Shown here piece by piece: positions 1 through 64,000 of a stretch of 64,000 nt of DNA (within the stretch, counting starts at the first letter, position 1; each line of letters starts with the position of its first letter). Position numbers and translations under genes: made by a program. The DNA comes from Geothrix limicola (GTDB taxonomy: Bacteria > Acidobacteriota > Holophagae > Holophagales > Holophagaceae). The stretch is taken from contig NZ_BSDE01000001.1 of assembly GCF_030268085.1 (NCBI RefSeq), positions 744,001 to 808,000 of the forward strand. Direction: 5' to 3'. A model generated the notes under the pieces. The model searched no databases and was not told the origin of the DNA. It saw nothing but the letters and a program-made list of their open reading frames with translations.

Positions 1-569
1 GCAGGTCGAGGATGCGCTGATCGTTGGTGTAGCTGTGGACCGTCGTCATGAATCCGTAATCGAGGCCGAAGGCGTCATCGAGCACCTTCACCATCGGGGC
101 GAGGCAGTTCGTCGTGCAGCTCGCGGCGGAAATGACCCGATCTCTACAAGGATCCAGGTTTTTTTCATTCACGCCGAGGACCACCGTGCGGTCCGCGTCC
201 TCCGAGGGTGCGCTGATGAGCACGTGGCCGAGCCCATCGCGGAGGTGCGCGGCGGCCTCGGCCCTCCCATTGAAGCGGCCCGTGCATTCGAGAACGAGCT
301 GGGCACCCTGGGCGCCGAAGGGAATATTCCGAGGATCCTGCTCCGCGTAGACCCGCACGCGCCGGCCATCCAGAAGGAGCCATTCACCGTCGGAAGCCAC
401 GGAGAATTCCGCCCGGCCGTGCATGGAATCGTAGGTCATCAGGTGGGCCAGGGTGGCGGCGTCCGCGAGATCATTCACGGCCACCACCTGGATCCCGGGG
501 ACCTTCATGAGGTGGCGCAGCGCCAGCCTTCCGATCCGTCCCAGCCCATTGATGGCGACCTTCTTCACG
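1..569 (-). CDS. gap: Glyceraldehyde-3-phosphate dehydrogenase, type I (partial, C-terminus off the window)
   Basis: Central glycolytic enzyme that oxidises and phosphorylates glyceraldehyde-3-phosphate with NAD. The first 189 residues are visible on the minus strand. The N-terminal Rossmann start reads VAINGLGRIGR. The catalytic segment SAASCTTNCLAP places the nucleophilic Cys at about residue 151 with the partner His near 178, and VND at residues 31-33 fits NAD preference. The start is a GTG at 567-569 with GGAGG a few bases upstream; no better ATG exists. The gene runs off the left edge, so its end cannot be judged. It lies downstream of a Fis-like gene on the same strand but is separated from it by a strong terminator, so it probably has its own promoter. 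Family identity is certain; completeness is unknown. Confidence 0.97.
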
Positions 570-619
570 CGCCCTCCGAATCCTTGTTGTAACGGGCTAA
601 GGGGGCCCTGTCGAAAGAA

Positions 620-643
620 AAAGCCCGGCGCGGGCCGGGCTTT
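620..643 (-). terminator. Rho-independent terminator of the Fis-like gene
   Basis: A perfect 10-bp stem AAAGCCCGGC / GCCGGGCTTT closes a 4-nt loop. Read on the minus strand it is followed by a T-rich stretch (TTTCTTTCGA). It sits just after the Fis-like gene and before the gap start. Confidence 0.8.
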
Positions 644-662
644 GACGGATGGACAAGAGGGC

Positions 663-887
663 CTAGCTCGCCAGACTCACGCGGCGGAGGCGGCTTTGCG
701 GGGCCTCGAGTTTCTTGGCGAGCGTGTTCCGGTGGATGCCCAGCTCGCGGGCAGCGGCACTGTGGTTGCCTTCGTGGGCAGCCAGCACCTCCTCCAGGTA
801 CACCCGTTCAAACTCGCGTCGAGCCAACTCCAGCGGGATGCCTCCACGCACCATCTCTGCCACGAGAATCCGCAGCTTTTCGCGCAT
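663..887 (-). CDS. Small Fis-family helix-turn-helix protein
   Basis: A 74-residue protein that consists essentially of the Fis-type C-terminal DNA-binding helix-turn-helix. The motif NHSAAARELGIHRNTLAKKL at about residues 41-60 matches the HTH_8 (Fis) family found at the end of NtrC-type activators and in stand-alone Fis. The preceding helices (about 10-38) would form the dimerisation part. It is transcribed divergently from pyruvate kinase and upstream of gap, so regulation of glycolytic genes is possible but only inferred. The start ATG has a GGAGAAGATGGA purine-rich tract directly upstream. It could be a nucleoid-associated protein rather than a specific regulator. Confidence 0.85.
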   Translation of the reverse strand: MREKLRILVAEMVRGGIPLELARREFERVYLEEVLAAHEGNHSAAARELGIHRNTLAKKLEAPQSRLRRVSLAS

Positions 888-925
888 TCCATCTTCTCCA
901 ATGACCGTATCGGGAGAACGAAGGT

Positions 926-936
926 ATCACTGTGAT
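926..936. promoter_or_regulatory. Small palindrome in the Fis-like/pyk divergent region
   Basis: ATCACTGTGAT is a perfect 5-bp-arm palindrome located about 40 bp upstream of the Fis-like start and 90 bp upstream of pyk. It could be an operator half-turn, but one short palindrome is weak evidence. Confidence 0.25.
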
Positions 937-1028
937 GACCGCAGGGAAAGACCTCGTGATAACTTTGTAACTCGAGCGCGGGCTGTGGAAAAGTGTGTGG
1001 AATGCCTGTGCAAGACATAGGGGGCGCT

Positions 1029-2450
1029 GTGCGCAAGACTAAACTCGTGATGACCTTGGGTCCCGCTTTGATGCAGGGCGATCGGCTGCGGGAAGCGCTG
1101 AAAGAGGCCGATGCCGTCCGCCTGAATGCCAGCCATGGCGACCCCGAATCCCGGGTTGTCGCCCTCGAGAAGGTCCGGTCCATCTCCCAGGAGCTGGGCC
1201 GCGCGATTCCCGTGTTCCTCGATCTGCAGGGTCCCAAGTGGCGTGTGGGCCTGCTGGAGTCCCCGGTGGACCTGGCCACCGGCAGCGAGGGTGTCTTCTA
1301 CGCGCCCGGCACCGAGGTTCCGACCGGCTTCGCCTGGGCGGCCCCGCTGCCTCACCCCGAGTTGTTCGAAGGCGCCGAGCCCGGCCAGCACTGGCTTCTG
1401 GATGACGGTGCCATCACGGTGAAGATCCTCGCCAAGGGCTCCGAACTGCTCAAGGCCGAGGTCGTCATCGGTGGCCCCCTGAAGGCCCGCAAGGGCGTCC
1501 ATCCCATCGGCATGGACATCAACGTGGATCCCCTCACGGAAAAGGATCACGCCGACATCCGCTGGGGCGTGGAGCACAACGTCGACCTCTTCGCCCAGAG
1601 CTTCGTGCGTCGCGCCTCGGACGTGCAGCAGCTGCAGGCCATCATCCACCACCTGGGCGGTACCCAGCCCATCATCGCCAAGATCGAGCACCCCACGGCC
1701 CTGGCGCACCTGGCCGAGATCCTCGACGTCTCCTGGGGCGTCATGGTGGCCCGCGGCGACCTGGGCGTGGAACTGGGCGTGGAGCGCGTTCCCGGCCTGC
1801 AGAAGCAGATCATCAAGGCCGCCCGCAAGGCGCTGAAGCCCGTGATCACCGCCACCCAGATGCTGGAGAGCATGATCGAGCACGCGCAGCCCACCCGCGC
1901 CGAGGCCAGCGACGTGGCCAACGCCATCTGGGACGGCACCGACGCCGTGATGCTGAGCGCGGAGAGTGCCTCGGGCGCCTATCCCGTGGAAGCCGTGCAG
2001 TGGCTGGCGCGCATCGCCGCCGAGGCGGACGCCAACGTGAAGCAGCGCACCACGACGCTGCCCGAGGATCTCGCCGAGAAGGTGCTGGCGCGCACGGATA
2101 TCTCCGTGGCCTTCGCCGCCTGCCGCACGGCGGACGAGATCAACGCCCGCTGGATCGTGGCCTTCACCGAAGGTGGCGGCACCGCCCGCATGGTGAGCCG
2201 CCTGGCCGGCCGCACGCCCGTCCTGGGCGCCACGGTGGACGAACTCACGGCCCGCCGCATGGGCATCCTGCGCGGCGTGACGGCGCTCATCATCCCGCGC
2301 GTGGCCAGCACGGACGAAATGGTGGAGGTCGTCCGCGACCTGCTCCTGGCCAAGCACGATGTCGGCAGCTTCGATCGCGTCGTGATGACCATGGGCCTCC
2401 CCCTCTGGAAATCCGGCACCACGAACACGATGAAGGTGATGACCTTCTAA
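1029..2450 (+). CDS. pyk: Pyruvate kinase
   Basis: Catalyses phosphoenolpyruvate + ADP to pyruvate + ATP, the last step of glycolysis, in the cytoplasm. The 473-residue protein begins RKTKLVMTLGPA and has the substrate/metal segment RLNASHGD (about 31-38; most homologues have Phe where this has Ala), the signature stretch MVARGDLGVEL near residue 240, TQMLESM and RAEASDVANA. The C-terminal alpha/beta regulatory domain is complete. I chose the GTG at 1029 because AGGGGG lies 7 nt upstream and the family N-terminus starts there. Upstream in-frame GTG (993) and ATG (1002) would add a non-conserved tail. A DinB gene follows after 9 nt and may be cotranscribed. Confidence 0.96.
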   Translation: MRKTKLVMTLGPALMQGDRLREALKEADAVRLNASHGDPESRVVALEKVRSISQELGRAIPVFLDLQGPKWRVGLLESPVDLATGSEGVFYAPGTEVPTGFAWAAPLPHPELFEGAEPGQHWLLDDGAITVKILAKGSELLKAEVVIGGPLKARKGVHPIGMDINVDPLTEKDHADIRWGVEHNVDLFAQSFVRRASDVQQLQAIIHHLGGTQPIIAKIEHPTALAHLAEILDVSWGVMVARGDLGVELGVERVPGLQKQIIKAARKALKPVITATQMLESMIEHAQPTRAEASDVANAIWDGTDAVMLSAESASGAYPVEAVQWLARIAAEADANVKQRTTTLPEDLAEKVLARTDISVAFAACRTADEINARWIVAFTEGGGTARMVSRLAGRTPVLGATVDELTARRMGILRGVTALIIPRVASTDEMVEVVRDLLLAKHDVGSFDRVVMTMGLPLWKSGTTNTMKVMTF

Positions 2451-2459
2451 GGAGGCACC

Positions 2460-2987
2460 ATGACCCTGACCCGACCCCAGCCCGGCGAATATTCCGAAGG
2501 CTACGCGCCCTACATCGCCGCCGCGCCCGAAGGCGATCCGCTGGCGCTGCTCCAGGCCCAGGCCGACGAAGTGGCGAAGCTCTTCGCGGGCATCTCCGAA
2601 GCCCAGGGCGCCTACAAATACGCCCCGGGCAAGTGGAGCCTCAAGGATCTGATCCAGCACCTCAGCGACGGCGAGCGCATCTTCGCCTACCGTTGCCTGC
2701 GCATCGGCCGTGGCGACACGACGCCGCTGCCGGGCTGGGAGGAGAATGACTACGCCGCCACGGCCCAGGCCGATGCGCGCAGCCTGGCGGACCTGCTGGC
2801 CGATTTCCAGGCCGCGCGGGCGGCCACCCTCACGATGTTCCGCGGCATGCCCGACGCCGCCTGGGGAAACCAGGGCACCACCAACAACCGGTCCATCACG
2901 GCCCGCTGCATCCCCTACATCTGCCTCGGCCACGTGGCGCACCACCTGACCGTGATCCGCGAGCGCTACCTGCCGGGACTGAAGTAG
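2460..2987 (+). CDS. DinB-family (DinB_2/YfiT-like) metal-binding protein
   Basis: A 175-residue four-helix-bundle protein of the DinB/YfiT superfamily, whose members are often thiol-dependent transferases or damage-inducible proteins of unknown substrate. The likely metal-binding histidines are in LIQHLSDGER (His67) and in GHVAHHLTVI near the C-terminus (His158, His161 and His162). AGGAGG sits 4 nt before the ATG, right after the pyk stop, suggesting translational linkage with pyk. Its 3' end overlaps the convergent gene at 2966-3262 by 22 bp. The substrate cannot be told from the sequence. Confidence 0.88.
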   Translation: MTLTRPQPGEYSEGYAPYIAAAPEGDPLALLQAQADEVAKLFAGISEAQGAYKYAPGKWSLKDLIQHLSDGERIFAYRCLRIGRGDTTPLPGWEENDYAATAQADARSLADLLADFQAARAATLTMFRGMPDAAWGNQGTTNNRSITARCIPYICLGHVAHHLTVIRERYLPGLK

Positions 2988-3262
2988 TCCTTCCAGTCCT
3001 CGAAGGCCGAGGCCAGGGCCTCCAGTTGAGCCGTTTCCGTCGTCCGGAAACGGCTCACGAGTTTCCAGCCCTGGGCGACCTTCTGGTAGCGGTGCAGCCA
3101 GAGGAAGGGCCCCTCCCAGGCGCCTTCGGGATCGGTCTTCGTCTTCACGAGGAAGGCCACCGTGGTCCAGGGGCCTCGGGCAAGGAAGCGCCGGCCCAGC
3201 TCCTGGATGCCGGACTCCTCGTCGGATTCCAGCATCAGGTCATCGAGATCATGCACGATCAT
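2966..3262 (-). CDS. Conserved-looking hypothetical protein
   Basis: A 98-residue acidic N-terminus/aromatic-rich protein (MIVHDLDDLMLESDEESG...) with no domain I recognise. The pattern TTVAFLVKTKTD then LHRYQKVAQGWKLVSRF suggests a small beta-rich fold. AAGGTG precedes the ATG. It overlaps the convergent DinB gene by 22 bp at the 3' ends. Codon choice matches the neighbours, so it is probably a real gene, but no function can be assigned. Confidence 0.6.
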   Translation of the reverse strand: MIVHDLDDLMLESDEESGIQELGRRFLARGPWTTVAFLVKTKTDPEGAWEGPFLWLHRYQKVAQGWKLVSRFRTTETAQLEALASAFEDWKDYFSPGR

Positions 3263-3309
3263 GGGAACACCTTGGTCATGGGGCTCATCGTACTCCCGGA
3301 GGATCGGGC

Positions 3310-3474
3310 ATGGAAAAACTCATGGGTTGGGTCGGTGCCACGGTGGGAAGCCTGGTGGGCTGGTACCTCGGCGCCCTCGTCGGCTTCATGACGGGCGCCT
3401 GTCTCAGCCTGGTAGGTTCGGGCTTCGGCCTGTGGGCCGGACGGAAGCTCGCGCGCGAGTGGCTGGAGTCCTGA
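3310..3474 (+). CDS. Small glycine-zipper membrane protein (54 aa)
   Basis: A short open frame starts at ATG 3310, preceded by GGAGG 7 nt upstream, and ends with TGA at 3472. The peptide starts MEKLMGWVGATVGSLVGWYL and continues with GALVGFMTGACLSLVGSGFG before a charged end GRKLAREWLES. Two closely spaced hydrophobic helices with G-x3-G spacings are typical of small glycine-zipper inner-membrane proteins. It sits between two converging/diverging units and has its own ribosome site. The strong Shine-Dalgarno and clean membrane pattern support it; function is unknown. Confidence 0.7.
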   Translation: MEKLMGWVGATVGSLVGWYLGALVGFMTGACLSLVGSGFGLWAGRKLAREWLES

Positions 3475-3583
3475 GGCGCCAATCCTGAGGCACCAATGGA
3501 TCGGAATAGCTGATCGGGCCGCGTGTGGCGCAGGTGCGGTTTGAGGCTTGGAGGTTTCTCCGCTGCCGTGGTTCCATTCCCTC

Positions 3584-4810
3584 ATGCGCATCGAATGCAT
3601 CGCCATCGGCACGGAGCTCCTCACCACCCGGCGCCTCGACACCAATTCCGTCTGGCTGGGGGAGCGGTTGGCGGATCTGGGCCTGGCCTTCCACCGCAAG
3701 ACCGCCGTGGGCGACAGTCGTGAGGACCTGGCGGAACTGTTCCGCGAGGCCCTGACGCGCTCGGACCTCATCCTCACCACGGGCGGCCTGGGGCCGACCT
3801 TCGACGATTTCACGAAGGAGCTCTTCGCCGAACTCCTCGGGGCGGAACTGGTGGAGGACGCGGGCTGTCGGGCCGACATGGAGGCCTTCTATGCCGCGCG
3901 CAACCGCGTGCCGCCCGCGGCGAACTTCAAGCAGGCCCTCATCCCGCAGGGTGCGGAACCCCTGAAGAACACCGTGGGCACGGCCCCCGGGGTCTGGTGG
4001 CAGAACCCTGCGGGGCATCCGGGCGTGCGCATCGTGATGATGCCCGGCGTCCCCCGCGAGATGAAGCGCATGTGGGAAGACCAGGTCCAGCCGCGGCTCC
4101 GGCCCCTCGCGGCCCAGACCGTCCACACGCTGCGCATGGTGGTGGCCGGCGTGCCCGAAAGCAACCTGGACGAGCGCACGCGCAGCCTCCGGGAACAGCA
4201 CGGCCACCTCGACTGGACCATCCTCGCCAACCTCAGCCAGGTGGAGCTGCTGGCGCGGGGGACGGATCCCGCCGCGCTGGAAGCGGCGCGCGGCGACTTT
4301 GCGCCCCTGCTGGGTGCCGACCTGGCCTGCGTCGGCGCGGGCAACCTGGAAGACGCGGTGCTCGACCGGCTGAAGTCGCGGGGCGAGACGCTCGCCGTCG
4401 CCGAGAGCATGAGCGGCGGGCTGCTGGCCTCGCGCCTCACGGCCATTCCCGGCGCCAGCGCGGCCTTCCTGGGTGGCGCCACCGTCTACACCGCTCAGGC
4501 AAAGCGGATCCTCCTCGGCCTGGATCCGGTCCAGCTGAAGGCCCACGGTACCGTGTCGGAAGCCACCACCCAGGCCCTCGCGGAGGCCGCGCGGACACGG
4601 CTGGGCGCCACCTGGGCCCTGGCCATCACGGGCCACGCGGGCCCCACCACAGATGGCGATGGTGCCGGCTCCGTGGGCACGGTGTTCATCTCGTTGGCGG
4701 GGCCCGGCACAACCCTCACGAAGACCCATGCGCTGGTGGGCGACCGGGTGGAAATCCAGGTGCGCAGCACGGCCCTGGCCCTGGATCTGCTGCGCCGGGC
4801 CCTGATCTAG
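3584..4810 (+). CDS. cinA: CinA-like protein (MoCF-binding domain plus nicotinamide-nucleotide amidohydrolase domain)
   Basis: A full-length 408-residue CinA. The N-terminal MoaB/MogA-like domain (1-170) begins IECIAIGTELL and contains TTGGLGPTFDD. The C-terminal CinA/PncC domain (about 250-405) deamidates nicotinamide mononucleotide in pyridine-nucleotide recycling. The usual AESCTGG is AESMSGG here (Ser275 kept), the Tyr and Lys of the active site are in VYTAQAK (Tyr302, Lys307), and the common GIAGP is GHAGP. I used ATG 3584 because homology begins at MRIEC; an earlier ATG at 3548 adds an unconserved tail. No good Shine-Dalgarno is visible. The enzyme is probably active but the two loop substitutions are uncommon. 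Confidence 0.93.
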   Translation: MRIECIAIGTELLTTRRLDTNSVWLGERLADLGLAFHRKTAVGDSREDLAELFREALTRSDLILTTGGLGPTFDDFTKELFAELLGAELVEDAGCRADMEAFYAARNRVPPAANFKQALIPQGAEPLKNTVGTAPGVWWQNPAGHPGVRIVMMPGVPREMKRMWEDQVQPRLRPLAAQTVHTLRMVVAGVPESNLDERTRSLREQHGHLDWTILANLSQVELLARGTDPAALEAARGDFAPLLGADLACVGAGNLEDAVLDRLKSRGETLAVAESMSGGLLASRLTAIPGASAAFLGGATVYTAQAKRILLGLDPVQLKAHGTVSEATTQALAEAARTRLGATWALAITGHAGPTTDGDGAGSVGTVFISLAGPGTTLTKTHALVGDRVEIQVRSTALALDLLRRALI

Positions 4811-4982
4811 TTCGATTGGTCTAATTACCTTTTGGACTTCGATTTAACCGGAGGCCGGAGGCCTGGAAAAAACGAAACCGGATCTTGATGGGCCCGCGGG
4901 CAGGAACCATTGTGGGGACATCCAATCCCGCCCTCTTCCGCTCAAGAAGGGGGCTGCCCGTGGCCTGCATTTGGAGGTGAAC

Positions 4983-6197
4983 ATGGTTTCATCTGTACGA
5001 ATCCTCGTCGTGTCCTGTGGCGTGGCCCTGCTGTCCGCCTGTGGTGGCAGTGGGTACAAGACTCAGAGCGCGCCGCCGCCCGCCACCGGTGCCCAGGTGA
5101 CCGTGGTGGGCGCCCTCGCCGGAACCGCCTCGGCGCTTCAGTTCAATGGGCAGCCCGTCGACGCGACGGCCGCCACGGTGACCGTAAACGGCCAGCCCGG
5201 ATCCGCCGCAGACCTTCAGCCTGGCGTCATGCTGCACGCCAAGGGGAGCGTGGCGGGTTCCAGCCTTCATCTGAGCCGTGCAGACGTGCGGCCTGATCTC
5301 TGCGGACCCATCACGGCCGTGGACGTGACCGGCGGCAAGATCACGGTCCTGACCAAGGTCGTGACCGTGGACGCGCTCACCGTGCTGGTGCAGCAGGGAA
5401 GTGATCACACCTTCACGCCCCTGGCCCTGGCGGATTTCAAGGTCGGTGATCCCGTTCGCGCCTTCGGATCCACGCAAAGCGACGGCAGCTTCCTCGCCAC
5501 GCGCATCGAACGGCGAGCCGCCGGAACCCATGAGGGTGAGGAACTGCGAGGTCTCGTCTCCGGCCTGGATGCAGGCGCCTCGACCTTCATGATCGGGACG
5601 ATCACCGTGAACTATGGTTCAGCCACGGTCCGCGGCACCCTGGCCAACGGCGTGCGCGTGGAGATCGGCGGCACCTTGTCCGGTACGACCTTCACGGCCA
5701 CCCGGGTGGAGGTGGAGACCGACATGGAGGATGATCGTGGCTCGGCCATGGAACTGCGCGGCCCCGTGCTGACGCTGGATGCGACGGCGAAGACCTTCAC
5801 CCTGCTCACCTTCAAAGTGGATTTCAGTGCTGCGGCGGTGCAGGGCACCCTGGCGGTGGGCGCCGTGGTCGAGGTGGAGGGCAACCCCAGCCCGACCGCC
5901 CCGGACACGATCCTGGCCACGCGGGTGGAGGTCCGGTTCGCTCAGCACGGCGACGGCGCGAGCGATGAGGAGGCCCGCGGGATGCTCAGCGCCGTGAGCG
6001 CGGCCGACCTGACCTTCACCCTCGGCGGAACGACGTACTGGACCGATGCACAGACCGTCTTCATCCGCGACGACGCCGCCATCGCTTTCTCCGATTTGAA
6101 GGTGGGAGACGCGGTGGAGGTTCGCGCCCTTTCGACCAAGACCAATGCCGCGGGCCAGCCCTACGCCTCCAGGGTGGAAGAGGAGGGCATGCACTAG
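4983..6197 (+). CDS. DUF5666-type lipoprotein
   Basis: A 404-residue exported protein. The signal peptide ends in a lipobox, VALLSACGG, with the lipidated Cys at residue 20. The mature part is a series of repeated beta modules, each with a pattern such as GxxLATRIE or GTTFTATRVE followed by a charged linker, which is characteristic of DUF5666 proteins. I count about five modules. Start: ATG 4983 with GGAGGT just upstream; a TTG at 4971 is in frame but lies on that ribosome site. It stands alone between cinA and plsY and is probably anchored in the outer membrane facing the periplasm. Function is unknown in the family; no catalytic motif is visible. Confidence 0.85.
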   Translation: MVSSVRILVVSCGVALLSACGGSGYKTQSAPPPATGAQVTVVGALAGTASALQFNGQPVDATAATVTVNGQPGSAADLQPGVMLHAKGSVAGSSLHLSRADVRPDLCGPITAVDVTGGKITVLTKVVTVDALTVLVQQGSDHTFTPLALADFKVGDPVRAFGSTQSDGSFLATRIERRAAGTHEGEELRGLVSGLDAGASTFMIGTITVNYGSATVRGTLANGVRVEIGGTLSGTTFTATRVEVETDMEDDRGSAMELRGPVLTLDATAKTFTLLTFKVDFSAAAVQGTLAVGAVVEVEGNPSPTAPDTILATRVEVRFAQHGDGASDEEARGMLSAVSAADLTFTLGGTTYWTDAQTVFIRDDAAIAFSDLKVGDAVEVRALSTKTNAAGQPYASRVEEEGMH

Positions 6198-6253
6198 GTT
6201 CGTTCGGGGTCCGGATTTTCCGGGCCACGCCCTGCATTTGCGATCCATCCCGG

Positions 6254-6274
6254 GGGCCCGCCGCATGCGGGCCC
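6254..6274 (+). terminator. Possible terminator after the DUF5666 lipoprotein gene
   Basis: GGGCCCGC / GCGGGCCC forms an 8-bp stem with a 5-nt loop. It lacks a real T-tract, so it may be Rho-assisted or just a GC-rich hairpin. Confidence 0.4.
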
Positions 6275-6372
6275 TCGCCTGTGCATGGACCCGCCCCGCG
6301 TGGGCCATCGTCTGTTTCTGGGCCCGTGGCATGTGGGCCCGTCGGATTTCCGGGAAGGCCCCGAGGCGCTGA

Positions 6373-6378
6373 TACACT
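6373..6378 (+). promoter_or_regulatory. Minus-10-like hexamer for leaderless plsY mRNA
   Basis: TACACT ends 6 nt before the plsY ATG and no Shine-Dalgarno sequence is present. Transcription would start at or next to the A of the ATG. Confidence 0.45.
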
Positions 6379-6384
6379 GCGTCC

Positions 6385-7011
6385 ATGTCATCGCCATCCC
6401 TGTCTTCCCTGGTCCTCTGGTGCCTCGGCGCCTTTTTGTGCGGCAGCATCCCCTTCGGCCTCCTGCTGGTGAAGCTGGCGGGGAAGGGGGACGTGCGGCA
6501 GCACGGCAGCGGCAACATCGGCGCAACCAATGTGAGCCGCGTGGGCGGCAAGGCCCTCGGCATCGTCACCCTGCTGCTGGACATCCTGAAGGGCTTCCTG
6601 CCCGTGTTCCTGGCGAAGCGCCTGGGACTTGGAGAACCTGTCCTGGCACTGCTGGCCCTCTGGGCGGTACTGGGCCACGTGTTCACCCCCTGGCTGGCCT
6701 TCAAGGGTGGCAAGGGCGTGGCGACGGCCCTTGGCGTGGCGCTGGCCTTCAAGGCCTCCATGGTGCTGCCGGCCCTGGGCGTGTTCATCGTGCTGTTGCT
6801 GGTGTTCCGCTATGTGAGCCTGGGCAGCGTGATGTCGGCTGCGGCACTGCCCCTCGTGCTGCTCTGGAAGGGCGCCCCGCCGATGGTCCTGCTGCTCTGG
6901 TCGGGCATTTCGCTCCTCGTCATCGTCAAGCACCACGAGAACATCGGCCGCCTCCTGAAGGGCACCGAGTCCCCCCTCTGGGGCGCCAAGAAGGAGAAGG
7001 CCCATGTCTAG
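6385..7011 (+). CDS. plsY: Acyl-phosphate:glycerol-3-phosphate acyltransferase PlsY
   Basis: Integral inner-membrane enzyme that makes lysophosphatidic acid from acyl-phosphate and glycerol-3-phosphate, the first step of phospholipid synthesis. The 208-residue protein has the family motifs in order: GSIPFG (about 21-26), GSGNIGATNVSR (about 43-54), DILKGFLPV, and GHVFTPWLAFKGGKGVAT (about 98-115), within about seven hydrophobic segments. It overlaps gpsA by 8 bp, so the two are cotranscribed and the next gene supplies the glycerol-3-phosphate. It lacks a ribosome site and has a TACACT hexamer 6 nt before ATG, suggesting leaderless translation. Confidence 0.96.
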   Translation: MSSPSLSSLVLWCLGAFLCGSIPFGLLLVKLAGKGDVRQHGSGNIGATNVSRVGGKALGIVTLLLDILKGFLPVFLAKRLGLGEPVLALLALWAVLGHVFTPWLAFKGGKGVATALGVALAFKASMVLPALGVFIVLLLVFRYVSLGSVMSAAALPLVLLWKGAPPMVLLLWSGISLLVIVKHHENIGRLLKGTESPLWGAKKEKAHV

Positions 7012-8005
7012 GCGCGCGGACATCGGCGTCTTCGGATCGGGCGCCTGGGGCACGGCCCTCGCCATCACCTGGGCCCGCGCCGGCGCCAGGGTCGCGCTCT
7101 GGGGGAATTTCCCGGAGGAGATGGCCCAGATGGCCGCCACGCGGCGCCACCTGCGCTTGAAGGACGTCGAATTTCCGGAGGGACTGACGACTTCGGATGA
7201 TCCGACGGATGCCTTCGCCGCACCTCTGTGGATCTCGGCCATGCCCACGCAGGTGACGCCCGAGGCCTGGCGTACCCTCAGGCCCCGCGCGCCCAAGGCG
7301 CCGGAATCCGTGATCCACGTGAGCAAGGGCATCCTGCAGAGCACCCATCAGACGCTGTCCCAGGCCCTCACGGGCGTGCTGGACGCGCCCGTGGGCGCGC
7401 TGTCGGGACCCACCTTCGCCGACGAAGTGTCTCGTGGCGTGCCATCGGCCATCGTGCTGGCCCTGCCGCTCTCGGTTTCCGAGGACCGAGCCAAGGCCCT
7501 GCAGGCCCAGCTTGCCTCGGAGCGGCTGCGCATCTACCTCAGCCGCGACGTCGTCGGCACCGAGCTCTGCGGCGCGCTGAAGAACGTGCTCGCCATCGCC
7601 GCTGGGCTGGTGGACGGCCTGCAACTGGGTTACAACGCCCGGGCGGCGCTCATCACTCGCGGACTCGCCGAAATGGCGCGCCTGGTGGAGGTGCTGGGCG
7701 GCCAGTCGTCCACGGTCATGGGCCTCGCCGGCATGGGGGATCTGCTGCTGACGGCCACGGGCCCCCAGAGCCGCAACCGCACCTTCGGAGAACTGGTGGG
7801 GAAGGGCCACAGCGTCGATGCGGCCCGCGACGCCCTCGGCGGCCAGGTCATCGAAGGCATGTTCACCTGCGAAGCGGCTCTCGCCCTCGCGAAGGAACAC
7901 GGTCTCGACCTGCCCATCGCAGCTGAAGTGCAGCGCCTCCTCAACGGCGAATCGCCCCAGGAAGCCGTGCGGCGCCTGATGACGCGCTCGCTGAAGTCGG
8001 AGTGA
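7004..8005 (+). CDS. gpsA: Glycerol-3-phosphate dehydrogenase [NAD(P)+]
   Basis: Reduces dihydroxyacetone phosphate to sn-glycerol-3-phosphate for phospholipid synthesis. The 333-residue protein starts with the dinucleotide fold GVFGSGAWGTALA (about 8-20). It contains the substrate-domain segments VSKGI, LSGPTFADEV, the catalytic-Lys region CGALKNVLAIAAG, NARAALITRGLAEM, GLAGMGDLLLTATGPQSRNR and the terminal GQVIEGMFT. Length is normal. Its start overlaps the end of plsY by 8 bp, so it forms a two-step phosphatidate operon. Confidence 0.97.
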   Translation: MSRRADIGVFGSGAWGTALAITWARAGARVALWGNFPEEMAQMAATRRHLRLKDVEFPEGLTTSDDPTDAFAAPLWISAMPTQVTPEAWRTLRPRAPKAPESVIHVSKGILQSTHQTLSQALTGVLDAPVGALSGPTFADEVSRGVPSAIVLALPLSVSEDRAKALQAQLASERLRIYLSRDVVGTELCGALKNVLAIAAGLVDGLQLGYNARAALITRGLAEMARLVEVLGGQSSTVMGLAGMGDLLLTATGPQSRNRTFGELVGKGHSVDAARDALGGQVIEGMFTCEAALALAKEHGLDLPIAAEVQRLLNGESPQEAVRRLMTRSLKSE

Positions 8006-8032
8006 TGAACATCCGAAAGTCCGGAGGTTCCC

Positions 8033-9094
8033 ATGGTTGAATCCTTCCGTTTCCGCATCCACGAGCACGGGCCGGCGGGATCGCCGGTGCGCGAGGCGTT
8101 CCAGCCCGCGGATCCCAAGCCGGGCTGGGTCCGGCTCGAACTGAAGGCCATGGCCCTGAACCGCCTGGACCTATGGACCACGGAGGGCATCCCCGGCTTT
8201 CCGCTGCCCCTGCCGCTCACGCCGGGCTGCGACGGCGCGGGCGTGCTCGAGGCCGCGGGCGAGGGCACGATCCTGCCGCCAGGGGTGGAACTGGGTGGCA
8301 GCGTGATGATCGCGCCCGGGCTCAGCTGCGGCGTGTGCCCGGCCTGCCTGCGCGGCGATGACATGTTATGCCCCGGCTACGGCGTACTGGGTCATGTGTG
8401 CGACGGCACGGCCGCCACCCACGTGCTGGTGCCTGCCGCGAACCTGCTGCCCATCCCCGGCAACTGGGATTTCGAGCAGGCGGCGGCCTTCCCGCTGGTC
8501 TTCCTCACGGCCTGGGAGATGCTCGTACACAAGGCCGCCCTGCGGCCTGGCGAGACGGTGCTCGTTTGGGGCGGCGGCAGCGGCGTGGGCAGCGCGGCCA
8601 TCCAGCTCGTGAAGGCCCTGGGCGGGGCGGCCATCGCCGTGGTGGGCAGCGAGGCCAAGGCCATGCACTGCTGGGATCTCGGCGCCGAGCACGTGATCGT
8701 CCGCAGCGACCTGAAGGCCCTGGCCACGAAGGTGCGCGAACTGACGGGAAAACGGGGCGTGGACGTGGTGTTCGAGCACACCGGCGCCGCCACTTGGGCC
8801 ACCAGCCTCGCGGCCTGCGCCCGGGGCGGGCGCATCGTCACCTGCGGCGCGACCACGGGACGTGAAACCACCTTCGATCTTCGGGCCCTCTTCGCCAAAC
8901 AGATCCGCATCCTCGGTTCGTACATGGGCCGCCGGGAGCACCTCTGGACCCTGCTCTCGCTCCTTCAGCGCAATCCCATCAATCCGCCCTTCCGCCCCGT
9001 CATCGACCGGGTCTTCGATCTGGCCGACTATCCCGAGGCCCAGCGCCACCTGGAAGCGGGGCAAGGCTTCGGCAAGGTGGTCTGCCGGGTGTGA
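8033..9094 (+). CDS. Zinc-binding MDR-family (alcohol dehydrogenase/quinone oxidoreductase-like) oxidoreductase
   Basis: A 353-residue medium-chain dehydrogenase/reductase. The structural-zinc lobe is present (SCGVCPACLRGDDMLCPG, four Cys). The nucleotide-binding fold follows, LVWGGGSGVGSAAIQLVKALG (split here as LVWGGGSGVGS and AAIQLVKALG, about 179-200). The catalytic-zinc ligands of classical alcohol dehydrogenases are not there: LNRLDLW replaces the Cys-containing loop and TPGCDGAGV lacks the His-Glu pair. This resembles the NHLDLW-type quinone-oxidoreductase-like branch, which keeps only structural zinc. AGGAGG-like GGAGG precedes ATG 8033, 28 bp after gpsA, so cotranscription is possible. 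The substrate is unknown. Confidence 0.85.
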   Translation: MVESFRFRIHEHGPAGSPVREAFQPADPKPGWVRLELKAMALNRLDLWTTEGIPGFPLPLPLTPGCDGAGVLEAAGEGTILPPGVELGGSVMIAPGLSCGVCPACLRGDDMLCPGYGVLGHVCDGTAATHVLVPAANLLPIPGNWDFEQAAAFPLVFLTAWEMLVHKAALRPGETVLVWGGGSGVGSAAIQLVKALGGAAIAVVGSEAKAMHCWDLGAEHVIVRSDLKALATKVRELTGKRGVDVVFEHTGAATWATSLAACARGGRIVTCGATTGRETTFDLRALFAKQIRILGSYMGRREHLWTLLSLLQRNPINPPFRPVIDRVFDLADYPEAQRHLEAGQGFGKVVCRV

Positions 9095-9173
9095 TGCTGT
9101 CCCGGGGTTCTGCGCTGCGCGCACACCCCCGGGCCCCGCGCATCGGCCCAGAGGCCATCTCCCCAACTCCTGC

Positions 9174-9179
9174 TAGAAT
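9174..9179 (+). promoter_or_regulatory. Extended minus-10 element before the UDP-sugar SDR gene
   Basis: TGCTAGAAT (extended TGn plus TAGAAT) lies about 25 bp before the GTG start. The start of transcription would fall near 9186, giving a short leader that contains TTTGGAG as ribosome site. Confidence 0.5.
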
Positions 9180-9203
9180 CATTCGTTTGTCTTTGGAGTC
9201 CCC

Positions 9204-10256
9204 GTGAAGGTCCTCATCCTCGGCGTCAACGGATTCATCGGTTCCCATCTGGTCGACCGCATCATGGCGGACACGGATTGGGAGGTCTACGGTCTGGATC
9301 TGGGCACCCACAAGGTTTCCGACCACCTGAACAACCCGCGATTCCACTTCGTCGAGGGCGACGTCACCATCTCCAAGGAGTGGATCGAGTACCACATCAA
9401 GAAGTGCGACGTCGTGCTGCCCCTGGTGGCCATTGCCACGCCGAAGATCTACGTGACCGATCCCCTCCGCGTCTTCGAGCTGGACTTCGAGGAGAACCTC
9501 CGGGTCGTCCGCCAGTGCGTGAAGTACAAGAAGCGCGTCGTCTTCCCCAGCACGTCGGAAGTCTACGGCATGTGCCCCGACGAGGAATTCGACGAGCACG
9601 AGTCCCCCCTGGTGACCGGCCCCATCCCCATGAACCGCTGGATCTACAGCACCAGCAAGCAGCTGCTCGACCGCGTGATCTGGGCCTACGGCTTCCAGCA
9701 GGGCCTGAAGTTCACCCTGTTCCGCCCCTTCAACTGGATGGGCCCCAAACTGGACAGCCTCAACACCGCCAAGGAAGGCAGCAGCCGCCTGGTGACCCAG
9801 TTCAGCTGGAACCTGTTCAACGGCGAGCCCCTGCAGCTGGTGGATGGCGGCACGGCCCGCCGCTGCTTCATCGACGTGGCCGACGCGATCGACGGGCTCA
9901 TGTCCATCCTGCGCAATGAGGGCGGCAAGGCCGACGGTCAGATCTTCAACATCGGCAACCCCAAGAACGATTTCAGCGTGCGCGAAATCGCCGAGCAGAT
10001 GATCGAGATCTGGAAGGATCATCCCTTCCGCATCGAGCGCGGCATCCCCGAAGGCCGCATGGTGGAAGCCAACAGCGGCGACTTCTACGGCAAGGGCTAC
10101 CAGGACGTGGCCCGCCGCACCCCCAGCATCAAGCGCATGCAGAACACCTTCGGCTTCGAGCCCAAGGTCTCCATGAAGGATTCGTTGAAGAAAGCCATCG
10201 ACTTCTTCGTCGAAGAGCACAAGGCGCTCGAGAAGGTCATCGAGACCGAAAGCTAA
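9204..10256 (+). CDS. UDP-4-keto-pentose/UDP-xylose synthase-type SDR (ArnA decarboxylase-domain homologue)
   Basis: A 350-residue extended short-chain dehydrogenase. The Rossmann motif is VNGFIGSHL (about 8-16), the catalytic Ser/Tyr/Lys are in STSEVYG and the YSTSK segment, and RPFNWMGP is typical of the group close to the C-terminal domain of ArnA. Stand-alone proteins of this type convert UDP-glucuronate to UDP-4-keto-pentose and UDP-xylose. It lacks the N-terminal formyltransferase of ArnA. Start GTG 9204 has TTGGAG upstream. Nearby genes encode a GT39 transferase and an SMR-type transporter, so a pentose-modified envelope glycolipid is a reasonable but unproven context. The alternative is a plain UDP-glucuronate decarboxylase. 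Confidence 0.88.
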   Translation: MKVLILGVNGFIGSHLVDRIMADTDWEVYGLDLGTHKVSDHLNNPRFHFVEGDVTISKEWIEYHIKKCDVVLPLVAIATPKIYVTDPLRVFELDFEENLRVVRQCVKYKKRVVFPSTSEVYGMCPDEEFDEHESPLVTGPIPMNRWIYSTSKQLLDRVIWAYGFQQGLKFTLFRPFNWMGPKLDSLNTAKEGSSRLVTQFSWNLFNGEPLQLVDGGTARRCFIDVADAIDGLMSILRNEGGKADGQIFNIGNPKNDFSVREIAEQMIEIWKDHPFRIERGIPEGRMVEANSGDFYGKGYQDVARRTPSIKRMQNTFGFEPKVSMKDSLKKAIDFFVEEHKALEKVIETES

Positions 10257-10282
10257 GGGTTTCGCTTCAGCTGGGAGCGGGC

Positions 10283-11062
10283 ATGCGCAAGATCGCCATG
10301 GGGTTGTGGGTGGTGTCTCGGTTTCTGTCGATACGGGCCGAGGACGTTCATCCGAATTCCCCAACCCAAGTCCAGATTCAGGCCCGTGCTCGTCTCGAGG
10401 CTTGGCGCGATAGTCGTCAGGCATCCTTGCGGGATGATTGGGGTGAGCTTGCGCGCTACCGGGCGGCGAACCAGACGCTACCGGCCCCCAAGGCTGACGA
10501 ATCCCGAGTGGTATTCTTCGGCGATTCCATCACTGAAGCCTGGCCGCTCGCCCAGTCCTTTCCTGGGCGGCCGTACGTGAATCGGGGCATCAGCGGGCAG
10601 ACGACGGCGCAGATGCTGCTGAGGTTCCGTCCGGATGTCATCAACCTGAAACCGCGAGTGGTGTTCATTCTTGCTGGCACCAATGACATTTCAGGCAATA
10701 CCGGACCCACCACTGATGCCGACATTCTCGCCAACCTCGCGTCCATGGGGGATATGGCCACGGCCAACGGCATCCGGATCGTGTTCTGCTCAATCCTGCC
10801 TGTGCACAACGGCACGCCCCAGGCCCGGGATTTTTACGCCACCCGCCCCATGGAACGCATCCGGGGCCTGAATCAGGGCCTACAGGCCCTTTGCAAGGCC
10901 AAGGGCTACGCCTACCTGGATGCCTTTACGCCCATGCTGGATGGTCGCGGCTTTCTCAAGGTGGACTTGGCGGAGGATGGACTGCATCCCAATGGGGCAG
11001 GTTACCGGGTGCTCGCTTCTCTCGTGGAATCAACCCTCCAGAACGTCTTGACCAAGGGATGA
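10283..11062 (+). CDS. Exported SGNH/GDSL-family hydrolase
   Basis: A 259-residue esterase/lipase-like hydrolase. The blocks are clear: FFGDSITEAW with the Ser nucleophile at residue 82, RGISGQTT (oxyanion Gly), AGTND (Asn about 134) and EDGLHPNGAGY with the catalytic Asp232 and His235. The N-terminus MRKIAMGLWVVSRFLS looks like a short signal peptide, so it probably works in the periplasm. GGGAG lies upstream of the ATG, 26 bp after the preceding SDR gene, so it is likely in the same transcript. Related proteins deacetylate sugars or cleave acyl esters; the substrate is unknown. Confidence 0.88.
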   Translation: MRKIAMGLWVVSRFLSIRAEDVHPNSPTQVQIQARARLEAWRDSRQASLRDDWGELARYRAANQTLPAPKADESRVVFFGDSITEAWPLAQSFPGRPYVNRGISGQTTAQMLLRFRPDVINLKPRVVFILAGTNDISGNTGPTTDADILANLASMGDMATANGIRIVFCSILPVHNGTPQARDFYATRPMERIRGLNQGLQALCKAKGYAYLDAFTPMLDGRGFLKVDLAEDGLHPNGAGYRVLASLVESTLQNVLTKG

Positions 11063-11199
11063 TGGCCGGGCGTGCCCTGATAGGAATGGCCTAAGCCTGG
11101 ATCCGACCTGACAGAGAATTCGCCAGTCGGTATGATCCACTTCGCGTTTCCCGGCTCGTTTCACGAAGCCAATCCGTATCGCTGGAAACCCACTGGCGC

Positions 11200-11205
11200 T
11201 AAGCT
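11200..11205 (+). promoter_or_regulatory. Minus-10-like hexamer upstream of the phospholipase-B-like gene
   Basis: TAAGCT lies 27 bp before ATG 11233, whose ribosome site CTGGAGG is downstream. The 170-bp gap 11063-11232 shows no other feature. Confidence 0.3.
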
Positions 11206-11232
11206 CAGGCCCCCAAGTCCCTGGAGGTCTGT

Positions 11233-12621
11233 ATGCTGCGTACCTTCCTGGTGTGTCTGTCGTCCGTCTTCCTCATGGCCGCCCCTGCGGACCCGCGCCT
11301 GGAGGGGGCTTCCCGTAAGGAAACCGGGGGCTGGATCCAGGTGCGTCTGGAAGGCGATCCGGCCACGCTGGGCTTCCAGCATGGCTACCTGCTCGCCCCG
11401 GAAATCGATGACGCCCTGAGGATGCTGCCCACCTTCCTGAAGGGCAGCACCGGCAGGGACTGGCCCTTCTTCCGGGAGGCGGTGCAGCGCCTGTTCTGGC
11501 CCAAGCTGGGAGACGAATACCGCACGGAGATCGAAGGCATCGCGAAGGGCCTGAAGGCCCGGGGCTACCAGTACGACGCCCTCGATCTGGTGGTGCTGAA
11601 CGGGTGGCTGGAGCTCAGCTGGTACTACCTGCCTTCCTTGGCGGAGCAGGCGAAGCCGGGCAGCGCCGACAACAAGGCCCCAGGCAACTGCAGCGCCTTC
11701 ATCGCCACGGGCAGTGCCACGCGAGACGGCAGGATCGTCATGGGGCACAACGCCTGGGTGGACTACCCCATCGGCAGCCGCTGGCGCATCGCCTTCGATC
11801 TGCACCCCTCCAAGGGGCAGCGCCTCGCCATGGACGGATTCCCCGGCAGCATCCAAAGCGGGGACGACTTCGCCATCAACGGCGCGGGCATCCTCATCAC
11901 CGAGACGACCATCTCGGGCTTCAAGGGCTTCGCAGAAGGGCGCACGCCGGAGTTCGTGCGGGCCCGCCGGGCCGCCCAGTACGCCCGCTCCATCGAGGAC
12001 TTCGTCAGTCTTATCTCCGAGGACAACAACGGCGCCTACGCCAACACCTGGCTGGTGGGCGACCTCAAGACCAACGAGATCGCCAAGCTGGACCTGGGGC
12101 TCAAGCACCAGAAGCTCTGGCGCGCGAAGGATGGCGCCTTCGTCGGATCCAACTTCGCCACGGACGAGATGCTCCTGAAGGATGAGACGACCTTCGATGC
12201 CAAGGCGCCGACGAGTTCCCCCAACGCCCGGAAGGCCCGCTGGGACGGCCTCATGGCCCAGAACCGGGGGCGCATCGACGCGGACCTGGGCAAGGCCGTG
12301 CTGGCGGATCACCGGGACAGCAGCCAGGGGAAGGAGGCCCTCAACCGCTGCGGCCTCTGCGGCCACGTGGACCGGGATCCGCAGGGTGCTCCGGAATGGT
12401 CCAACGACCCCTTCTATCCCATCGGGGCCATCAACGCCAAGGTGACCACGGCCGACCTGGCCCGCGCCTTCACGTTCTGGGGCCGCATGGGGCATCCCTG
12501 CGGCGAACCCTTCAGGGCCGGGGCCTTCATGGCGGCCCATCCCCAGTACCGCTGGATGGCGGCCGTGCTCCAGGACATGGAGCCGCAGCCCTGGTGTTTG
12601 CTGGGCCCTCTGGGGAAGTAG
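11233..12621 (+). CDS. Exported phospholipase-B-like / C45-type Ntn hydrolase
   Basis: A 462-residue protein with a signal peptide (MLRTFLVCLSSVFLMAAPA). The mature protein resembles the phospholipase B-like (PLBD) and acyl-CoA:6-APA acyltransferase-like N-terminal-nucleophile hydrolases. GFQHGYLLAPEI precedes a conserved GNCSAFIATGSATRDGR stretch, where the Cys of NCS would be the nucleophile exposed by self-cleavage, followed by IVMGHN. DFAINGAGILITETT and WLVGDLKTNEIAKLDLG fit the same fold. It has a good GGAGG site and lies just upstream of the GT39 gene. Family members hydrolyse lipid or peptide amides; the true substrate is unknown. Confidence 0.82.
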   Translation: MLRTFLVCLSSVFLMAAPADPRLEGASRKETGGWIQVRLEGDPATLGFQHGYLLAPEIDDALRMLPTFLKGSTGRDWPFFREAVQRLFWPKLGDEYRTEIEGIAKGLKARGYQYDALDLVVLNGWLELSWYYLPSLAEQAKPGSADNKAPGNCSAFIATGSATRDGRIVMGHNAWVDYPIGSRWRIAFDLHPSKGQRLAMDGFPGSIQSGDDFAINGAGILITETTISGFKGFAEGRTPEFVRARRAAQYARSIEDFVSLISEDNNGAYANTWLVGDLKTNEIAKLDLGLKHQKLWRAKDGAFVGSNFATDEMLLKDETTFDAKAPTSSPNARKARWDGLMAQNRGRIDADLGKAVLADHRDSSQGKEALNRCGLCGHVDRDPQGAPEWSNDPFYPIGAINAKVTTADLARAFTFWGRMGHPCGEPFRAGAFMAAHPQYRWMAAVLQDMEPQPWCLLGPLGK

Positions 12622-12632
12622 GGGTTTGGCGT

Positions 12633-12638
12633 TAGCCT
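12633..12638 (+). promoter_or_regulatory. Minus-10-like hexamer abutting the GT39 start
   Basis: TAGCCT ends 6 nt before ATG 12645. The spacer GGAGGG could alternatively serve as a ribosome site for an mRNA read through from upstream. Confidence 0.3.
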
Positions 12639-12644
12639 GGAGGG

Positions 12645-14309
12645 ATGACGCGCCGCGAACGCTCCACCCTCCTCACGCTCTGGTTCTTCCTCGGCCTGCT
12701 GCCGCTCTTCCTGCGGCCCCTCTGGGAGCCGGACGAGACCCGCTACGCGGAGATCCCGCGGGAGATGTTGGCCTCGGGGAACTGGCTGACACCGCACCTG
12801 AACGGTGTGCTCTACTTCGAAAAGCCGCCGCTCCAGTACTGGCTGTCGGCCATCAGCATGAAGCTGTTCGGACTGAACGGCGCCGCCGCCCGGCTGCCCC
12901 TGGCCCTGGCCTCGGCTCTGATGCTCTGGGCCGCCTGGCGGCTGGCGAAGCGCCTCGGCGCGCGGGAACCCCTGTGGGCCTCCTTCATGGCCGCCACAGG
13001 CCTGATGGGCTTCGTGGTGGGCCAGTACCTGACCCTGGATGCGCTTTTCAGCGCCTTCCTCGTCGCGGCCCTCGCCGCCTTCGTCGAGGCCGTGGCGCGC
13101 CGTCGCGAGGGCGCGCCGGCGCTGGGCTGGACGCTGTTCACCTTCCTGCTGCTGGCGGGCGCCATGCTGACCAAGGGCCTGGCGGAAGTGATCCTCACGG
13201 GCGGCATTCTCTTCTTCTCCCTCGCCTTCGCATGGAAGGACCGGGACCTGCGCCGGGCTGTGGTGCGCACGGCCCTGGATCCCCTGGGCTGGCTGCTCTA
13301 CCTCGCCCTCGTCGTGCCCTGGTTCTGGGCGGTGAACCGCGCCAACCCCGGCCACGCCCAGTTCTTCTTCATCCACGAGCACTTCACGCGCTTTCTCACG
13401 CACGAGCACGCGCGCCAGGGCTCCAACAACTGGGTGCTGGACAAGCTCTACTTCGTGGCCTTCCTCGCCGTGGGCGTGCTGCCCTGGCTGTCGGCCACCG
13501 TGGTGGGCGTCAGACGCGGATTCACCTTCCTGAAGGGCCGCGGGCCCCAGGGGACGGATCATCTGGCCCGCTGGACCGTGGGCATCGCGGTGCTGGGCTT
13601 CCTCTGGCCCCTGGCTTTCTTCAGCCTGTCAGGCTCCAAGCTGCCGCCCTACATCCTGCCCGCCATCGTGCCCCTGGCGGCCCTGGCCTGCACCTTTGAA
13701 CGGGAAGGGGAGGAGCGCGCCGCCTACCGGCGCATGGGCAAGGAACTGGTGGTGCTCGGCCTTCTCTTCCTGCTCGCCGGCGCCTTCTTCCGCCACGAGG
13801 TGCAGGGGCGGGGTTGGGTGCTTGCCGTGGGAGCGGGATTCGCAGGCCTGGGCCTCTGGGCCCATCGCCGCGCGGCCCTCAGCGCGCCGCAGTTGATGGC
13901 GGCCCTCGGCGGCGTGATGTGGCTGCTGCTGGTTGCCGGGCAGGCGGTGGCGGGGCCTGGCAAATCGGTGGCCGACCTCGTCCGAAGCACTCCCGCGAAC
14001 GCCCAGTGGATTCTGTACAACGACACCTTCCAGGGAGTCCCCTTCTACGCCCGCACGCGGGCCGTGGTGATCGCCAGCACCGGCGAGATGGGCTACGGAC
14101 GCGACCGGTTGCCGGATGCGGAGCGGTGGTTCCAGGAGGACATGGCCGCCCTCGGCCCGGTGGCCGAGCGCATGAAGGCCGAAGGCCCCGCCCGGCCCGT
14201 CCTCGTCATGACCAAGCCCTCCACCTGGAAGAACCTCAGGCCCGAGGAGCGGATCCACTGGGTGGAAGTGGCGCGGAGCCCGGCGGCCGTGGTGGCGCGG
14301 CGGCGCTGA
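12645..14309 (+). CDS. GT39-family (ArnT/PMT-like) lipid-linked glycosyltransferase
   Basis: A 554-residue polytopic inner-membrane protein with about a dozen hydrophobic segments. The first periplasmic loop has EPDETRYAEIPREML (about 26-40), the acidic motif that binds the polyprenyl-phosphate sugar in ArnT/Pmt enzymes, followed by LNGVLYFEKPPLQYW. Such enzymes move a sugar from undecaprenyl phosphate to lipid A or protein. The last part (about 430-554) is a soluble periplasmic domain. It begins 23 bp after the phospholipase-B-like gene. The sugar is unknown; the UDP-pentose-type SDR at 9204 hints at a pentose. Confidence 0.88.
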   Translation: MTRRERSTLLTLWFFLGLLPLFLRPLWEPDETRYAEIPREMLASGNWLTPHLNGVLYFEKPPLQYWLSAISMKLFGLNGAAARLPLALASALMLWAAWRLAKRLGAREPLWASFMAATGLMGFVVGQYLTLDALFSAFLVAALAAFVEAVARRREGAPALGWTLFTFLLLAGAMLTKGLAEVILTGGILFFSLAFAWKDRDLRRAVVRTALDPLGWLLYLALVVPWFWAVNRANPGHAQFFFIHEHFTRFLTHEHARQGSNNWVLDKLYFVAFLAVGVLPWLSATVVGVRRGFTFLKGRGPQGTDHLARWTVGIAVLGFLWPLAFFSLSGSKLPPYILPAIVPLAALACTFEREGEERAAYRRMGKELVVLGLLFLLAGAFFRHEVQGRGWVLAVGAGFAGLGLWAHRRAALSAPQLMAALGGVMWLLLVAGQAVAGPGKSVADLVRSTPANAQWILYNDTFQGVPFYARTRAVVIASTGEMGYGRDRLPDAERWFQEDMAALGPVAERMKAEGPARPVLVMTKPSTWKNLRPEERIHWVEVARSPAAVVARRR

Positions 14310-14361
14310 AGATCTCTGGCGCGAAGGCGCTGAAGATGACCGGCGCGGCGGCGCTGGGCCG

Positions 14362-14604
14362 CTACTTCTTCACGGCCTCCTTGATGCCGTGGCCGGCTTC
14401 CTTCGCCCCCTTGGCCACGCCCTTGGCCGCGGTCTTGGCGCCGCGGCCGACGGCCTTGCCGCCTTCCTTCGCGGCCTGGCCGACGGCCTTGCCGCCCTTC
14501 TTGAAGCCCTGGCCGATTTCCTTGGCGGCCTGCTTGATCTCCTGCTTGGGGCCGTCCGCGGCGGGCACGGCGAGGAGGAGGACGCTGAGCACGAAGGGGT
14601 TCAT
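14362..14604 (-). CDS. Exported Lys/Gly/Ala-rich repeat protein
   Basis: An 80-residue protein. A signal peptide (MNPFVLSVLLLAVPAADG) is followed by a highly charged repeat of about 11 residues based on K-x-GGKAVGQAAKEGGKAVG-type units, ending GHGIKEAVKK. The repeat is amphipathic and cationic. It may bind membranes, nucleic acid or anionic polymers in the periplasm, but no family is recognised. The start is supported by the signal peptide and by a TAGAAT hexamer 6 nt before the ATG. Low complexity means that coding status rests on the signal peptide and on the frame being open throughout. Confidence 0.65.
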   Translation of the reverse strand: MNPFVLSVLLLAVPAADGPKQEIKQAAKEIGQGFKKGGKAVGQAAKEGGKAVGRGAKTAAKGVAKGAKEAGHGIKEAVKK

Positions 14605-14610
14605 GCCTTT

Positions 14611-14616
14611 ATTCTA
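14611..14616 (-). promoter_or_regulatory. Minus-10-like hexamer before the Lys/Gly/Ala-rich gene
   Basis: On the minus strand TAGAAT is followed by the 6-nt spacer AAAGGC and then ATG (14604), again the leaderless arrangement. Confidence 0.45.
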
Positions 14617-14718
14617 CGCCTGGGCGGAGCAGCCGCTTCCACGGGAAGATGGGGGTGGCGCCGGCCGCTTCGTTCCACTGCCCGCCCATCGATCTGGAAC
14701 GCCCCACCGAGGATATCC

Positions 14719-15093
14719 ATGAGCCCCAATGTGAAAGCCATTCCCCTCATCGTGCTGGGTGTGCTGCTCAACGCCGCCGCGCAGATCTGCCTGAAGAAGG
14801 GCCTGCAGGCCGCGGGCGGCATGCAGCTGGCCGTCGGCCCGCTGTTCAGGTTGATGCTGGAACCCTGGGTGATCGCGGGCCTGGCCTGCTACGCCGTGAG
14901 CGTGGTGGTGTGGCTGGGCGCCCTGTCCCTGGTGCAGGTGAACTACGCCTATCCCTTCCTCGCCCTGGGCTTCCTGGCCAATGCGCTCATGGCCCGCGCC
15001 TTCCTGGGCGAAGCCATGACGCCCATGCGCTGGGTCGCCCTCGCCGTCATCGTCATCGGCGTGGGCCTGCAGGCCCTGAGCGGGCGCGGCTGA
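14719..15093 (+). CDS. SMR/EamA-type small transporter (ArnE/ArnF-like)
   Basis: A 124-residue membrane protein with four hydrophobic helices. It resembles the small multidrug resistance fold and especially the ArnE/ArnF flippase subunits: LNAAAQICLKKGLQAAG in helix 1, SVVVWLGALSLVQVNYAYPF in the middle, and a final helix VALAVIVIGVGLQAL. ATG 14719 is preceded by GAGGAT. A longer in-frame extension upstream has no membrane character and is not used. The neighbourhood holds an ArnT-like transferase and a UDP-pentose-type SDR, so lipid-linked sugar flipping is plausible. A cation/drug exporter is the alternative. Confidence 0.82.
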   Translation: MSPNVKAIPLIVLGVLLNAAAQICLKKGLQAAGGMQLAVGPLFRLMLEPWVIAGLACYAVSVVVWLGALSLVQVNYAYPFLALGFLANALMARAFLGEAMTPMRWVALAVIVIGVGLQALSGRG

Positions 15094-15124
15094 GGATCCG
15101 AGGGGGGCAACTGGCCCTGATGGC

Positions 15125-18100
15125 TCAGACCTTCGGCAGGTCCAGCCAGAACGTGGCGCCGTGGCCCTGCACGCTGTCGACGCCGACCACGCCGCCCATG
15201 GCCTCGGCCATCCGTTTCACCAGCGAGAGCCCGAGCCCCACGGAGGGCTCGCCGGCCGTGGGCTGGGCGCTGAGGCGGGCATATTCCCCGAACGCGCGGC
15301 TCAGATCCTCCGCCGAGAGGCCCGGCCCCTGGTCTTTCACGTAGGCCCGCCAACACGGGCCCGCGTCTTCGAGCCCCAGGGTGATGGTCGTTTCCGCGGG
15401 AGAAAACTTGACCGCATTGCCAAGGAAATTGTCGAGGATCTGAGCCACCTGGGCAGGATCCCCCATGACCCAGGCGGTTGGCGCGGGGCCGGAGGACAGG
15501 GAGATGTGCTTGCGTTCCGCGGCCGTGCGGGCCCGCTCCAGCGTCCCGGCCAGGGCGGCGGCGAGATCCATCGCGTCGATGCGGGGCGCTTCGGCGTGGC
15601 CCACCTCGATGGCATGCACATCCAGCAGGCGCTGGATGAGGTCCATCATCGTGGTGCCGAGGGTGCGGATGGCGCCCAGGGATTTCGCCGCCTCGGGATG
15701 CTGCAGATCCTCCTGCAGCAATTCGCCGTGAAGCAGGATGCCCGACAGCGGATTCCTGAGGTCGTGGGCCGCCAGGCCGATGATGCGGTTCTTCGCGTCG
15801 TTGAGTTCGTAGAGGCGGCGGTTCACCAGTTCCAGGTCGCGTTCTCTGGCGCGCAGTCCCTCCGTCGCCTGGGCCACGGCGAGGCTCAGTTCCCGGTTGC
15901 GCCGTTCCAGCCTCGACAGGCGCCAGCGGATGAGCAGGTGCACGGTTCCCACGAGGAGCAGCGCCCAGAGCGTGTAGGCCGCCGGATGACGGTACCAGGG
16001 CGGCAGCACGCGGATCTCCAGGCGCCTGATGGGACCGGGTTGGCCCAGCATCGGCACCACCCGCACCTCGTAGGTGTGACGTCCCGGGGAGATGGTGGGG
16101 AACTGCAGCGCCGTGCCGGCCAGGGTGGCCCAGCTTCCCCCGGCCTCCCTGAATTCGAAGTGGGCGCCCTCGCCGCGCACCGGCCCCGGAAATCCCAGCT
16201 CCCAGACCACCGATCCCTGTCCATGGCGGATGGACATGAAGGGTTCCGCGGCCTGGCGCACCCAGTCGCCACAGCGGGCTTCGAGCAGGCTGGGCACCGT
16301 CAGCGGCGGGATGCCGGACCCCTCTCCGGGGCGGATTTCGGCTAGGCCGAGGATCGTGCCCACCCAGATGCGCTCGGTACCTTCGGGAAGGAGGGCCGCC
16401 TGGTCCGTGTCGTCCGCCGGCAGGCCCAGATCGCTGCCGTAGCGGTGCAGTCTGGGTGGATCGCCCGGTTCCAGGCGGACCACGCCCCGATCCGAGTTGA
16501 TCCAGATATTGCCCCGACCGTCTTTGCGGATGGCGTAGAGGGTGCCGATGTTCCGGAGCTCGGAGGGACTCACGATGCGGCGGGATTTCCAGCCCGTGGC
16601 GGTGCGTGCGAGCGCGACCACGGCGGGCGGTGCGAATTGCGCCGCCAGACCTTCCTCCGCGGAGGAGAAACTGAGGTCCACCGGCTGGATGCCGTCGGGC
16701 ATGGGGACCTCTTCCCAACGCTCAGCCACGCGACAGAAGGTGCGGTGCCCAAACGTGAGCCAGGGGCGACCCAGTTCGTCACCGAGGAAAAAGGCGCTGC
16801 TTCCGCTGGGAACCGGCGGGGAAGACTCCCAGGCCCAGTCCCAATGCCCGTCCTTCCAAGTGCCCGCCACCAGCTGGCCGTCCGGATCCAGCGCCCACAG
16901 GCGCCTGCCGTGGATCACCGGACCGCGCCGGATCTCCACTCCCTCTTTCCGCAATGGGATTCGCACGGTCTCGGATCGGAGGGTGCGGGGGTCCACCCGC
17001 ATCAGGTGCCGGCGGCTCCGCGTATAGAGCCAGCCGTCAGGGCCGGCGCTGAGGCCGTTGGCCACCGGTATGCCCTTCACCTCGCGCCAGCCTTCGGCGT
17101 TCTGGCGGAAGACGCCAGCCTCCGACGTGATCCACAGCGGACCATTCGGGTCACGGTGAACGCTCCAGACCTCCCTGGGCGGGGGAAAGCCCTCTCCGAC
17201 GTGGGAGAGCACGAGCCCCAGAGCCGGAATCCTCACGAGATCCGTGCGGGTGATCCAGAGGTTGCCTTCGGCGTCCAGGCAGCGGGCCTCGGCGCCGTAC
17301 GAACTGAACCCCCGCGGCATGGCGAGCGATGTGATCACCCCGCCCAGGATGCGCAGGGCCTGCTGGTTCTGCAGGATCCAGATGCGGCCGTCCTGAAGGC
17401 GAGTCATTCGCGTGCCGTCCACTTGAAGGGCCAGCTCCAGAGGACGCCAGGCGGAGGCGCCGGGCGCCAGATGGTACAGGTGATGTTCCGTGAGCAGGTA
17501 GAGGTGTCCATCGCCATCGCAGCGCAGCGGTCCCTGCGGATGCTCCATACCCCCCATGGGAAGGGAGGGCAGGTCGGTCCAGCCCTTAGCGGTTTCGCGC
17601 CAGAAGCGCCCGCCACGGTTCGCGATGAGCTGACTGCCCTGCCATGTCAGGCTGGGATCGCCGTCGGCATCCGTGCCGGGAAGCGGGATCGGTGCCGGAC
17701 GCCCGCCCTCCGGAATGCGCCAGGCCCGACCCGAGGCCACCACCAGCAGGTCCCCGCCGGGCTGGCTGAAGATCCCCTCGCTGCGGCGACGCAGCGTCAG
17801 TTCGCGGTCCTTGATGGTTTCATCCACTTGCCAGGCACCCCGGTCCCAGGTGCCGAGTCCGCCCGTGGACAACAGCCAGATGCGGCCGTGTCGGTCCTCC
17901 GCGACGTCGGAGTCGGACCTCCCCTGGAGCGGACCCGGCAGATCGACCTTCAGGAACCGGAGGCCATCCCCGAGGTAGAGGCCTCCGATGTCCGAAGCCA
18001 CCCAGAGCCGACCCTGGCTGTCCGCCAGGACCGCCCGCGGATAGGCCCCGGTGAAACCCGCACGCTGGCCGATGATCTGGGCCGTGGGCAGCCCGGGAGG

Positions 18101-18172
18101 CGCCCCGCTTCGCAGAACACCAGCCCAGGTCGCGCCCAAGATCAAGACGAGACAGGCCGCACGGGGAATCAT
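15125..18172 (-). CDS. Two-component regulator-propeller sensor histidine kinase
   Basis: A 1015-residue membrane sensor kinase. After a signal-anchor (IPRAACLVLILGATWAGVL) come repeated propeller blades with the G-x-LWV/IW pattern (for example GRLWVASDIGGLYL, GNLWITRTDLVRI, GNIWINSDRGVVRL), then a Y_Y_Y immunoglobulin-like domain, a transmembrane helix near residue 740 (AAYTLWALLLVGTVHLLIRW), a coiled coil, HisKA with HDLRNPLSG, and a HATPase with DNFLGNAVKF, DQGPGLS and GLGLSLVKRM. The propeller lies in the periplasm and probably senses a polymer or small ligand. I chose ATG 18172, with GGGAG upstream, over an extended frame reaching 18244. No response regulator gene is nearby. It diverges from a second kinase. 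Confidence 0.92.
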   Translation of the reverse strand: MIPRAACLVLILGATWAGVLRSGAPPGLPTAQIIGQRAGFTGAYPRAVLADSQGRLWVASDIGGLYLGDGLRFLKVDLPGPLQGRSDSDVAEDRHGRIWLLSTGGLGTWDRGAWQVDETIKDRELTLRRRSEGIFSQPGGDLLVVASGRAWRIPEGGRPAPIPLPGTDADGDPSLTWQGSQLIANRGGRFWRETAKGWTDLPSLPMGGMEHPQGPLRCDGDGHLYLLTEHHLYHLAPGASAWRPLELALQVDGTRMTRLQDGRIWILQNQQALRILGGVITSLAMPRGFSSYGAEARCLDAEGNLWITRTDLVRIPALGLVLSHVGEGFPPPREVWSVHRDPNGPLWITSEAGVFRQNAEGWREVKGIPVANGLSAGPDGWLYTRSRRHLMRVDPRTLRSETVRIPLRKEGVEIRRGPVIHGRRLWALDPDGQLVAGTWKDGHWDWAWESSPPVPSGSSAFFLGDELGRPWLTFGHRTFCRVAERWEEVPMPDGIQPVDLSFSSAEEGLAAQFAPPAVVALARTATGWKSRRIVSPSELRNIGTLYAIRKDGRGNIWINSDRGVVRLEPGDPPRLHRYGSDLGLPADDTDQAALLPEGTERIWVGTILGLAEIRPGEGSGIPPLTVPSLLEARCGDWVRQAAEPFMSIRHGQGSVVWELGFPGPVRGEGAHFEFREAGGSWATLAGTALQFPTISPGRHTYEVRVVPMLGQPGPIRRLEIRVLPPWYRHPAAYTLWALLLVGTVHLLIRWRLSRLERRNRELSLAVAQATEGLRARERDLELVNRRLYELNDAKNRIIGLAAHDLRNPLSGILLHGELLQEDLQHPEAAKSLGAIRTLGTTMMDLIQRLLDVHAIEVGHAEAPRIDAMDLAAALAGTLERARTAAERKHISLSSGPAPTAWVMGDPAQVAQILDNFLGNAVKFSPAETTITLGLEDAGPCWRAYVKDQGPGLSAEDLSRAFGEYARLSAQPTAGEPSVGLGLSLVKRMAEAMGGVVGVDSVQGHGATFWLDLPKV

Positions 18173-18372
18173 CACGCTCCCGTTGGTGGATGAGAGCCAG
18201 GTTGTATCTCTATCGGCGCATCGAGGGTGGGCATGAAAGTTCATCCGCCGATTTCTCGGTGAGGCTGATCTTTACCACGGCCTGGAGCCGACTTGGGTCC
18301 ACGGGCCCTGGCGGCCGCCCGGAAAGTGCAGCCCTTGGGGATGCCAGCCGAATAGACATACAGGAGGGTCAC

Positions 18373-20094
<1,722 letters not shown>

Positions 20095-20117
20095 TGGGGT
20101 CGCGGGCAGACTGGTGC

Positions 20118-21113
20118 CTAGAGGCACACCTGCCTGAGCACGCCTGAGCGAAGCTCCGCGGCGCTGTAGACGCCCCGATCCAGCACGAGGCTGGTGACGA
20201 GGTCGACAGGCGTGACGTCGAAGCTGGGGTTCCAGGTCGGCATGCCTTCCGGCGCCCAGCGCAGCGCGCCATAGCCGCGTACTTCGGCGGGATCGCGCTC
20301 CTCGATGGGGATGGCCGCGCCGTTGGGGCAGGCCAGATCCACGGTGGAGAAGGGCGCCACGGGATGGAAGGGCACGCCGTGGAAACGGGCCTGCACGGCC
20401 ACGCCGTACGTGCCCACCTTGTTGGCGAAGTCGCCGTTGGCGGCCACGCGGTCCGAGCCCAGCAGCACCCGCTGGATCCGGCCGTCGCGCATGAGCAGCG
20501 CCGCCATGCTGTCGGTGACGAGGGTGGATGGGATGCCGAGCTTCTTCAGCTCCCAGGCCGTGAGACGTCCGCCCTGCAGCAGCGGGCGCGTTTCGTCGGC
20601 GTAGACATGGATGCGCTTGCCCTGTTCAAAGGCACGGCGAATGACGCCCAGGGCCGTGCCGATGCCCGCGGTGGCCAGCCCGCCCGTGTTGCAGTGGGTG
20701 AGCAGGCCTTCGCCGTCCTGGATGAGGGCCGATCCATGCTGCGCCATGCCTTCGCAAAGGCGCACATCCTCTTCGAACATGGCCTGGGCCTCGGCCACGG
20801 GATCGCCCGCGCCCTTCATGCGGTCCATGGCCCACATGAGGTTCACGGCCGTCGGCCGCGCCGCGCGCAGGGCCGCACAGGCGGTGGCGTACTCGGTGGC
20901 GCTCGCGCCGCGCCGGGCGAAGGTGGCCAGGCAGGCCGCCGCCGCCACGCCGATGAGCGGCGCACCCCGTACCGCCAGGCGCTTGATGAGGGCGATCATG
21001 GCTTCGGGTTCGCTGCCGTCCAACCACACCTCCGCATCCGGAAGCTGCGTCTGATCCAGCACCCAGAGCGTGCGGCCGTCGTGTTTCAATCCGAGGGATT
21101 CAAAGGGATTCAT
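20118..21113 (-). CDS. mtnA: S-methyl-5-thioribose-1-phosphate isomerase
   Basis: Converts 5-methylthioribose-1-phosphate to 5-methylthioribulose-1-phosphate in methionine salvage. The 331-residue protein has RGAPLIGVAAAA (about 49-60), LLTHCNTGGLATAGIGTALG with the catalytic Cys, DETRPLLQGGRLTAWEL, LLGSDRVAANGDFANKVGTYG (given in parts: LLGSDRVAANGD, FANKVGTYG, with the catalytic Asp) and the terminal PIEERDP. An eIF2B-alpha-type regulatory protein is unlikely given the intact active site. AAGGTGAAGGA lies before the ATG. It is downstream of the class II aldolase gene with a 160-bp gap that holds a repeat. Together they suggest a salvage branch ending in an aldolase. Confidence 0.95.
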   Translation of the reverse strand: MNPFESLGLKHDGRTLWVLDQTQLPDAEVWLDGSEPEAMIALIKRLAVRGAPLIGVAAAACLATFARRGASATEYATACAALRAARPTAVNLMWAMDRMKGAGDPVAEAQAMFEEDVRLCEGMAQHGSALIQDGEGLLTHCNTGGLATAGIGTALGVIRRAFEQGKRIHVYADETRPLLQGGRLTAWELKKLGIPSTLVTDSMAALLMRDGRIQRVLLGSDRVAANGDFANKVGTYGVAVQARFHGVPFHPVAPFSTVDLACPNGAAIPIEERDPAEVRGYGALRWAPEGMPTWNPSFDVTPVDLVTSLVLDRGVYSAAELRSGVLRQVCL

Positions 21114-21185
21114 GGGCGTCCTTCACCTTCTGGCCACATCATCGATTGCTTCTGGGTCAGTCGTTTGGAAGGAACCTTCTGTTTG

Positions 21186-21218
21186 TTCACCGCTGAGAAC
21201 GCGAAGAACGCGGAGGAA
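21186..21218 (+). repeat. Dispersed intergenic repeat, copy 1 (GAGAACGC type)
   Basis: TTCACCGCTGAGAACGC is followed by GAAGAACGCGGAGGAA. The same sequence family occurs as a long hairpin at 31823-31895. It lies in the aldolase-mtnA gap and has internal 9-10-bp periodicity (GAGAACGC, AAGAACGCG). Confidence 0.6.
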
Positions 21219-21273
21219 TCCTTTTCATGTCTAGGCGCTGGCTGCGGTTGGCGTTTTGCGCTTGGATGGCGGG

Positions 21274-21921
21274 TCAAATGATCCTCGGTCCGATTTTGGC
21301 GCGCAGGGCCCGGAGTTCTTTGAGTTCGGCCACTGAGAGCGGTTTGGCGCCGCCGAGGGCTTCGGCCTTCCACAGGATGTCGGCGACCTGCTCCAGGCGC
21401 TCCATGCCACCGGCGGCCTCGTTCATGTGCTCGCCCCAGCAGAGGCCGCCGTGGCGGGCCAGGATCAGGAGGCGGTGGGCGGGGAGAAAGGGTAGCAGGT
21501 TCGTGCCCATCGCCTCGGTACCGGGAATGGCCATGGGCACGATGGGGATGCGCCCCGCGGCGAGGATCACTTCCGGCAGGCCGTCTGAGGGCAGCTCCTC
21601 CAACTCGGGCCTCGCGAGCGACCACGCGATGGCCGTGGGCGGATGGGCATGGACGATGGCCTTCGCCTCGGGCACGGTCTGGTAGATGGCGAGGTGCATG
21701 GCACGCTCGCTGCTGGGGCGCCCCGAGATGATGGTGCCATCCAGTTCCAGATGGGCCAGATCCTCCAGCTGTACCTTCGCCTTGGGCACACCGCTGGGCG
21801 TCATGGCGATGAGGCCGTTGGGCAGGCGCACCGACAGGTTGCCATCCGAGGCCGCCAGCAGCCCTCCCGCGTGCAGGCGGCGGCAGGCATCGAGCAGATC
21901 GTAGAGGAGGGCGTCGGACAT
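21274..21921 (-). CDS. Class II (fuculose-phosphate-type) aldolase, probable methylthioribulose-1-phosphate aldolase
   Basis: A 215-residue zinc aldolase of the FucA/AraD family. It has SDGNLSVRLP (phosphate loop, about 25-34), TPSGVPKAKV, PSSERAMHLAIY with the catalytic Glu (about 74), the zinc histidines in IVHAHPPTA, and a third His in LARHGGLCWGEH. The PSSE motif is of the FucA aldolase kind; MtnB dehydratases belong to the same superfamily but usually read differently there. With mtnA next door, cleavage of methylthioribulose-1-phosphate to DHAP and methylthioacetaldehyde is the best inference; fuculose- or ribulose-phosphate aldolase is the alternative. The mRNA looks leaderless. Confidence 0.85.
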   Translation of the reverse strand: MSDALLYDLLDACRRLHAGGLLAASDGNLSVRLPNGLIAMTPSGVPKAKVQLEDLAHLELDGTIISGRPSSERAMHLAIYQTVPEAKAIVHAHPPTAIAWSLARPELEELPSDGLPEVILAAGRIPIVPMAIPGTEAMGTNLLPFLPAHRLLILARHGGLCWGEHMNEAAGGMERLEQVADILWKAEALGGAKPLSVAELKELRALRAKIGPRII

Positions 21922-21927
21922 GGAACC

Positions 21928-21933
21928 AGTGTA
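21928..21933 (-). promoter_or_regulatory. Minus-10-like hexamer for the class II aldolase gene
   Basis: On the minus strand TACACT, spacer GGTTCC, then ATG at 21921. No Shine-Dalgarno is present. It lies in the 19-bp gap after the TPR gene. Confidence 0.5.
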
Positions 21934-21940
21934 GGTCCGG

Positions 21941-22852
21941 CTAATGCTTTTTCGCGGCCTTGGATGTTCTGGGTGCAGGTGTGGGGGCCGGGGGCAGGGC
22001 CGCGTACCGCTCCGCCTGTTTGAGGTTCTCGGCGATCAGCTGGTTGTCCGGCTGCAGGTCGAGCGCGGCCCGAAAGTCATCCCGGCTTTCCTTGTAATGC
22101 TTCAGCTCGAAGTGCGCACGGCCCCGGTTGAAATAGCCTTCCAGCAGCTTGGGGTTGAGCGCCAGAGCCTTGTCGAAGGCGGCGCAGGCTTCGGCCCAGG
22201 CCTTCCGCTCGTTGAGGCAATGGCCCAGGTTGTTCCAGGCGTAGACATTGGCAGGGGCTTTTTCCACGGCTTCGCGAAGCACAGGCTCGGCTTCCGCGAG
22301 ACGGTACAGCTGGACCAGGGCCTCTCCCTTCCAGGCGAGGGCATTGGCATCCCGGGGATACCTCTGCTGAAGTTCCTCTGCGAAGGCCAGCAGATGGGAC
22401 CAGTCTTCGGCCAAGCGGGCTTCGTTGCAGGCATCCACAAAACGGACCGCATCGCCCAGGCGGGCCATTTCGGCGAGGCACTGGGCGGCCTCCGCGTGGC
22501 GGCCCAACTTGGAAAGAGCCTGGGCTCGTAGAACGCGATGGATTCCCAGTTTTGGGCCAGTCTTCGCTTCCAGCTGGGGCTGCAGAGCTTCACAAACCTC
22601 TAGGAGGCGATCCCAGCGCTGGCTCTTGTTTAGGCACTCGAGCCATAGGAGGTAGTGGGTGCCACGGGTGGCGGGCGGTAACCTCTCAAACCAGTCCGCA
22701 AGACCGGACCAATCCTTGGCCTCGACCAGGGCATCGCCCCCCGGTGGAAGGTGGCCGATGGGGACCTGGTTCAGAACCTGCGGGGGTGGGGTCTGCAATA
22801 GAAGGAAGGCGATGGAGGCGGATCCGAACAGAGGAAGAATCAAGGCAGGCAT
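21941..22852 (-). CDS. TPR-repeat protein with N-terminal signal/anchor
   Basis: A 303-residue protein. After a hydrophobic N-terminus (MPALILPLFGSASIAFLLLQ) come at least five to six tetratricopeptide-like helical pairs. The clearest are NVYAWNNLGHCLNERKAWAE, ACAAFDKALALNPKLLEGYF and NRGRAHFELKHYKESRDDFR followed by AALDLQPDN. The C-terminus is Pro/Lys-rich (PAPTPAPRTSKAAKKH). It probably scaffolds protein contacts in the periplasm or at the membrane. I prefer ATG 22852, which begins the hydrophobic segment; the frame is open up to another ATG at 22915 that would add 21 residues. It is followed by the aldolase gene 19 bp later. Confidence 0.8.
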   Translation of the reverse strand: MPALILPLFGSASIAFLLLQTPPPQVLNQVPIGHLPPGGDALVEAKDWSGLADWFERLPPATRGTHYLLWLECLNKSQRWDRLLEVCEALQPQLEAKTGPKLGIHRVLRAQALSKLGRHAEAAQCLAEMARLGDAVRFVDACNEARLAEDWSHLLAFAEELQQRYPRDANALAWKGEALVQLYRLAEAEPVLREAVEKAPANVYAWNNLGHCLNERKAWAEACAAFDKALALNPKLLEGYFNRGRAHFELKHYKESRDDFRAALDLQPDNQLIAENLKQAERYAALPPAPTPAPRTSKAAKKH

Positions 22853-22995
22853 CCTCGTGAGACTGACGTGGAACTGCGTCGGGTGAGATGAGGGTGGAAA
22901 AAACAAGCCTAACATTTCAGCCCGTCGAACCTACTCCGAAATGAACCCCAGACCGGGTCCAAGCCCCGTTAACCTGGGACATTCACGGAGCACCC

Positions 22996-23547
22996 ATGAT
23001 TTCCAAACGTGCCTGGACCCTCAGCCTGTTGATCCCCGGTTTGGCTGTCTGCGCCGAAAACCCGCACGTGGCCGCGCTGGCGAAGGAGGGACATTGGCTG
23101 GAAAAGGGCTGGGCGGCCCACGGGCCCATGCTCGGCAAACCTGCGCCGGGACTGGAATTGACGGGATGGCTGAACGGCGAGGTGAAAGCCTCGGCCATGC
23201 AGGGCAAGATCGTCGTCGTGGATTTCTGGGCCACCTGGTGCGGCCCCTGCCGCGCCTCCATTCCCCATAACAATGCGCTGGTGAAGCGCTACGCGGACCG
23301 GGGCGTGTTGCTCATCGGTGCCTGTGGCAGCGGCCGGGGCGAGGAAAAGATGGAAGAGGTCGCCAAGGCCACGGGTCTGGCCTACCCCACGGCGCGGGTC
23401 GCCAAGGCCAGCACCTCGGCCTGGAATGTGCAGTGGTGGCCTACCTACGCCGTCATCGATCGCAACGGCACCCTGCGCGCCATCGGGCTCCAGCCGGACT
23501 ATGTGGACAAGGTGGTCGAAGCGTTGTTGGTCGAACAGCCGAAGTAG
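22996..23547 (+). CDS. TlpA-like periplasmic thioredoxin-fold protein
   Basis: A 183-residue exported redox protein with a signal peptide (MISKRAWTLSLLIPGLAVCA). The thioredoxin domain has KIVVVDFWATWCGPCRASIP with the active-site Cys82 and Cys85 in WCGPC, then WPTYAVIDRNGTLRAIG, the cis-Pro region. Such proteins reduce disulfides in the periplasm, for example in cytochrome c maturation or as general thiol reductases. No cytochrome maturation genes are near. GGAG lies upstream of the ATG. It diverges from the TPR gene and converges on the penicillin-acylase gene with only 17 bp between. Confidence 0.92.
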   Translation: MISKRAWTLSLLIPGLAVCAENPHVAALAKEGHWLEKGWAAHGPMLGKPAPGLELTGWLNGEVKASAMQGKIVVVDFWATWCGPCRASIPHNNALVKRYADRGVLLIGACGSGRGEEKMEEVAKATGLAYPTARVAKASTSAWNVQWWPTYAVIDRNGTLRAIGLQPDYVDKVVEALLVEQPK

Positions 23548-23564
23548 GACGGGGTCGACCGCCT

Positions 23565-26249
23565 TCATTTGGTCATCAGATCCTTCAAGAGGGTCTCATC
23601 GGTGATCCTTCCCACGGGGTAGACCTTCACCCGTTGATCCCAGTAGGGGGACTTGGCATAGAACCAGTTGAGGATGGCCTCGGGATTGGCCGCAAAGGCC
23701 TTGTCTTCGGACTTCCTCTGCTCGAATTCGGCCTTGAGGGCTGGAGATTGCTTCAGCAGCTCTCTCGCCATGCCCTCCATCACGTAGCTCTCGGCGTATT
23801 CCTGCTGTTTGAGGGCGGAATTAAGCTGGCGGGGCGTTAGCACCAACGTGTGTTGGGTGGGCCCCGGCAGGAATGTTGTGGGTTTGCCCTGCTCCCATGC
23901 TTCGTGTCCATCGCGGTAATGCGGCGAGAGGGGGTTGCCGCATTGCCCGCAGGGCATGTGCAGGGTTCCATCGGCCTCGTGGCCCGGCGAAACGACCATC
24001 CTCAAGGAGGCGCCCATCGCAGGCCACTGGACGCGCGGCATGTCGTTGTCCCCCGGCAACGGGTGATGGTCCATGTCGAGGAACCAGCCCACCATCGGAA
24101 TGGCACGGCTCAGGGGATGGCGGATCTGGGTGAGGTTCCGGCTACCCAGCGTGGCCTGGGCAAGGCTGCGGCTGTCCTTGAGAAAGTAGTCGATGGCCCG
24201 GTCGACGGCGGCAAGCATGGCCTCGTTCCAGCTCGCGTAATTTGCGTCCAGCAGGTGGGCCGGCTGCTCCGTCGCCAACCGCCAAAGGAATCCTTCATCC
24301 TGGGGAAGAATGGGATCGAAGGTCGGGTCGGCCTGCTTGCATGGCGCGAGGAGGGATTCGATCACCAGCTCTTCGAAGAATACGTGGAAGCCGCGTGCCA
24401 TCCGGTAGCCCGCCGAATCGATGGAGGCGTGGCCCGTCCAGTTGGTTTCCAGCAACTTTCGGAACTCCGCGCGCTGGGGCTTACCCTTCAACGACTCGGC
24501 CGTCAGGATCTTCAAGGCCAGGTCCCGCCATCGCTGGAGGAAGAGGGAACGGTCGTCCAGCTGGATGGCCAGCAGATCCCGCTCGTCGAGGCGTGCTTTC
24601 TGGAAGAGGTCATCCCGGATCTGGCGCGCGCGGGCGCCCAGCACATAGCCGCCGTCGCCGAGTTTGCGCAGCATCTCGCCGCTGGCGGGACGCGCATTGG
24701 CCGTCCACAGCCGTCCGGCCGGCGGATCCAGGAGGGTGGGGATTTCCGGGGAGCTGAGCCATCCATCCCAGCCGCGGGAGCCGTCGGCCCAGCTCACGGG
24801 AACGCGGCCGTCGAAGCCCTTGCGGCGGGGGATTCGGCCCATGATGGTCCAGCCGATGCGCCCCGCCGCATCGGCGATCACGCAGTTCTGGGGTGGGATG
24901 CCCGAGGCGTGGGCAGCTTCGATGGCGGCTTCGAGCGTCTCCGCCCGCGACATGCCCAGCAGGTTCATGTTGGTGGCTTTGGGCCGATGCGCGGTCCATG
25001 AGAAGGCCCTCAGGCGTCCCTTGTGATCGGTGCCCATGACGGGCCCCCAGATCGTCGACTGGATCTTCAGGAGCACGTCCGCCGCGCCCTTGACCCTGAT
25101 CCGCTCCTCCGTGGTCTCGATTCTGCGGGGCCCATCGGGTGTTCGGTAGGTGCCGGGCTGGGCCGGGTCGGTTTCAAGGAGGACGATGTCGCTGTAGTCG
25201 CCGTAGCTGTTGGTGAAGCCCCAGGCGACTTTGCCGTTGCTGCCGATCACCACGAAGGGCGCTCCTGGAAGGGTGGCGCCGGTGACCGAGCGGGCCTGGC
25301 CATCGGGATCCTGCCAACGCAGCGAGGCCCGGTACCAGGTGTTCGGCACGCCGATGTTGAGGTGGGGATCGTTGGCGAGAATGGCCCTGCCATCGGCCGT
25401 GGCCATCGCGGCCACCGCCCAGTTGTTGCTGCCCAGGGCCACATCGGAAGCGCCCTTGAACCAGCCGGACACCTTGGTCGGAGGGGCCTTCCGAAGGTCC
25501 ATGACATCGGGGCCGGGCAGGGGCGGGTCAGGGAACATGCCGCCGTCGAGGGGTGCGTCCCACGCGGTCCCAGGAGGGGCGATGGCCTCGAACAGCTCGC
25601 GGGGGAGGAGGTCCTGCATGAGGCCGAGGTTGGATTCCCTGCTGCCGCTCCGATTGCTCAGGTCGCTGTACATGGAATACATCACGAGGAAGGTGTCCTC
25701 GGGCAGCCAGGGGCTTGGATCCACCCTCAGCGCCGCGTATTCGAAGGGTTTGGCCCGCAACGATGACAGGCCTTCGTTCACGCCTTTGGCATAGGCTTCC
25801 AGGGCGGCGCGAATCTCCGGAGTGGCGGCCGCGGTCACCTCTTTGGCGCGGAGCCGGAACTGATGGAGGCGGCTCTCCCGGTCGGCCTTGACGAGGGCCG
25901 GGCCGATCAGCTCCGCGAGTTCTCCGGCGGAGTTCCGGCGGAGGAGGTCCATCTGGAAGAAGCGGTCCTGCCCATGGGCGAAGCCCAGGCCGAAGGAGAC
26001 CTCCGCAAGGTTCCGGCCGCTGATGGTGGGAATGCCGAGGCCGTCGCGGGCGATGGTGACCGGCGCCGCGAGTGTGGCCACGGTGATGGTGCCATCGAGC
26101 CTGGGCAGGCTGGCGCGCATGCGCGCGTAGAACCAGGCGGACAGGGCCGCCACGAGCACCAGGACGAGGCCGGCGGCCCCGGCAATGGTGCGGAAGAGCC
26201 ATCGCGCCCAGCGGCGCGAGGGATGGGTCTGGTTTGGGTTGGTCTGCAT
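23565..26249 (-). CDS. Penicillin acylase-family (Ntn) hydrolase, membrane-anchored
   Basis: An 894-residue protein with an N-terminal anchor (IAGAAGLVLVLVAALSAWFY). The alpha-subunit part has DGLGIPTISGRNLAEVSFGLG and GQDRFFQMDLLRR (about 60-105). The self-cleavage site is ALGSNNWAVAA with the nucleophile at Ser274; NDPHLNIGVPNTWY and SNGKVAWGFTNSYGDYSDI follow as in the beta subunit. Such enzymes hydrolyse penicillins, acyl-homoserine lactones or other amides in the periplasm. ATG 26249 is preceded by GAGG; an in-frame ATG at 26261 is possible, and a much longer open frame to 26438 is not supported. A quorum-quenching role is only a possibility. Confidence 0.9.
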   Translation of the reverse strand: MQTNPNQTHPSRRWARWLFRTIAGAAGLVLVLVAALSAWFYARMRASLPRLDGTITVATLAAPVTIARDGLGIPTISGRNLAEVSFGLGFAHGQDRFFQMDLLRRNSAGELAELIGPALVKADRESRLHQFRLRAKEVTAAATPEIRAALEAYAKGVNEGLSSLRAKPFEYAALRVDPSPWLPEDTFLVMYSMYSDLSNRSGSRESNLGLMQDLLPRELFEAIAPPGTAWDAPLDGGMFPDPPLPGPDVMDLRKAPPTKVSGWFKGASDVALGSNNWAVAAMATADGRAILANDPHLNIGVPNTWYRASLRWQDPDGQARSVTGATLPGAPFVVIGSNGKVAWGFTNSYGDYSDIVLLETDPAQPGTYRTPDGPRRIETTEERIRVKGAADVLLKIQSTIWGPVMGTDHKGRLRAFSWTAHRPKATNMNLLGMSRAETLEAAIEAAHASGIPPQNCVIADAAGRIGWTIMGRIPRRKGFDGRVPVSWADGSRGWDGWLSSPEIPTLLDPPAGRLWTANARPASGEMLRKLGDGGYVLGARARQIRDDLFQKARLDERDLLAIQLDDRSLFLQRWRDLALKILTAESLKGKPQRAEFRKLLETNWTGHASIDSAGYRMARGFHVFFEELVIESLLAPCKQADPTFDPILPQDEGFLWRLATEQPAHLLDANYASWNEAMLAAVDRAIDYFLKDSRSLAQATLGSRNLTQIRHPLSRAIPMVGWFLDMDHHPLPGDNDMPRVQWPAMGASLRMVVSPGHEADGTLHMPCGQCGNPLSPHYRDGHEAWEQGKPTTFLPGPTQHTLVLTPRQLNSALKQQEYAESYVMEGMARELLKQSPALKAEFEQRKSEDKAFAANPEAILNWFYAKSPYWDQRVKVYPVGRITDETLLKDLMTK

Positions 26250-26436
26250 GCTCGGCCTCATGTGGAATGGCCCGCGCGGAATCTCGCAACGGCCATCAAC
26301 AGCCACCCGAAGCAAATCCGCAAGGGAGGCGGATCCGCGTCGGTGGGTCAGAAAGGAAGGCTTTGGATTTCTTGCTTCGGGATACTCTCGTCTCACCATG
26401 GGGTCAAGAGAACAAGGCCGATCCGGTGGATGGCTC

Positions 26437-26467
26437 AAAAAAAAACGGGGCGACCGTGGTCGCCCCG
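26437..26467 (-). terminator. Strong Rho-independent terminator of the SPFH gene
   Basis: A perfect 10-bp stem CGGGGCGACC / GGTCGCCCCG is followed on the minus strand by nine T. It separates the SPFH gene from the penicillin-acylase gene. Confidence 0.92.
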
Positions 26468-26488
26468 CCCATCGAAAACGGGAATCGC

Positions 26489-28537
26489 CTAACTCAGTCC
26501 ACCCTTGCTCATGTCTTTGCGAAGGGCCGCCTTGAAGGCTTCCGCCTCCGGGTTCGCCGCGGTCGCCGTCGTCACGCCCGCCAGCTGTCCGGCCTTCTCG
26601 CTGAGCAGCAGGCCCAGCAGGCTTTCGATGAGGCTGCCGCCGCCCTTGTCGCCACCGCCCATGTGGATCTTGGGGACCACATCCACCTGGGACTTTTCGA
26701 TGGCTTCGGCGAAGCGGCTCATGACCTGCTGCACCAGCTGGAACTGCGGGCCGCCGTAGGCACGGACCTGCTCCTCGATGGCCATGGCCTGGGCGATGCC
26801 CACGCGCGCGGCCTGCTCGGCCTGGGCCTCGGCCATGACCTTGATGCGCTTGGCCTCGCCTTCGCCCATGAGGCGCACCTTCTCGGCCTCGGCGCCCGCG
26901 AGGGTCTGGATCTGTGCGGCCTGCTGCTGGGCCTTGGCGTAGTCGGCCTTGCCCTGGTTGCTCTGCACCTCGATGCCGATGGCGGATTCCGTGAGCAGGG
27001 TCTGCTGCTTGGCGCGGGCTTCGGCTTCGCGGAGTTCGCGTTCCTTCACCGCGGCGCTCTGCTGGCGACCGTAGGTCTCCACCTGCTCATCGGCGATCTG
27101 GCGGCTGCGCAGCTGCACGAGGATCTGCTCGATCTGCCCGCCGGGCGCGCCGCTGGTGGGCGTGCCGATGAGCACTTCCTGAAGTTCGAGGTTGTACTGG
27201 GCGAACTTCTCCTTCATTTGCACGCCGCTCTGCTCCTGGATGGCGCTGCGGTCCTGGATGAGCTGGATGAGGGTGCGGGTCTGGCCGATGTTCTTGAAGT
27301 AGGCGCTGACCATGGGATCCAGCGTCTGTTCCACGAGCTTCTTGATATCGCCGAAGCGCTGGATGACGAGGGGCGCCTTGCGGTAGTCGATGTGGACCAC
27401 CACAGATAGCGGCAGGCTGGGCTCGAAGGCATCCTTGGTGATGAGGCTCACTTCGGTCAGGTTCTCGTCGAACTTGTGGCTTCCCACCTCGCCCTTCGTC
27501 CACTTGAGGATGAAGTTCGTCGTCGGCACCATGAGCACCTTGCCGGCGTAGGTGTTGAAGGCGTACTTGCCGGGCAGCAGGGGGTCGCTCCACACGCCGC
27601 GGTTGCCCTTGGCCACCAGCTCGCCATGGCGGTATTCCTGGCCGCTGATGTCGGCGCCGATCTCGCCGGTGTAGCTCACCACCACGCCCACCGTGCCCAC
27701 TTCCACGACGGTCTTGGGAATCATCTCCACCGTCGCGAAGAGGCGGTTGATGTAGTAGGTGCCCTCCACCAGCACCTGGTGTTGGCGTCCGCGCTGGCCC
27801 CCCGCCAAGAGGAACTTGTCCGCGTCCTGGAAGTTGTTGTGGTACGTCGAGGGCTTCTCCGGATCCTCCCCGACGGTCGGGGCGATGATCTCGCCGCTGC
27901 CAAGGCTGGGACCATCCTGGACGGTGACGATGCCCACGGCGTCGTCCGCGCCGCGGATGATGACCGGCCGCCAGCCTGCGCGCTCGGCGATGATGGCGCT
28001 CATCTTCTGGAAGGTCTCCAGCTCGCTGCGGTCGAGGGGCAGGTAGTAGAGCTGGTCTTCGGTGAGCACGACGAACTGGGCGAGGTTGATGGCATACATG
28101 CCTTCGCGCAGGATCTGGCGCTGCGGACCTTTCTGGCCGCCGCTCTGAAGGAAGGCCACCACATCCTGGAAGTCCGCGCCGTGGGCGTTGCTGGCGAGCG
28201 CCTGGGTGGGCGGTAGGTCCTTGCCGTCACGGGCGAAGACGTAGCCGATCTTGCCCTGGGGAATGGTCACGAGAGGCATCTTGTGGATGCGGTACTGGAA
28301 GGGCGTGAGCAGATGCCAGCCGCCGCGGAGGAGCTGGGGCTGGAAGCCGGCCTCGCCGTTCAACGCGATGAGCCCCGTCTTCACCGAGCCCTTGCCGCTG
28401 ATGAGCTTCTCAACGATGCCCACGCGGTTGTTGGGGATGTAGCGGATCCACTTGCTGAGCAGCAGCAGCGCGAAGGCGATGCCGAGAAGGGCCAGAAGGG
28501 TCAGGCCCGGGTTGGCAGAAAGCCAGGAGAAGTCCAT
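26489..28537 (-). CDS. Flotillin-like SPFH-domain membrane protein
   Basis: A 682-residue membrane-scaffold protein. One N-terminal helix (LTLLALLGIAFALLLLSKWI) is followed by a long beta-rich region. Related modules recur as RGGWHLLTPF, REGMYAINLAQF, VEGTYYINRLFA and LPGKYAFNTYAG, the last leading into the SPFH core. A long Ala/Gln/Glu-rich coiled coil (about 490-610, for example EREAEARAKQQ-like heptads and AEAEKVRLMGEGEAKRI) drives oligomerisation. The C-terminus is Gly-rich and polar. GGAG lies before the ATG, and a TACACT hexamer sits 27 bp upstream. It probably forms large ring- or raft-like assemblies; no NfeD partner gene is adjacent. Confidence 0.9.
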   Translation of the reverse strand: MDFSWLSANPGLTLLALLGIAFALLLLSKWIRYIPNNRVGIVEKLISGKGSVKTGLIALNGEAGFQPQLLRGGWHLLTPFQYRIHKMPLVTIPQGKIGYVFARDGKDLPPTQALASNAHGADFQDVVAFLQSGGQKGPQRQILREGMYAINLAQFVVLTEDQLYYLPLDRSELETFQKMSAIIAERAGWRPVIIRGADDAVGIVTVQDGPSLGSGEIIAPTVGEDPEKPSTYHNNFQDADKFLLAGGQRGRQHQVLVEGTYYINRLFATVEMIPKTVVEVGTVGVVVSYTGEIGADISGQEYRHGELVAKGNRGVWSDPLLPGKYAFNTYAGKVLMVPTTNFILKWTKGEVGSHKFDENLTEVSLITKDAFEPSLPLSVVVHIDYRKAPLVIQRFGDIKKLVEQTLDPMVSAYFKNIGQTRTLIQLIQDRSAIQEQSGVQMKEKFAQYNLELQEVLIGTPTSGAPGGQIEQILVQLRSRQIADEQVETYGRQQSAAVKERELREAEARAKQQTLLTESAIGIEVQSNQGKADYAKAQQQAAQIQTLAGAEAEKVRLMGEGEAKRIKVMAEAQAEQAARVGIAQAMAIEEQVRAYGGPQFQLVQQVMSRFAEAIEKSQVDVVPKIHMGGGDKGGGSLIESLLGLLLSEKAGQLAGVTTATAANPEAEAFKAALRKDMSKGGLS

Positions 28538-28876
28538 GAAGGCTCCAGGGGACGGGTTTCGGGAAGTGTACCGGACCAGGGCGCCGTCCCGCCTGGGCTC
28601 CGGGGTTCTTCCGTGGTCTGGCGCCCCGGCTCGACTGGGAGCGGGCGACTGGGATCCAACGGGGAAAGAACCATACGAAGGCGTAGAACATAGGCTGGTT
28701 CTGGCTTCGCGCCGTGATGGACGTCACCAAATCCAACCAAAAACCATCGGTTGTTGAAAAACGTCGTTTTCAGATTTTCCAAAACAACCAGCACCTTTCA
28801 ATCAACCCGTTGGGTGCATTCTTCCCGAATTCCCGCGGCGCGCGTGAATTTTGTGGGCGGCGGTTATGCTTGCGCG
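28538..28876. other. Divergent intergenic region with minus-10 elements and an inverted repeat
   Basis: A 339-bp gap between the SPFH gene (minus) and a membrane protein (plus). On the minus strand TACACT (28570 to 28565) may be the SPFH minus-10. On the plus strand TATGCT (28865-28870) abuts the next ATG. In between is a locally AT-rich patch (about 28730-28800) with the inverted repeat GGTTGTT (28749-28755) / AACAACC (28783-28789) around an inner GAAAAACG / CGTTTTC pair, which may be an operator. No small ORF with a ribosome site is convincing. Confidence 0.4.
28865..28870 (+). promoter_or_regulatory. Minus-10-like hexamer for the 28877 gene
   Basis: TATGCT ends 6 nt before the ATG and no Shine-Dalgarno is present, fitting a leaderless mRNA. 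Confidence 0.45.
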
Positions 28877-29497
28877 ATGGATGAATGGCGGGAATGGATC
28901 CGAGATCGCAGCAGCCTGTTGATCATGCTGGCGCTGACCTTCCTGGGCGGCGCCTGGTGGTGGCACGGGCGTGCGGTGACCCATCCCGCGGGCGTGCTCG
29001 TGGCGGCTGAGCCCATCCAGACCGAACCGGACCCGGCGGAACCATGGACGTTCAAACAACACCGGATCACTCCGCTCGCCCATTTTGAAATCCGGGCGCG
29101 GGTGCTGAGCACGGAGCGCTACCGCTTCGACCGGGCCTCGGAACTCTCGCCGGTGGATTTCGCCCTGGGCTGGGGGCCCATGTCGGATTCGCGCGTGCTG
29201 GAAGCCTTCTCCATCCATCAGCGCGACCGCTGGTACTTCTGGTCCACGGAGGTGCCGGTCATCCCGTCCGTGATCATCTCCCACAGCGCGAACATGCACC
29301 TGATCCCCGCCACCGATTCCGTGGCCCGGCGCCTCCTTTCGGTCAAGACGGGACAGCTCGTGGAGCTGCGAGGACAGCTGGTGCGGGTGGATGGGCCGGA
29401 TGGCTGGCACTGGGTCAGCAGCCTGTCCCGGACGGATACCGGAGATGGCTCCTGCGAGGTGATCTGGGTGGAATCCGCGCGGGCCGCAGACCGCTGA
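28877..29497 (+). CDS. Membrane-anchored hypothetical protein
   Basis: A 206-residue protein with one N-terminal helix (SLLIMLALTFLGGAWWW) and a periplasmic domain of about 170 residues. The domain contains FEIRARVLSTERYRFD, SPVDFALGWGPMSD, RWYFWSTEVP, IISHSANMHLIP and VKTGQLVELRGQLVRVDGPDGWHW, the last given in two parts: VKTGQLVELRGQLV and RVDGPDGWHW. This pattern recurs in hypothetical inner-membrane proteins, but I cannot name a family with certainty. The aromatic core and conserved-looking SHSANMHLIP suggest a structured beta domain. It lies between the SPFH gene and the transacylase-kinase fusion. Confidence 0.75.
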   Translation: MDEWREWIRDRSSLLIMLALTFLGGAWWWHGRAVTHPAGVLVAAEPIQTEPDPAEPWTFKQHRITPLAHFEIRARVLSTERYRFDRASELSPVDFALGWGPMSDSRVLEAFSIHQRDRWYFWSTEVPVIPSVIISHSANMHLIPATDSVARRLLSVKTGQLVELRGQLVRVDGPDGWHWVSSLSRTDTGDGSCEVIWVESARAADR

Positions 29498-29542
29498 CAT
29501 CACATGTGATCCGGGGCCGGGAAACAGAGGAATTCCCCCTGC

Positions 29543-29548
29543 TAGACT
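29543..29548 (+). promoter_or_regulatory. Extended minus-10 element before the fused transacylase-kinase gene
   Basis: TGCTAGACT (TGn plus TAGACT) sits 36 bp before ATG 29585. The leader carries CCACG / CGTGG, a small hairpin, and CTTGGAG as ribosome site. Confidence 0.5.
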
Positions 29549-29584
29549 CGGCCCACGAAGGTCCTCCGTGGCCTTGGAGCCCCC

Positions 29585-31795
29585 ATGTTTGACATCGAAG
29601 CCTCCCTCGACAGCCGACTGTTGGCCGTGCCCCGGAACCGCCCGACGGTGGTGTTTCCCGAGGCCCTGGATGCCCGCACCCTCGAAGCGGCCTGCTTCCT
29701 CGGCCGCTTCATCCGCCCCGTCTTCCTCGCGTCGGAAGGCGATGTGCGCGCCCTGGCGACCCGCGACCTGGGACACCTCGGCGAAGACCGCGTGGCCTAC
29801 ACCCTCTCCGAAAGTGCGTACGTGCATCCGGCCTCGCGCCCGGACCTGATCGAGACCTTCGCCGCCGCCAGCGTAGCCTGGCATCAGGAGCAGGGGCGAC
29901 CCCTGAGCCTGGACGAGGCGCGGGCGCAGGTTTCCGAACCGGGCCTCTTCGGCATCTGGGCCGTGAAACTGGGACATGCCGACATGGTGGTGGGCGGCGC
30001 CATCCACGAGCCCAAGGCCTTCTTCCGGCCCATGGTCGATCTTCTCGTGCAGCGCAGCGTGGCCTGCGAGGCGGGCATCTTCGTGCTGCCGGACGAACAT
30101 CCCGAGGAGGTCTACCCGCACAACATCGTCGTGTTCGGCGACGTGGGCGTGAACGCCACCATGACGCCGCGGATCCTGGCGGAAGTGGCCGTGGGAACCT
30201 GCGCCGTGGCTCGCGACCTCATCCCCGAGGACGTGCTGCCCGAGATCCGCTGCGCCATGGTGTCCTACTCCAACCGGGGCAGCGACGAGGGCCCTTCGCC
30301 CGAGCTGGTGAGGCAGGCCGCCGACCTGGTGCCTGAGATCCTCGCCGAGCGCGTGAAGCACGCGGCGCGCTACGGGACCATCCACATCCGCGGCGAAGTG
30401 AAGGTCAGCGTCGCGCTGTCGCGCCGCTCCGCCGGGCTCTACCACGCCGACGGCCTGCCCTGGGAGGGCGGGCCCAACGTGATCGTGTGCCCCAACCTGG
30501 ACATGGGCAACCTGCTCTACCACCTCTACGCCACGCGGTTCCCGGATGCGCGCAAGTTCCCCGTGATGTTCGGCCTCTGGTTCCAGGGCGTGGACCTGGC
30601 CATGGACTGCACGCCCGAGGACATCCGCCTGGCCGTGAAGGCCTCCGTCATGCGCCTGCACCACTATGGCGAATGGAAGCGCACGCCCAAGGACACCTTC
30701 TTCCGCCGCCATCGGGTGCTGGTGCTGAATCCCGGATCGACCTCGACCAAGACCTCCGTCTTCGAAGGGGACGAGGAACGCTGCACCGAGGAGATCCAGC
30801 ATCCCGCCGAGGCGCTCAAGGGGTTCGAGGGCCGGCCCATCACCGAGCAGTTCAATTTCCGCAAGGAGGCCGTGCTGCGCTTCCTGGCGGACCAGGGGCT
30901 CGGCCTCAAGGACATCGACGCGGTGGCCGGACGCGGCGGTCTCCTGCGGCCCATTCCGCACGGCACCTGGAATGTCGGCGAATCCATGCTGGAGGATCTG
31001 AAGGCCGGCAAGCGCGGTGAGCACGCGTCGAACCTGGGCGCCCTCATCGCCGCCGAGCTGGTGGCAGGATCCGGCAAGCCCGCCTTCATCGTGGATCCGG
31101 TGGTGGTGGACGAGGCGGATCCCAAGGTGAAGATCACGGGCCTGAAGGAACTGCCCCGCCGAGTCATCAGCCATGCCCTCAACCAGATCGCCACGGCCCG
31201 CCGCTACGCCGAGGAGCACGAGACCTTCTACGAGCGCATCAACGTCATCGTGGCCCACATGGGTGGCGGCATCACCGTCGGCGCGCACCGCAAGGGCCGT
31301 TACATCGACGTGAACAACGGGCTGGACGGGGAGGGGCCCTTCTCGCCCCAGCGCACGGGCAGCCTGCCTCCGGGCCAGCTCATCGACCTCTGCTTCTCCG
31401 GCAAGTACACGAAGGCCGAACTGAAGCTGCTGAACAAGGGACGCGGCGGCCTCATCGACCTGCTGGGCACTGCCGACATGCGCGAAGTGGAGCGCCGCGT
31501 GGAGGCCGGCGACGCCGAGGCCGCCCTCGTCTACGAAGCCATGACCTACCAGATCGCCAAGGGCATCACCGCCCTCGTGCCCGCCTTCGAGGGCGAAGCC
31601 ATCGACGCCATCCTGCTGACGGGCGGCATGGCGCGATCGGCCAAGCTGGTGGGCGAGCTGGGCCGTCTCACGGTGGCCCTGGGCTGCGGCGTGAAGGTCT
31701 ACCCCGGCGAGAACGAGATGGCCGCCCTCGCCAAGGGCGCCCTGCGCGTGCTTTCCGGTCGCGAAGTCGCCAAGGACTACTCGGCCGCGAACTGA
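29585..31795 (+). CDS. Fused phosphotransacylase (Pta-like) - butyrate kinase
   Basis: A 736-residue two-domain protein. Residues 1 to about 370 are a PTA_PTB transacylase: GIWAVKLGHADMVVGGAIHE, NIVVFGDVGVNATMTPRILA, AMVSYSNRGSDEGPS and CPNLDMGNLLYHLYATRF align with phosphotransacetylases. Residues 378-736 are a complete butyrate kinase of the acetokinase family: LVLNPGSTSTKTSVFEG, VAGRGGLLRPI, GEHASNLGALIAAELV, PRRVISHALNQIATARRYAE, VAHMGGGITVG, NNGLDGEGPFSPQRTGSLP and LLTGGMARS. The fusion would carry acyl-CoA to acyl-phosphate to ATP in one polypeptide. Most organisms have separate ptb and buk. No stop or frameshift lies at the junction. The acyl chain (acetyl, butyryl, branched) cannot be told. 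Confidence 0.93.
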   Translation: MFDIEASLDSRLLAVPRNRPTVVFPEALDARTLEAACFLGRFIRPVFLASEGDVRALATRDLGHLGEDRVAYTLSESAYVHPASRPDLIETFAAASVAWHQEQGRPLSLDEARAQVSEPGLFGIWAVKLGHADMVVGGAIHEPKAFFRPMVDLLVQRSVACEAGIFVLPDEHPEEVYPHNIVVFGDVGVNATMTPRILAEVAVGTCAVARDLIPEDVLPEIRCAMVSYSNRGSDEGPSPELVRQAADLVPEILAERVKHAARYGTIHIRGEVKVSVALSRRSAGLYHADGLPWEGGPNVIVCPNLDMGNLLYHLYATRFPDARKFPVMFGLWFQGVDLAMDCTPEDIRLAVKASVMRLHHYGEWKRTPKDTFFRRHRVLVLNPGSTSTKTSVFEGDEERCTEEIQHPAEALKGFEGRPITEQFNFRKEAVLRFLADQGLGLKDIDAVAGRGGLLRPIPHGTWNVGESMLEDLKAGKRGEHASNLGALIAAELVAGSGKPAFIVDPVVVDEADPKVKITGLKELPRRVISHALNQIATARRYAEEHETFYERINVIVAHMGGGITVGAHRKGRYIDVNNGLDGEGPFSPQRTGSLPPGQLIDLCFSGKYTKAELKLLNKGRGGLIDLLGTADMREVERRVEAGDAEAALVYEAMTYQIAKGITALVPAFEGEAIDAILLTGGMARSAKLVGELGRLTVALGCGVKVYPGENEMAALAKGALRVLSGREVAKDYSAAN

Positions 31796-31822
31796 GGGGG
31801 CCGACCCACACGAGCGGTTGAT

Positions 31823-31895
31823 TCACCGCAGAGAACGCCGAGAGCGCGGAGAAAGAAGGAGATTCCCTCTACGTTCTCCGCGTTCTCTGCGGTGA
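31823..31895. repeat. Long inverted repeat of the dispersed GAGAACGC family, copy 2
   Basis: TCACCGCAGAGAACGC (31823-31838) pairs perfectly with GCGTTCTCTGCGGTGA (31880-31895), a 16-bp stem. The interior arms GAGAGCGCGGAGAA and TTCTCCG extend partial pairing. It lies between two converging genes and could act as a bidirectional terminator. The single arm at 21186-21218 is of the same family. Confidence 0.75.
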
Positions 31896-31901
31896 GCTTA
31901 T

Positions 31902-32804
31902 TTAGGCCAGCAACGCCGCCAGCGCGATGGAGCTGAGCTTGGTCTTGGCGCTGTCACCGCGGCTGCTGAGGACGCAGGGGACGCGGGCACCCATGACGAG
32001 GGCGGCGATCTCGGCGCCGCCGAGCTTGGTGCCGGCCTTGTAGAACACGTTGCCCGCTTCGATGTTGGGGAAGAGCAGGCAGTCGGCGTCTCCGGCCACG
32101 GGGCCGCCCAGGCCCTTGATCTTCGCCGATTCGGGATCGAGGGCGCCGTCCAGGGCCAGGGGCCCGTCCACGAGGGCACCCTTGATCTGGCCCCGGTCGG
32201 CCATCTTCGAGAGCATGGCGGCATCCGCGCTGGAGCTCATCTTGGGCATCACCTGCTCGGAGGCCGCCAGCACTGCGACCTTGGGCTGATCGATGCCGAG
32301 CGCCTTTGCGGTCTTCACGAGGTAGTTCAGGATGGCCACCTTTTCCTTGAACTCGGGTTCGGGGATGACGGCCACGTCGCCCGCGATGAGCAGCTTCGGA
32401 TGCCCAGGATGTTCCATGACCGTCACGTGGCTGAGGATGGCGCCGGGATCCAGCAGGCCCTGCTCCTTGTTCAGGATGGCGCGCATGTACTTGTCGGTGC
32501 TGAGCAGGCCCTTCATCAGCAGGTCCGCCTCGCCCGCGCGCACCATGCCGACGGCCTTGGTGGCGGCCTCGGTGTCCGTGGCGGCGTGGATCATGCGGAA
32601 GCGCTCCTTGGGCAGGTGGTGCTCCTCGCAGACCTTCGTCATGACCGGCTCGTCGCCCACGAGGATGGCCTCCACCAGACCCGCTTCCACGGCGGCGTTC
32701 ACGGCCTCCATGGAATGGGCGTCGTTGGCCCAGGCCACCACCAGGCGCTTGCGGGGGCGGTCCTTCACGGCGCGGAGAAGCTCGTCGAGGCTGTTGATGC
32801 GCAT
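31902..32804 (-). CDS. ptb: Phosphate butyryltransferase-type phosphotransacylase
   Basis: A 300-residue stand-alone phosphotransacylase of the Ptb branch, which exchanges CoA for phosphate on short acyl groups. Typical blocks are LVVAWANDAHSMEAVNAAVE, ADLLMKGLLSTDKYMRAIL, LSHVTVMEHPGHPKLLIAGD, VLAASEQVMPKMSSSADAAM, GALVDGPLALDGAL, and the C-terminal CLLFPNIEAGNVFYKAGTKL. AGGATC precedes the ATG. It is placed tail to tail with the fused transacylase-kinase, separated by the inverted repeat. The pair supplies two different transacylases for one kinase, suggesting two acyl-CoA substrates. Confidence 0.94.
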   Translation of the reverse strand: MRINSLDELLRAVKDRPRKRLVVAWANDAHSMEAVNAAVEAGLVEAILVGDEPVMTKVCEEHHLPKERFRMIHAATDTEAATKAVGMVRAGEADLLMKGLLSTDKYMRAILNKEQGLLDPGAILSHVTVMEHPGHPKLLIAGDVAVIPEPEFKEKVAILNYLVKTAKALGIDQPKVAVLAASEQVMPKMSSSADAAMLSKMADRGQIKGALVDGPLALDGALDPESAKIKGLGGPVAGDADCLLFPNIEAGNVFYKAGTKLGGAEIAALVMGARVPCVLSSRGDSAKTKLSSIALAALLA

Positions 32805-32854
32805 GGCGGATCCTGTCGAAAGCCGCCGGTACTCCGGCGCGTCCGGGAGGAGAG

Positions 32855-32860
32855 TAGCAT
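32855..32860 (+). promoter_or_regulatory. Minus-10-like hexamer for the TfoX-N gene
   Basis: TAGCAT ends 7 nt before ATG 32868. No Shine-Dalgarno sequence lies in the TGTCGCC spacer. Confidence 0.45.
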
Positions 32861-32867
32861 TGTCGCC

Positions 32868-33335
32868 ATGGCCGTCTCAGTGAGCTTCCGCACATACCTC
32901 CTCGAACAATTGGGGCAGATCCGCCCCGTGACCACGCGACCGATGTTTGGCGGTATGACCTTCTTCTTCGAAGGGCGCGCCTTCGCCCTGGTGGCGGAGG
33001 ACACGCTCTACTTCAAGGTGGACGACACGAACCGCCCCGACTTCGAGGCGGCGGGCATGGGGCCCTTCCTGCCCTTCGGCGATCCCGACAAGCCCATGCA
33101 GTACTACCAGCTGCCCGAGGAGGTGCTGGAAGACACCGACGAGCTGGCGGTCTGGATGTCCAAGGCCATCGCCGTCGCGGCGCGGGCGAAAGCGAAGAAC
33201 CGGGCCAAGGCCAGTCCCGTAAAGGCGGCCAGCCCCGCGAAAGCAACCAGCCCTTCGAAAGCGGCCAGCGTCGCCGGAAAGAAGACCTCTTCGAAACCCA
33301 AATCCTCGGCCAAGCCGGCTGCCAAGCGGAAGTAG
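32868..33335 (+). CDS. TfoX N-terminal-domain protein with Lys/Ala-rich tail
   Basis: A 155-residue protein. Residues 1-105 form a TfoX/Sxy N-terminal domain (RPVTTRPMFGGMTFFFEGRA, LYFKVDDTNRPDFEAAGMGP, YYQLPEEVLEDTDELAVWM). The remaining 50 residues are an Ala/Lys/Ser/Pro tail resembling histone H1-like repeats (KAASPAKATSPSKAAS), which may bind DNA or RNA non-specifically. TfoX in gamma-proteobacteria turns on competence genes; stand-alone N-domain proteins elsewhere are uncharacterised. It starts a three-gene run (TfoX-N, GNAT, rsmE) with gaps of 6 bp and an overlap. The tail is the unusual part. Confidence 0.88.
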   Translation: MAVSVSFRTYLLEQLGQIRPVTTRPMFGGMTFFFEGRAFALVAEDTLYFKVDDTNRPDFEAAGMGPFLPFGDPDKPMQYYQLPEEVLEDTDELAVWMSKAIAVAARAKAKNRAKASPVKAASPAKATSPSKAASVAGKKTSSKPKSSAKPAAKRK

Positions 33336-33341
33336 GCCGCC

Positions 33342-33863
33342 ATGGCTTCTGTCCTGCTCCGCCCGGCCGGCCCCGCCGACGCCGCGACCCTGGCCGATCT
33401 GGGGGCGCGCACCTTCCGCGAGACCTTCGAACAGATCTGTTCGCCGGAGGACATGGAGGCCTTCCTGGCGTCCACCTATGGGGAGGCCGTCCAGCGGGCC
33501 GAGCTATTGGATCCCTCGCGGCCCGCGCTGGTCCTCGAAGTGGACGGCGTCCCCATCGGCTTCGCACAGCTTCGTCTGGGCCACCGGGAACCCTGCATCA
33601 CCAGCCAGCGCCCCGTCGAATTGCAGCGCATCTACGTGCTGCGGGCCGGCCATGGCGGCGGGCACGGCGCGGCCCTGATGCGACGCTCTCTGGAACTGGC
33701 CCGCGAATGGGGTGCGGACCTGATCTGGCTGGGGGTCTGGGAGCACAACAACCGGGCCCTGGCCTTCTACGCCCGCAGCGGGTTCCGGGAAGTGGGCGAG
33801 CACATCTTCCAGATCGGCGATCAGGCGGATCGGGATCTGATCCTCGCTAAGGATCTGTCTTGA
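33342..33863 (+). CDS. GNAT-family N-acetyltransferase
   Basis: A 173-residue acetyltransferase. The fold starts VLLRPAGPADAATLADLGAR and has the acetyl-CoA loop VLRAGHGGGHGAALMRRSLE (a variant of R/Q-x2-G-x-G/A) and the terminal WLGVWEHNNRALAFYARSGF plus REVGEHIFQIG. This matches the group often annotated as PaiA/RimI-like or ribosomal-alanine acetyltransferase-like. It overlaps the next gene by 4 bp and follows the TfoX gene by 6 bp, so the three are probably one transcript. The substrate is unknown. Confidence 0.9.
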   Translation: MASVLLRPAGPADAATLADLGARTFRETFEQICSPEDMEAFLASTYGEAVQRAELLDPSRPALVLEVDGVPIGFAQLRLGHREPCITSQRPVELQRIYVLRAGHGGGHGAALMRRSLELAREWGADLIWLGVWEHNNRALAFYARSGFREVGEHIFQIGDQADRDLILAKDLS

Positions 33864-34567
33864 ATCTGGTGCTTCTCTTCCCGGAAGATCTTCTGGCTCC
33901 GGACCGCGCCCGCCTGGCGGGACGCCGCCTTCAGCATGTGCGCGAGGTGCACCGCGCCGCGCTCGGCCAGGAGCTGGCGGTAGGATTGCTGGACGGAAAC
34001 ATGGGGCGGGGCAGGGTGCTTCGACTTGATGAGGAAGCGCTCGAACTGGAACTGGCGCTCGCTCAGGCGCCGCCGCCGAAGCTGCCGCTGACGCTCGTCA
34101 TCGCTGTGCCGCGCCCCAAGGTGCTGAACCGCGTCGTGGCGGCAGCGGCCAGCCTCGGAGCCGCCCGCATCGTGCTGCTGAACGCCTGGAAGGTGGAGAA
34201 AGCCTACTGGGCCAGCCCGAAGATGAAGCCCGAGAACCTGCGGCAGCAGATGATCCTGGGCCTGGAGCAGGCGAAGGACACGGTGCTTCCGGAGCTGCGC
34301 CTGGCGCGACTCTTCCGGCCCTTCGTGGAGGATGAGCTGCCGGGCCTCCTGGAAGGCGGCCTCGGCCTGATGGCCCATCCGGGATCTGGAACACCCGCGC
34401 CGCCGATCGGTGCGACCCCTGTAACTCTGGCCATCGGCCCCGAAGGCGGCTGGATCGAAGCCGAGGTGCAGAGCCTGCTGAAGGCGGGCCTGCAGCCGCT
34501 GGACCTCGGCCCCCGCATCCTGCGCACCGAGACCGCGCTGGCGGCGCTGGTGGGGAAGCTTTTCTAG
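33860..34567 (+). CDS. rsmE: 16S rRNA (uracil-1498-N3)-methyltransferase
   Basis: A 235-residue SPOUT methyltransferase that modifies U1498 in the decoding region of the small ribosomal subunit. The N-terminal PUA-like part is residues 1-65 (RLAGRRLQHVREVHRAALGQ). The knotted C-terminal domain has LTLVIAVPRPKVLNRVVAAA, ASPKMKPENLRQQMILGLEQ, LAIGPEGGWIEAEV and LGPRILRTETALAAL. The start is a TTG at 33860, inside the GNAT stop codon, with AAGGA upstream. Length is normal for RsmE. Confidence 0.95.
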   Translation: MNLVLLFPEDLLAPDRARLAGRRLQHVREVHRAALGQELAVGLLDGNMGRGRVLRLDEEALELELALAQAPPPKLPLTLVIAVPRPKVLNRVVAAAASLGAARIVLLNAWKVEKAYWASPKMKPENLRQQMILGLEQAKDTVLPELRLARLFRPFVEDELPGLLEGGLGLMAHPGSGTPAPPIGATPVTLAIGPEGGWIEAEVQSLLKAGLQPLDLGPRILRTETALAALVGKLF

Positions 34568-34583
34568 GTCGCGGCTCCCACCC

Positions 34584-36155
34584 TCAGCTCAAAAAGAGCC
34601 CGTAGGCCGGGTTCTCCCCTTCATCGACAAAGCGGTAGCCCAGCCCGTCGAGGAAGGTCCGGAAGGCGTCCTGGTCTTCGGGAGGCACCTGGATGCCCGC
34701 CAGAACCCGCCCATAGTCCGCGCCGTGGTTCCGGTAGTGGAAGAGGGAGATGTTCCAGCCGTGGCTCATGCGGTCGAGGAAGCGCAGGAGGGCGCCGGGC
34801 CGTTCGGGGAATTCGAAGCGGAACACCCGCTCGTGGGTCGCGCCGGGCGCGCGGCCGCCCACGAGGTGGCGCACGTGGAGCTTGGCCATTTCGTTGTCGC
34901 TGAGATCCTGGGCCTCGAGCCCTTCGGCCCGGAGCCGGGCGAGGAGCGGCTCTACCTCGGAGCGGTCCGCCATCTGGAGTCCGACGAAGATGTGGGCCCG
35001 TTCGGGATCCGCCAGGCGGTAGTTGAACTCGGTGATGGCGCGGTGGCCGATGAGCTCGCAGAAGGCCTTGAAGCTGCCGGGCCGCTCGGGGATGGTGACG
35101 GCCAGCAGGGCCTCGCGCCGCTCGCCCAGTTCGGCGCGCTCCGCCACGAAGCGGAGTCGGTCGAAGTTGGTGTTGGCGCCGGAAAGGATGGCCACCAGGT
35201 TTCCCGAGAGCGAGCCGCCCTCCTGCCGTGCGGTCCAGGCTTTCAGCCCGGCCAGGGCCAGGGCTCCGGCGGGTTCGAGGATGGATCGCGTCTCCTCGAA
35301 GACATCCTTGATGGCGGCGCAGATCTCGTCGGTGTTCACCAGCACGATCTCATCCACATGCTGGCGGCAAAGCTCGAAGGTCAGCTCGCCGACCTGGCTG
35401 ACGGCCACGCCGTCGGCGAACAGCCCCACGCGCTCCAGCTTCACGCGATGGCCCGCCTCGAGGGAGCGGCGCATGGCGTCGGCGTCCACGGGTTCCACGC
35501 CGATGATGCGGATCTCCGGATGCAGCCGCTTGAGGTAGGCGGCCACGCCCGCGATGAGGCCGCCGCCACCCACGGGCACGAAGACGGCCTGCAGGTTCCT
35601 GGGCATCTGACGCAGCAGCTCCATGCCGATGGTGCCCTGGCCCGCGATGACATCCAGATCGTCGTAGGGGTGGATGTAGACGCGGCCCTCGGAGGCCGCC
35701 AGCGCCTGGGAATGGGCGTAGGCCTCCTCGAAGGAATCGCCGTGCAGCACCACCTCGGCGCCCAGGGTTCGGACGGCGTCCACCTTGATGCGGGGCGTGG
35801 TGACGGGCATGACGATCACGGCCCGGCAGCCGAGCTTCTGCGCGGCCAGGGCCACGCCCTGGGCGTGATTGCCCGCGGAGGCCGCGATGACGCCGCGGTC
35901 GCGCTGGGCCGGATCGAGCTTGGCGATCTTGTTGTAGGCGCCCCGCAGCTTGAAGGAGAAGACCGGCTGCAGGTCCTCGCGCTTCAGCCAGACCTTCTCG
36001 CCCAGGCGGCCCGACAGGCGCGGCGCGGCCTCCAACGGCGATTCGATGGCCACGTCGTAGACCAGGGCCGTGAGGATGCGTTCGAGCAGATCCCGTGAAG
36101 GGGGTTGGGCCCCGGAGGCGTTCAACATGGATGTGTTCGGCATGGATGCGTTCAA
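34584..36155 (-). CDS. ilvA: Threonine ammonia-lyase, biosynthetic
   Basis: PLP enzyme that turns threonine into 2-oxobutyrate, the first step of isoleucine synthesis. The 523-residue protein has the PLP-Lys block KREDLQPVFSFKLRGAYNK, SAGNHAQGVALAAQKLG, the Gly loop VPVGGGGLIAG and two C-terminal ACT-like domains (about 345-523), expected for feedback inhibition by isoleucine. The start is a TTG at 36155 with AGGAG 6-7 nt before; the next in-frame ATG (36143) is too far from that site. Directly upstream lie an attenuator hairpin and an isoleucine-rich leader peptide. It has no ilv or leu neighbours. Confidence 0.96.
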   Translation of the reverse strand: MNASMPNTSMLNASGAQPPSRDLLERILTALVYDVAIESPLEAAPRLSGRLGEKVWLKREDLQPVFSFKLRGAYNKIAKLDPAQRDRGVIAASAGNHAQGVALAAQKLGCRAVIVMPVTTPRIKVDAVRTLGAEVVLHGDSFEEAYAHSQALAASEGRVYIHPYDDLDVIAGQGTIGMELLRQMPRNLQAVFVPVGGGGLIAGVAAYLKRLHPEIRIIGVEPVDADAMRRSLEAGHRVKLERVGLFADGVAVSQVGELTFELCRQHVDEIVLVNTDEICAAIKDVFEETRSILEPAGALALAGLKAWTARQEGGSLSGNLVAILSGANTNFDRLRFVAERAELGERREALLAVTIPERPGSFKAFCELIGHRAITEFNYRLADPERAHIFVGLQMADRSEVEPLLARLRAEGLEAQDLSDNEMAKLHVRHLVGGRAPGATHERVFRFEFPERPGALLRFLDRMSHGWNISLFHYRNHGADYGRVLAGIQVPPEDQDAFRTFLDGLGYRFVDEGENPAYGLFLS

Positions 36156-36177
36156 GGGGTGCTCCTGGATAAAGAAG

Positions 36178-36205
36178 AACCCCCCGACCTGACGGTGCGG
36201 GGGGC
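36178..36205 (-). terminator. ilvA leader attenuator hairpin
   Basis: On the minus strand CCCCCCG / CGGGGGG (7 bp) is extended inside by ACC / GGT around TGAC/GTCA with one bulged base. It is followed by TTCTTCTTT, 11 to 20 nt before the ribosome site of ilvA. It would end transcription before ilvA unless an antiterminator forms. Confidence 0.75.
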
Positions 36206-36229
36206 TTGGAATCGGAGATCGGATCCGGC

Positions 36230-36298
36230 CTATGCCCCCTCGCGCGACCGAATAATCGCGATGGCGGGGTGAATGATGGGAAGCCGGGAAGGTGTCAT
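36230..36298 (-). CDS. Isoleucine-rich leader peptide of ilvA
   Basis: A 22-residue peptide MTPSRLPIIHPAIAIIRSRE followed by GA and TAG. Five of the 22 residues are Ile, clustered as II...I.II. It ends 25 nt before the attenuator hairpin on the same strand. This is the classic layout of amino-acid attenuation: when charged tRNA-Ile is short, the ribosome stalls in the Ile codons (ATC and ATT) and the terminator cannot form. A weak purine run near the ATG may act as ribosome site. It is shorter than any ORF-caller threshold. That the regulated enzyme is IlvA, the first step to isoleucine, supports the reading. Confidence 0.72.
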   Translation of the reverse strand: MTPSRLPIIHPAIAIIRSREGA

Positions 36299-36317
36299 GA
36301 AGCTGAACCGAAAAGCC

Positions 36318-36326
36318 AAGCTAGCA
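36318..36326 (-). promoter_or_regulatory. Extended minus-10 of the ilvA leader transcript
   Basis: On the minus strand TGCTAGCTT (TGn plus TAGCTT). Transcription would start near 36311, about 13 nt before the leader-peptide ATG. Confidence 0.45.
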
Positions 36327-36425
36327 CCCGGCCCGGGGATGCACAAGCCGATCGGTCCTGGCGGGGGCCATGCGCGGCCCTTGGATCCGGATGGGATCCC
36401 GGTGTTGATTCCTCGTGAAGCGAGG

Positions 36426-36431
36426 TATATT
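36426..36431 (+). promoter_or_regulatory. Promoter of the tricorn protease gene
   Basis: TATATT is a good minus-10, with TTGATT at 36405-36410 as a possible minus-35 at 15-bp spacing. The leader is about 17 nt with CCGGAG as ribosome site. Confidence 0.45.
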
Positions 36432-36455
36432 GCTTCATCCGTTCCGGAGTCTTTG

Positions 36456-39400
36456 ATGATGCGCATCCGTGCTTCCGCCCTGCTTCTCGTCGCTGGCGCC
36501 CTGGTGGCCCAGGACCGAGTCCCCCGCTTCGTCAGTTCGCCGGACGTGAACGGCGACCGCGTGGTGTTCACGTGGGAGGACGATCTCTGGCTCGGATCCC
36601 TCAAGGGCGGTCAGGCCCGGCGCCTTACCACCCATCCGGGCCTGGAGACCGCGGCCCGCTTCAGCCCCGACGGCAAGTGGATCGCCTTCACGGCCCAGTA
36701 CGACGGCGTTCCGCAGGTCTACGTGATGCCCGCCGAAGGCGGCGCGCCCAGGCGCCTCACCTGGGGCGGCGCGGCCACGGTGCAGGGCTGGACGCCGGAC
36801 GGGATGAAGGTCCTCTACAAGACCGTCGCCGATTTCGACCGCCGTCCCGTGGAGCGCTTCTTCACGGTGGATCTCGAAGGCCACCAGCCCGAGGCGCTGG
36901 CCGTGCCCCGCGGCGTGCAGGGCTCCCTGTCGCCCGATGGCCGGAGCCTCGCCTACAACGCGAAGGGCCACGTCGAGTATTACTGGAAACGCTACAAGGG
37001 CGGCGACCACCAGGACCTCTGGTTGGCGGATCTGAAGCAGGGCACCTTCACCAAGCTCTCGGACTACGTGGGCCGCAACGGCGCACCCATCTGGGCCGGC
37101 GCCAAGGTGATCTTCGAATCCGACCGCGGCAGCACGGGCATCACCAACCTCTATGCGGTGGATCCCGCCACCAAGGCCGTGGAGCCCCTGACGGACCTGA
37201 AGGACTTCGACGCGCAGCAGCCCAGCAGTGATGGCCACACCGTCGTCTTCGTGCAGGGCGGCCGGCTGCAGGCCCTGGACCTGGCCACCAAGGCCCTGCG
37301 CACGGTGCCCATCACCACCTCCAGCGATGGCTGGAAGGCGGCGCCGCGTTCGCTGAACCCCAAGGACTGGATCCAGTCCATGAGCATGACGGGCGGCCAG
37401 GCGGTCTTCGAAGCCCGAGGCGAGGTGTTCCTCGTGCCGACCGACGCCACCAAACCCACCCAGAACCTCACCAAGACCCCGGGCGTGCGCGAGCGCATGC
37501 CGCGCCTCTCGCCGGATGGCAAGCGCGTGGCCTACTTCGCGGATGCCAGCGGCGACTACGACCTCTACGTGCAGCCTGTGGACGGTAAGCCCGAGCGTAT
37601 CCCCACGGGCCTGAAGACGGCCCTCTACCACCTGGAGTGGAGCCCCGACGGCACCAAGATTCTCTTCGGCGACAAGAGCTTCGCCATCTACGTCATGGAC
37701 GTGGCCACGAAGAAGCTCACCAAGGTGGACGAATCCCACGAGCTGAAGAACGACCAGTTCACCTGGGAGGTCAGCGACTACGCCTGGTCGCCGGATTCCC
37801 AGTGGGTGGCCTACAGCTTCGTCGAGCCCAACCGCAACAGCCGCATCTACCTCGCCAACCTGGCCACCAAGCAGAAGCTGACGCTGACCGACGGCTTCTA
37901 CGATTGCCTGAACCCCCGCTTCGACCTGGACGGCAGCACGCTGTATTTCCTCAGCTACAGCAATTTCCACACGCGGCTGGATCCCAGCCAGGACAACCAC
38001 ATCCAGTCCGCGCCCGTGCAGGTCATGGCCGTGAAGCTGAAGGCCGACGACAAGGCCGCTTCTTCTTCCACGAGCGTCTTCCGCATCGATGCGGCGGGCC
38101 TGACCGACCGCATCGAGCCCCTGCCGGTGAAGCCGGGCAACCTCTTCCACTTGAAGGCGGGCAAGGGCCTCGTCGGCTGGGATGAGGTGGAAGGCTGGGA
38201 TGACGGTGTGATGGAAGAGGTCTACGGGGCCCGCGGCCTTGAGAAGTGGAAGGTGCACCTCTACGATCCTGCGGCCAAGAAGGACAAGGAGGCGGTGCTC
38301 AACGATGCCGTCAGCGACTGGACCTTCGATGCCGACGGCAAGCGGATCCTCCTCCGCAAGGGGCCGAACTTCCACGCGGGTGACGTCTCGGCCGTGTTCG
38401 CTTCGAAGGCCCTGCCCGAGAAGCTGGATCTGGAGCGCATGGTCATGACAGCCGCGCCCCGTGAGGAGTGGAAGCAGATCTTCGAAGACACCTGGCGCTG
38501 GTACCGGGATTTCTTCTACGACACGAACATGAACGGCAACGACTGGAACGCCATCGGCGCCAAGTTCCGTGCCCTGCTGCCCGAGTTGAACTCGCGGCAG
38601 GAACTGAACTGGCTGCTCAGCCAGATGGTGGGCGAGCTCAACGTGAGTCACACCTATGTGAGCGGCGGCGACTTCGGCCCCGGCCGGCCCGTCCCGAGCC
38701 CGGTCTATCCGGGTCTGCTGGGGGCCGATTTCAGCGCCGAGAACGGCGTCTACAGGTTCGCCAAGGTCTACGGACCCACGGCCTATGCCCGGAACCTCAA
38801 GGCCCCCCTGGCGGATCCGGCTCCAAAGGTGAAGGAGGGCGAGTACCTGCTGGCCATCGACGGCAAGCCCCTGCGCGCGCCCGAGGTGATCCAGGCCCGG
38901 CTCCAGGTCATCAAGGGCCAGAAGGTGACGCTCACCGTGAACAGCAAGCCCACCATGGAAGGGGCGCGCACCCTGGATGTGGAGCCCGTTCCCAACGACT
39001 GGGACCTGCGCTACGAGCATTGGATCGCGGGCAACATCGCCGCCGTGGACAAGGCTTCCAACGGGCAGCTCGGCTACATGCACATCACGGCCATGACCGA
39101 TCAGAACATCGGCCAGTTCGACAAGTACTGGCGCGCCTTCCGCTACAAGAAGGGCATCGTCATCGACGTGCGCGGCAATGGCGGCGGCTGGACCGAATAC
39201 TTCATGATCGACAAGCTGGAACGCAAGCAGGTGGGCTTCAACGTGCTGCGCGGCATGGGTCCCTTCCGCTACCCCAACACTGCCTCCGATGGCCGCTACG
39301 TCTTCCTCAGCAATGAGCAGAACGGCAGCGACGGCGAAGCCTTCCTGGCCCACGTGAAGGCCCGCAACCTGGGCCCCATCGTCGGCATGCCGAGCTGGGG

Positions 39401-39665
39401 CGGTCTGGTGGGCATCGTGAACACCCAGCTCACCCTGGACGGCGGCCGCGTCGAGCAGAGCAACAACGCCTTCTACGGCAAGGAAGGGCAGTGGTGGATC
39501 GAGAACCACGGCGCCGAGCCCGACTTCACGGTGGAGAACGATCCCGCCAGCCTCCTGCAGGGCCATGACCGCCAGCTCGAAGTGGGCATCGAGACCCTGC
39601 TGAAGAATCTGAAGGAGAATCCGACGCCGAGCTTCCCGCCGGTGCCCGCCTATCCCAAGCGCTGA
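36456..39665 (+). CDS. Exported tricorn-type S41 protease
   Basis: A 1069-residue tricorn-family protease. A signal peptide (MMRIRASALLLVAGALVAQD) is followed by a WD40-like beta-propeller pair (about 25-640, blades with the pattern RFSPDGKWIAF, RLSPDGKRVAYFAD, WSPDGTKILFGD). Next come the tricorn C1 helical domain, a PDZ domain (about 755-850, VKEGEYLLAIDGKPLRAPEV) and the C2 catalytic domain. The catalytic Ser is in NGSDGEAF (Ser958) and the His in VSHTY (His732), spaced as in archaeal tricorn. Unlike archaeal tricorn it is exported, so it likely trims peptides in the periplasm. ATG 36456 (or 36459) has GGAG upstream. Confidence 0.93.
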   Translation: MMRIRASALLLVAGALVAQDRVPRFVSSPDVNGDRVVFTWEDDLWLGSLKGGQARRLTTHPGLETAARFSPDGKWIAFTAQYDGVPQVYVMPAEGGAPRRLTWGGAATVQGWTPDGMKVLYKTVADFDRRPVERFFTVDLEGHQPEALAVPRGVQGSLSPDGRSLAYNAKGHVEYYWKRYKGGDHQDLWLADLKQGTFTKLSDYVGRNGAPIWAGAKVIFESDRGSTGITNLYAVDPATKAVEPLTDLKDFDAQQPSSDGHTVVFVQGGRLQALDLATKALRTVPITTSSDGWKAAPRSLNPKDWIQSMSMTGGQAVFEARGEVFLVPTDATKPTQNLTKTPGVRERMPRLSPDGKRVAYFADASGDYDLYVQPVDGKPERIPTGLKTALYHLEWSPDGTKILFGDKSFAIYVMDVATKKLTKVDESHELKNDQFTWEVSDYAWSPDSQWVAYSFVEPNRNSRIYLANLATKQKLTLTDGFYDCLNPRFDLDGSTLYFLSYSNFHTRLDPSQDNHIQSAPVQVMAVKLKADDKAASSSTSVFRIDAAGLTDRIEPLPVKPGNLFHLKAGKGLVGWDEVEGWDDGVMEEVYGARGLEKWKVHLYDPAAKKDKEAVLNDAVSDWTFDADGKRILLRKGPNFHAGDVSAVFASKALPEKLDLERMVMTAAPREEWKQIFEDTWRWYRDFFYDTNMNGNDWNAIGAKFRALLPELNSRQELNWLLSQMVGELNVSHTYVSGGDFGPGRPVPSPVYPGLLGADFSAENGVYRFAKVYGPTAYARNLKAPLADPAPKVKEGEYLLAIDGKPLRAPEVIQARLQVIKGQKVTLTVNSKPTMEGARTLDVEPVPNDWDLRYEHWIAGNIAAVDKASNGQLGYMHITAMTDQNIGQFDKYWRAFRYKKGIVIDVRGNGGGWTEYFMIDKLERKQVGFNVLRGMGPFRYPNTASDGRYVFLSNEQNGSDGEAFLAHVKARNLGPIVGMPSWGGLVGIVNTQLTLDGGRVEQSNNAFYGKEGQWWIENHGAEPDFTVENDPASLLQGHDRQLEVGIETLLKNLKENPTPSFPPVPAYPKR

Positions 39666-39680
39666 GCCGTCCGAGTGAGC

Positions 39681-39711
39681 CAAGGGCCCTGAGGTTTCCT
39701 CAGGGCCCTTG
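39681..39711. terminator. Bidirectional terminator between tricorn and histidine kinase genes
   Basis: CAAGGGCCCTGAGG / CCTCAGGGCCCTTG, a perfect 14-bp stem with a TTT loop, lies between two converging genes. A short T run follows on each side only weakly. Confidence 0.8.
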
Positions 39712-39717
39712 GCTGTT

Positions 39718-41628
39718 TCACGAATCCCCGCGACGCCCATCTTGCTTGCGGAGGGTGGGCGGGAACTCGATCTGGAAGCGGGTGCCTGCTCCGGGCTCAG
39801 TCTCGAGATGAATCTTCCCACCGTGGGCCGAGACGATGTTGGCGACCATGGCCAGGCCGAGCCCGGTGCCCTTCTCCGGCGCTTTGGTGGTGAAGAAGGG
39901 TTCAAAGACGCGCTCCCTTACCTCCGCCGTCATGCCGGATCCCGTGTCTTCCACCAGCAGGCAGGCCTTCTCTTCGAGCCGGAAGGTCCGCAGCCGAAGC
40001 ACACCCCCCTCTGGCATGGCATCCCTCGCGTTCAGTCCGAGGTTCACCAGGATCTGCTGGAGTTTGATGGGTTCGCCAAACAGAAGGGGAAGGTCTTGAG
40101 ACAGGTCGGTCTCGACCCGGATGCGACCTCCCATGACTCGGCGGAGGAGGGCTGCGGCGTGTTCCACGAGATCGTTGAGGCTCAGCAGCTCCCGTTGCCC
40201 GTGGTTGGGCCGGCTGTAGTCCATGAGGGCGCGGAGCACCTCGGAGCACTTGAGGGTGGCGCCTTCCGCGGCGCGAAGATGGGGTTCCAGCTCGGGATGG
40301 ACCCCCAGGATGGTGCGACAGATTCCGATCTGTCCGAGCACCAGCGAGAGCTGGTTGTTCACGTCATGCACGATTCCCGGGGCCATGTGGCCGACTGCGT
40401 CCACCCGCTGGCTGTGCTCGACCTGGGTCATGAGGCGCTTCCGCTCGCTGTCCGCACGCCCGGCGAGATGGAGCTTCTCCCCGACGCGCTGCAGTTCCCA
40501 GATGTCCGAGTTGAAGTTCATGGGTTCGAGCGGATCTGCGGAAGGCGAGGCGTCTTCTTCCGCCAGCTGGCGCATGGGGCGGATGACGCGATTGTGGAGG
40601 TCGAACAGGGACCAGGCCACGCCGAGGACCACAAGCAAGGCGACGAGGAAGGTGAGCAGGGCGAAGCGCCGCTGGCCGGGGAAGAGATCGTCTTCCGGGA
40701 TGGCCACGTGAAGGTTCATCTGCGGCCTACTCTTTGGAGAAAACAGTCCCGTGGCGCCCACGTACGTCTTGCCGAGATCCAAGAGATAGGGGGTCTCCCC
40801 GGGACGGACGCTCATCTGACCGCTCAGGAGGGTTTCCATGAGCGAGGGAGACAGGGGCATGAGGTGGTGGGCGAAGCGCGTGGGGGGGTCGAGCATCCCC
40901 TTGAGGCGGGGCGGCACCAGCAGGCGGCCTTCGGAATCCGTGACGATGGTTCGGGAATCCGGGGTGGGCCTTTGTTCCCAGATCAGCTGGGTCAGTTCCT
41001 CCAGGGAGACATCGACCCCGATCACGCCAAGGAGCCGTCCGTCTCCGCTGCGGATGGGAACCGTGTAGGTGAAGCCGGCCACGGCGGATGAGAAGTAGCG
41101 GTAGGCCTCCGGGGTCCAAGCGGGCGCTGAGTGGGCGGCGCCGAACTGGTACCAGTAGCGATCCTTCGCCACGTAGACTTCGCGTTCATCCCCTGGGCCC
41201 AGCACCCAGTGACCGTTCCGCACCATGTAGCGTCTGGGGCTCCGCCCATCCTTGAAGAGGATCAGGTTCCACTCGCCATCCCGGCGGACGACGCAAGCGG
41301 AATCCCCGTTTTCGCAGCTCAGCACCAGGTTGGTGATGATGGCGCCCTTTTCCAGGAAGGGAATGACGCTCTGGAGGTTTTCGGGCTCATCGAGCCGACC
41401 CTGCGTGCTGGACCACCAGGCGCCGAAGGCGTGTCCGGTGTCTTCCGCCCTTTTGAATTCCCGGTCGACGGTCTGTCGGATCTGCACCAGGGATTCCTCG
41501 GCGCGCGAGCGCCCATGGGTTTCCACGACATGGACAACGCCCCACCACCAGAGGCTGAAGAGGCCCAAACCGCAAAGCCCCGTCAGTAGGATGGACTTCC
41601 AGAGCACCGTGCTCTTCAGGCGGGGCAT
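39718..41628 (-). CDS. Cache-type sensor histidine kinase
   Basis: A 636-residue membrane kinase. Helix 1 (SILLTGLCGLGLFSLWWWGV) and helix 2 (FALLTFLVALLVVLGVAWSL, about 315-335) flank a 270-residue periplasmic double-Cache-like sensor with YTVPIRSGDGRLLGVIGVDV, the hallmark Cache strand. The cytoplasmic part has the H-box IVHDVNNQLSLV and an ATPase domain with LNARDAMPEGG, EDTGSGM, FEPFFTTK and GTGLGLAMVANIV. GAGGT precedes ATG 41628; a longer frame to 41832 is unsupported. The H-box with DVNN and the FEPFFTTK-type ATPase match the NtrB-like class. No response regulator is adjacent. Confidence 0.92.
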   Translation of the reverse strand: MPRLKSTVLWKSILLTGLCGLGLFSLWWWGVVHVVETHGRSRAEESLVQIRQTVDREFKRAEDTGHAFGAWWSSTQGRLDEPENLQSVIPFLEKGAIITNLVLSCENGDSACVVRRDGEWNLILFKDGRSPRRYMVRNGHWVLGPGDEREVYVAKDRYWYQFGAAHSAPAWTPEAYRYFSSAVAGFTYTVPIRSGDGRLLGVIGVDVSLEELTQLIWEQRPTPDSRTIVTDSEGRLLVPPRLKGMLDPPTRFAHHLMPLSPSLMETLLSGQMSVRPGETPYLLDLGKTYVGATGLFSPKSRPQMNLHVAIPEDDLFPGQRRFALLTFLVALLVVLGVAWSLFDLHNRVIRPMRQLAEEDASPSADPLEPMNFNSDIWELQRVGEKLHLAGRADSERKRLMTQVEHSQRVDAVGHMAPGIVHDVNNQLSLVLGQIGICRTILGVHPELEPHLRAAEGATLKCSEVLRALMDYSRPNHGQRELLSLNDLVEHAAALLRRVMGGRIRVETDLSQDLPLLFGEPIKLQQILVNLGLNARDAMPEGGVLRLRTFRLEEKACLLVEDTGSGMTAEVRERVFEPFFTTKAPEKGTGLGLAMVANIVSAHGGKIHLETEPGAGTRFQIEFPPTLRKQDGRRGDS

Positions 41629-41737
41629 ACCGGGGACCTCCAAGCGCAGTGAGTCGCACCCTGGGCTCCCACCACTTCCAAGACCGCCTCGATCCGTGGC
41701 TGAGTTCAGTCCGGCGGGTCGAGATAGAGATAATATA

Positions 41738-41791
41738 GATCGCTGCAAGTAATAACAAGCGATCATCACTAAGGGATATATCGCTTGCAAG
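41738..41791. repeat. Direct and inverted repeats upstream of the Cache kinase
   Basis: ATCGCTGCAAG (41739-41749) and ATCGCTTGCAAG (41780-41791) are direct repeats about 41 bp apart. Between them AGCGATC (41758-41764) is the inverse of GATCGCT (41738-41744). The patch is AT-rich in a GC-rich chromosome and lies about 110-160 bp before the kinase start, so it may hold an operator. The rest of the 222-bp gap shows nothing clear. Confidence 0.45.
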
Positions 41792-41850
41792 ACAGATCCT
41801 CGAAGACCTCTGACCCTTCCTAGGACAGGCAAAGCGCGTTCGAGACCTGT

Positions 41851-43011
41851 TCAGAAGCGGATGCTGTACTCCCCGTTGCGCATGAGCGCGAGGGTTTCGC
41901 CATCAGCCATGCTCAGATCCACGGCCACGACCTTCACGTCCGGCTGGGTTTCGGGCACGTAGACGCGGTCGATGTGGATGACGGCGTCATGGCTGGAGAA
42001 TTGGGCCGGGCCCACCTGGCCGCCGAAATGGTCACTGCGGCCGAAGGCGATGTGCAGGCCCAGTTTCTCGTCCAGCAGGATGACGCCGATGGGCTTCACG
42101 CCGAAGGCCGCGAGCACGCCCAGGCCCAGTTCCGCGAGGTTGCCGTAGGCGGGTTCCCTGGCCAGCAGGGCCGCCTCCTCCCGCGAGGCAGGCCCCTCGC
42201 TGAGGACTTCCAGGGCCTGGTTCTGCGCGATGCGGTAGCGCACGATCTCGGGGCCGAACTGCACGGGCAGGATGCCCGCCGTGCGGCTGGGATCACCCTC
42301 GCGTTCGCCCTCGTAGGGCACGATGTAGGCTTCGCCCGAAGGCAGGTTGCCGGCGATGCCGGGTGTCGGAAGCAGGCCTCCCGAGGCGTGCCCCGTGCGG
42401 TGGCGAAGGTCCAGGTGCAGGTCGCAGGGGCCCTCTGGAGTCTCGAACCTGAAATCGGCGCCTTCGGCCCGGTCCAACAGGTCTTTGAGCAGCACGACGC
42501 GGCGGTTCACCTCGACGTAGTCGAGACGCAGGGCAGGGACCATGTCGGCCCGGAAGCCCGGCATGGTCGCGGCGCGGATGGGATGCTTCTTCGCGGCCAT
42601 CTTCAGGGGCGCCGTGGCCGAGAATTTCGTCAGCGCGAGGAGGATGGGATGGGTGGCGTAGAGCTCCGTGAAACCGATGGCGGCCGCCGGATCCAGTGAA
42701 TCCACGGAGGGCAGGGGGCCTCCATCCAGGACCCAGGCTCTTTCCGGAAAGTCGCCGTTGTTGGTGTGCACGTTGGGGAAGGCGACGAGATGCGTGTCCA
42801 TGCCCAGCTCTGAACGGTGCGCGTGGAGCTCCCGCACCCACTCGGCCGCGATGGCGCGGCGGGCCACCCAGCTCGCATCATCGGGGACTTTGGCGTCGGG
42901 CAGGTCCACCAGAATGGCCACGGAGCCTTCTCCTGGCCGGGGCTGGAACACGCGCCGCACCAGAGCCACCAGCTCCTGGCCTGACATCCGATCCTGGGCG
43001 CCTTCGCTCAT
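41851..43011 (-). CDS. M29-family (AmpS/PepS-like) aminopeptidase
   Basis: A 386-residue cytoplasmic metallo-aminopeptidase. The metal-ligand segments of family M29 are recognisable: NLPSGEAYIVPYEGE (Glu), GNLAELGLGV (Glu), LDEKLGLHIAFGRSDHFGG (His and neighbours) and DAVIHIDRVYV (His/Asp). The N-terminal half is shorter and less conserved than in AmpS. It probably removes N-terminal residues from peptides using two divalent metals. GGAGGAAAG lies upstream of the ATG. It is followed on the same strand by no gene; the next minus-strand gene upstream, the HEAT protein, ends 48 bp before its start, so cotranscription is likely. Confidence 0.85.
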   Translation of the reverse strand: MSEGAQDRMSGQELVALVRRVFQPRPGEGSVAILVDLPDAKVPDDASWVARRAIAAEWVRELHAHRSELGMDTHLVAFPNVHTNNGDFPERAWVLDGGPLPSVDSLDPAAAIGFTELYATHPILLALTKFSATAPLKMAAKKHPIRAATMPGFRADMVPALRLDYVEVNRRVVLLKDLLDRAEGADFRFETPEGPCDLHLDLRHRTGHASGGLLPTPGIAGNLPSGEAYIVPYEGEREGDPSRTAGILPVQFGPEIVRYRIAQNQALEVLSEGPASREEAALLAREPAYGNLAELGLGVLAAFGVKPIGVILLDEKLGLHIAFGRSDHFGGQVGPAQFSSHDAVIHIDRVYVPETQPDVKVVAVDLSMADGETLALMRNGEYSIRF

Positions 43012-43059
43012 GCTTTCCTCCGCTTGGGAGGATGGCGCGGGGCGCGGCTCCTGTCGAGC

Positions 43060-45000
43060 TCAGACCGAGGCCAGCTGGGCCAGGGCGCGGGCGCAGGTCT
43101 GGAGGTGCGTGAGGTCCTCGGGGGAAACGGCCCCCGGCGGGCGCTTCTCGTCCAGGGTGGCCTGGAAGAGGGTCGACAATTCGACCCACACACCGGAATT
43201 CTCGGGATGGACGTTCAGCAGGGTGTCGGCGATGCGGCGCCGCAGAGGCCAGGGATTGCGGTCGCTCCATCCGCCGCGCACGGCCTTGATCAGCACGTTC
43301 GAACGGCTGGCGGGCAGTGGGTTTTCCGGCGTCGGGTGGGCCTTGGCCAGGGCTTCCACGGCGATGGCCCGCAGCGTGGGGCTGTTGAGTTCTTCGGCCT
43401 TGGCGCAAAGGGCCAGGGCGCCGTTGGCGTCGCCCAGATCGCGGAGGGCCTCGGCGATGGCGACCTGGATCTTGGGGGCCTGGCCCGAATGAAGGAGGTT
43501 CACCAGCGGATCCACGGCCGACGGCGAGCCGATGGCGCCGAGGGTTGCCAGGATGCCCACGAGGAGGGCTTCTCGGGTTTCGGTGGGGATGCGTTCCAGA
43601 AGGTCCGGCACAAGCTCCTCCAACTTGTGCATGGCCATGAAGCGCAGGCCCACCTCCACCTCGGCGGGGTCCTCGTCGGCGAGGAAGGCCCGCGCGGTGC
43701 CCACGGCTTCCGGCAGCTGGCCGAGGTGCCAAAGGCTCCGGTCGGAGATATCGGTGATGGCATCCCGCCGCAGCTTCATGAAGGCGTAGCGCAGGCCCGG
43801 GTCCGAGCGCTCGCCCAGGGCCTCCAGGGCCGCGCCGCGGATGGCGCCGTCACTTTGATCCAGCACCAGGTCGATGAGGTCCTGGGCTTCGGGCGGAACC
43901 AGCCTGGCCAGCGCGCAGGCGGCGCCCGCGTGGCCGGTGCCCAGGCGAAGGGATTCGGCCAGGACGGGGATCACCTGTCCGGCGTCGATGAGCCCCTGGC
44001 CCGCCAGGGTGGCTAGAGATTGGGAGGCCGAATCCATTCCGAATTCGATGCGCCGGGTGCGGCGCTGCGCGGCCTCGCCCGCCTGTCCCAGGGCCTTCGC
44101 CAGATGGGCCGGCTTGTCGACGAGGGCTTCCTTGAGCGTGTCGAGGAGGAACGCGTCCAGCACGCCGGGCTCGCAGGCGTGAAGCCGCGTGATCGCCGAT
44201 TGGATCCGATCACCATTGCCCGAGGCGAGGTCCGCCAGCTCGGTGAGCGGCTGTGCGGGATGATCAGTCCAGCGGGCCGTGAGCATCTGGATCACCTTCG
44301 CCATCACCTCGGTGCGGGGAAGGCTGCGGAACTCGGTGAGGAGCACGCGGACTTCGCGGTCCTGCAGGGCCTCCTGATGGGTCGCCTCCAGGTAGGCGAG
44401 CAGGAAGGCGGCGGCCTCTTCGGATGGCACCTGACCCATCAGCTTGAGGGCATGCCGGAAGATCAGGGGGTCGGGATGGTCCACCGCAGTGCGGAGGGCC
44501 CCGAAACTGTCGGCGGTGATGAGCTTGGCGAGCTGATGGGCGCCCTCGTTGGCATCCGCGGGCTGGACGCTGCCCTGAAGCAGGCGCGAGAAATGGTGGA
44601 GAAACGCCTCGGCGGGGTCGGATTCCTGCAGCACCTGGTTGACGATCTCGGAGAAGCCGGGTGTGACGCGGCTCAGGGAAAGGGCGCGGAGGCATTCCAG
44701 GGCCGGAGGCGTTCCCATCCGTCCCAGGGCCCGCACACCCGTATCGAAGAGGGCCAGGTCCTTCTCATGGCGGAGGATGCGATCAACGATGGGGATCCAT
44801 TCCTGCCAGGGGAAGTAGTAGCTGAATTCGAGGACGAGCTGCTTCAGTCCCGGGGGACAGGAGACTCGCGACACCCGCCCGGCCAGCTCTTCCACGGCGG
44901 CCGTGCCCAGCCCCGCGACGGTGCGGAAGAAGGCGAGCTGATCGTCCCGCCAGGCCGGGTCCAGGCGATCGAGGAAGAGTTCGAAGGGGGTTTGTTTCAT
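43060..45000 (-). CDS. HEAT-repeat protein
   Basis: A 646-residue soluble, all-helical protein with many HEAT/PBS-lyase-like repeats; examples are LALFDTGVRALGRMGTPPAL, SDGAIRGAALEALGERSDPG, REALLVGILATLGAIGSPSA and AIAEALRDLGDANGALALCA. There is no signal peptide, membrane segment or catalytic motif. Such solenoids act as protein-binding scaffolds. The family is not identified further. The start ATG at 45000 begins a clean N-terminus (MKQTPFELFLDRLDPAWRDD); the ribosome site is weak. It follows the PilZ gene by 65 bp on the same strand, so a c-di-GMP-linked function is possible. Confidence 0.82.
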   Translation of the reverse strand: MKQTPFELFLDRLDPAWRDDQLAFFRTVAGLGTAAVEELAGRVSRVSCPPGLKQLVLEFSYYFPWQEWIPIVDRILRHEKDLALFDTGVRALGRMGTPPALECLRALSLSRVTPGFSEIVNQVLQESDPAEAFLHHFSRLLQGSVQPADANEGAHQLAKLITADSFGALRTAVDHPDPLIFRHALKLMGQVPSEEAAAFLLAYLEATHQEALQDREVRVLLTEFRSLPRTEVMAKVIQMLTARWTDHPAQPLTELADLASGNGDRIQSAITRLHACEPGVLDAFLLDTLKEALVDKPAHLAKALGQAGEAAQRRTRRIEFGMDSASQSLATLAGQGLIDAGQVIPVLAESLRLGTGHAGAACALARLVPPEAQDLIDLVLDQSDGAIRGAALEALGERSDPGLRYAFMKLRRDAITDISDRSLWHLGQLPEAVGTARAFLADEDPAEVEVGLRFMAMHKLEELVPDLLERIPTETREALLVGILATLGAIGSPSAVDPLVNLLHSGQAPKIQVAIAEALRDLGDANGALALCAKAEELNSPTLRAIAVEALAKAHPTPENPLPASRSNVLIKAVRGGWSDRNPWPLRRRIADTLLNVHPENSGVWVELSTLFQATLDEKRPPGAVSPEDLTHLQTCARALAQLASV

Positions 45001-45065
45001 CGGGGAGCGTCGGGTCCTGTTTCCATCGGCACCGGAGGGGCGGGGGTTGATCCTGGACCGCCGCT

Positions 45066-45440
45066 TTATTCCTTCTTCAGTTTTTCCGCCACGTGGCCGG
45101 CGATGAGTTCCCTCACGAAGGGCGTCGTCTCCTGGAATTCCAGACCCGCGAGGACGTAGCCGCCGGTCTTTCCGGGCACCTTGCCCAGCAGGCGCACCAC
45201 GACCGCTGACAGCGGCACGAAGGGAAGGTCCGGGTGGTCGAGGAACACGGACTCCAGGAGGTCGCCCACTTCCATGTGACGGGCATCGGCGGTCTGGATC
45301 TCCAGTCCGCATCCGCCGGCGCTTAGATTGACCAGGCGGCCGTCGTGGATGGGGGTGCCCTGGGCCTGGAACCTGACCCCGTAGGCGCCATCGTTGATGC
45401 TGAGGCGCGGGTATTTCCGCTTCTCGGGCTGACTGGACAT
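45066..45440 (-). CDS. PilZ-domain protein (c-di-GMP receptor)
   Basis: A 124-residue single-domain PilZ protein. The c-di-GMP-binding motifs are intact: RKYPR at residues 8-12 (RxxxR) and NLSAGG at 38-43 ([D/N]xSxxG). It therefore very likely binds cyclic di-GMP. ATG 45440 starts the conserved part; a longer open frame to 45749 is not supported. It is followed by the HEAT-repeat gene on the same strand and lies head to head with mtgA. A propeller diguanylate cyclase begins 3.9 kb away, so signal and receptor are close. The target is unknown. Confidence 0.9.
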   Translation of the reverse strand: MSSQPEKRKYPRLSINDGAYGVRFQAQGTPIHDGRLVNLSAGGCGLEIQTADARHMEVGDLLESVFLDHPDLPFVPLSAVVVRLLGKVPGKTGGYVLAGLEFQETTPFVRELIAGHVAEKLKKE

Positions 45441-45550
45441 CCTGGAGGTGCTCCCCTGCGGAGGGTTCCGGCGGGCCGGAATCCAAAAGCCGTCCCTGAC
45501 CCATCGGCTGCCGGGCTGGCAGACTGAATGTTTTGACGGGATCAGGCGAC

Positions 45551-46261
45551 ATGGCGAAGAAGCGGGGCTGGATGGGACGGATTCTGGTGGGCCTGGGGTG
45601 GGCCCTGGGCCTGTTCCTCGCCTTGAACATCCTCCTGGTGCTGATCTTCCGGTTCGTGCCGGTGCCGGTCTCGGGTCTGATGATCCAGCGACGCATGGAG
45701 GCCTGGAGCGAGGATCGGCCCTACACCTCGCACCATCAGTGGGTTCCACTGGAGGAGATCTCCCCCAGCCTGGGCCTGGCGGTGATCGCCGCGGAGGACC
45801 AGAATTTCGCCGACCATTTCGGCTTCGATTGGCAGGCCATCGAGAAGGCCATCCAGCACAACGAGAAGAGCCGACGGAAGCGGGGGGCCTCCACGGTCTC
45901 CCAGCAGACGGCGAAGAACCTCTTCCTCTGGAACAGCCGCTCCTGGGTGCGCAAGGGCTTCGAAGCCTGGTTCACCCTGCTCATGGAGGCGGGCTGGTCC
46001 AAGCGGAGGATTCTCGAGGTCTACTTGAACATCGTGGAGTTCGGCGACGGCGTCTACGGCGCCGAATCGGCGGCGCGGACCTATTTCGGCAAACCCGCCA
46101 AGCGGCTCAGCGCCCCTGAAGCCGCCCTCATGGCCGCGGTGCTGCCCAATCCGCGAAAGTTCAAGGTGAGCGCCCCCAGCGAGTACATCCGGGGGCGCCA
46201 GGGCTGGATCCTCAACCAGATGCGGCAGCTGGGCGGCGAACAGATGGTCAAGGCCCTGTAG
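45551..46261 (+). CDS. mtgA: Monofunctional biosynthetic peptidoglycan transglycosylase
   Basis: A GT51 enzyme that polymerises lipid II glycan in the periplasm. The 236-residue protein has a single N-terminal helix ([18 protein letters not shown]) and then [18 protein letters not shown] with the catalytic Glu82, [36 protein letters not shown] and [12 protein letters not shown]. No transpeptidase domain is attached, as expected for MtgA. I used ATG 45551; a TTG at 45533 is in frame. The ribosome site is weak. It ends 2 bp from the convergent diguanylate cyclase gene. Confidence 0.96.
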
Positions 46262-46263
46262 GC

Positions 46264-49200
46264 TCAGGCCCCTCCCTCCGAATCCCAGACCAGGGGCCGC
46301 TGGTCGCTGGCGCGCAAGGCGACCTGATCGGCGAGCACGCTTTCGGCGGGCGCGTCCTCGAAGCCACTCGCAGAGGCCTCCGCGCCTGCCCGCCCGGCGA
46401 CACCCAGCCAGCCATCCCGCCCCGACCGCTTCATGGCATAGAGGCAGCGGTCCGCCAGGCGGATCTGGTCTTCCCAGGAGGTGGCTTCGGGGTGATCCGT
46501 CTGGAAGGGGAAGATGGAAAAGCCGATGGAACAGGTCAGGGGCACAGGAACCGAGACGCCCAGGTCGAGGGGCTGTTCCCGGATGGCCTGGTGCAGGCGG
46601 GCCACGACGGCGGCGGCCCCATCCAGATCGGTCGTCCGCCCGACGAAGAGGATCTCCTCGCCGCCCCAGCGCACGAGGAAGTCCGATTCCCGGGCCACGT
46701 GCCGGAGGATGTCGGCGATCTGCCTCAGGGCACGGTCTCCGGCCTCGTGGCTCCAGGTGTCGTTCACCCGCTTGAAGTGGTCGATGTCCAGGAGTGCGAA
46801 GACGAGGAAAGCCTCGGATCCGGCGGCCCCCGAGCGCTGGCTGCGAAGGATCAGCGACAGCACCGGCGGCAGCTCCTGGCTGAGATAGCGCCGGTTGCGC
46901 AGACCCGTGAGGGGGTCGGTGGTGGAGATGGCCTCCAGGGCGAGGTTGCTCAGTTCCAGGGCCTCCGTGCGCTGCTGCACCAGGGTCTGGAGCTCTTCAT
47001 TGCGCCGTCGCAGACGCCCCGTGCGCCAGCGGAATCCGGCGCGTCCGATCACGTGCATCGCGCCGATGCCGAGGATCCACATCCACCACCGGGCCCACCA
47101 GGGATACTGGATCTGGAACCGCGCGCTGGCCATCGGTCCAGGAGGTTCGCCTTCGAGGAAGGCGCGGACCTGCAGCTCGTAGCGCCCCGGCGGCAGGGTG
47201 GAATAGCGCAGATCCCGGGTGCCCAGGTCCATCCATTCCTCTTCCAGCCCCAGCAGGCGCCCCTGGAAGTGCAGCCGGCCCTCCTGCTGGTAGTCGAGGG
47301 AGGTGAAGCGCGCGGACAAGGTGCGGTCGCGGTACGAGACGCTGCCGAGTTCCCGGGTTTCCTCACTGGGAAGGTCCCAGGCCTTCGAGCCGAGACGAAG
47401 GGACATGAGCACGGTCCTGGGGGCTTCGGTGGCGGTGCCGCTGGCTTCGGGCAGGTGGTGGAGCAGGCCCGTCGTCGATCCGAACCAGAGGCCGCCATCG
47501 GCGTCGGCCCAGGTGGAGAAGGGGTTGCAGTCGGTCCCGATGAGGCCGTCCTCGCGGCGGAACAGGCGCTGGTTCTGCCCCTGGAGGCGCTGCACGCCGC
47601 GCGGTCCACCCACCCACAGGCTGCCCGAGGGATCGGCCACCAGGCTGTAGATGGAATCGCTGGCCAGCCCGTTCTTGCGGGTGCGGTGCTCGAGCAGGCG
47701 GGGCGTCTCGCCGTTGAGGTCGAGGTGGGTGAGACCGACGGGTTCTAGATAGCCCAGCCAGGCGGTACCGTCGGGCATGGGCGCCATGGCCCACAGCGGG
47801 GAGGCATGCAGTCCGACCTCGGCGCCGAACATCCGCCATACTCCGCGATCCAGGCAGGCCAGCCCTCGACCCGTGGACACCCACAACCGCTGTCTGGCGT
47901 CGACGTGGAGGGCCGTGAGCTGGCCCAGATCGCCGCTTCCGGGCAGGTCGACATGCTGGAAATGCCGCCGTCCATGGGGTGCCTGCAGCTGCCAGAGGCC
48001 CTCGTTGGAGGTGGCGATCCAGAGGGTTCCCGCCGCGTCGAAGGCGATCGCCACAGGGATGGCCATGGCGGGGGAAGGCGGCAGGGGAATGCGCGACAGG
48101 CTTCGGCGATCCGGGGAGATGCGCACGAGGAAGGGATGTTCACCCGCGCCCCAGATGCTGCCGTCCGCGGCTTCGGTGAGGGTGTAGAGCACGAGGCCCG
48201 CACCGGGCGGGAAAGCCCTGGGGCCGCTCGCTTCCATGCGGGCGAGGCCATTGCTCGTGCTCACCCAGAGGGTGCCTTCGCGATCCCGGAGCAGGCCCCA
48301 GGTGGTATCCCCAGGCAGCCCGTCCAAGCGCGTGTAGTTCTGCCAGGACCCGTTGCCCTGAAGCAGGTGCAGCCCCAGGCTCGACAGCCACAGGTTGCCC
48401 GCCCGGTCCACCAGGGCCTGGTTGGCCCAGCCGTTGGGTATGCCGCGATCCTCGCCGAGGAGCCGCCATGGACCCGCGGCGGGGAAATGCAGGAGGCCCT
48501 TGGCGGTGGGCACGAACACGCCGCCGCTTCCGTCGGCGCAGAGGGATTCCTCGTAGAAGCTGACGGCCACGGGAGGCAGGCCCTGGGCGGGAAGGATGGC
48601 GGTGGCGGCGCCCCGGCGCAGCAGCCGGAGCTGGCTCGGCGTGCGGATCCACAGATCCCCGGTTCTCGTCATGTGTAGGGCCTTCACGGGCTCGGCGGAC
48701 AACCCCTGGCGGCTGGACCAAGTGGCTGGCGGGGACCCGTCCGCGAGCCGCCAGAGGGTTGAGGTGCCCCCGACCCACATGGCTGAACCGTCCCGCGCGA
48801 GGGAGAAGGCCGGGCCCTCGGACCACCCGGGCACGGGATGGAAACCGGAAGCGCCGCCTTCATTGCAGAACAGGCCCTGCTGGGAAGCCACCCAGATCCG
48901 GCCCCGATCATCGGTGGTGACCTGATGGATGAGCGCGTGGGCCAGCGGATCTTTGACGTCCAGCAGGTGGATCCGGCCTTCCTTGAACCAGCAGAGTCCC
49001 GCCCGGGTGCCGATCCAAAGGTTGCCCTCGGGCCCCGAGGCGAAGGTGCGGACCCAGGCGGAGGGAAGCCCCTCGGGCAGGCTCCAGAGCCGGAAGCTGG
49101 TGCCGTCATAGCGGTAGGCGCCGCCTTCGGTGCCCACCCACAGGAAGCCGGCCTGGTCCTGGGCGAGGCAGGTGAGGCTCATGTGCTCCAGGCCTTCCGC

Positions 49201-49320
49201 GGCGCCGTGGGGACGGAACACCATGCGCCCCGACACAGGAATCCCCGCCGCGCGGACCAGCGGCAAGGCGAGCAGGAGGAGGGAGAAAAGGGATGCGAGT
49301 CGGATGGATAATCCTGGCAT
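46264..49320 (-). CDS. Propeller-sensor diguanylate cyclase (GGDEF)
   Basis: A 1018-residue protein. A signal peptide (IRLASLFSLLLLALPLVRA) is followed by two-component-regulator propeller blades (GFLWVGTEGGAYRYDG, GNLWIGTRAGLCWF, GTLWVSTSNGLARM, GSLWVGGPRGVQRL), a Y_Y_Y domain (about 640-720), one transmembrane helix near residue 750 and a GGDEF domain. The active site is WGGEEILF with GGEE at 886-889, and DIDHFKRVNDTWSHEAGDR is intact, so it should make c-di-GMP. A clear RxxD inhibitory site before GGEE is not obvious. The extracytoplasmic half is the same type as in the propeller kinase at 15125. The C-terminus has a 40-residue extension. No strong ribosome site is seen at ATG 49320. Confidence 0.92.
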   Translation of the reverse strand: MPGLSIRLASLFSLLLLALPLVRAAGIPVSGRMVFRPHGAAEGLEHMSLTCLAQDQAGFLWVGTEGGAYRYDGTSFRLWSLPEGLPSAWVRTFASGPEGNLWIGTRAGLCWFKEGRIHLLDVKDPLAHALIHQVTTDDRGRIWVASQQGLFCNEGGASGFHPVPGWSEGPAFSLARDGSAMWVGGTSTLWRLADGSPPATWSSRQGLSAEPVKALHMTRTGDLWIRTPSQLRLLRRGAATAILPAQGLPPVAVSFYEESLCADGSGGVFVPTAKGLLHFPAAGPWRLLGEDRGIPNGWANQALVDRAGNLWLSSLGLHLLQGNGSWQNYTRLDGLPGDTTWGLLRDREGTLWVSTSNGLARMEASGPRAFPPGAGLVLYTLTEAADGSIWGAGEHPFLVRISPDRRSLSRIPLPPSPAMAIPVAIAFDAAGTLWIATSNEGLWQLQAPHGRRHFQHVDLPGSGDLGQLTALHVDARQRLWVSTGRGLACLDRGVWRMFGAEVGLHASPLWAMAPMPDGTAWLGYLEPVGLTHLDLNGETPRLLEHRTRKNGLASDSIYSLVADPSGSLWVGGPRGVQRLQGQNQRLFRREDGLIGTDCNPFSTWADADGGLWFGSTTGLLHHLPEASGTATEAPRTVLMSLRLGSKAWDLPSEETRELGSVSYRDRTLSARFTSLDYQQEGRLHFQGRLLGLEEEWMDLGTRDLRYSTLPPGRYELQVRAFLEGEPPGPMASARFQIQYPWWARWWMWILGIGAMHVIGRAGFRWRTGRLRRRNEELQTLVQQRTEALELSNLALEAISTTDPLTGLRNRRYLSQELPPVLSLILRSQRSGAAGSEAFLVFALLDIDHFKRVNDTWSHEAGDRALRQIADILRHVARESDFLVRWGGEEILFVGRTTDLDGAAAVVARLHQAIREQPLDLGVSVPVPLTCSIGFSIFPFQTDHPEATSWEDQIRLADRCLYAMKRSGRDGWLGVAGRAGAEASASGFEDAPAESVLADQVALRASDQRPLVWDSEGGA

Positions 49321-49436
49321 GGGAGGATCTGGGGATCCTCATCGGTGTCTGGACCGGAAACTTGCTGTTCGGGCGGATTTGAAGGAAGGTCCACAGGAAT
49401 TCCCGACCTGTCGGTTTCCAAGAACCCGTGAAGGTA

Positions 49437-49442
49437 TAGAAT
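49437..49442 (+). promoter_or_regulatory. Promoter of mdh
   Basis: TATAGAAT contains the minus-10 TAGAAT, placing the start near 49449. The leader then has AGGAGG as ribosome site 7 nt before ATG 49466. Confidence 0.5.
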
Positions 49443-49465
49443 GACCTATCTTCAGGAGGACCCGT

Positions 49466-50452
49466 ATGAAGCCCCCCGTTCGCGTGGCCGTCACCGGCGC
49501 TGCCGGTCAGATCGGATACAGCCTGCTCTTCCGCATTGCCAGTGGCGCGATGCTGGGCAGCGACCAGCCCGTGATCCTCCAGCTGCTGGAGATCACGCCA
49601 GCCCTCAAGGCCCTGAACGGCGTCGTCATGGAACTCAATGACTGTGCCTTTCCCCTGCTGGCGGGCGTGGTCACTTCGGACGACCCCAAGGTCGCCTTCA
49701 AGGATGCGGATTACGCGCTGCTGGTGGGCGCGCTTCCGCGCAAGGCCGGCATGGAGCGCAGCGACTTGCTGAACGCCAACGGTGGCATCTTCAAGCCCCA
49801 GGGTGAGGCTCTCAGCGAAGTGGCCAGCCGCAATGTGAAGGTGCTGGTGGTGGGCAATCCCGCCAACACGAACGCCTTCATCGCGCTGTCCAACGCGCCT
49901 AAGCTCAAGCCCACCCAGTTCCACGCGATGGTGCGCCTGGATCACAACCGCGCCATTTCGCAGCTGGCCGAGAAGACCGGCAAGCCCGTCACCGCGATCA
50001 AGAAGATGACCATCTGGGGCAACCACAGCGTCACGCAGTTCCCCGACCTCTACCACGCCGAAGTCGACGGCAAGAACGCCTACGACCTGGTGAATGACCA
50101 CACCTGGTACGAGAACGTCTACCTTCCCACCGTGGCCAAGCGTGGCGCCGCCATCATCGAGGCCCGGGGCCTCAGCAGCGCCGCCAGCGCCGCCAACGCC
50201 GCCATCGACCACATGCGCTCCTGGGCTCTGGGCACTCCCGAAGGTGACTGGACCAGCATGGCCTTTGTCTCTGACGGCAGCTACGGCGTACCCGAAGGCC
50301 TGGTCTACGGTTTCCCCGTGACCGTGAAGAACGGCCAGGTGGAGATTGTGAAGGGACTCGAAATCAACGCCTTCAGCCGCGCCAAGATGGATGCCACGGC
50401 CAAGGAACTCGACGAGGAACGCCAGGCCGTCAAGCAGCTCGGGCTCGTCTAA
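49466..50452 (+). CDS. mdh: Malate dehydrogenase
   Basis: NAD-dependent malate/oxaloacetate interconversion in the TCA cycle. The 328-residue protein is of the cytosolic (type 2) class: [67 protein letters not shown] with the catalytic Asp region, and [13 protein letters not shown] with the catalytic His. The ribosome site AGGAGG is strong and a TAGAAT promoter and a terminator flank it, so it is a monocistronic unit. Confidence 0.97.
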
Positions 50453-50473
50453 GCTTTCAGACCAGAAGAAATG

Positions 50474-50501
50474 ACGCAGGGGGCGACCCCTGCGTTTTTT
50501 T
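50474..50501 (+). terminator. Rho-independent terminator of mdh
   Basis: ACGCAGGGG / CCCCTGCGT, a perfect 9-bp stem with a GCGA tetraloop, is followed by seven T. Confidence 0.93.
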
Positions 50502-50515
50502 CTGCCTGGCGTTTT

Positions 50516-50532
50516 CATAGGGTGAACCTATG
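50516..50532. promoter_or_regulatory. Operator-like palindrome upstream of the 71-aa gene
   Basis: CATAGG, spacer GTGAA, CCTATG is a perfect inverted repeat about 25 bp before ATG 50556. The TATGTT at 50529-50534 could be a minus-10 overlapping its right arm, so a bound protein would block it. Confidence 0.4.
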
Positions 50533-50555
50533 TTGGGCTGAGCCAGAGGTGGACC

Positions 50556-50771
50556 ATGATGAGTCCAGTGGAACGGCGCCAAGTGTGGAGCAGGATCGTC
50601 GGAGTGGAGCGTCGGGCTGCGCCCGTCCATGATCTGGATGGCCACCCGCTTCCGGATCCCACACGGCTTGAAGACGAAGAGTTCATCGAAGCCCAGAAGC
50701 AGCTCGAACGGGAGAAACGGCGGGCCCAGGCACACCTGGACCGCTGGGACGACCCCACCCGGTTCGATTGA
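50556..50771 (+). CDS. Small charged hypothetical protein
   Basis: A 71-residue, strongly charged protein, MMSPVERRQVWSRIVGVERR..., with a C-terminal helix rich in Glu/Arg/Gln (EFIEAQKQLEREKRRAQAHL). GAGGTGG lies just upstream. The C-terminal half looks like a coiled coil. No family is recognised. It has an own-looking promoter region with a palindrome, and lies between mdh and the MoaD-like gene, which starts 62 bp later. It might be part of that unit. Confidence 0.65.
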   Translation: MMSPVERRQVWSRIVGVERRAAPVHDLDGHPLPDPTRLEDEEFIEAQKQLEREKRRAQAHLDRWDDPTRFD

Positions 50772-50833
50772 AGGCCGGCGCTTGACGTGAGGCTTCACAG
50801 GGAAGACATTGGCGGATTCGGCGATGAGGCGCC

Positions 50834-51103
50834 ATGCCCTGTGTGACCTTCACGAGCAACCTCCGACGGCACGTGGCCTGCGACCCCTGCACGGTGCCGG
50901 GGGCATCGGTGCGGGAGGCCCTTGAGGCGGCCTTCCAGCAGCGTCCCCGGTTGCGGGGGTACGTGCTGGACGAGCATGGTGCCCTGAGGTTCCACATGGC
51001 CATCTTCGTGGATGGCGTGCCCGTCGAGGACCGCCGGACCCTCGGCGATCCTGTGTCCGAAGCTGCCGAGATCTACGTGATGCAGGCCCTTTCCGGAGGT
51101 TGA
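50834..51103 (+). CDS. MoaD/ThiS-like sulfur-carrier (ubiquitin-fold) protein
   Basis: An 89-residue beta-grasp protein ending in the diagnostic Gly-Gly (VMQALSGG), the site that MoeB/ThiF-type enzymes adenylate and thiocarboxylate. The pattern VTFTSNLRRHV, VPGASVREALEAAFQQRPRL, RFHMAIFVDGVPVEDRRTL fits the family. It is followed 1 bp later by a BNR-propeller gene, a pairing I have seen annotated in other genomes, so it probably serves that protein and not molybdopterin or thiamine synthesis; no moa/thi genes are near. No activating E1-like gene is in the window. Confidence 0.88.
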   Translation: MPCVTFTSNLRRHVACDPCTVPGASVREALEAAFQQRPRLRGYVLDEHGALRFHMAIFVDGVPVEDRRTLGDPVSEAAEIYVMQALSGG

Positions 51104-51104
51104 G

Positions 51105-52211
51105 ATGTCGGACCAGCTGCTCGTGTCCACCCGCAAAGGTCTCTTCTCGGCCCAGCGCCGGAACGGGATCTGGGACCTGGTGCAGGTCCACTTCCTCGGG
51201 GACAACGTTTCCCTGGCCATGCAGGATCCCCGCGACGGCGCCTGGTACGCCGCCCTGGACCACGGGCACTTCGGCGCCAAGCTGCACCGGTCCAAGGACC
51301 GCGGCGCCACCTGGGAGGAGATCGGCGTGCCCGCCTACCCGGAGCCGCCCGAGGGCCATGTGGAGAAGGATTTCCTGGGGCGCGAGATCCCCTGGCGCCT
51401 CATCCGCTTCTGGTGTCTCACGCCAGGTCTCGCCTCCCAGCCCGGCCTGCTCTGGGCCGGCACCCTTCCGGGCGGCCTCTTCTGGAGCGAGGACAGCGGC
51501 GCCACCTGGCACCTGGTGGAGGCTCTGTGGAACATGCCCCAGCGGCGAAAGTGGGCCGGCGGCGGCGCCGAGGTGCCGGGCATCCATTCCGTCGTCGTGG
51601 ATCCGCGCGACGGGAACCGTGTGGTGGTGGCAGTCTCCAGCGGCGGCGTGTGGCATTCCCGGGACTGCGGGAAGACCTGGACCGCCCACACTCAGGGCAT
51701 GCGCGCCGACTACGCGCCCCCCGAGCTGGTCGAGGCCCCGGAATCCCAGGATCCCCACCGAATGGTGCAGTGCCCCGCCGCGCCCCACGTCTGGTGGATC
51801 CAACACCACAACGGTATCTTCCGCAGCACGGACGACGCCATGACCTGGACGGAGATCACGGACGTGAAGCCCTCCGTCTTCGGGTTTCCCGTGGTGGTGC
51901 ACCCGAAGGATCCCGACACGGCCTGGTTCGTGCCTGCCATCAAGGACGAGCGCCGCATCCCCGCCGAGGGCCGCGTGGTGGTGAACCGCACCCGCAACGG
52001 AGGCCGCACCTTCGAGACCCTGCACCGGGGCCTACCCCAGAGCTGGGCCTATGACCTGGTCTACCGCCACGCCCTGGATCTGGACGCCAACGGTGAGCGC
52101 CTGGCCTTCGGCTCCACCACCGGTTCCGTCTGGATCAGCGAGAACGCCGGGGACGACTGGATCACGCTGGCAGAGCATCTGCCGCCGGTCCATGCCGTAC
52201 TGTTCGTATAG
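51105..52211 (+). CDS. BNR/sialidase-like beta-propeller protein
   Basis: A 368-residue cytoplasmic-looking propeller (no signal peptide) with Asp-box repeats: SKDRGATWEEIG, SEDSGATWHLVE, SRDCGKTWTAHT, STDDAMTWTEIT and SENAGDDWITLA (each S-x-D-x-G-x-T-W). It starts LLVSTRKGLFSAQRRNGIWD. A true sialidase would have an RIP/FRIP motif and an Arg triad, which I do not see, so the enzymatic name is only a family label. The stop of the MoaD-like gene and this ATG are 1 nt apart with GGAGGT as ribosome site; the two probably form a unit with an unknown, perhaps thiocarboxylate-dependent, role. Confidence 0.85.
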   Translation: MSDQLLVSTRKGLFSAQRRNGIWDLVQVHFLGDNVSLAMQDPRDGAWYAALDHGHFGAKLHRSKDRGATWEEIGVPAYPEPPEGHVEKDFLGREIPWRLIRFWCLTPGLASQPGLLWAGTLPGGLFWSEDSGATWHLVEALWNMPQRRKWAGGGAEVPGIHSVVVDPRDGNRVVVAVSSGGVWHSRDCGKTWTAHTQGMRADYAPPELVEAPESQDPHRMVQCPAAPHVWWIQHHNGIFRSTDDAMTWTEITDVKPSVFGFPVVVHPKDPDTAWFVPAIKDERRIPAEGRVVVNRTRNGGRTFETLHRGLPQSWAYDLVYRHALDLDANGERLAFGSTTGSVWISENAGDDWITLAEHLPPVHAVLFV

Positions 52212-52260
52212 GGGGGCTGGGCTAGGCTGGAGGCGGGCCCCTGCGGCCTGAGGAGGACGA

Positions 52261-52992
52261 ATGCACGAAGGCCCCATCACCTTCCAGGGAGACCGGCTGT
52301 GGCTGCCCCTCGGCTCGGTGCCCACGGGAGCCCGGGCACGCCTGAGCCTGCCAGAGGGTGTGACCGTGCTGCGAGCCGAGGCCGACGAGGCCCCGCCTGC
52401 GGGTGTGGAAGCCCTGGGACTGCGCGAAGCCCACCCGCGGATGGCCAGGGAGGACTGGCTGCGTGCCGGGCGGGCCTACCAGTGGCTGGAATGGGAGGCG
52501 GGGCATCGCTTCTGCGGCCACTGCGCGGCGGCGCTGGTTCCGGCCGAAGGGCACGGCCGCCGTTGTCCGTCCTGCGGGCGCGCCGTCTTTCCCGGGAATT
52601 CCATAGCCATCATCGTGCTCATCCAGCGCGGCAGGGGGCCGGCTCGCCAATGGGCCCTGGCCCGCTCGCCCCATTTCAAACCGGGCGTGTACAGCTCCGT
52701 GGCGGGGTTCACGGAGCCCGGGGAATCCCTCGAGGCCGCGGTGCACCGGGAAGTCTCGGAGGAATTGGGCATCCGCATCCAGCACCTGCGTTATTTCGGA
52801 AGCCAGCCCTGGCCCTTTCCCAACGGCCTGATGGTGGGCTTCCGGGCCGAGTACCTCGATGGCGATTTGAGGCCGGATCCTTCCGAACTGGAAGACGCCC
52901 GCTGGTTCACCCGCGAGACCCTTCCCGATCTTCCCAGCACCATCAGCATCGCGAGGTGGATGATGGACGCGGCCCTGGCGGAAACCGATTGA
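52261..52992 (+). CDS. nudC: NAD(+) diphosphatase / NAD-decapping hydrolase
   Basis: A Nudix hydrolase that cleaves NADH/NAD and 5'-NAD caps of RNA. The 243-residue protein has a four-Cys zinc ribbon (Cys85, Cys88, Cys102, Cys105 in FCGHC and RCPSC), the Nudix box from Gly149 to Ile171 (AGFTEPGESLEAAVHREVSE in its first part), and the NudC signature SQPWPFP at 181-187. AGGAGG lies before ATG 52261 and a TAGGCT hexamer is 33 bp upstream. The N-terminal domain (1-80) is shorter than in E. coli NudC but all active-site parts are present. Confidence 0.95.
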   Translation: MHEGPITFQGDRLWLPLGSVPTGARARLSLPEGVTVLRAEADEAPPAGVEALGLREAHPRMAREDWLRAGRAYQWLEWEAGHRFCGHCAAALVPAEGHGRRCPSCGRAVFPGNSIAIIVLIQRGRGPARQWALARSPHFKPGVYSSVAGFTEPGESLEAAVHREVSEELGIRIQHLRYFGSQPWPFPNGLMVGFRAEYLDGDLRPDPSELEDARWFTRETLPDLPSTISIARWMMDAALAETD

Positions 52993-53075
52993 TTCCGGGT
53001 GTGGCATCCGCCCGCGGAAGACCGATGCCGTGTGGACTATTGGCTTATTGAGGCCGGGAGGAATGGATCGGGTGC

Positions 53076-53834
53076 TTAATGGAAGGCTGTCAAAGCCAGG
53101 GTCGGATAACTGCGAAGAAAGGCCTCGCGGCGGTCGATGCTGATCACGGCGAGGAAGCAGGAATCCTCCGCCACTGCTGATTCTGCGTAGGGAAGCCCCA
53201 GGAGGTATTCCCTCAGTCCGAGAAACCCTGACGGAAGGTCTTCGGCCCGCAGAACACGGGAACCGGAGGCGCCTTCAAGCCTGACCGAGCCCATGGCGAG
53301 CTGGAATACCGAGCGGGCTTCGCCGCCGGCTTCGTAGAGGCGTTCTCCCGGTTTGGCCAGGCGGCGCTCAGGCGCACAGTCGAAGCGGGCGCGCAGGTCG
53401 CGCAGTTCCTCGTTGGCCTCCTTGAGGCGGCTCGTGAACTGGCGGCAGAGAATGCGTGTGAGCCCGGGAAAGCCCGCCATGATGGCGTCCAGATGGGCTG
53501 GCTTGAGGTGCAGGGCCTGGCAGGCGCCCACGGCGCGCACCGTGGCCGTGCGGTGCTGAGCCCCGAAATAGGCCATTTCGCCGACGATCACGGGGTTGTC
53601 CGGATGGCATTCCAATTGGGCCAGGGGCTGATGGGTGCCGTTCGGCTGGGCCTTCTCCACCACCAGGCTGCCCTTGCGCACGATGAAGAGATCCTGTGAA
53701 TCCTCGCCTTCGCGGACCAGCAGCTCGCCGTCCCTGAAGCGCAGCGCCACGATGTCCGGACAGGCCGCCAGCAGGGGGCCCAGTTCGGCGTCGGAGGCCA
53801 GGTCCAAGGCGGCGGGATCGAGGAGATCGGGCAT
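53076..53834 (-). CDS. Cyclic-nucleotide-binding-domain protein without DNA-binding domain
   Basis: A 252-residue protein. Residues 15-140 form a cNMP-binding beta-barrel of the CRP/PKA-R type (LRFRDGELLVREGEDSQDLF, VRKGSLVVEKA, GEMAYFGAQHRTATVRAVGA). The phosphate-binding cassette is degenerate: no clear FGE...R(T/S)A arrangement but GEMAYFG...RTA is close. After a linker (RLKEANEELRDLRARFD), residues 165-252 repeat the barrel in a shorter form (LAKPGERLYEAGGEARSVFQ). There is no helix-turn-helix, so it is not a CRP-like regulator. It may sense a nucleotide and act by protein contact. No clear neighbour suggests a partner. Confidence 0.82.
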   Translation of the reverse strand: MPDLLDPAALDLASDAELGPLLAACPDIVALRFRDGELLVREGEDSQDLFIVRKGSLVVEKAQPNGTHQPLAQLECHPDNPVIVGEMAYFGAQHRTATVRAVGACQALHLKPAHLDAIMAGFPGLTRILCRQFTSRLKEANEELRDLRARFDCAPERRLAKPGERLYEAGGEARSVFQLAMGSVRLEGASGSRVLRAEDLPSGFLGLREYLLGLPYAESAVAEDSCFLAVISIDRREAFLRSYPTLALTAFH

Positions 53835-53965
53835 GGGCGGCTCGGGCGGAGGAAGGGCCCGGCCGCGGATCCTTCAGGGTTGCGAGGTGGTGGCATCCCC
53901 CGGGCGAGCAGGCAGGGACAACTTACCACCCACCCGGCCCGACCGGGAGGTCGCCATGGGGGCCT
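53835..53965. other. Intergenic 131 bp with no feature seen
   Basis: The gap between the cNMP-binding gene and the 82-residue protein shows no terminator-like hairpin, ribosome-sited ORF or repeat. Confidence 0.5.
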
Positions 53966-54214
53966 TCAAGCGATTCCGGACTCGTACCCGCACACCAAGC
54001 GCTCGGGAAAGACCTGGACGCTCCAGCCTGTCTCAGAATCCTGGCTCTCGAAATCGATGCCCGCCTGGTGTTCGCAGCTGGCGCAGAAGGCGAAGGATGG
54101 GCCGGAGAGGTTGCGGTCTTCATCTCGGAGGTGATGCGACTGGCCGCGTGGGCAGCCCAGGATGATGAGCCAGCTTCCCAGGCCTGAGGGATGCTTCGCT
54201 TCGACATAATCCAT
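53966..54214 (-). CDS. Small hypothetical protein with CxxC
   Basis: An 82-residue protein starting MDYVEAKHPSGLGSWLIILG and ending FPERLVCGYESGIA. It has four Cys, two of them as CASCEH, suggesting a metal or redox site. AAGGATG lies upstream of the ATG at 54214. A weakly conserved-looking mix of hydrophobic and polar residues and normal GC suggests a real gene. It lies alone downstream of an AT-rich stretch and is not recognised. Confidence is limited by the short length. Confidence 0.5.
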   Translation of the reverse strand: MDYVEAKHPSGLGSWLIILGCPRGQSHHLRDEDRNLSGPSFAFCASCEHQAGIDFESQDSETGWSVQVFPERLVCGYESGIA

Positions 54215-54447
54215 GAATGCATCCTTGTGGCACAGTTCGGAATGGAAAATCTAACAGGCATATCTTCTATGCTGAAACACGACACATTAAATCCGGAATC
54301 CTGTCGGCATACCATTCAAAATTCATCCAATATTTTATTGAGCTGGTACGAGCACATCGAATCTGATCGATCCCTCAACAAAATGCCTGGCTGGTGGACC
54401 GGATATACGAATCTTGGGCATCCCCGTTCAGCCTGAATTCCCGACGC
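54215..54447. other. AT-rich intergenic patch
   Basis: About 230 bp of clearly lower GC than the surroundings (for example CATTCAAAATTCATCCAATA). Open frames exist on both strands (one plus-strand frame 54191-54436) but codon use is unlike neighbours and no ribosome site is convincing. It lies upstream of the 82-residue gene and downstream of the nrdJ terminator. It may be a promoter/regulatory region or a remnant of foreign DNA. Confidence 0.5.
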
Positions 54448-54477
54448 AAAAAAAGGAGCGGGTGTCCCGCTCCTTTT
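54448..54477 (-). terminator. Rho-independent terminator of nrdJ
   Basis: AAAAGGAGCGGG / CCCGCTCCTTTT, a perfect 12-bp stem with loop TGT (ACA on the minus strand), followed on the minus strand by a run of T. Confidence 0.92.
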
Positions 54478-54510
54478 ACCCGTCTCGCACCCTTCTCAGC
54501 GCGTCTTTTC

Positions 54511-57500
54511 CTAGCTGCAGCCCGTGGTCGCGCCGCAGGTCTGGCACTTCATGCAGGCGCCGTTGCGCACCAGGGTGAGGTGGCCGCATTCGGGGCAAGG
54601 ATCGCCGGTGTAGCCCTTCTCGCGGGCGGCCTGCGCGGCCGATACCGTGGCCTTGGCTCCGGACACACCTACCAGCACGGGAACCGGGGCGTCTTCCTGG
54701 GCGGGCGCGCCCGTCATGGAACCCTCGGGGAAGGGCAGGGGCGTGCCCGTGGGCAGGGCCGGCATGGCAGCGCCAGCCTGGCTCGCGGGGCGCAGGCCCG
54801 TGGCGGCGTTCACGATCTGCTCGGGTTCCACATGGGCCAGGTCGTAGCGGCCCAGGTAGCTGATGGCCAGTTCGCGGAACACGAAGTCGATGATGCTGGT
54901 GCTCATCTTGATCGTGTCGCTGCCCATGACCATGCCGCCGGGTTCGAAGCGGGTGAAGAGGAAGGCGTCGCAGAACTCTTCCAGGGGCACGCCGTGCTGG
55001 AGGCCCATGCTCACGGCGATGGCGAAGCAGTTGAGCACGGCGCGGAAGGCGGCGCCCTCCTTGTGGATGTCGAGGAAGATCTCGCCGAGGCTGCCGTCCT
55101 CGTATTCGCCGGTGCGCAGGTAGAGCTTGGTGCCGCCCACGGTGGCCGATTGCGTGTAGCCGCCTCGGCGGTTGGGCATGCGGCGCCGGTAGGTGCGCAC
55201 CAGCTGCTGCGCCAATTGCTGAGTCATCGCCTGGGCCACCGCAGGGGCCTTCTCGGTGGCGGTGGCCGATTCATCCATCAGGGTGTCGGCGCCGTCCAGC
55301 AGGTCGAGGTTGGTGGCCATGGCCTGGCTCATCTTCGAACCGTCGCGGTAGAGCGCCACGGCCTTGAGCATGAGCTGCCAGCTGGCCTCGTAGATGCCGC
55401 CGATCTCGTTGACGGTGGCTTCCGCAGGCAGGTTGATGGTCTTGCTGATGGCGCCACTGAGGAAGGGTTGGGCGGCGCCCATCATCTTCAGGTGGCCCAT
55501 GGGCGCGATGTAGCGCTTGCCCGTGCGGCCGCAGCGGTTGGCGCAATCGAAGATGGGCAGGTGCTCATCCTTGAGGTGCGGCGCGCCTTCCACGGTCATG
55601 GTACCGCTGAGGGCCAGCATGAAGGTCTCCACCTGCTCGGGGCTGAAGTCCCGCTTCAGACGTTCGACGTCGATGGCGTAGGCGGGATCGAAGGCGGTGG
55701 GGAGCTTCTGCTCCACGAGGGAGATCTCCTCGTCGTCCCAGCCGTGGGCCTTCAGCATCGAGCGGGTGATGCCGGGCGTTTCGTCGGTGATCTGCAGCCA
55801 GCCCACCACGTGGCGCTCGATGTCGTGGATCTGGCTGGGCGAGTAGCCCAGGCGGGCCAGGGCCTCGGGGATGGCGCGGTTCACGAGCTTGAAGTAGCCG
55901 CCGCCGGCGAGCTTCTTGAACTTCACGAGGGCGAAGTCGGGCTCGACGCCGGTGGTGTCGCAATCCATCAGCAGGCCGATGGTGCCCGTGGGCGCCAGCA
56001 CGGTCACCTGGGCGTTGCGGAAGCCCCACTGCTCGCCGTAGGTGAGAGCCGTGTCCCAGCTTTCGCGGGCCGCATCGGTGATGCGCTTGGGCACGCCCGC
56101 GCCGTGCAGGCCCTGGGGCCGGATGGAGAGCTGTTCGTATTCAGAAGCAGGGGCATTGTAGGCCGCGCGGCGGTGGTTGCGGATGACGCGCAGCATGTGC
56201 TGGGCGTTCTTCTGGTAGCCGGGGAAGGGCCCCAGTTCGCGAGCCATCTCGGCGCTGGCGGCGTAGGCGTCGCCCGTGAGGATGGCGGTGAGGGAGGCGC
56301 ACCACTGGGTGCCTTCCACGCTGTCGTAGGGGATGCCCATGCGCATGAGCATGGCGCCGAGGTTGGCGTAGCCCAGGCCCAGGGTGCGGAAGTCGTAGCT
56401 GAGCTTGGCGATGGCTTCGCTGGGGAACTGCGCCATCAGCACGCTGATCTCGAGGACGATGGTCCAGAGGCGGATGCCGTGGCGGTAGCCCGCGAGGTCG
56501 AAGCCGCCGTCTTCCGTGAGGAAGGTGCAGAGGTTCAGCGAGGCCAGGTTGCAGGCCGTGTCATCCAGGAACATGTATTCGGAGCAGGGGTTGCTCGCGT
56601 TGATGGGGCCGTCTTCGGGGCAGGTGTGCCAGTCGTTGATGGTGGTGTTGAACTGGATGCCGGGGTCCGCGCAGGCCCAGGCGGCGCGGTTCACCTTCTC
56701 CCAGAGATCCTTGGCGCGGAGCTTCTTGCTCGTCTTGCCGTCGATGCGGCGCTTGAGCTCCCAGTCGCCGTCCATCTCCAGGGCGCGCATGAAGGCATCG
56801 GGCACGCGCACGGAGTTGTTGGAGTTCATGCCGCCGACGGTGAGGTAGCCCTCGCCGTCCCAGGACGTGTCGTAGCCCGCGAGATCGCGGAGGAAATCGC
56901 CTTCGGCCAGGCGGCCCAGGCACTGGGTCAGGAACGCGGCGGGCACGCCCTCGCGCTTGGCGCGGGCGAGGGCCTTGCGTAGGGCCTCGTTGGTCTTGGG
57001 GTCGGCATCCTTGGAGGTGGAGCCTTCCACGGTCTTGCAGATGGCGTCCCAGTGGCGGCGCAGCATGGCGCTGCCGGCGGCCATCATGGCGACCTTGCGC
57101 TCTTCCGTGACCTTCCAGTCGACGAAGGCTTCGATATCGGGGTGATCCAGGTCGAGGCAGACCATCTTCGCGGCGCGGCGTGTGGTGCCGCCGCTCTTGA
57201 TGGCGCCCGCGGCGCGGTCGCCCACGGCGAGGAAGCTCATCAGACCCGAGCTGCGACCGCCGCCCGAAAGGGGCTCTTCTGAGCCGCGCACCTTGGAGAA
57301 GTTGGTGCCCGTGCCGGATCCGTACTTGAAGATGCGGGCTTCGCGGGTCCACAGGTCCATGATGCCGCCCTCGTTGACGAGGTCGTCGGTCACGCTCTGG
57401 ATGAAGCAGGCATGGGGCTGGGGACGCTCGTAGGCCGAGGTGGACTTCTTCATCTCGCCGGTCCTGGGATCGACGTAGCTGTGGCCCTGGGCCGGGCCGG

Positions 57501-57909
57501 AGATGCCGTAGGCGTAGTGCAGGCCCGTGTTGAACCACTGCGGCGAATTGGGCGCGCACATCTGGTTGGCGAGCATGTAGGTGAGCTCGTCGTAGAAGGC
57601 CTGGGCATCCTCGGCGGCGTCGAAGTAGCCGTGGGTCTCGCCCCAGTGCCGCCAGCAGCCCGCCAGCCGGTGGAAGACCTGGCGCGAGTCCTTCTCGCCG
57701 CCGTTCTGGGCGTCGATGCCCTTATGGCGGAAGTACTTCTGGGCCAGGATGTCCACGGCCACCTGGGACCAGGTCTCCGGCACCATCACATCCTTGGCCT
57801 CGAAGACGACGGTGCCGTCGAGCTTGGAGATGCGGCTGGTGCGCGGAACGAAAGGAATCCCTTCCAAGGGGTCGTGACCTGCCTTGGTGAAATGGCGGGC
57901 GATCTTCAT
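54511..57909 (-). CDS. nrdJ: Adenosylcobalamin-dependent (class II) ribonucleotide reductase
   Basis: Makes deoxynucleotides from ribonucleotides with B12 as radical source and without oxygen. The 1132-residue protein has [48 protein letters not shown], the active-site [20 protein letters not shown], the [18 protein letters not shown] block (as [20 protein letters not shown]), and a C-terminal Cys-rich tail with CPECGH and CMKCQTCG, which re-reduces the active site. No intein is visible. The start at 57909 has AGGA upstream; the open frame to 58212 is unsupported. A good promoter is at 58039-58067. No nrdA/B or nrdD genes are in the window. Confidence 0.97.
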
Positions 57910-58038
57910 GTGACTGTCCTGTGGGCAGTGGGTGGAAAGGACGGGCTCGAAAGAAATGGCTTTCCGTGAGGCGCACAAAGCTCTCCCCGGGGGGTGGGGA
58001 AGTTTGAAGCTGACCTCTATGGGTTGTGCCGGGAGAAA

Positions 58039-58067
58039 AGGATGGCCCCAAGATGTAGGGGTGTCAA
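58039..58067 (-). promoter_or_regulatory. Promoter of nrdJ
   Basis: On the minus strand TTGACA, 17 bp, then CATCCT. This is the best sigma-70-like minus-35 seen. The leader is about 125 nt and holds no cobalamin riboswitch hallmark that I can see. Confidence 0.5.
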
Positions 58068-58182
58068 GGGGCCTGGAGCGGATTTTTCCGCAGATTAAAA
58101 ACCTCGCAGAAATAAGGGACTTTGAGTGCCAGTGCCGCTTGGCGAAGGGTCCTTCCGCTGGCGTTGCAGGGAGGATCGCGGC

Positions 58183-58188
58183 TAGTCT
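58183..58188 (+). promoter_or_regulatory. Minus-10-like hexamer of the SRP RNA gene
   Basis: TAGTCT lies 8 bp before the predicted 5' end at 58197. The same hexamer precedes the 59644 gene. Confidence 0.45.
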
Positions 58189-58196
58189 GGATTCAA

Positions 58197-58288
58197 GCCG
58201 GGCCCCATGCATCGGGGTGCGATGAACCGGGTCAGGTCGGAAGAAGCAGCCCTAAGTCGTTCCCCCGAGTGCCGTGGTAAGCCCGGCC
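58197..58288 (+). ncRNA. ffs: Signal recognition particle RNA, small bacterial (4.5S) type
   Basis: The conserved domain IV is unmistakable: GGTCAGGTCGGAAGAAGCAG, with the GGAA-like tetraloop region and the AGCAG asymmetric loop bound by Ffh. The outer stem GCCGGGC (58197-58203) pairs with GCCCGGC (58281-58287), giving about 92 nt, normal for the short form. The RNA targets ribosomes to the membrane with Ffh and FtsY. Its 3' arm (CGTGGTAAGCCCGGCCCC) is also the first 18 nt of a downstream repeat unit, so the true 3' end may be set by that hairpin. Confidence 0.95.
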
Positions 58289-58600
58289 CCTTTTCGGGGC
58301 CAGGCTTACCATCCGTTCGCGCGGCGCCTTCGGCTTGCGCTCACGGGTCGGCACTGGCATACGCTTCCAGTGGGTCCCCGCTCCGCAGAGCCCCCCAGGC
58401 TCTGCTCCGCGACCCACTTAGGTCGCGCACGTGGTAAGCCCGGCCCCTTTCGGGGCCAGGCTTACCATCGATCGGCCTGCGCCTTCGGCTTGGCCTCTCG
58501 AATCGGCACTGGCATGCGCTCTGCGCCGGAGCCCGACTCCGCAGGCTCCGCGGGAGCCTGCTCCATCACCCGGCGGTCGCGCACGTGGTGAGCCCGGCCC
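58271..58600. repeat. Structured tandem repeat downstream of the SRP RNA (two units plus a partial third)
   Basis: CGTGGTAAGCCCGGCCCC begins units at 58273, 58430 and, as CGTGGTGAGCCCGGCCC, at 58584. Each full unit (about 155 bp) has hairpin A (58276-58310; 58433-58466), the conserved GCGCCTTCGGCTTG and CGGCACTGGCAT blocks, then hairpin B: AGTGGGTC/GACCCACT with inner CAGAGCC/GGCTCTG (58369-58418) in unit 1, and GCCGG/CCGGC with inner GCAGGCTCC/GGAGCCTGC (58525-58574) in unit 2. The B stems differ in sequence but keep their pairing. Hairpin A has a T-G pair only on the minus strand, with a GAAA loop in unit 2. No protein is convincing here. Confidence 0.75.
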
Positions 58601-58630
58601 TGGGTTCCAACAAGCGAAAAACAAATGAGC

Positions 58631-59503
58631 CTACCTCGGAATCCGCGCAGCGGATTCTGAGCCCGCCCGGCACACGGAATACAAGGGGCAGGCCGCGCAG
58701 GTGCTGCGTTTGCGGATGCCGGGGCAGTCGCCTAGGATGCCCAGGTGGCTAAGGGCGAAGTCGTAGCGGAGGGGATCCACGGGATCCAGGCGGCGGAGGG
58801 ATTCGGTGATCTCGAGGGCCATTTTCCCGTCAGGCGTCGTGCGACGGCTGAGGCCGATGAAGTGTGAGACCCGCGCCACATGCGTATCCAGCGGGATGAC
58901 CAGTTGATCGGCCGGGTAGCGGGTCCAGAGCCCGAGGTCGGGCCAACCCGAGCGCACCATCCAGCGCAGGAACATGCGCCAGCGCTTGCAGGCCGCGCCT
59001 TCCAGGGGATCGGGCAGGGAGAAACGGGATCCGTACGAAGCGGGCAGGTCCGTGCGCAGGCGCTGCACCAGGCGCGAGAGCGCGTCATCGGGCCCTTCTC
59101 CGGCCCGGGGCAGGAGGTGGGATTCCAGGCCCTGGCCGCTTTCCGCATCGAGCTGCTTCCAGGCCAGCAGCCAGGCGATGAGGTCGGCGGCCGTGTGGAA
59201 GCGCCAGGCCCAGGTGGACAGGGCCCGGGAGAGCTCCCTGCGGATGGCGGCCCCGCTTCGCGTGCGAAGCCAGTCCGCGGGGCTGGAGCCCAGGGGTGCC
59301 AGCGCGACGCGCACGGCGCGGATCATGGGATCCACGCGGCCATAGGCCAGGTGGGCCGCCACGAAGGCGGCGACTTCCCGGTTCATGGGGGAGTCATAGG
59401 CGAGCACGACGCTGAAGGGATCCTTTTCGAGGGCCTCGGCGGTGTCGTAGCGGGCGCAAAGCCCGTCCAGCCGCGTTTTAAGAGTAGAGACCGAGGTTCC
59501 CAT
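58631..59503 (-). CDS. TIGR02757 (DUF2400) protein with HhH-GPD-like iron-sulfur motif
   Basis: A 290-residue protein of the TIGR02757 family. It has VAAFVAAHLAYGRVDPMIRA near residue 45, WRMFLRWMVR and PLDTHVARVSHFIGLSRR, which resembles the helix-hairpin-helix/Asp loop of base-excision glycosylases. The C-terminus has four Cys (260, 269, 272, 278; C-x8-C-x2-C-x5-C) like the endonuclease III iron-sulfur loop. A DNA-repair role is suggested but not shown for the family. TGAGG precedes ATG 59503; the frame continues upstream without support. It stands divergent to the 59644 gene. Confidence 0.87.
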   Translation of the reverse strand: MGTSVSTLKTRLDGLCARYDTAEALEKDPFSVVLAYDSPMNREVAAFVAAHLAYGRVDPMIRAVRVALAPLGSSPADWLRTRSGAAIRRELSRALSTWAWRFHTAADLIAWLLAWKQLDAESGQGLESHLLPRAGEGPDDALSRLVQRLRTDLPASYGSRFSLPDPLEGAACKRWRMFLRWMVRSGWPDLGLWTRYPADQLVIPLDTHVARVSHFIGLSRRTTPDGKMALEITESLRRLDPVDPLRYDFALSHLGILGDCPGIRKRSTCAACPLYSVCRAGSESAARIPR

Positions 59504-59594
59504 GGCCTCAGTGTCCCAGGAGGGAGGGACCTCCGTACTTCGAAAAAACCGCACCTCGTGCCGAAAATCACTATGTAAGCAAAGGTATTGCCGG

Positions 59595-59600
59595 TAGTCT
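59595..59600 (+). promoter_or_regulatory. Minus-10-like hexamer for the 59644 gene
   Basis: TAGTCT, 44 bp before ATG 59644; the leader carries GGAGAAA as ribosome site. Confidence 0.4.
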
Positions 59601-59643
59601 GATGAGCGGTGGCCCGTGGCCCCCTTCGGAGAAATAACCGCAC

Positions 59644-60045
59644 ATGATGAACCTGCGTGGCCTTGGCAACCTGGCGAAGATCCTTGAAGAAGCCGCAAAG
59701 CCTGATTCCGTGTTGCGGGAAGACCGCGAAAAGCCGAAGCCCAAGGTTCTCAAAAAGGGAGAGAAGGCCGGGAATGTCCGGACCATCGATCCCAAGCGGA
59801 AGGTCTGGTACGAAAAGCGCCTGAAGGAAATCACCGCGAAGAGCCCGGCCCCCGAAGGCTCGGCCTCCGGTCCCGTGAGCGCCCCCGTGGTTCCCGCCGC
59901 GCCCGCCCTGGCCAAGAATGTGGCCTCCAAGCTGGGCGGTTCGCTGCTGCAGACCCTGGCCGCCGCCAAGGACGCGAAGCCCAAGGCCGATGGCCAGAAG
60001 CGCTCCGAAGCCTGGCGCCGCAAGCCCGGTGAATCGATCTTCTAA
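59644..60045 (+). CDS. Lysine-rich hypothetical protein
   Basis: A 133-residue basic protein. The N-terminus MNLRGLGNLAKILEEAAKPD is followed by a Lys/Pro region (REKPKPKVLKKGEKAGNVRT), an Ala/Pro linker and a Lys/Arg-rich end (AKPKADGQKRSEAWRRKPGE). It looks disordered and may bind nucleic acid or acidic proteins. No domain is known to me. Start ATG 59644 (or 59647) follows a purine-rich GGAGAAATAA. It is closed by a strong terminator. Coding status is supported by normal codon use and this flanking architecture. Confidence 0.65.
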   Translation: MMNLRGLGNLAKILEEAAKPDSVLREDREKPKPKVLKKGEKAGNVRTIDPKRKVWYEKRLKEITAKSPAPEGSASGPVSAPVVPAAPALAKNVASKLGGSLLQTLAAAKDAKPKADGQKRSEAWRRKPGESIF

Positions 60046-60064
60046 TTCGCAGCCAAACGGATGC

Positions 60065-60095
60065 AGAAGAGGGCGGCCACAGGCCGCCCTCTTCT
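60065..60095. terminator. Strong bidirectional terminator
   Basis: AGAAGAGGGCGGCC / GGCCGCCCTCTTCT, a perfect 14-bp stem with an ACA loop, between converging genes. A T-rich stretch follows on the plus strand. Confidence 0.9.
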
Positions 60096-60124
60096 TGTCT
60101 ACACGGGGGCAATAGGCCCTGTGT

Positions 60125-60628
60125 CTAGGCTTGGCTGGCTGCAGGCCTGAGGAACTTCCGCCCGATCCAGGTGGCGGAAAGGGGGCGTTCGAGCCGGCCC
60201 TGCCGCAGGTCGCCCAGGGTCAGCAGCGCCAGGTCCAGCACCGGCGTGGTGCCGTCGAGGGTGCCGTCGGCCAGCAGCGTTTCGAGGTTCGCGCGGGGAA
60301 TGGTCCGGAGGCCGCTGCCCAGTCGCACGATCACGGCCTGGGGATCCTCCAGGGACAACCCCACCTTGCCCATGAGCTGGTTCACGCCGCGCAGCATGCC
60401 GTCGATGGCGCAACCGGAGGGCTGGCTGGCGAGGATGGGCTCGGCCACGGCCAGGATGCGGTGCTCCAGGAGGGTCCAGGCGCCCTGGTACTGCACGCCC
60501 TTGTGCCGCCAACGTCCCATGAGGGCCTCCATCTCGGGGGTGATCACGGAAGCTTCGGTGGGTTGGGCCAGGGCCAACAGCCACAGGCGGGCTTCATCGG
60601 GCAGCGAATCGAAGGCGGAAAGGGACAC
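60125..60628 (-). CDS. Conserved-looking hypothetical protein
   Basis: A 167-residue soluble protein, MSLSAFDSLPDEARLWLLAL..., with WRHKGVQYQGAWTLLEHRIL, LASQPSGCAIDGMLRGVNQL and SGLRTIPRANLETLLADGTL. The SGCAIDxxxxxVxxL pattern recalls small uncharacterised proteins often mis-annotated as ABC-transporter ATPases in other bacteria; no Walker motif exists here. No signal or membrane segment is seen. It converges on the terminator and is divergent from hemH. Function is unknown. Confidence 0.7.
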   Translation of the reverse strand: MSLSAFDSLPDEARLWLLALAQPTEASVITPEMEALMGRWRHKGVQYQGAWTLLEHRILAVAEPILASQPSGCAIDGMLRGVNQLMGKVGLSLEDPQAVIVRLGSGLRTIPRANLETLLADGTLDGTTPVLDLALLTLGDLRQGRLERPLSATWIGRKFLRPAASQA

Positions 60629-60750
60629 GGGGACTCCAGTCGTTCAGGACAGTCTATGGGATGCCGCCGCTCCCGGCTTCATCTCCTGTTCAAACACGTC
60701 TCGGTTTCCGTGACGAAAGTTCGGGGCAGTCTCGCGTAAGGTGGAGGACG

Positions 60751-61698
60751 ATGCGAGATACGGCCATTCTTCTCCTGAACCTGGGCGGTCCGGTGAATCT
60801 GGACCAGGTGGAGCCGTTCCTGGCGGCCCTCTTCGGCGACCGCGACCTCATCCGCCTGCCGGGTCCCGCCTGGCTGCAGGGGCCCTTCTCGCGGCTCATC
60901 GCGAAGCTCCGCGCCCCGGGCGCAAAGGGCCGCTATGCCGAGATCGGCGGCGGTTCTCCGCTGCTCCGCGAAAGCGCGCTGCAGGCCTCGGCGCTGCGCG
61001 CGGCGCTGCGCGCCTCGGGCCGGAATGAACCCGTGAAGCTCTGCTTCCGCTACGCGGCGCCACGGGCCGAAGGCCTGCTGAAGGCCTTGAAGCGCCAGGG
61101 CATCCGGAAACTCGTGCCCGTCACGCTCTACCCCCACGACTGCCGCGCCACCACCGGATCGAGCCTGCGGGAACTGGCCGTGGAAGCGGCCAAGGCGGGC
61201 ATGGAGGTGTTGCCGGGTGTGGACCACTACGCCACGGACCCGGACTACCTGGACGCGCTGGAGCGCCCGCTGCGGGCCGCGCTGGCAGAGCTGCCGGGCG
61301 CCACGGTGATCTTCAGCGCCCACAGTCTGCCCGTGCGCCAGATCGAAGCCGGCGACCCCTACGAGCGCGAGATCCACGCCACCCGGGATGCGCTGATGGC
61401 GCGGCTGGGCGAGATCCCCGGCGGTTATACATTGGCCTACCAGAGCCGCACCGGGCCCGTGCGCTGGCTGGAACCGCCCCTGAAATCCGTGCTCGAATCC
61501 ATGGGCGGCAAGGACGTGATCGTCGTGCCCATGAGCTTCGTCAGCGAACACATCGAGACCCTGCACGAACTCGATATCGAATACCGCCACGTGGCTGACC
61601 AGGCGGGCATCCGCACCTACCGCCGCGTGGCCGCACCGGGCGCCGATCCGGCCTACATCCGCTGCCTCGCGCGGCGCGTCCTGGAGATCCTCCCATGA
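60751..61698 (+). CDS. hemH: Ferrochelatase
   Basis: Inserts Fe(II) into a porphyrin as a final haem step. The 315-residue protein starts AILLLNLGGPVNLDQVEPFL and has FGDRDLIRLPG, the VPVTLYPH-like block (LVPVTLYPHDCRATTGS), IFSAHSLPVRQIEAGDPYER with the catalytic His, LAYQSRTGPVRWLEPPL and VIVVPMSFVSEHIETLHELD with its conserved Glu/His. GGAGG precedes ATG 60751. It overlaps the oxidase gene by 4 bp, so they form an operon for the classical protoporphyrin route. Confidence 0.96.
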   Translation: MRDTAILLLNLGGPVNLDQVEPFLAALFGDRDLIRLPGPAWLQGPFSRLIAKLRAPGAKGRYAEIGGGSPLLRESALQASALRAALRASGRNEPVKLCFRYAAPRAEGLLKALKRQGIRKLVPVTLYPHDCRATTGSSLRELAVEAAKAGMEVLPGVDHYATDPDYLDALERPLRAALAELPGATVIFSAHSLPVRQIEAGDPYEREIHATRDALMARLGEIPGGYTLAYQSRTGPVRWLEPPLKSVLESMGGKDVIVVPMSFVSEHIETLHELDIEYRHVADQAGIRTYRRVAAPGADPAYIRCLARRVLEILP

Positions 61699-62951
61699 GC
61701 ACCCTGATCCTTGGCGGCGGCGTGACGGGCCTGGCGGCCGCCTGGCACCTGCAGCGGCGCGGTGAATCCGTGGAAGTGTGGGAGGCGGGCGCCAGTGTGG
61801 GGGGATGGATGAAGACTCTGCCCTGGGAAGGCGGCCACTTCGAAACGGGCCCCCAGGGTGTGCTCTGGCAGAAGGGCACGGCGGTGGACCGCCTCTTCAG
61901 CGCCCTCGAGCTTCCGTTCAAATCGCCGGGCACCGGGGCCCGCTGGGTGGGCAAGGGCGGGCGGCTCATCCCCGTGCCCTCTTCGCCACCGGCCTTGATG
62001 CTTTCACCCCTGATGTCGCTGGGCGCCAAGCTGCGGATGATGCTGGAGCCCTTCGTCTCCGTGCGCGATGGCGAACCCGAAGAAGGGCTGTCCGCCTTCA
62101 TCACGCGGCGCCTGGGCAAAGGCGTGGCGACGGAACTGCTGCCGTCGATGATCGCGGGCGTGCTGGCGGCGCCGGCGGAGATCCTTTCGGTGGACGCCAT
62201 CCCGAAGCTACGCCAGTGGGAAGCCACGGGCAGTCTGGTGAACGGCATCCGCAAAAGCGGCGTGAGCCACATGGTGGTGCCCGAAGGCGGCATGGGCCAG
62301 CTGCCGATCCGTCTCGCCGCGAACCTTCCTTCCGTGCGCACGGGCTTGCGCGCGGAGCGCTTGGAGGCGCTGCCGGGGCGCCGTTGGCGGGTAAGCGGCG
62401 GGGGCGAGGTCCGCGAGGTCAGCCGCGTGGTGCTGGCCCTCCCGGCCTATGAGGCGACGGCCCTGCTGGGTTCCGCCGCGCCGCAAAGCGCAGAGGCCCT
62501 GGCGGCCATTCCGTACACGTCTGTGGATCTCTGGCACAGCCGTCACGCGCCGCTGCCGGCCCTGAAGGACAGCTTCGGCTTCCTCATCCATCCGCCGGAA
62601 GGCCGGGGGTACCTGGGTTCGCTGGTGCCCTCCTGGATGGATCCTCAGAGTGCGCCGGAAGGCCTCATGCAGTTGCGGAGCTTCATCGGCGGCGCTTTTG
62701 GCAAGCCGGCGGATCTGGAGAGCTGGGAAGGCGTCTACGCGCGCCTGAAGCACTGGATCCCCAGCCTCGGCGAGACGGTGGCCATGCGCCACGAACGGGC
62801 CGACCGGGCCATCCCGCGCCCCGAGCTTGGCCACCGGGCGCGCGTGAAGGCCGCGGTGGAGGGGCTGCCCGCCGGGCTCGATTGGCTGAGCAACGCGCGG
62901 TTCGGCCCCGGCGTGCGCGATATCCTCGAAGGGCTCGAAACCTGGAATTGA
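61695..62951 (+). CDS. hemY: Protoporphyrinogen oxidase (oxygen-type flavoprotein)
   Basis: FAD enzyme that converts protoporphyrinogen IX to protoporphyrin IX. The 418-residue protein starts LILGGGVTGLAAAWHLQRRG (FAD-binding), then VWEAGASVGGWMKT, the family block SFITRRLG (here LSAFITRRLGKGVATELLPS), VPEGGMGQLPIRLA and a C-terminal WLSNARFGPGVRDILEG, the second FAD contact. It is slightly shorter than the usual 450-470 residues. It starts inside the hemH stop (ATGA overlap). Coproporphyrinogen oxidation (HemY of the CPD route) is an alternative but the order with ferrochelatase fits both routes. Confidence 0.9.
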   Translation: MSTLILGGGVTGLAAAWHLQRRGESVEVWEAGASVGGWMKTLPWEGGHFETGPQGVLWQKGTAVDRLFSALELPFKSPGTGARWVGKGGRLIPVPSSPPALMLSPLMSLGAKLRMMLEPFVSVRDGEPEEGLSAFITRRLGKGVATELLPSMIAGVLAAPAEILSVDAIPKLRQWEATGSLVNGIRKSGVSHMVVPEGGMGQLPIRLAANLPSVRTGLRAERLEALPGRRWRVSGGGEVREVSRVVLALPAYEATALLGSAAPQSAEALAAIPYTSVDLWHSRHAPLPALKDSFGFLIHPPEGRGYLGSLVPSWMDPQSAPEGLMQLRSFIGGAFGKPADLESWEGVYARLKHWIPSLGETVAMRHERADRAIPRPELGHRARVKAAVEGLPAGLDWLSNARFGPGVRDILEGLETWN

Positions 62952-63036
62952 TTTCAGGGAACGGTTCTTTCCTGTTGATGACAAGCGCTGGCCGACGATC
63001 CAGAATGGGGGCTCACTTCCACAGAAAGGAGTTCCC

Positions 63037-63423
63037 ATGCGTCGTCTCCTGTTCGCTGCCTTCCTCGCGCCTTCACTGCTCATGGCCCAGGCCACGCCCA
63101 TCCGGCCCCACGCCGAGCTGAAGACCGGCACCGCCGTCGAGAAGATGGAGATCGTCGGCGAAGCCTCCGAATTCAAGGTGCCTGCCGGCACCAAGATCTA
63201 CGCCTGGGCGAAGGTCATGGGTGCGGCCGATACGAACGTTACCTTCGTCTTCAGCAAGGGTGACCAGACCTCGAAGCAGGAGCTGAAGGTGCCGCGCTCG
63301 CCCTACCGGACCCACGCGTACCGGACCTTCCGCAAGGGCGACGGGGGCGAATGGACCGTGAAGCTCATGGGCGATCAGGACGCCGTCCTCGGCACGGCCA
63401 CCTTCAAGGTCGAGGTCGAATAG
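63037..63423 (+). CDS. Exported DUF2914-like protein
   Basis: A 128-residue protein with a signal peptide (MRRLLFAAFLAPSLLMAQA). The mature domain has KMEIVGEASEFKVPAGTKIY, AWAKVMGAADTNVTFVF, SPYRTHAYRTFRKGDGGEWT and VLGTATFKVEVE, the DUF2914-type beta sandwich. AGAAAGGAG lies before the ATG. It is followed by the DUF481 gene after 4 bp, so both are likely in one transcript; the second product is an outer-membrane-type barrel. Function of the family is not known. Confidence 0.85.
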   Translation: MRRLLFAAFLAPSLLMAQATPIRPHAELKTGTAVEKMEIVGEASEFKVPAGTKIYAWAKVMGAADTNVTFVFSKGDQTSKQELKVPRSPYRTHAYRTFRKGDGGEWTVKLMGDQDAVLGTATFKVEVE

Positions 63424-63427
63424 TCTG

Positions 63428-64000
63428 ATGCGGACCTCCTGCCTTTTGCTCGCCACCGCATGTGGAGTGGCGCCGTGCCTGACGGCCCAGACGCCTGAAC
63501 CGCCGAAATCCCCCTGGTCCGACAAGGCCGCCCTGAGCTACGTGGCGGTCGCCGGCAATGCGACCAGCCAGACCCTCGGCTTTTCCAACGAGTACAAATA
63601 CACATGGAGCAACGCGACCTTCGCCTTCAACCTCGGCGGCGTGCGCGCGGCCGCGACCACCGTGGATCGCGCGGCCAGCGGGCCCAGCCTGGATGCGGCC
63701 ACCATCACGGAAACGCGGACCACCAAGACCAGCACGGAGTCCTATTTCACGAACCTGCGCTACGACCACAAGCTGTCGGAGCAGCTGCAGTGGTTCGGTT
63801 CGGCGGGTTGGGAGCGGAACATTCCGGCGGGTCTGGAAGGCCGGTATGCGGTGATCGCCGGCCTGGGGCATTGGTGGATCAAGGCCGACCGGACCAAGTT
63901 CTTCACGGATGCGGGTGTGGGCTACACCAAGGAAACGCCCCTGCTGAGCCAGCCCGGCGAGGATGAATCCTTCGCCACTTTCCGCCTCGGCGCCAAGCTG
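63428..64000 (+). CDS. DUF481 (YdiY-like) outer-membrane protein, partial
   Basis: 191 residues are visible before the right edge. A signal peptide (MRTSCLLLATACGVAPCLTA) is followed by WSDKAALSYVAVAGNATSQT and LGFSNEYKYTW, then ESYFTNLRYDHKLSEQLQWF, GSAGWERNIPAGLEGRYAVI and AGLGHWWIKADRTKFFTDAG. Alternating hydrophobic strands fit the DUF481 beta-barrel family, related to salt-induced outer-membrane protein YdiY. The ATG at 63428 is 4 bp after the DUF2914 gene, with a weak GAGG site. The C-terminus is outside the window. Confidence 0.85.
   Translation, partial: MRTSCLLLATACGVAPCLTAQTPEPPKSPWSDKAALSYVAVAGNATSQTLGFSNEYKYTWSNATFAFNLGGVRAAATTVDRAASGPSLDAATITETRTTKTSTESYFTNLRYDHKLSEQLQWFGSAGWERNIPAGLEGRYAVIAGLGHWWIKADRTKFFTDAGVGYTKETPLLSQPGEDESFATFRLGAKL

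Follow-up and report, generated by a model that had tools for sequence, protein, structure and literature searches.

A butyrate kinase fused to a Pta-derived, putative pseudo-transacylase domain in Geothrix limicola and other bacteria

Does a butyrate kinase that carries a phosphotransacylase-like domain on the same polypeptide produce its own acyl-phosphate, or has the fused domain taken on another role? The question is raised by an open reading frame in a 64,000-nucleotide stretch of the Geothrix limicola genome (hereafter the window), in which a Pta-like domain precedes a butyrate kinase (Buk) and which faces a stand-alone Ptb-type phosphotransacylase gene (Table 1). Ptb and Buk are described as separate proteins in the available portions of PMC2700814 and PMC13285125. 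The original prediction for this locus held that the fused half is a transacylase channelling acyl-phosphate to the kinase, and that the separate Ptb is an extra enzyme widening the range of acyl chains.

Table 1. Features of the fusion gene and of the neighbouring Ptb gene (positions in the window)
Feature	Positions	Strand	Details and basis
Fusion ORF, Pta-like domain and butyrate kinase	29585..31795	+	736 aa, no internal stop
Pta-like N-domain, pseudo-transacylase by sequence	29585..30712	+	residues 1-376, fold 1-366; Pfam PF01515, fold matches
K273, at acyl/CoA-contact position Gln244 of M. thermophila Pta	30401..30403	+	residue mapping, counts
Former catalytic loop DLAMDCTPED	30593..30622	+	residues 337-346; residue mapping to 1qzt, counts over 55 fusions
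Butyrate kinase domain	30713..31795	+	residues 377-736; TIGR02707, alignments
Ptb-type phosphotransacylase	31902..32804	-	300 aa; convergent with the fusion, 106 bp stop to stop; likely the true transacylase partner
Ptb Ser-Arg motif SRGDS	31950..31964	-	residues 281-285, intact

Scanning the fusion protein with Pfam placed PTA_PTB on residues 17-347 (99 bits) and Acetate_kinase on residues 539-710, and the NCBIfam model butyr_kinase (TIGR02707) matched residues 377-730 with 442 bits, above its curated cut-off of 289.1. A structure model built with 55 sequences (mean pLDDT 85.5, pTM 0.84) was used for a fold search, in which predicted residues 1-366 resembled solved Pta and MaeB-PTA chains (Z 31-35) and predicted residues 375-736 resembled Thermotoga butyrate kinase 2 (PDB 1saz/1x9j; Z 43, 46% identity). 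The ORF, the domain models and the predicted fold thus confirm that a Pta-like domain and a complete butyrate kinase share one uninterrupted frame, and the tail-to-tail position of the Ptb gene, also part of the original prediction, was confirmed as well. A promoter and terminator scan returned zero sites at the fusion gene. Exploring named bacterial genomes for the same architecture, with the N-domain as query, we obtained 93 confirmed stretches and analysed 80 loci, in 75 of which N-domain and Buk share a single open frame of 732-749 aa; four others are cut by contig ends and one (L163) carries a premature stop. The records, mostly metagenome bins with phylum labels as deposited but including several Geothrix isolates, are labelled Acidobacteria, Krumholzibacteriia, Elusimicrobia, Spirochaetales, Fibrobacter, Latescibacterota and others. 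Within the phylum, the N-domain matched at E <= 1e-25 in 36 of 396 sampled genomes, among them the stand-alone relative described below (G064) and one genome whose fusion is split over two contigs (G315). The alignment on which the residue counts are based consists of the window and 54 of the 80 loci (n = 55), leaving out 21 near-identical same-genus copies, the four loci cut at contig ends and L163. In the latter (L163:6001-8202) the fusion stops after residue 460 and the Buk part continues beyond, which may reflect an assembly error or a decaying gene.

The kinase half appears to be intact. Residues N382, R450, H558, R590 and E709 are invariant in all 55 fusions; we take these to be the ASKHA acyl-kinase active-site residues (Asn, Arg, His, Arg and Glu), with roles known from work on acetate kinase. 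In an alignment with Ack, four of these columns coincide and the Glu column does not. By its score, its retained active site and its identity to Thermotoga Buk2, the kinase half is a full member of the TIGR02707 family; it differs from stand-alone Buks in carrying the extra N-terminal domain, and the fused Buks form a clade of their own, apart from the stand-alone Buks sampled, with a stem of 0.68 changes per column. A genome-wide search showed that the fusion is the sole butyrate kinase of the source genome, which also encodes separate Pta, MaeB and acetate kinase proteins.

The N-domain belongs to the Pta rather than the Ptb branch. Its best NCBIfam matches are Pta models, the Ptb model being matched at E 1e-5 in only one of 12 members, and in the tree it groups with Pta and MaeB-PTA, apart from Ptb; this bears out what had been suggested from the window alone. 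It has the Pta fold, yet it fails the curated cut-off of the pta equivalog model by far (95.9 bits against 311.2) and is devoid of the catalytic Ser309-Arg310 pair (M. thermophila Pta numbering). The former catalytic loop aligns by HMMER, ungapped, with M. thermophila Pta 307-316 (DLSRGCSDED), and the substitutions are Ser309 to A339, Arg310 to M340 and Gly311 to D341, with Asp316 kept as D346. Not one of the 55 fusions holds both residues of the pair: 54 of them have Ala or Pro at the Ser309 position, and at the Arg310 position 49 have another residue and six have Arg. The pair is intact in all 11 Ptas examined from the same phylum. In T. pallidum Pta, according to the accessible part of PMC10194888, the mutants S314A, R315A and D321A have 0.30%, 0.07% and 14.3% of wild-type activity, respectively. 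The key transacylase residues of the fused half are therefore lost at this pair, and with the pair absent from every fusion but kept by the Ptb of 62 out of 62 loci with the motif covered (a count that includes twice-fetched records, e.g. L081/L118, L082/L120 and L077/L164, and five stand-alone Ptb-Buk loci), a transacylase that channels acyl-phosphate within the fusion is not favoured. We infer that the N-domain has no transacylase activity; some activity would still be compatible with the sequence because Asp316, itself catalytic, is kept and Arg310 is retained in the six fusions.

Fused N-domains form one clade with support of 100/100 and a stem of 3.59 changes per column. Compared with the stem of the fused Buks, this indicates that the N-terminal half changed far more than the kinase, with the reservation that the outgroups used in the trees allow only a loose comparison. 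A stand-alone Pta-like protein of 391 aa (L079:2061-3236) is sister to the fused domains with an SH-aLRT of 100, but its branch is long and its placement accordingly unsure. This relative keeps Ser-Arg and Gln244 and carries Gly at the Asp316 position; provided that it is placed correctly, the Ser-Arg pair would have been lost on the branch leading to the fusion. No second stand-alone relative was found in the 396 genomes of the phylum, in 392 genomes of the phylum of a Spirochaetales locus (L155) or in the relative's own one-genome class.

The window Ptb scored 315.4 bits against TIGR02706, below the cut-off of 410.5, and 296 bits against the related subfamily model NF006045, above the cut-off of 282. 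Among 37 same-genus genomes, 28 carry both the fusion and Ptb, seven carry neither, two carry the fusion only and none carries Ptb only, and both fusion-only genomes are cut at a contig edge; these are raw counts that ignore kinship, and neighbouring genes being lost together accounts for part of the pattern. In 25 of the 80 loci Ptb directly follows the fusion on the same strand, in 26 it is convergent and nearby, and in 29 it was unseen in the fetched stretch; of these 29, two have a weak match of 31% identity and four are contig-end fragments. Searching 25 whole fusion genomes that had no Ptb in the stretch revealed a Ptb-like gene of at least 269 bits elsewhere in 22 and none in the other three (G426, G436 and G441; completeness not given), and the control search recovered Ptb in three of three genomes with an adjacent copy. 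Neither any of these genome-wide matches nor the window Ptb itself reached the curated Ptb cut-off. The co-occurrence within the genus and the Ptb-like genes elsewhere in 22 of the 25 genomes speak against Ptb as a mere extra that widens the acyl chain range, and Ptb looks like a required partner of the fusion.

The loss of the catalytic pair was accompanied by changes in the surrounding cleft that are uniform across the fusions. All 55 fusions have Lys at the Gln244 position, where the 11 Ptas and seven MaeBs examined all have Gln, and every fusion has Asp at the Gly311 position. All 55 also keep Arg133, Asp316 and the Asp at D186, and 54 keep Asn279; at the Tyr282 position, 44 fusions have Tyr and the remaining 11 have Phe. 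Ser128 of M. thermophila Pta corresponds to P143 of the fusion. The N-domain is under purifying selection (median dN/dS 0.17; Buk, 0.15; 378 of 378 pairs, 28 same-genus sequences). Judged by these positions, the pocket is rebuilt rather than decayed.

A precedent for a Pta-fold domain in a fused enzyme is the hybrid malic enzyme MaeB. Its PTA domain is inactive as a Pta; it binds acetyl-CoA and inhibits the malic enzyme to which it is fused, as reported in the available text of PMC7902834 and PMC12704298. On balance, we favour a comparable role here: a hybrid acyl kinase in which an intact Buk would be regulated by its N-terminal, Pta-derived pseudo-transacylase in a MaeB-like manner, with Ptb making the acyl-phosphate. 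The neighbouring Ptb would convert acyl-CoA and Pi to acyl-phosphate, and the kinase half would convert acyl-phosphate to the carboxylate and ATP or, in reverse, activate a carboxylate; the analysis thus lends support to the acyl-CoA to ATP route of the Ptb-Buk type in the original prediction. By analogy, the N-domain probably binds CoA, acyl-CoA or a related phosphorylated metabolite, and binding of this ligand would adjust the kinase. Both MaeB and the fusion carry a Pta-fold domain that lacks the full catalytic set and is joined to a metabolic enzyme, but the partner here is an acyl kinase instead of a malic enzyme and the PTA domain is N-terminal instead of C-terminal. The pockets also differ: in seven of seven MaeBs the Ser128 position is Tyr and the Ser309 position Gln, with Gln244 kept, whereas the fusion has Lys at 244 and Asp at 311. 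Q683 of Bdellovibrio MaeB, an acetyl-binding residue contributed by the opposing monomer (PMC7902834, in the part available), would correspond to Gln244. In the tree, MaeB-PTA and the fused N-domain occupy two separate supported clades joined at a weakly supported fork (83/63), so that the MaeB analogy is one of logic. With Pta itself the N-domain shares the fold, family PF01515, the CoA-contact residues Arg133, Asn279 and Tyr282, and Asp316; it is set apart by the missing Ser-Arg pair, the low equivalog score and the long stem branch. The fold search, as a comparison of enzyme and sensor, ended in a tie (Pta Z 34.5, MaeB-PTA Z 34.7), and does not favour a sensor role. As a side observation, these seven MaeBs of Acidobacteriota (G000:C1:1046811-1047764 and six others, L212-L217) have lost the Pta catalytic set in a different way.

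A less likely explanation is that the fusion is a retooled bifunctional enzyme, in which the N-domain uses K273, D341 and D346 in place of Ser309 and Arg310 and passes acyl-phosphate to the kinase, Ptb being a paralogue for other chains. Fusions usually join consecutive enzymes, purifying selection on the domain is strong, D346, R148 and N309 are kept, and K273 and D341 are invariant; K273 could in principle substitute for the lost Arg. Yet Ser and Arg each matter more than 300-fold in T. pallidum Pta (PMC10194888, same portion), the pair is kept in every Pta and Ptb that we examined, and the strict co-occurrence with Ptb in the genus is unexpected for a self-sufficient fusion. Somewhat more doubtful still is a scaffold, in which the N-domain would serve solely to determine how the kinase oligomerises or to dock Ptb, and control by a ligand would play no part. 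Pta folds form dimers, the PTA domain of MaeB is the hub of a hexamer (PMC7902834, available part), and co-conservation with Ptb would fit docking, but a scaffold has no need for conservation of several former CoA and catalytic cleft residues in 55 of 55 fusions. That the gene is an artefact of annotation or assembly, produced when a frameshift or read error merged two neighbouring genes, is virtually ruled out, since 75 of the 80 loci, which come from other genomes, are fused without interruption; N-domain identities across all 80 span 50-89%.

To our knowledge, no dedicated regulatory domain is ascribed to the acyl kinases Ack and Buk, which are regarded as working near equilibrium. No description of a Pta-Buk fusion was found in the open full-text literature (titles and starts of abstracts), a scope outside which most subscription papers lie. 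The parts, and a Pta domain acting as a sensor, are already known; its use on an acyl kinase is undescribed in the literature searched. Carrying the regulated hybrid kinase one step further, we tentatively suggest that it may be a second, independent case of the Pta fold serving as the control domain of a fused enzyme: an old pseudo-transacylase on an acyl kinase, found in records labelled with many phyla, whose pocket might have been rebuilt (Lys at Gln244, Asp after the lost pair) for a ligand other than acetyl-CoA, e.g. a charged acyl-CoA or a phosphorylated intermediate, gating substrate-level phosphorylation. If so, CoA-dependent allostery as known from MaeB would have evolved from this one fold on two or more occasions, and the kinase could be switched by the metabolic state of the cell, a control on fermentation or on the activation of organic acids that could be tested directly in Geothrix and its relatives. 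We caution against annotating the fusion gene as a bifunctional transacylase-kinase.

The neighbourhood was also explored for the pathway in which the fusion acts. Ptb-Buk pairs of fermenters, including those of the HpdJ/HpdK type acting on arylacetyl-CoA, resemble the present case in having Ptb and Buk adjacent and an IOR-type enzyme in the genome, and in clostridia such pairs are fed by indolepyruvate-type oxidoreductases (PMC13285125, in its available portion). An indolepyruvate-type (IOR) 2-oxoacid oxidoreductase is indeed encoded elsewhere in the source genome. The present case differs from those pairs in that Buk carries an extra domain and in that no IOR or VOR gene lies beside the fusion in the window. 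The window neighbours, a penicillin-amidase family protein (23565-26438, minus strand), an SPFH/Band 7 protein (26489-28537, minus strand) and a tricorn-like protease (36273-39665, plus strand), have no evident link to the fusion. Among 20 neighbour ORFs of diverse loci scanned with Pfam, all were unrelated genes with the exception of an acyl-CoA dehydrogenase, and only Ptb recurs widely. The acyl-CoA dehydrogenase gene (L123:457-1794) lies upstream of the fusion on the opposite strand and may hint at the acyl substrate; its cluster spans four loci, L123 by the Pfam scan and L124, L126 and L147 by clustering. The stand-alone Pta-like relative adjoins genes for the gamma and beta subunits of a 2-oxoacid:ferredoxin oxidoreductase (L079:2061-4627). 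At another locus (L072:492-3787), a stand-alone butyrate kinase adjoins an ORF that resembles, by eye, the alpha subunit of indolepyruvate oxidoreductase, which would suggest aryl-acid fermentation there.

Follow-up and report, generated by a model that had tools for sequence, protein, structure and literature searches.

A GC-rich palindromic DNA element, probably mobile and YPAL-like, at gene 3' ends in Geothrix and its relatives

Introduction

What is known of small palindromic elements comes mainly from a few bacterial groups, and borrowed transposases or RAYTs are believed to move them. Integrative elements, in turn, use attachment sites in the 3' ends of tRNA, tmRNA and protein genes, with reconstitution of attL and attR. 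The Geothrix element described here is similar in that a gene 3' end is duplicated and the gene restored, with synonymous differences between the copies, as is familiar from att sites; it differs in that neither an integrase-coding element nor cargo lies between the duplicates and in that the same hairpin is found at many genes. Integron attC sites are imperfect hairpins with a bulge and an internal loop, and carry the core RYYYAAC/GTTRRRY. The Geothrix element is built likewise and, again like attC sites, can stand in arrays; no such core is present in its consensus or terminal stems, and no gene cassettes were seen.

The YPAL/RU-2 elements of Yersinia are ~168 bp long, produce target duplications of 3-26 bp and insert by regions of dyad symmetry, a property counted here as shared with the Geothrix element (PMC2229807). 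Both are small, palindromic and non-autonomous, are not A+T-rich, lack TA termini, and show duplications of variable length and empty as well as filled sites (PMC2229807). The Geothrix element is distinguished by its 63-65 bp core, by duplications of up to ~150 bp of gene end and by a basal stem linked to stop codons. Judged by described features, not by sequence, YPAL/RU-2 would be the closest described element type. REP/BIME sequences with RAYTs are also short, dispersed, imperfect palindromes outside genes that sometimes form arrays (PMC3733652, PMC2817692). Unlike these, the Geothrix element duplicates its target, and 42 of 47 genus genomes are without a Y1 transposase; no GTAG or CGTC tag of the REP type was seen by eye at the ends of the element copies listed. 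A REP/RAYT reading was rejected on the near absence of this transposase. The palindromic elements of Rickettsia (105-146 bp) are often fused in frame within genes and can, with some likeness to the Geothrix element, lie inside genes and RNA genes (PMC2229807), whereas the latter is found mostly at gene ends. By the features tested, the element is neither a REP/RAYT sequence nor an attC site, and the hairpin called element B below is not an intrinsic terminator.

The Acidobacteriota family presented here combines strong covarying structure with a marked preference for gene 3' ends, that of an essential RNA gene included. No report of it in Geothrix was found in the literature, coverage of which was incomplete.

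Tandem units at the 3' end of ffs

The window, the whole 64,000-nucleotide stretch of Geothrix limicola DNA that was analysed, contains the SRP RNA gene ffs on the + strand (58196-58291), and a match to Rfam RF00169 of 66 bits, against a gathering score of 40, identifies it as a bacterial small SRP RNA. Its neighbours are both on the minus strand, one at 58631-59698, the other at 54511-58000 and, judged from its translation, resembling a B12-dependent ribonucleotide reductase. The duplicated target is the 3' end of ffs. The last bases of the gene, CGTGGTAAGCCCGGCCC, occur at 58273 and recur twice further on, unaltered at 58430 and with a single change at 58584, at spacings of 157 and 154 bp, as had been described in an initial annotation of a ~155 bp repeat starting in the ffs 3' end. 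These direct repeats define two units on the + strand (58273-58429, 157 bp, and 58430-58583, 154 bp). Both begin with the ffs 3' end, the original in the first and its duplicate in the second, and continue with hairpin A, then a middle hairpin, then element B1 or B2, respectively. The order is gene end, linker (arm of hairpin A, middle hairpin, GGCACTGGCATACGC), hairpin B and duplicate gene end.

Hairpin A has no assigned strand. In the first unit (58275-58311) it is formed by the ffs 3' end itself (58275-58290) pairing with an inverted copy at 58296-58311, the 16-bp arms being 94% complementary; direct comparison of the repeats bore out the claim that it is almost identical in the second unit (58432-58467). 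It is specific to this locus, is kept in most genus genomes and shows compensatory change at two positions. The better pairing on the minus strand noted earlier holds genus-wide, with 28 C-A/A-C cells against 5 G-T/T-G cells, a count that stems from few independent positions and proves nothing about transcription. The middle hairpins, also without strand, lie at 58314-58346 (fold and repeat D1) and 58469-58500 (repeat D1). Element B1 (58364-58428, + strand) belongs to the CAGTGGGTC...GACCCACTT subtype, scores 71.5 bits with covariance model R1 and is supported by its fold; its basal stem pairs TACGC (58360-58364) with GCGCA (58425-58429). Element B2 (58520-58582, + strand; model R1, 78 bits; fold) is of the GCCGG...CCGGC subtype, with a TGCGC/GCGCA basal stem. 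Directly repeated ffs 3' ends on the + strand stand at the right ends of both elements, one at 58430-58446 behind B1 and a second, diverged one at 58584-58600 behind B2.

The ffs 3' end is indeed a site of insertion and duplication, as first proposed, but this description is too narrow, the same element being present at several other genes (see below). An inverted CGGCACTGGCA does exist at 58127-58137; upstream of ffs it is present in one of 32 ffs loci, that of this genome. Since it is missing from the other 31, it is probably due to chance, and it was rejected as part of the element. The arrangement at ffs could have arisen by two insertions, or by one insertion followed by tandem amplification, with later divergence or exchange of subtypes, giving [ffs end - A - middle hairpin - B] x 2 - ffs end.

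A dispersed family in Geothrix and relatives

When the ffs repeat was searched against its own genome, extra copies of hairpin B were found and none of hairpin A. Model R1, built from six copies, detected 12 element copies in this genome at E < 0.001. The covariance-model search of related genomes suggested in the initial annotation found homologues in 45 of 47 Geothrix genomes, and the element is present in five of the 11 genera of the family, i.e. four besides Geothrix; part of these genomes are drafts and metagenome bins. An exact 25-base pattern searched in a named genome collection had its matches in Geothrix, in Holophagaceae and in a single 'Acidobacteria' record, and nowhere else. Viral contigs gave no exact match to one 25-base element pattern, and among plasmids no similar DNA was found. 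The two versions in the window, B1 and B2, represent separate subtypes of a single dispersed, nested palindrome of ~65 bp.

Head-to-tail arrays with a period of 71-72 bp (loci L102, L125 and L136) count in favour of a mobile family and, like the multi-unit loci among the ffs loci examined, would also fit immobile repeats that are duplicated in tandem where replication slips at a stable hairpin. However, the same hairpin family lies at unrelated genes genome-wide, copies whose dispersal already disfavours slippage, and some sites are empty of the element altogether, so that this explanation is very unlikely.

Covariation and the case for a DNA palindrome

Folded in isolation, B1 reaches z = -5.3 and B2 only z = -1.3, which makes the family alignment the convincing test of pairing in hairpin B. 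An alignment of 122 copies, 115 of them distinct, has 95.6% of its cells paired; the figure falls to 80.1% after shuffling and to 30-48% with the partner slid. Double-sided changes numbered 278 cells against 60 in shuffles, and compensatory types are present in all three helices. The terminal stems read GCCGGGT/ACCCGGC or AGTGGGT/ACCCACT. The alignment was fitted to the covariance model, which favours structure; despite this, covariation is convincing by effect size and by the compensatory types in three helices, and it upholds the compensatory pairing originally noticed between two copies of hairpin B. A basal stem outside the model co-varies as well (TTCCC/GGGA, TTCGC/GCGA, TAACC/GGTTA, TGACC/GGTCA, TACGC/GCGCA and others), its positions 2-4 being paired in ~70% of distinct sequences, where 24-34% would be expected; the observed figure is inflated because the register was picked for maximal pairing.

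Whether this structure acts as RNA or DNA can be addressed through its mismatches. A functional RNA should tolerate G-U on its own strand, yet G-T and A-C cells are equally frequent (43 and 44) and favour an RNA on neither strand. It is therefore more likely that the element is a DNA palindrome and that the hairpin acts as DNA. A structured RNA was rejected for both strands on this count, and the suggestion that the antisense RNA is the working one finds no support. The broader proposal of a structured RNA element or repeat family stands as regards a structured repeat family, but not as regards a functional RNA, and no Rfam family matches hairpin A or B above the gathering score. Element B also lacks the U-run directly 3' of the hairpin that an intrinsic terminator would have, because the duplicate or a gene end abuts the hairpin.

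Siting at gene 3' ends

Of 118 copies, 96 lie beside a gene 3' end as called with a simple codon-composition gene finder; random positions drawn from these loci do so in 13% of cases. In one orientation, most copies stand 9-43 nt downstream of the stop codon. In the other, ~30 copies, classed by eye from tables, have the stop codon of an opposite-strand gene at the hairpin base, within the basal stem. Sites include the 3' ends of ffs, hppD, tdh, glnS and an acetyltransferase gene (the four protein-coding genes named from their protein sequences), and positions near tRNA-His.

Siting at gene ends, strong covariation and, in most genomes, a hairpin A that pairs with the ffs 3' end would all be in keeping with a functional 3' UTR RNA under selection, acting as a transcription terminator, an RNA stabiliser or a small RNA. 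This reading is nevertheless unlikely, given the lack of a G-U preference on either strand and the absent U-run described above, the occurrence of both orientations at gene ends and the variation of occupancy of a given gene between species.

Gene-end duplications and a possible route of insertion

Here, U denotes the sequence upstream of the element, usually a gene 3' end, and D its duplicate at the right end of the hairpin. In ~30 non-arrayed copies (counted by eye from tables), D abuts the hairpin on its right, is 14 to ~150 nt long and usually corresponds to the end of the upstream gene; most of these adjacent D copies begin exactly where the hairpin ends. U/D match scores reach 131, whereas the best score with shuffled flanks was 12. 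U and D are separated by nothing but the linker and hairpin. The majority of non-arrayed copies, chiefly those in the opposite orientation, show no detectable duplication, and for most of the duplicate-less copies tested a search over ~17 kb turned up no distant U copy. The idea that the hairpin bounds larger islands was rejected, distant U copies being unconvincing and only short near ones being seen.

The clearest case is hppD, where an empty locus (L206) and a filled one (L196) share the same downstream gene and differ by an inserted 82-bp element with a 38-bp direct duplication; L206 matches L196 across positions 1-90 and then once more from 53 on. The ffs locus is laid out in this way too. 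The element has two features of a MITE-like, non-autonomous palindromic mobile element of the YPAL type: it is a dispersed palindrome <200 bp, and it shows target duplication and empty/filled sites at hppD, duplications not being present at all copies. The dispersed family, its covariation and gene-end siting, the duplications and this one clean filled/empty comparison suggest that the element itself moves. Hairpin B is probably a GC-rich, non-autonomous, YPAL-like palindromic mobile DNA element of Geothrix and its relatives that inserts at gene 3' ends, the mobile unit being the 63-65 bp core plus the left linker. With the gene's last 14-150 bp duplicated at its right end, the upstream gene would stay intact, so that unusually long duplications are borne without loss of the gene. 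Recurrence of these genes as sites in different species may in part reflect common descent, with sites inherited and not newly hit.

How the duplicate arises could be read in two ways. The element may cut its target with a long stagger and thereby duplicate host sequence. At hppD, U and D differ less within a genome (2.4 differences) than between genomes (4.4; permutation p 5e-5), as expected from this, and four U/D pairs are identical, species-specific codons included. Alternatively, the mobile unit may carry the gene end as an address and recombine into the matching gene, homologously or site-specifically, so that the end of the gene is replaced and the native end pushed behind the hairpin, much as integrative elements in gene 3' ends reconstitute attL and attR. 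Such a cassette (gene 3' end, linker, hairpin) would be a sub-case of mobility and overlaps with the preferred explanation; it is a possible but tentative reading. U/D codon differences in type 1 hppD copies are mostly synonymous (19 against 3 non-synonymous, where neutral decay of D would give ~45% synonymous, a rough estimate from 29% synonymous opportunity), and the pooled set is biased too. This excess hints that gene ends may have been exchanged along with the element, although a synonymous bias would also follow if the functional gene underwent homologous exchange afterwards. The cassette is also favoured by hppD U copies, which often end CTG-stop-TCCTCC whereas D ends like native genes, by several hppD hairpin types, each with its own D start and sometimes in series (L197, L212), and by tandem [gene end - hairpin] units at L103, L197 and ffs. 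Against it are the identical U and D in several genomes, the smaller U-D distance within genomes and the lack of a larger parent element within ~17 kb of duplicate-less copies. A more specific version is more doubtful still: a miniature cassette of gene-end 'address', linker and recombinogenic DNA hairpin that moves between Geothrix species and restores the 3' end of the same gene through a new enzyme or the host recombination machinery.

The search for the moving enzyme covered two families, Y1 and RVT_1, and identified none. The Y1 (RAYT) transposase is present in five of 47 genus genomes and a reverse transcriptase in 22 of 77 family genomes; neither tracks copy number, and the reverse transcriptase was rejected as the mover. 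The many natural filled and empty sites provide material for working out the insertion mechanism.

Related hairpins and unusual sites

Other modules were seen at the same gene ends. In the ffs 3' flank of L029, L035, L037 and L039, a different repeat module (CCTTTTACGTCAAGCGCG...AGTAAAAGGAATCGCCGCAGCC...) replaces hairpin A after the SRP RNA. The 3' flank of hppD carries a second hairpin type (GCGCTCCCTATCGGAGGCTCC...GGAGCCTCCGATGGCCGGTCGC) in L197, L199, L201, L218 and L224, followed by a copy of hppD sequence from further upstream that starts CCATGGGCTTCGGCGAGGGC; in L197, it stands in series with a B-type element. A third, diverged type that folds in much the same way (GTGCGGGGCCCC...GACCCGC and the like) lies in the hppD 3' flank of L212 and L215 and also at L089:1275, L119:540, L140:783 and L169:615; model R1 matches it weakly in several loci. 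With this third type, the family probably amounts to a superfamily.

Near tRNA-His (L135, L137 and L175), a 3' fragment of the tRNA lies at the right end of the hairpin, inverted with respect to the intact tRNA-His across its terminator, and L175 holds several such inverted fragments. Ordinary att sites were rejected here, the adjoining fragment being an inverted copy across the tRNA terminator and not a simple att repeat. At L113:706-768 and L123:707-769, the hairpin seems, by eye, to be in frame with the N-terminus of a sodium-dependent-transporter-like gene (HRDDFGSRLG...), as if it provided a new start.
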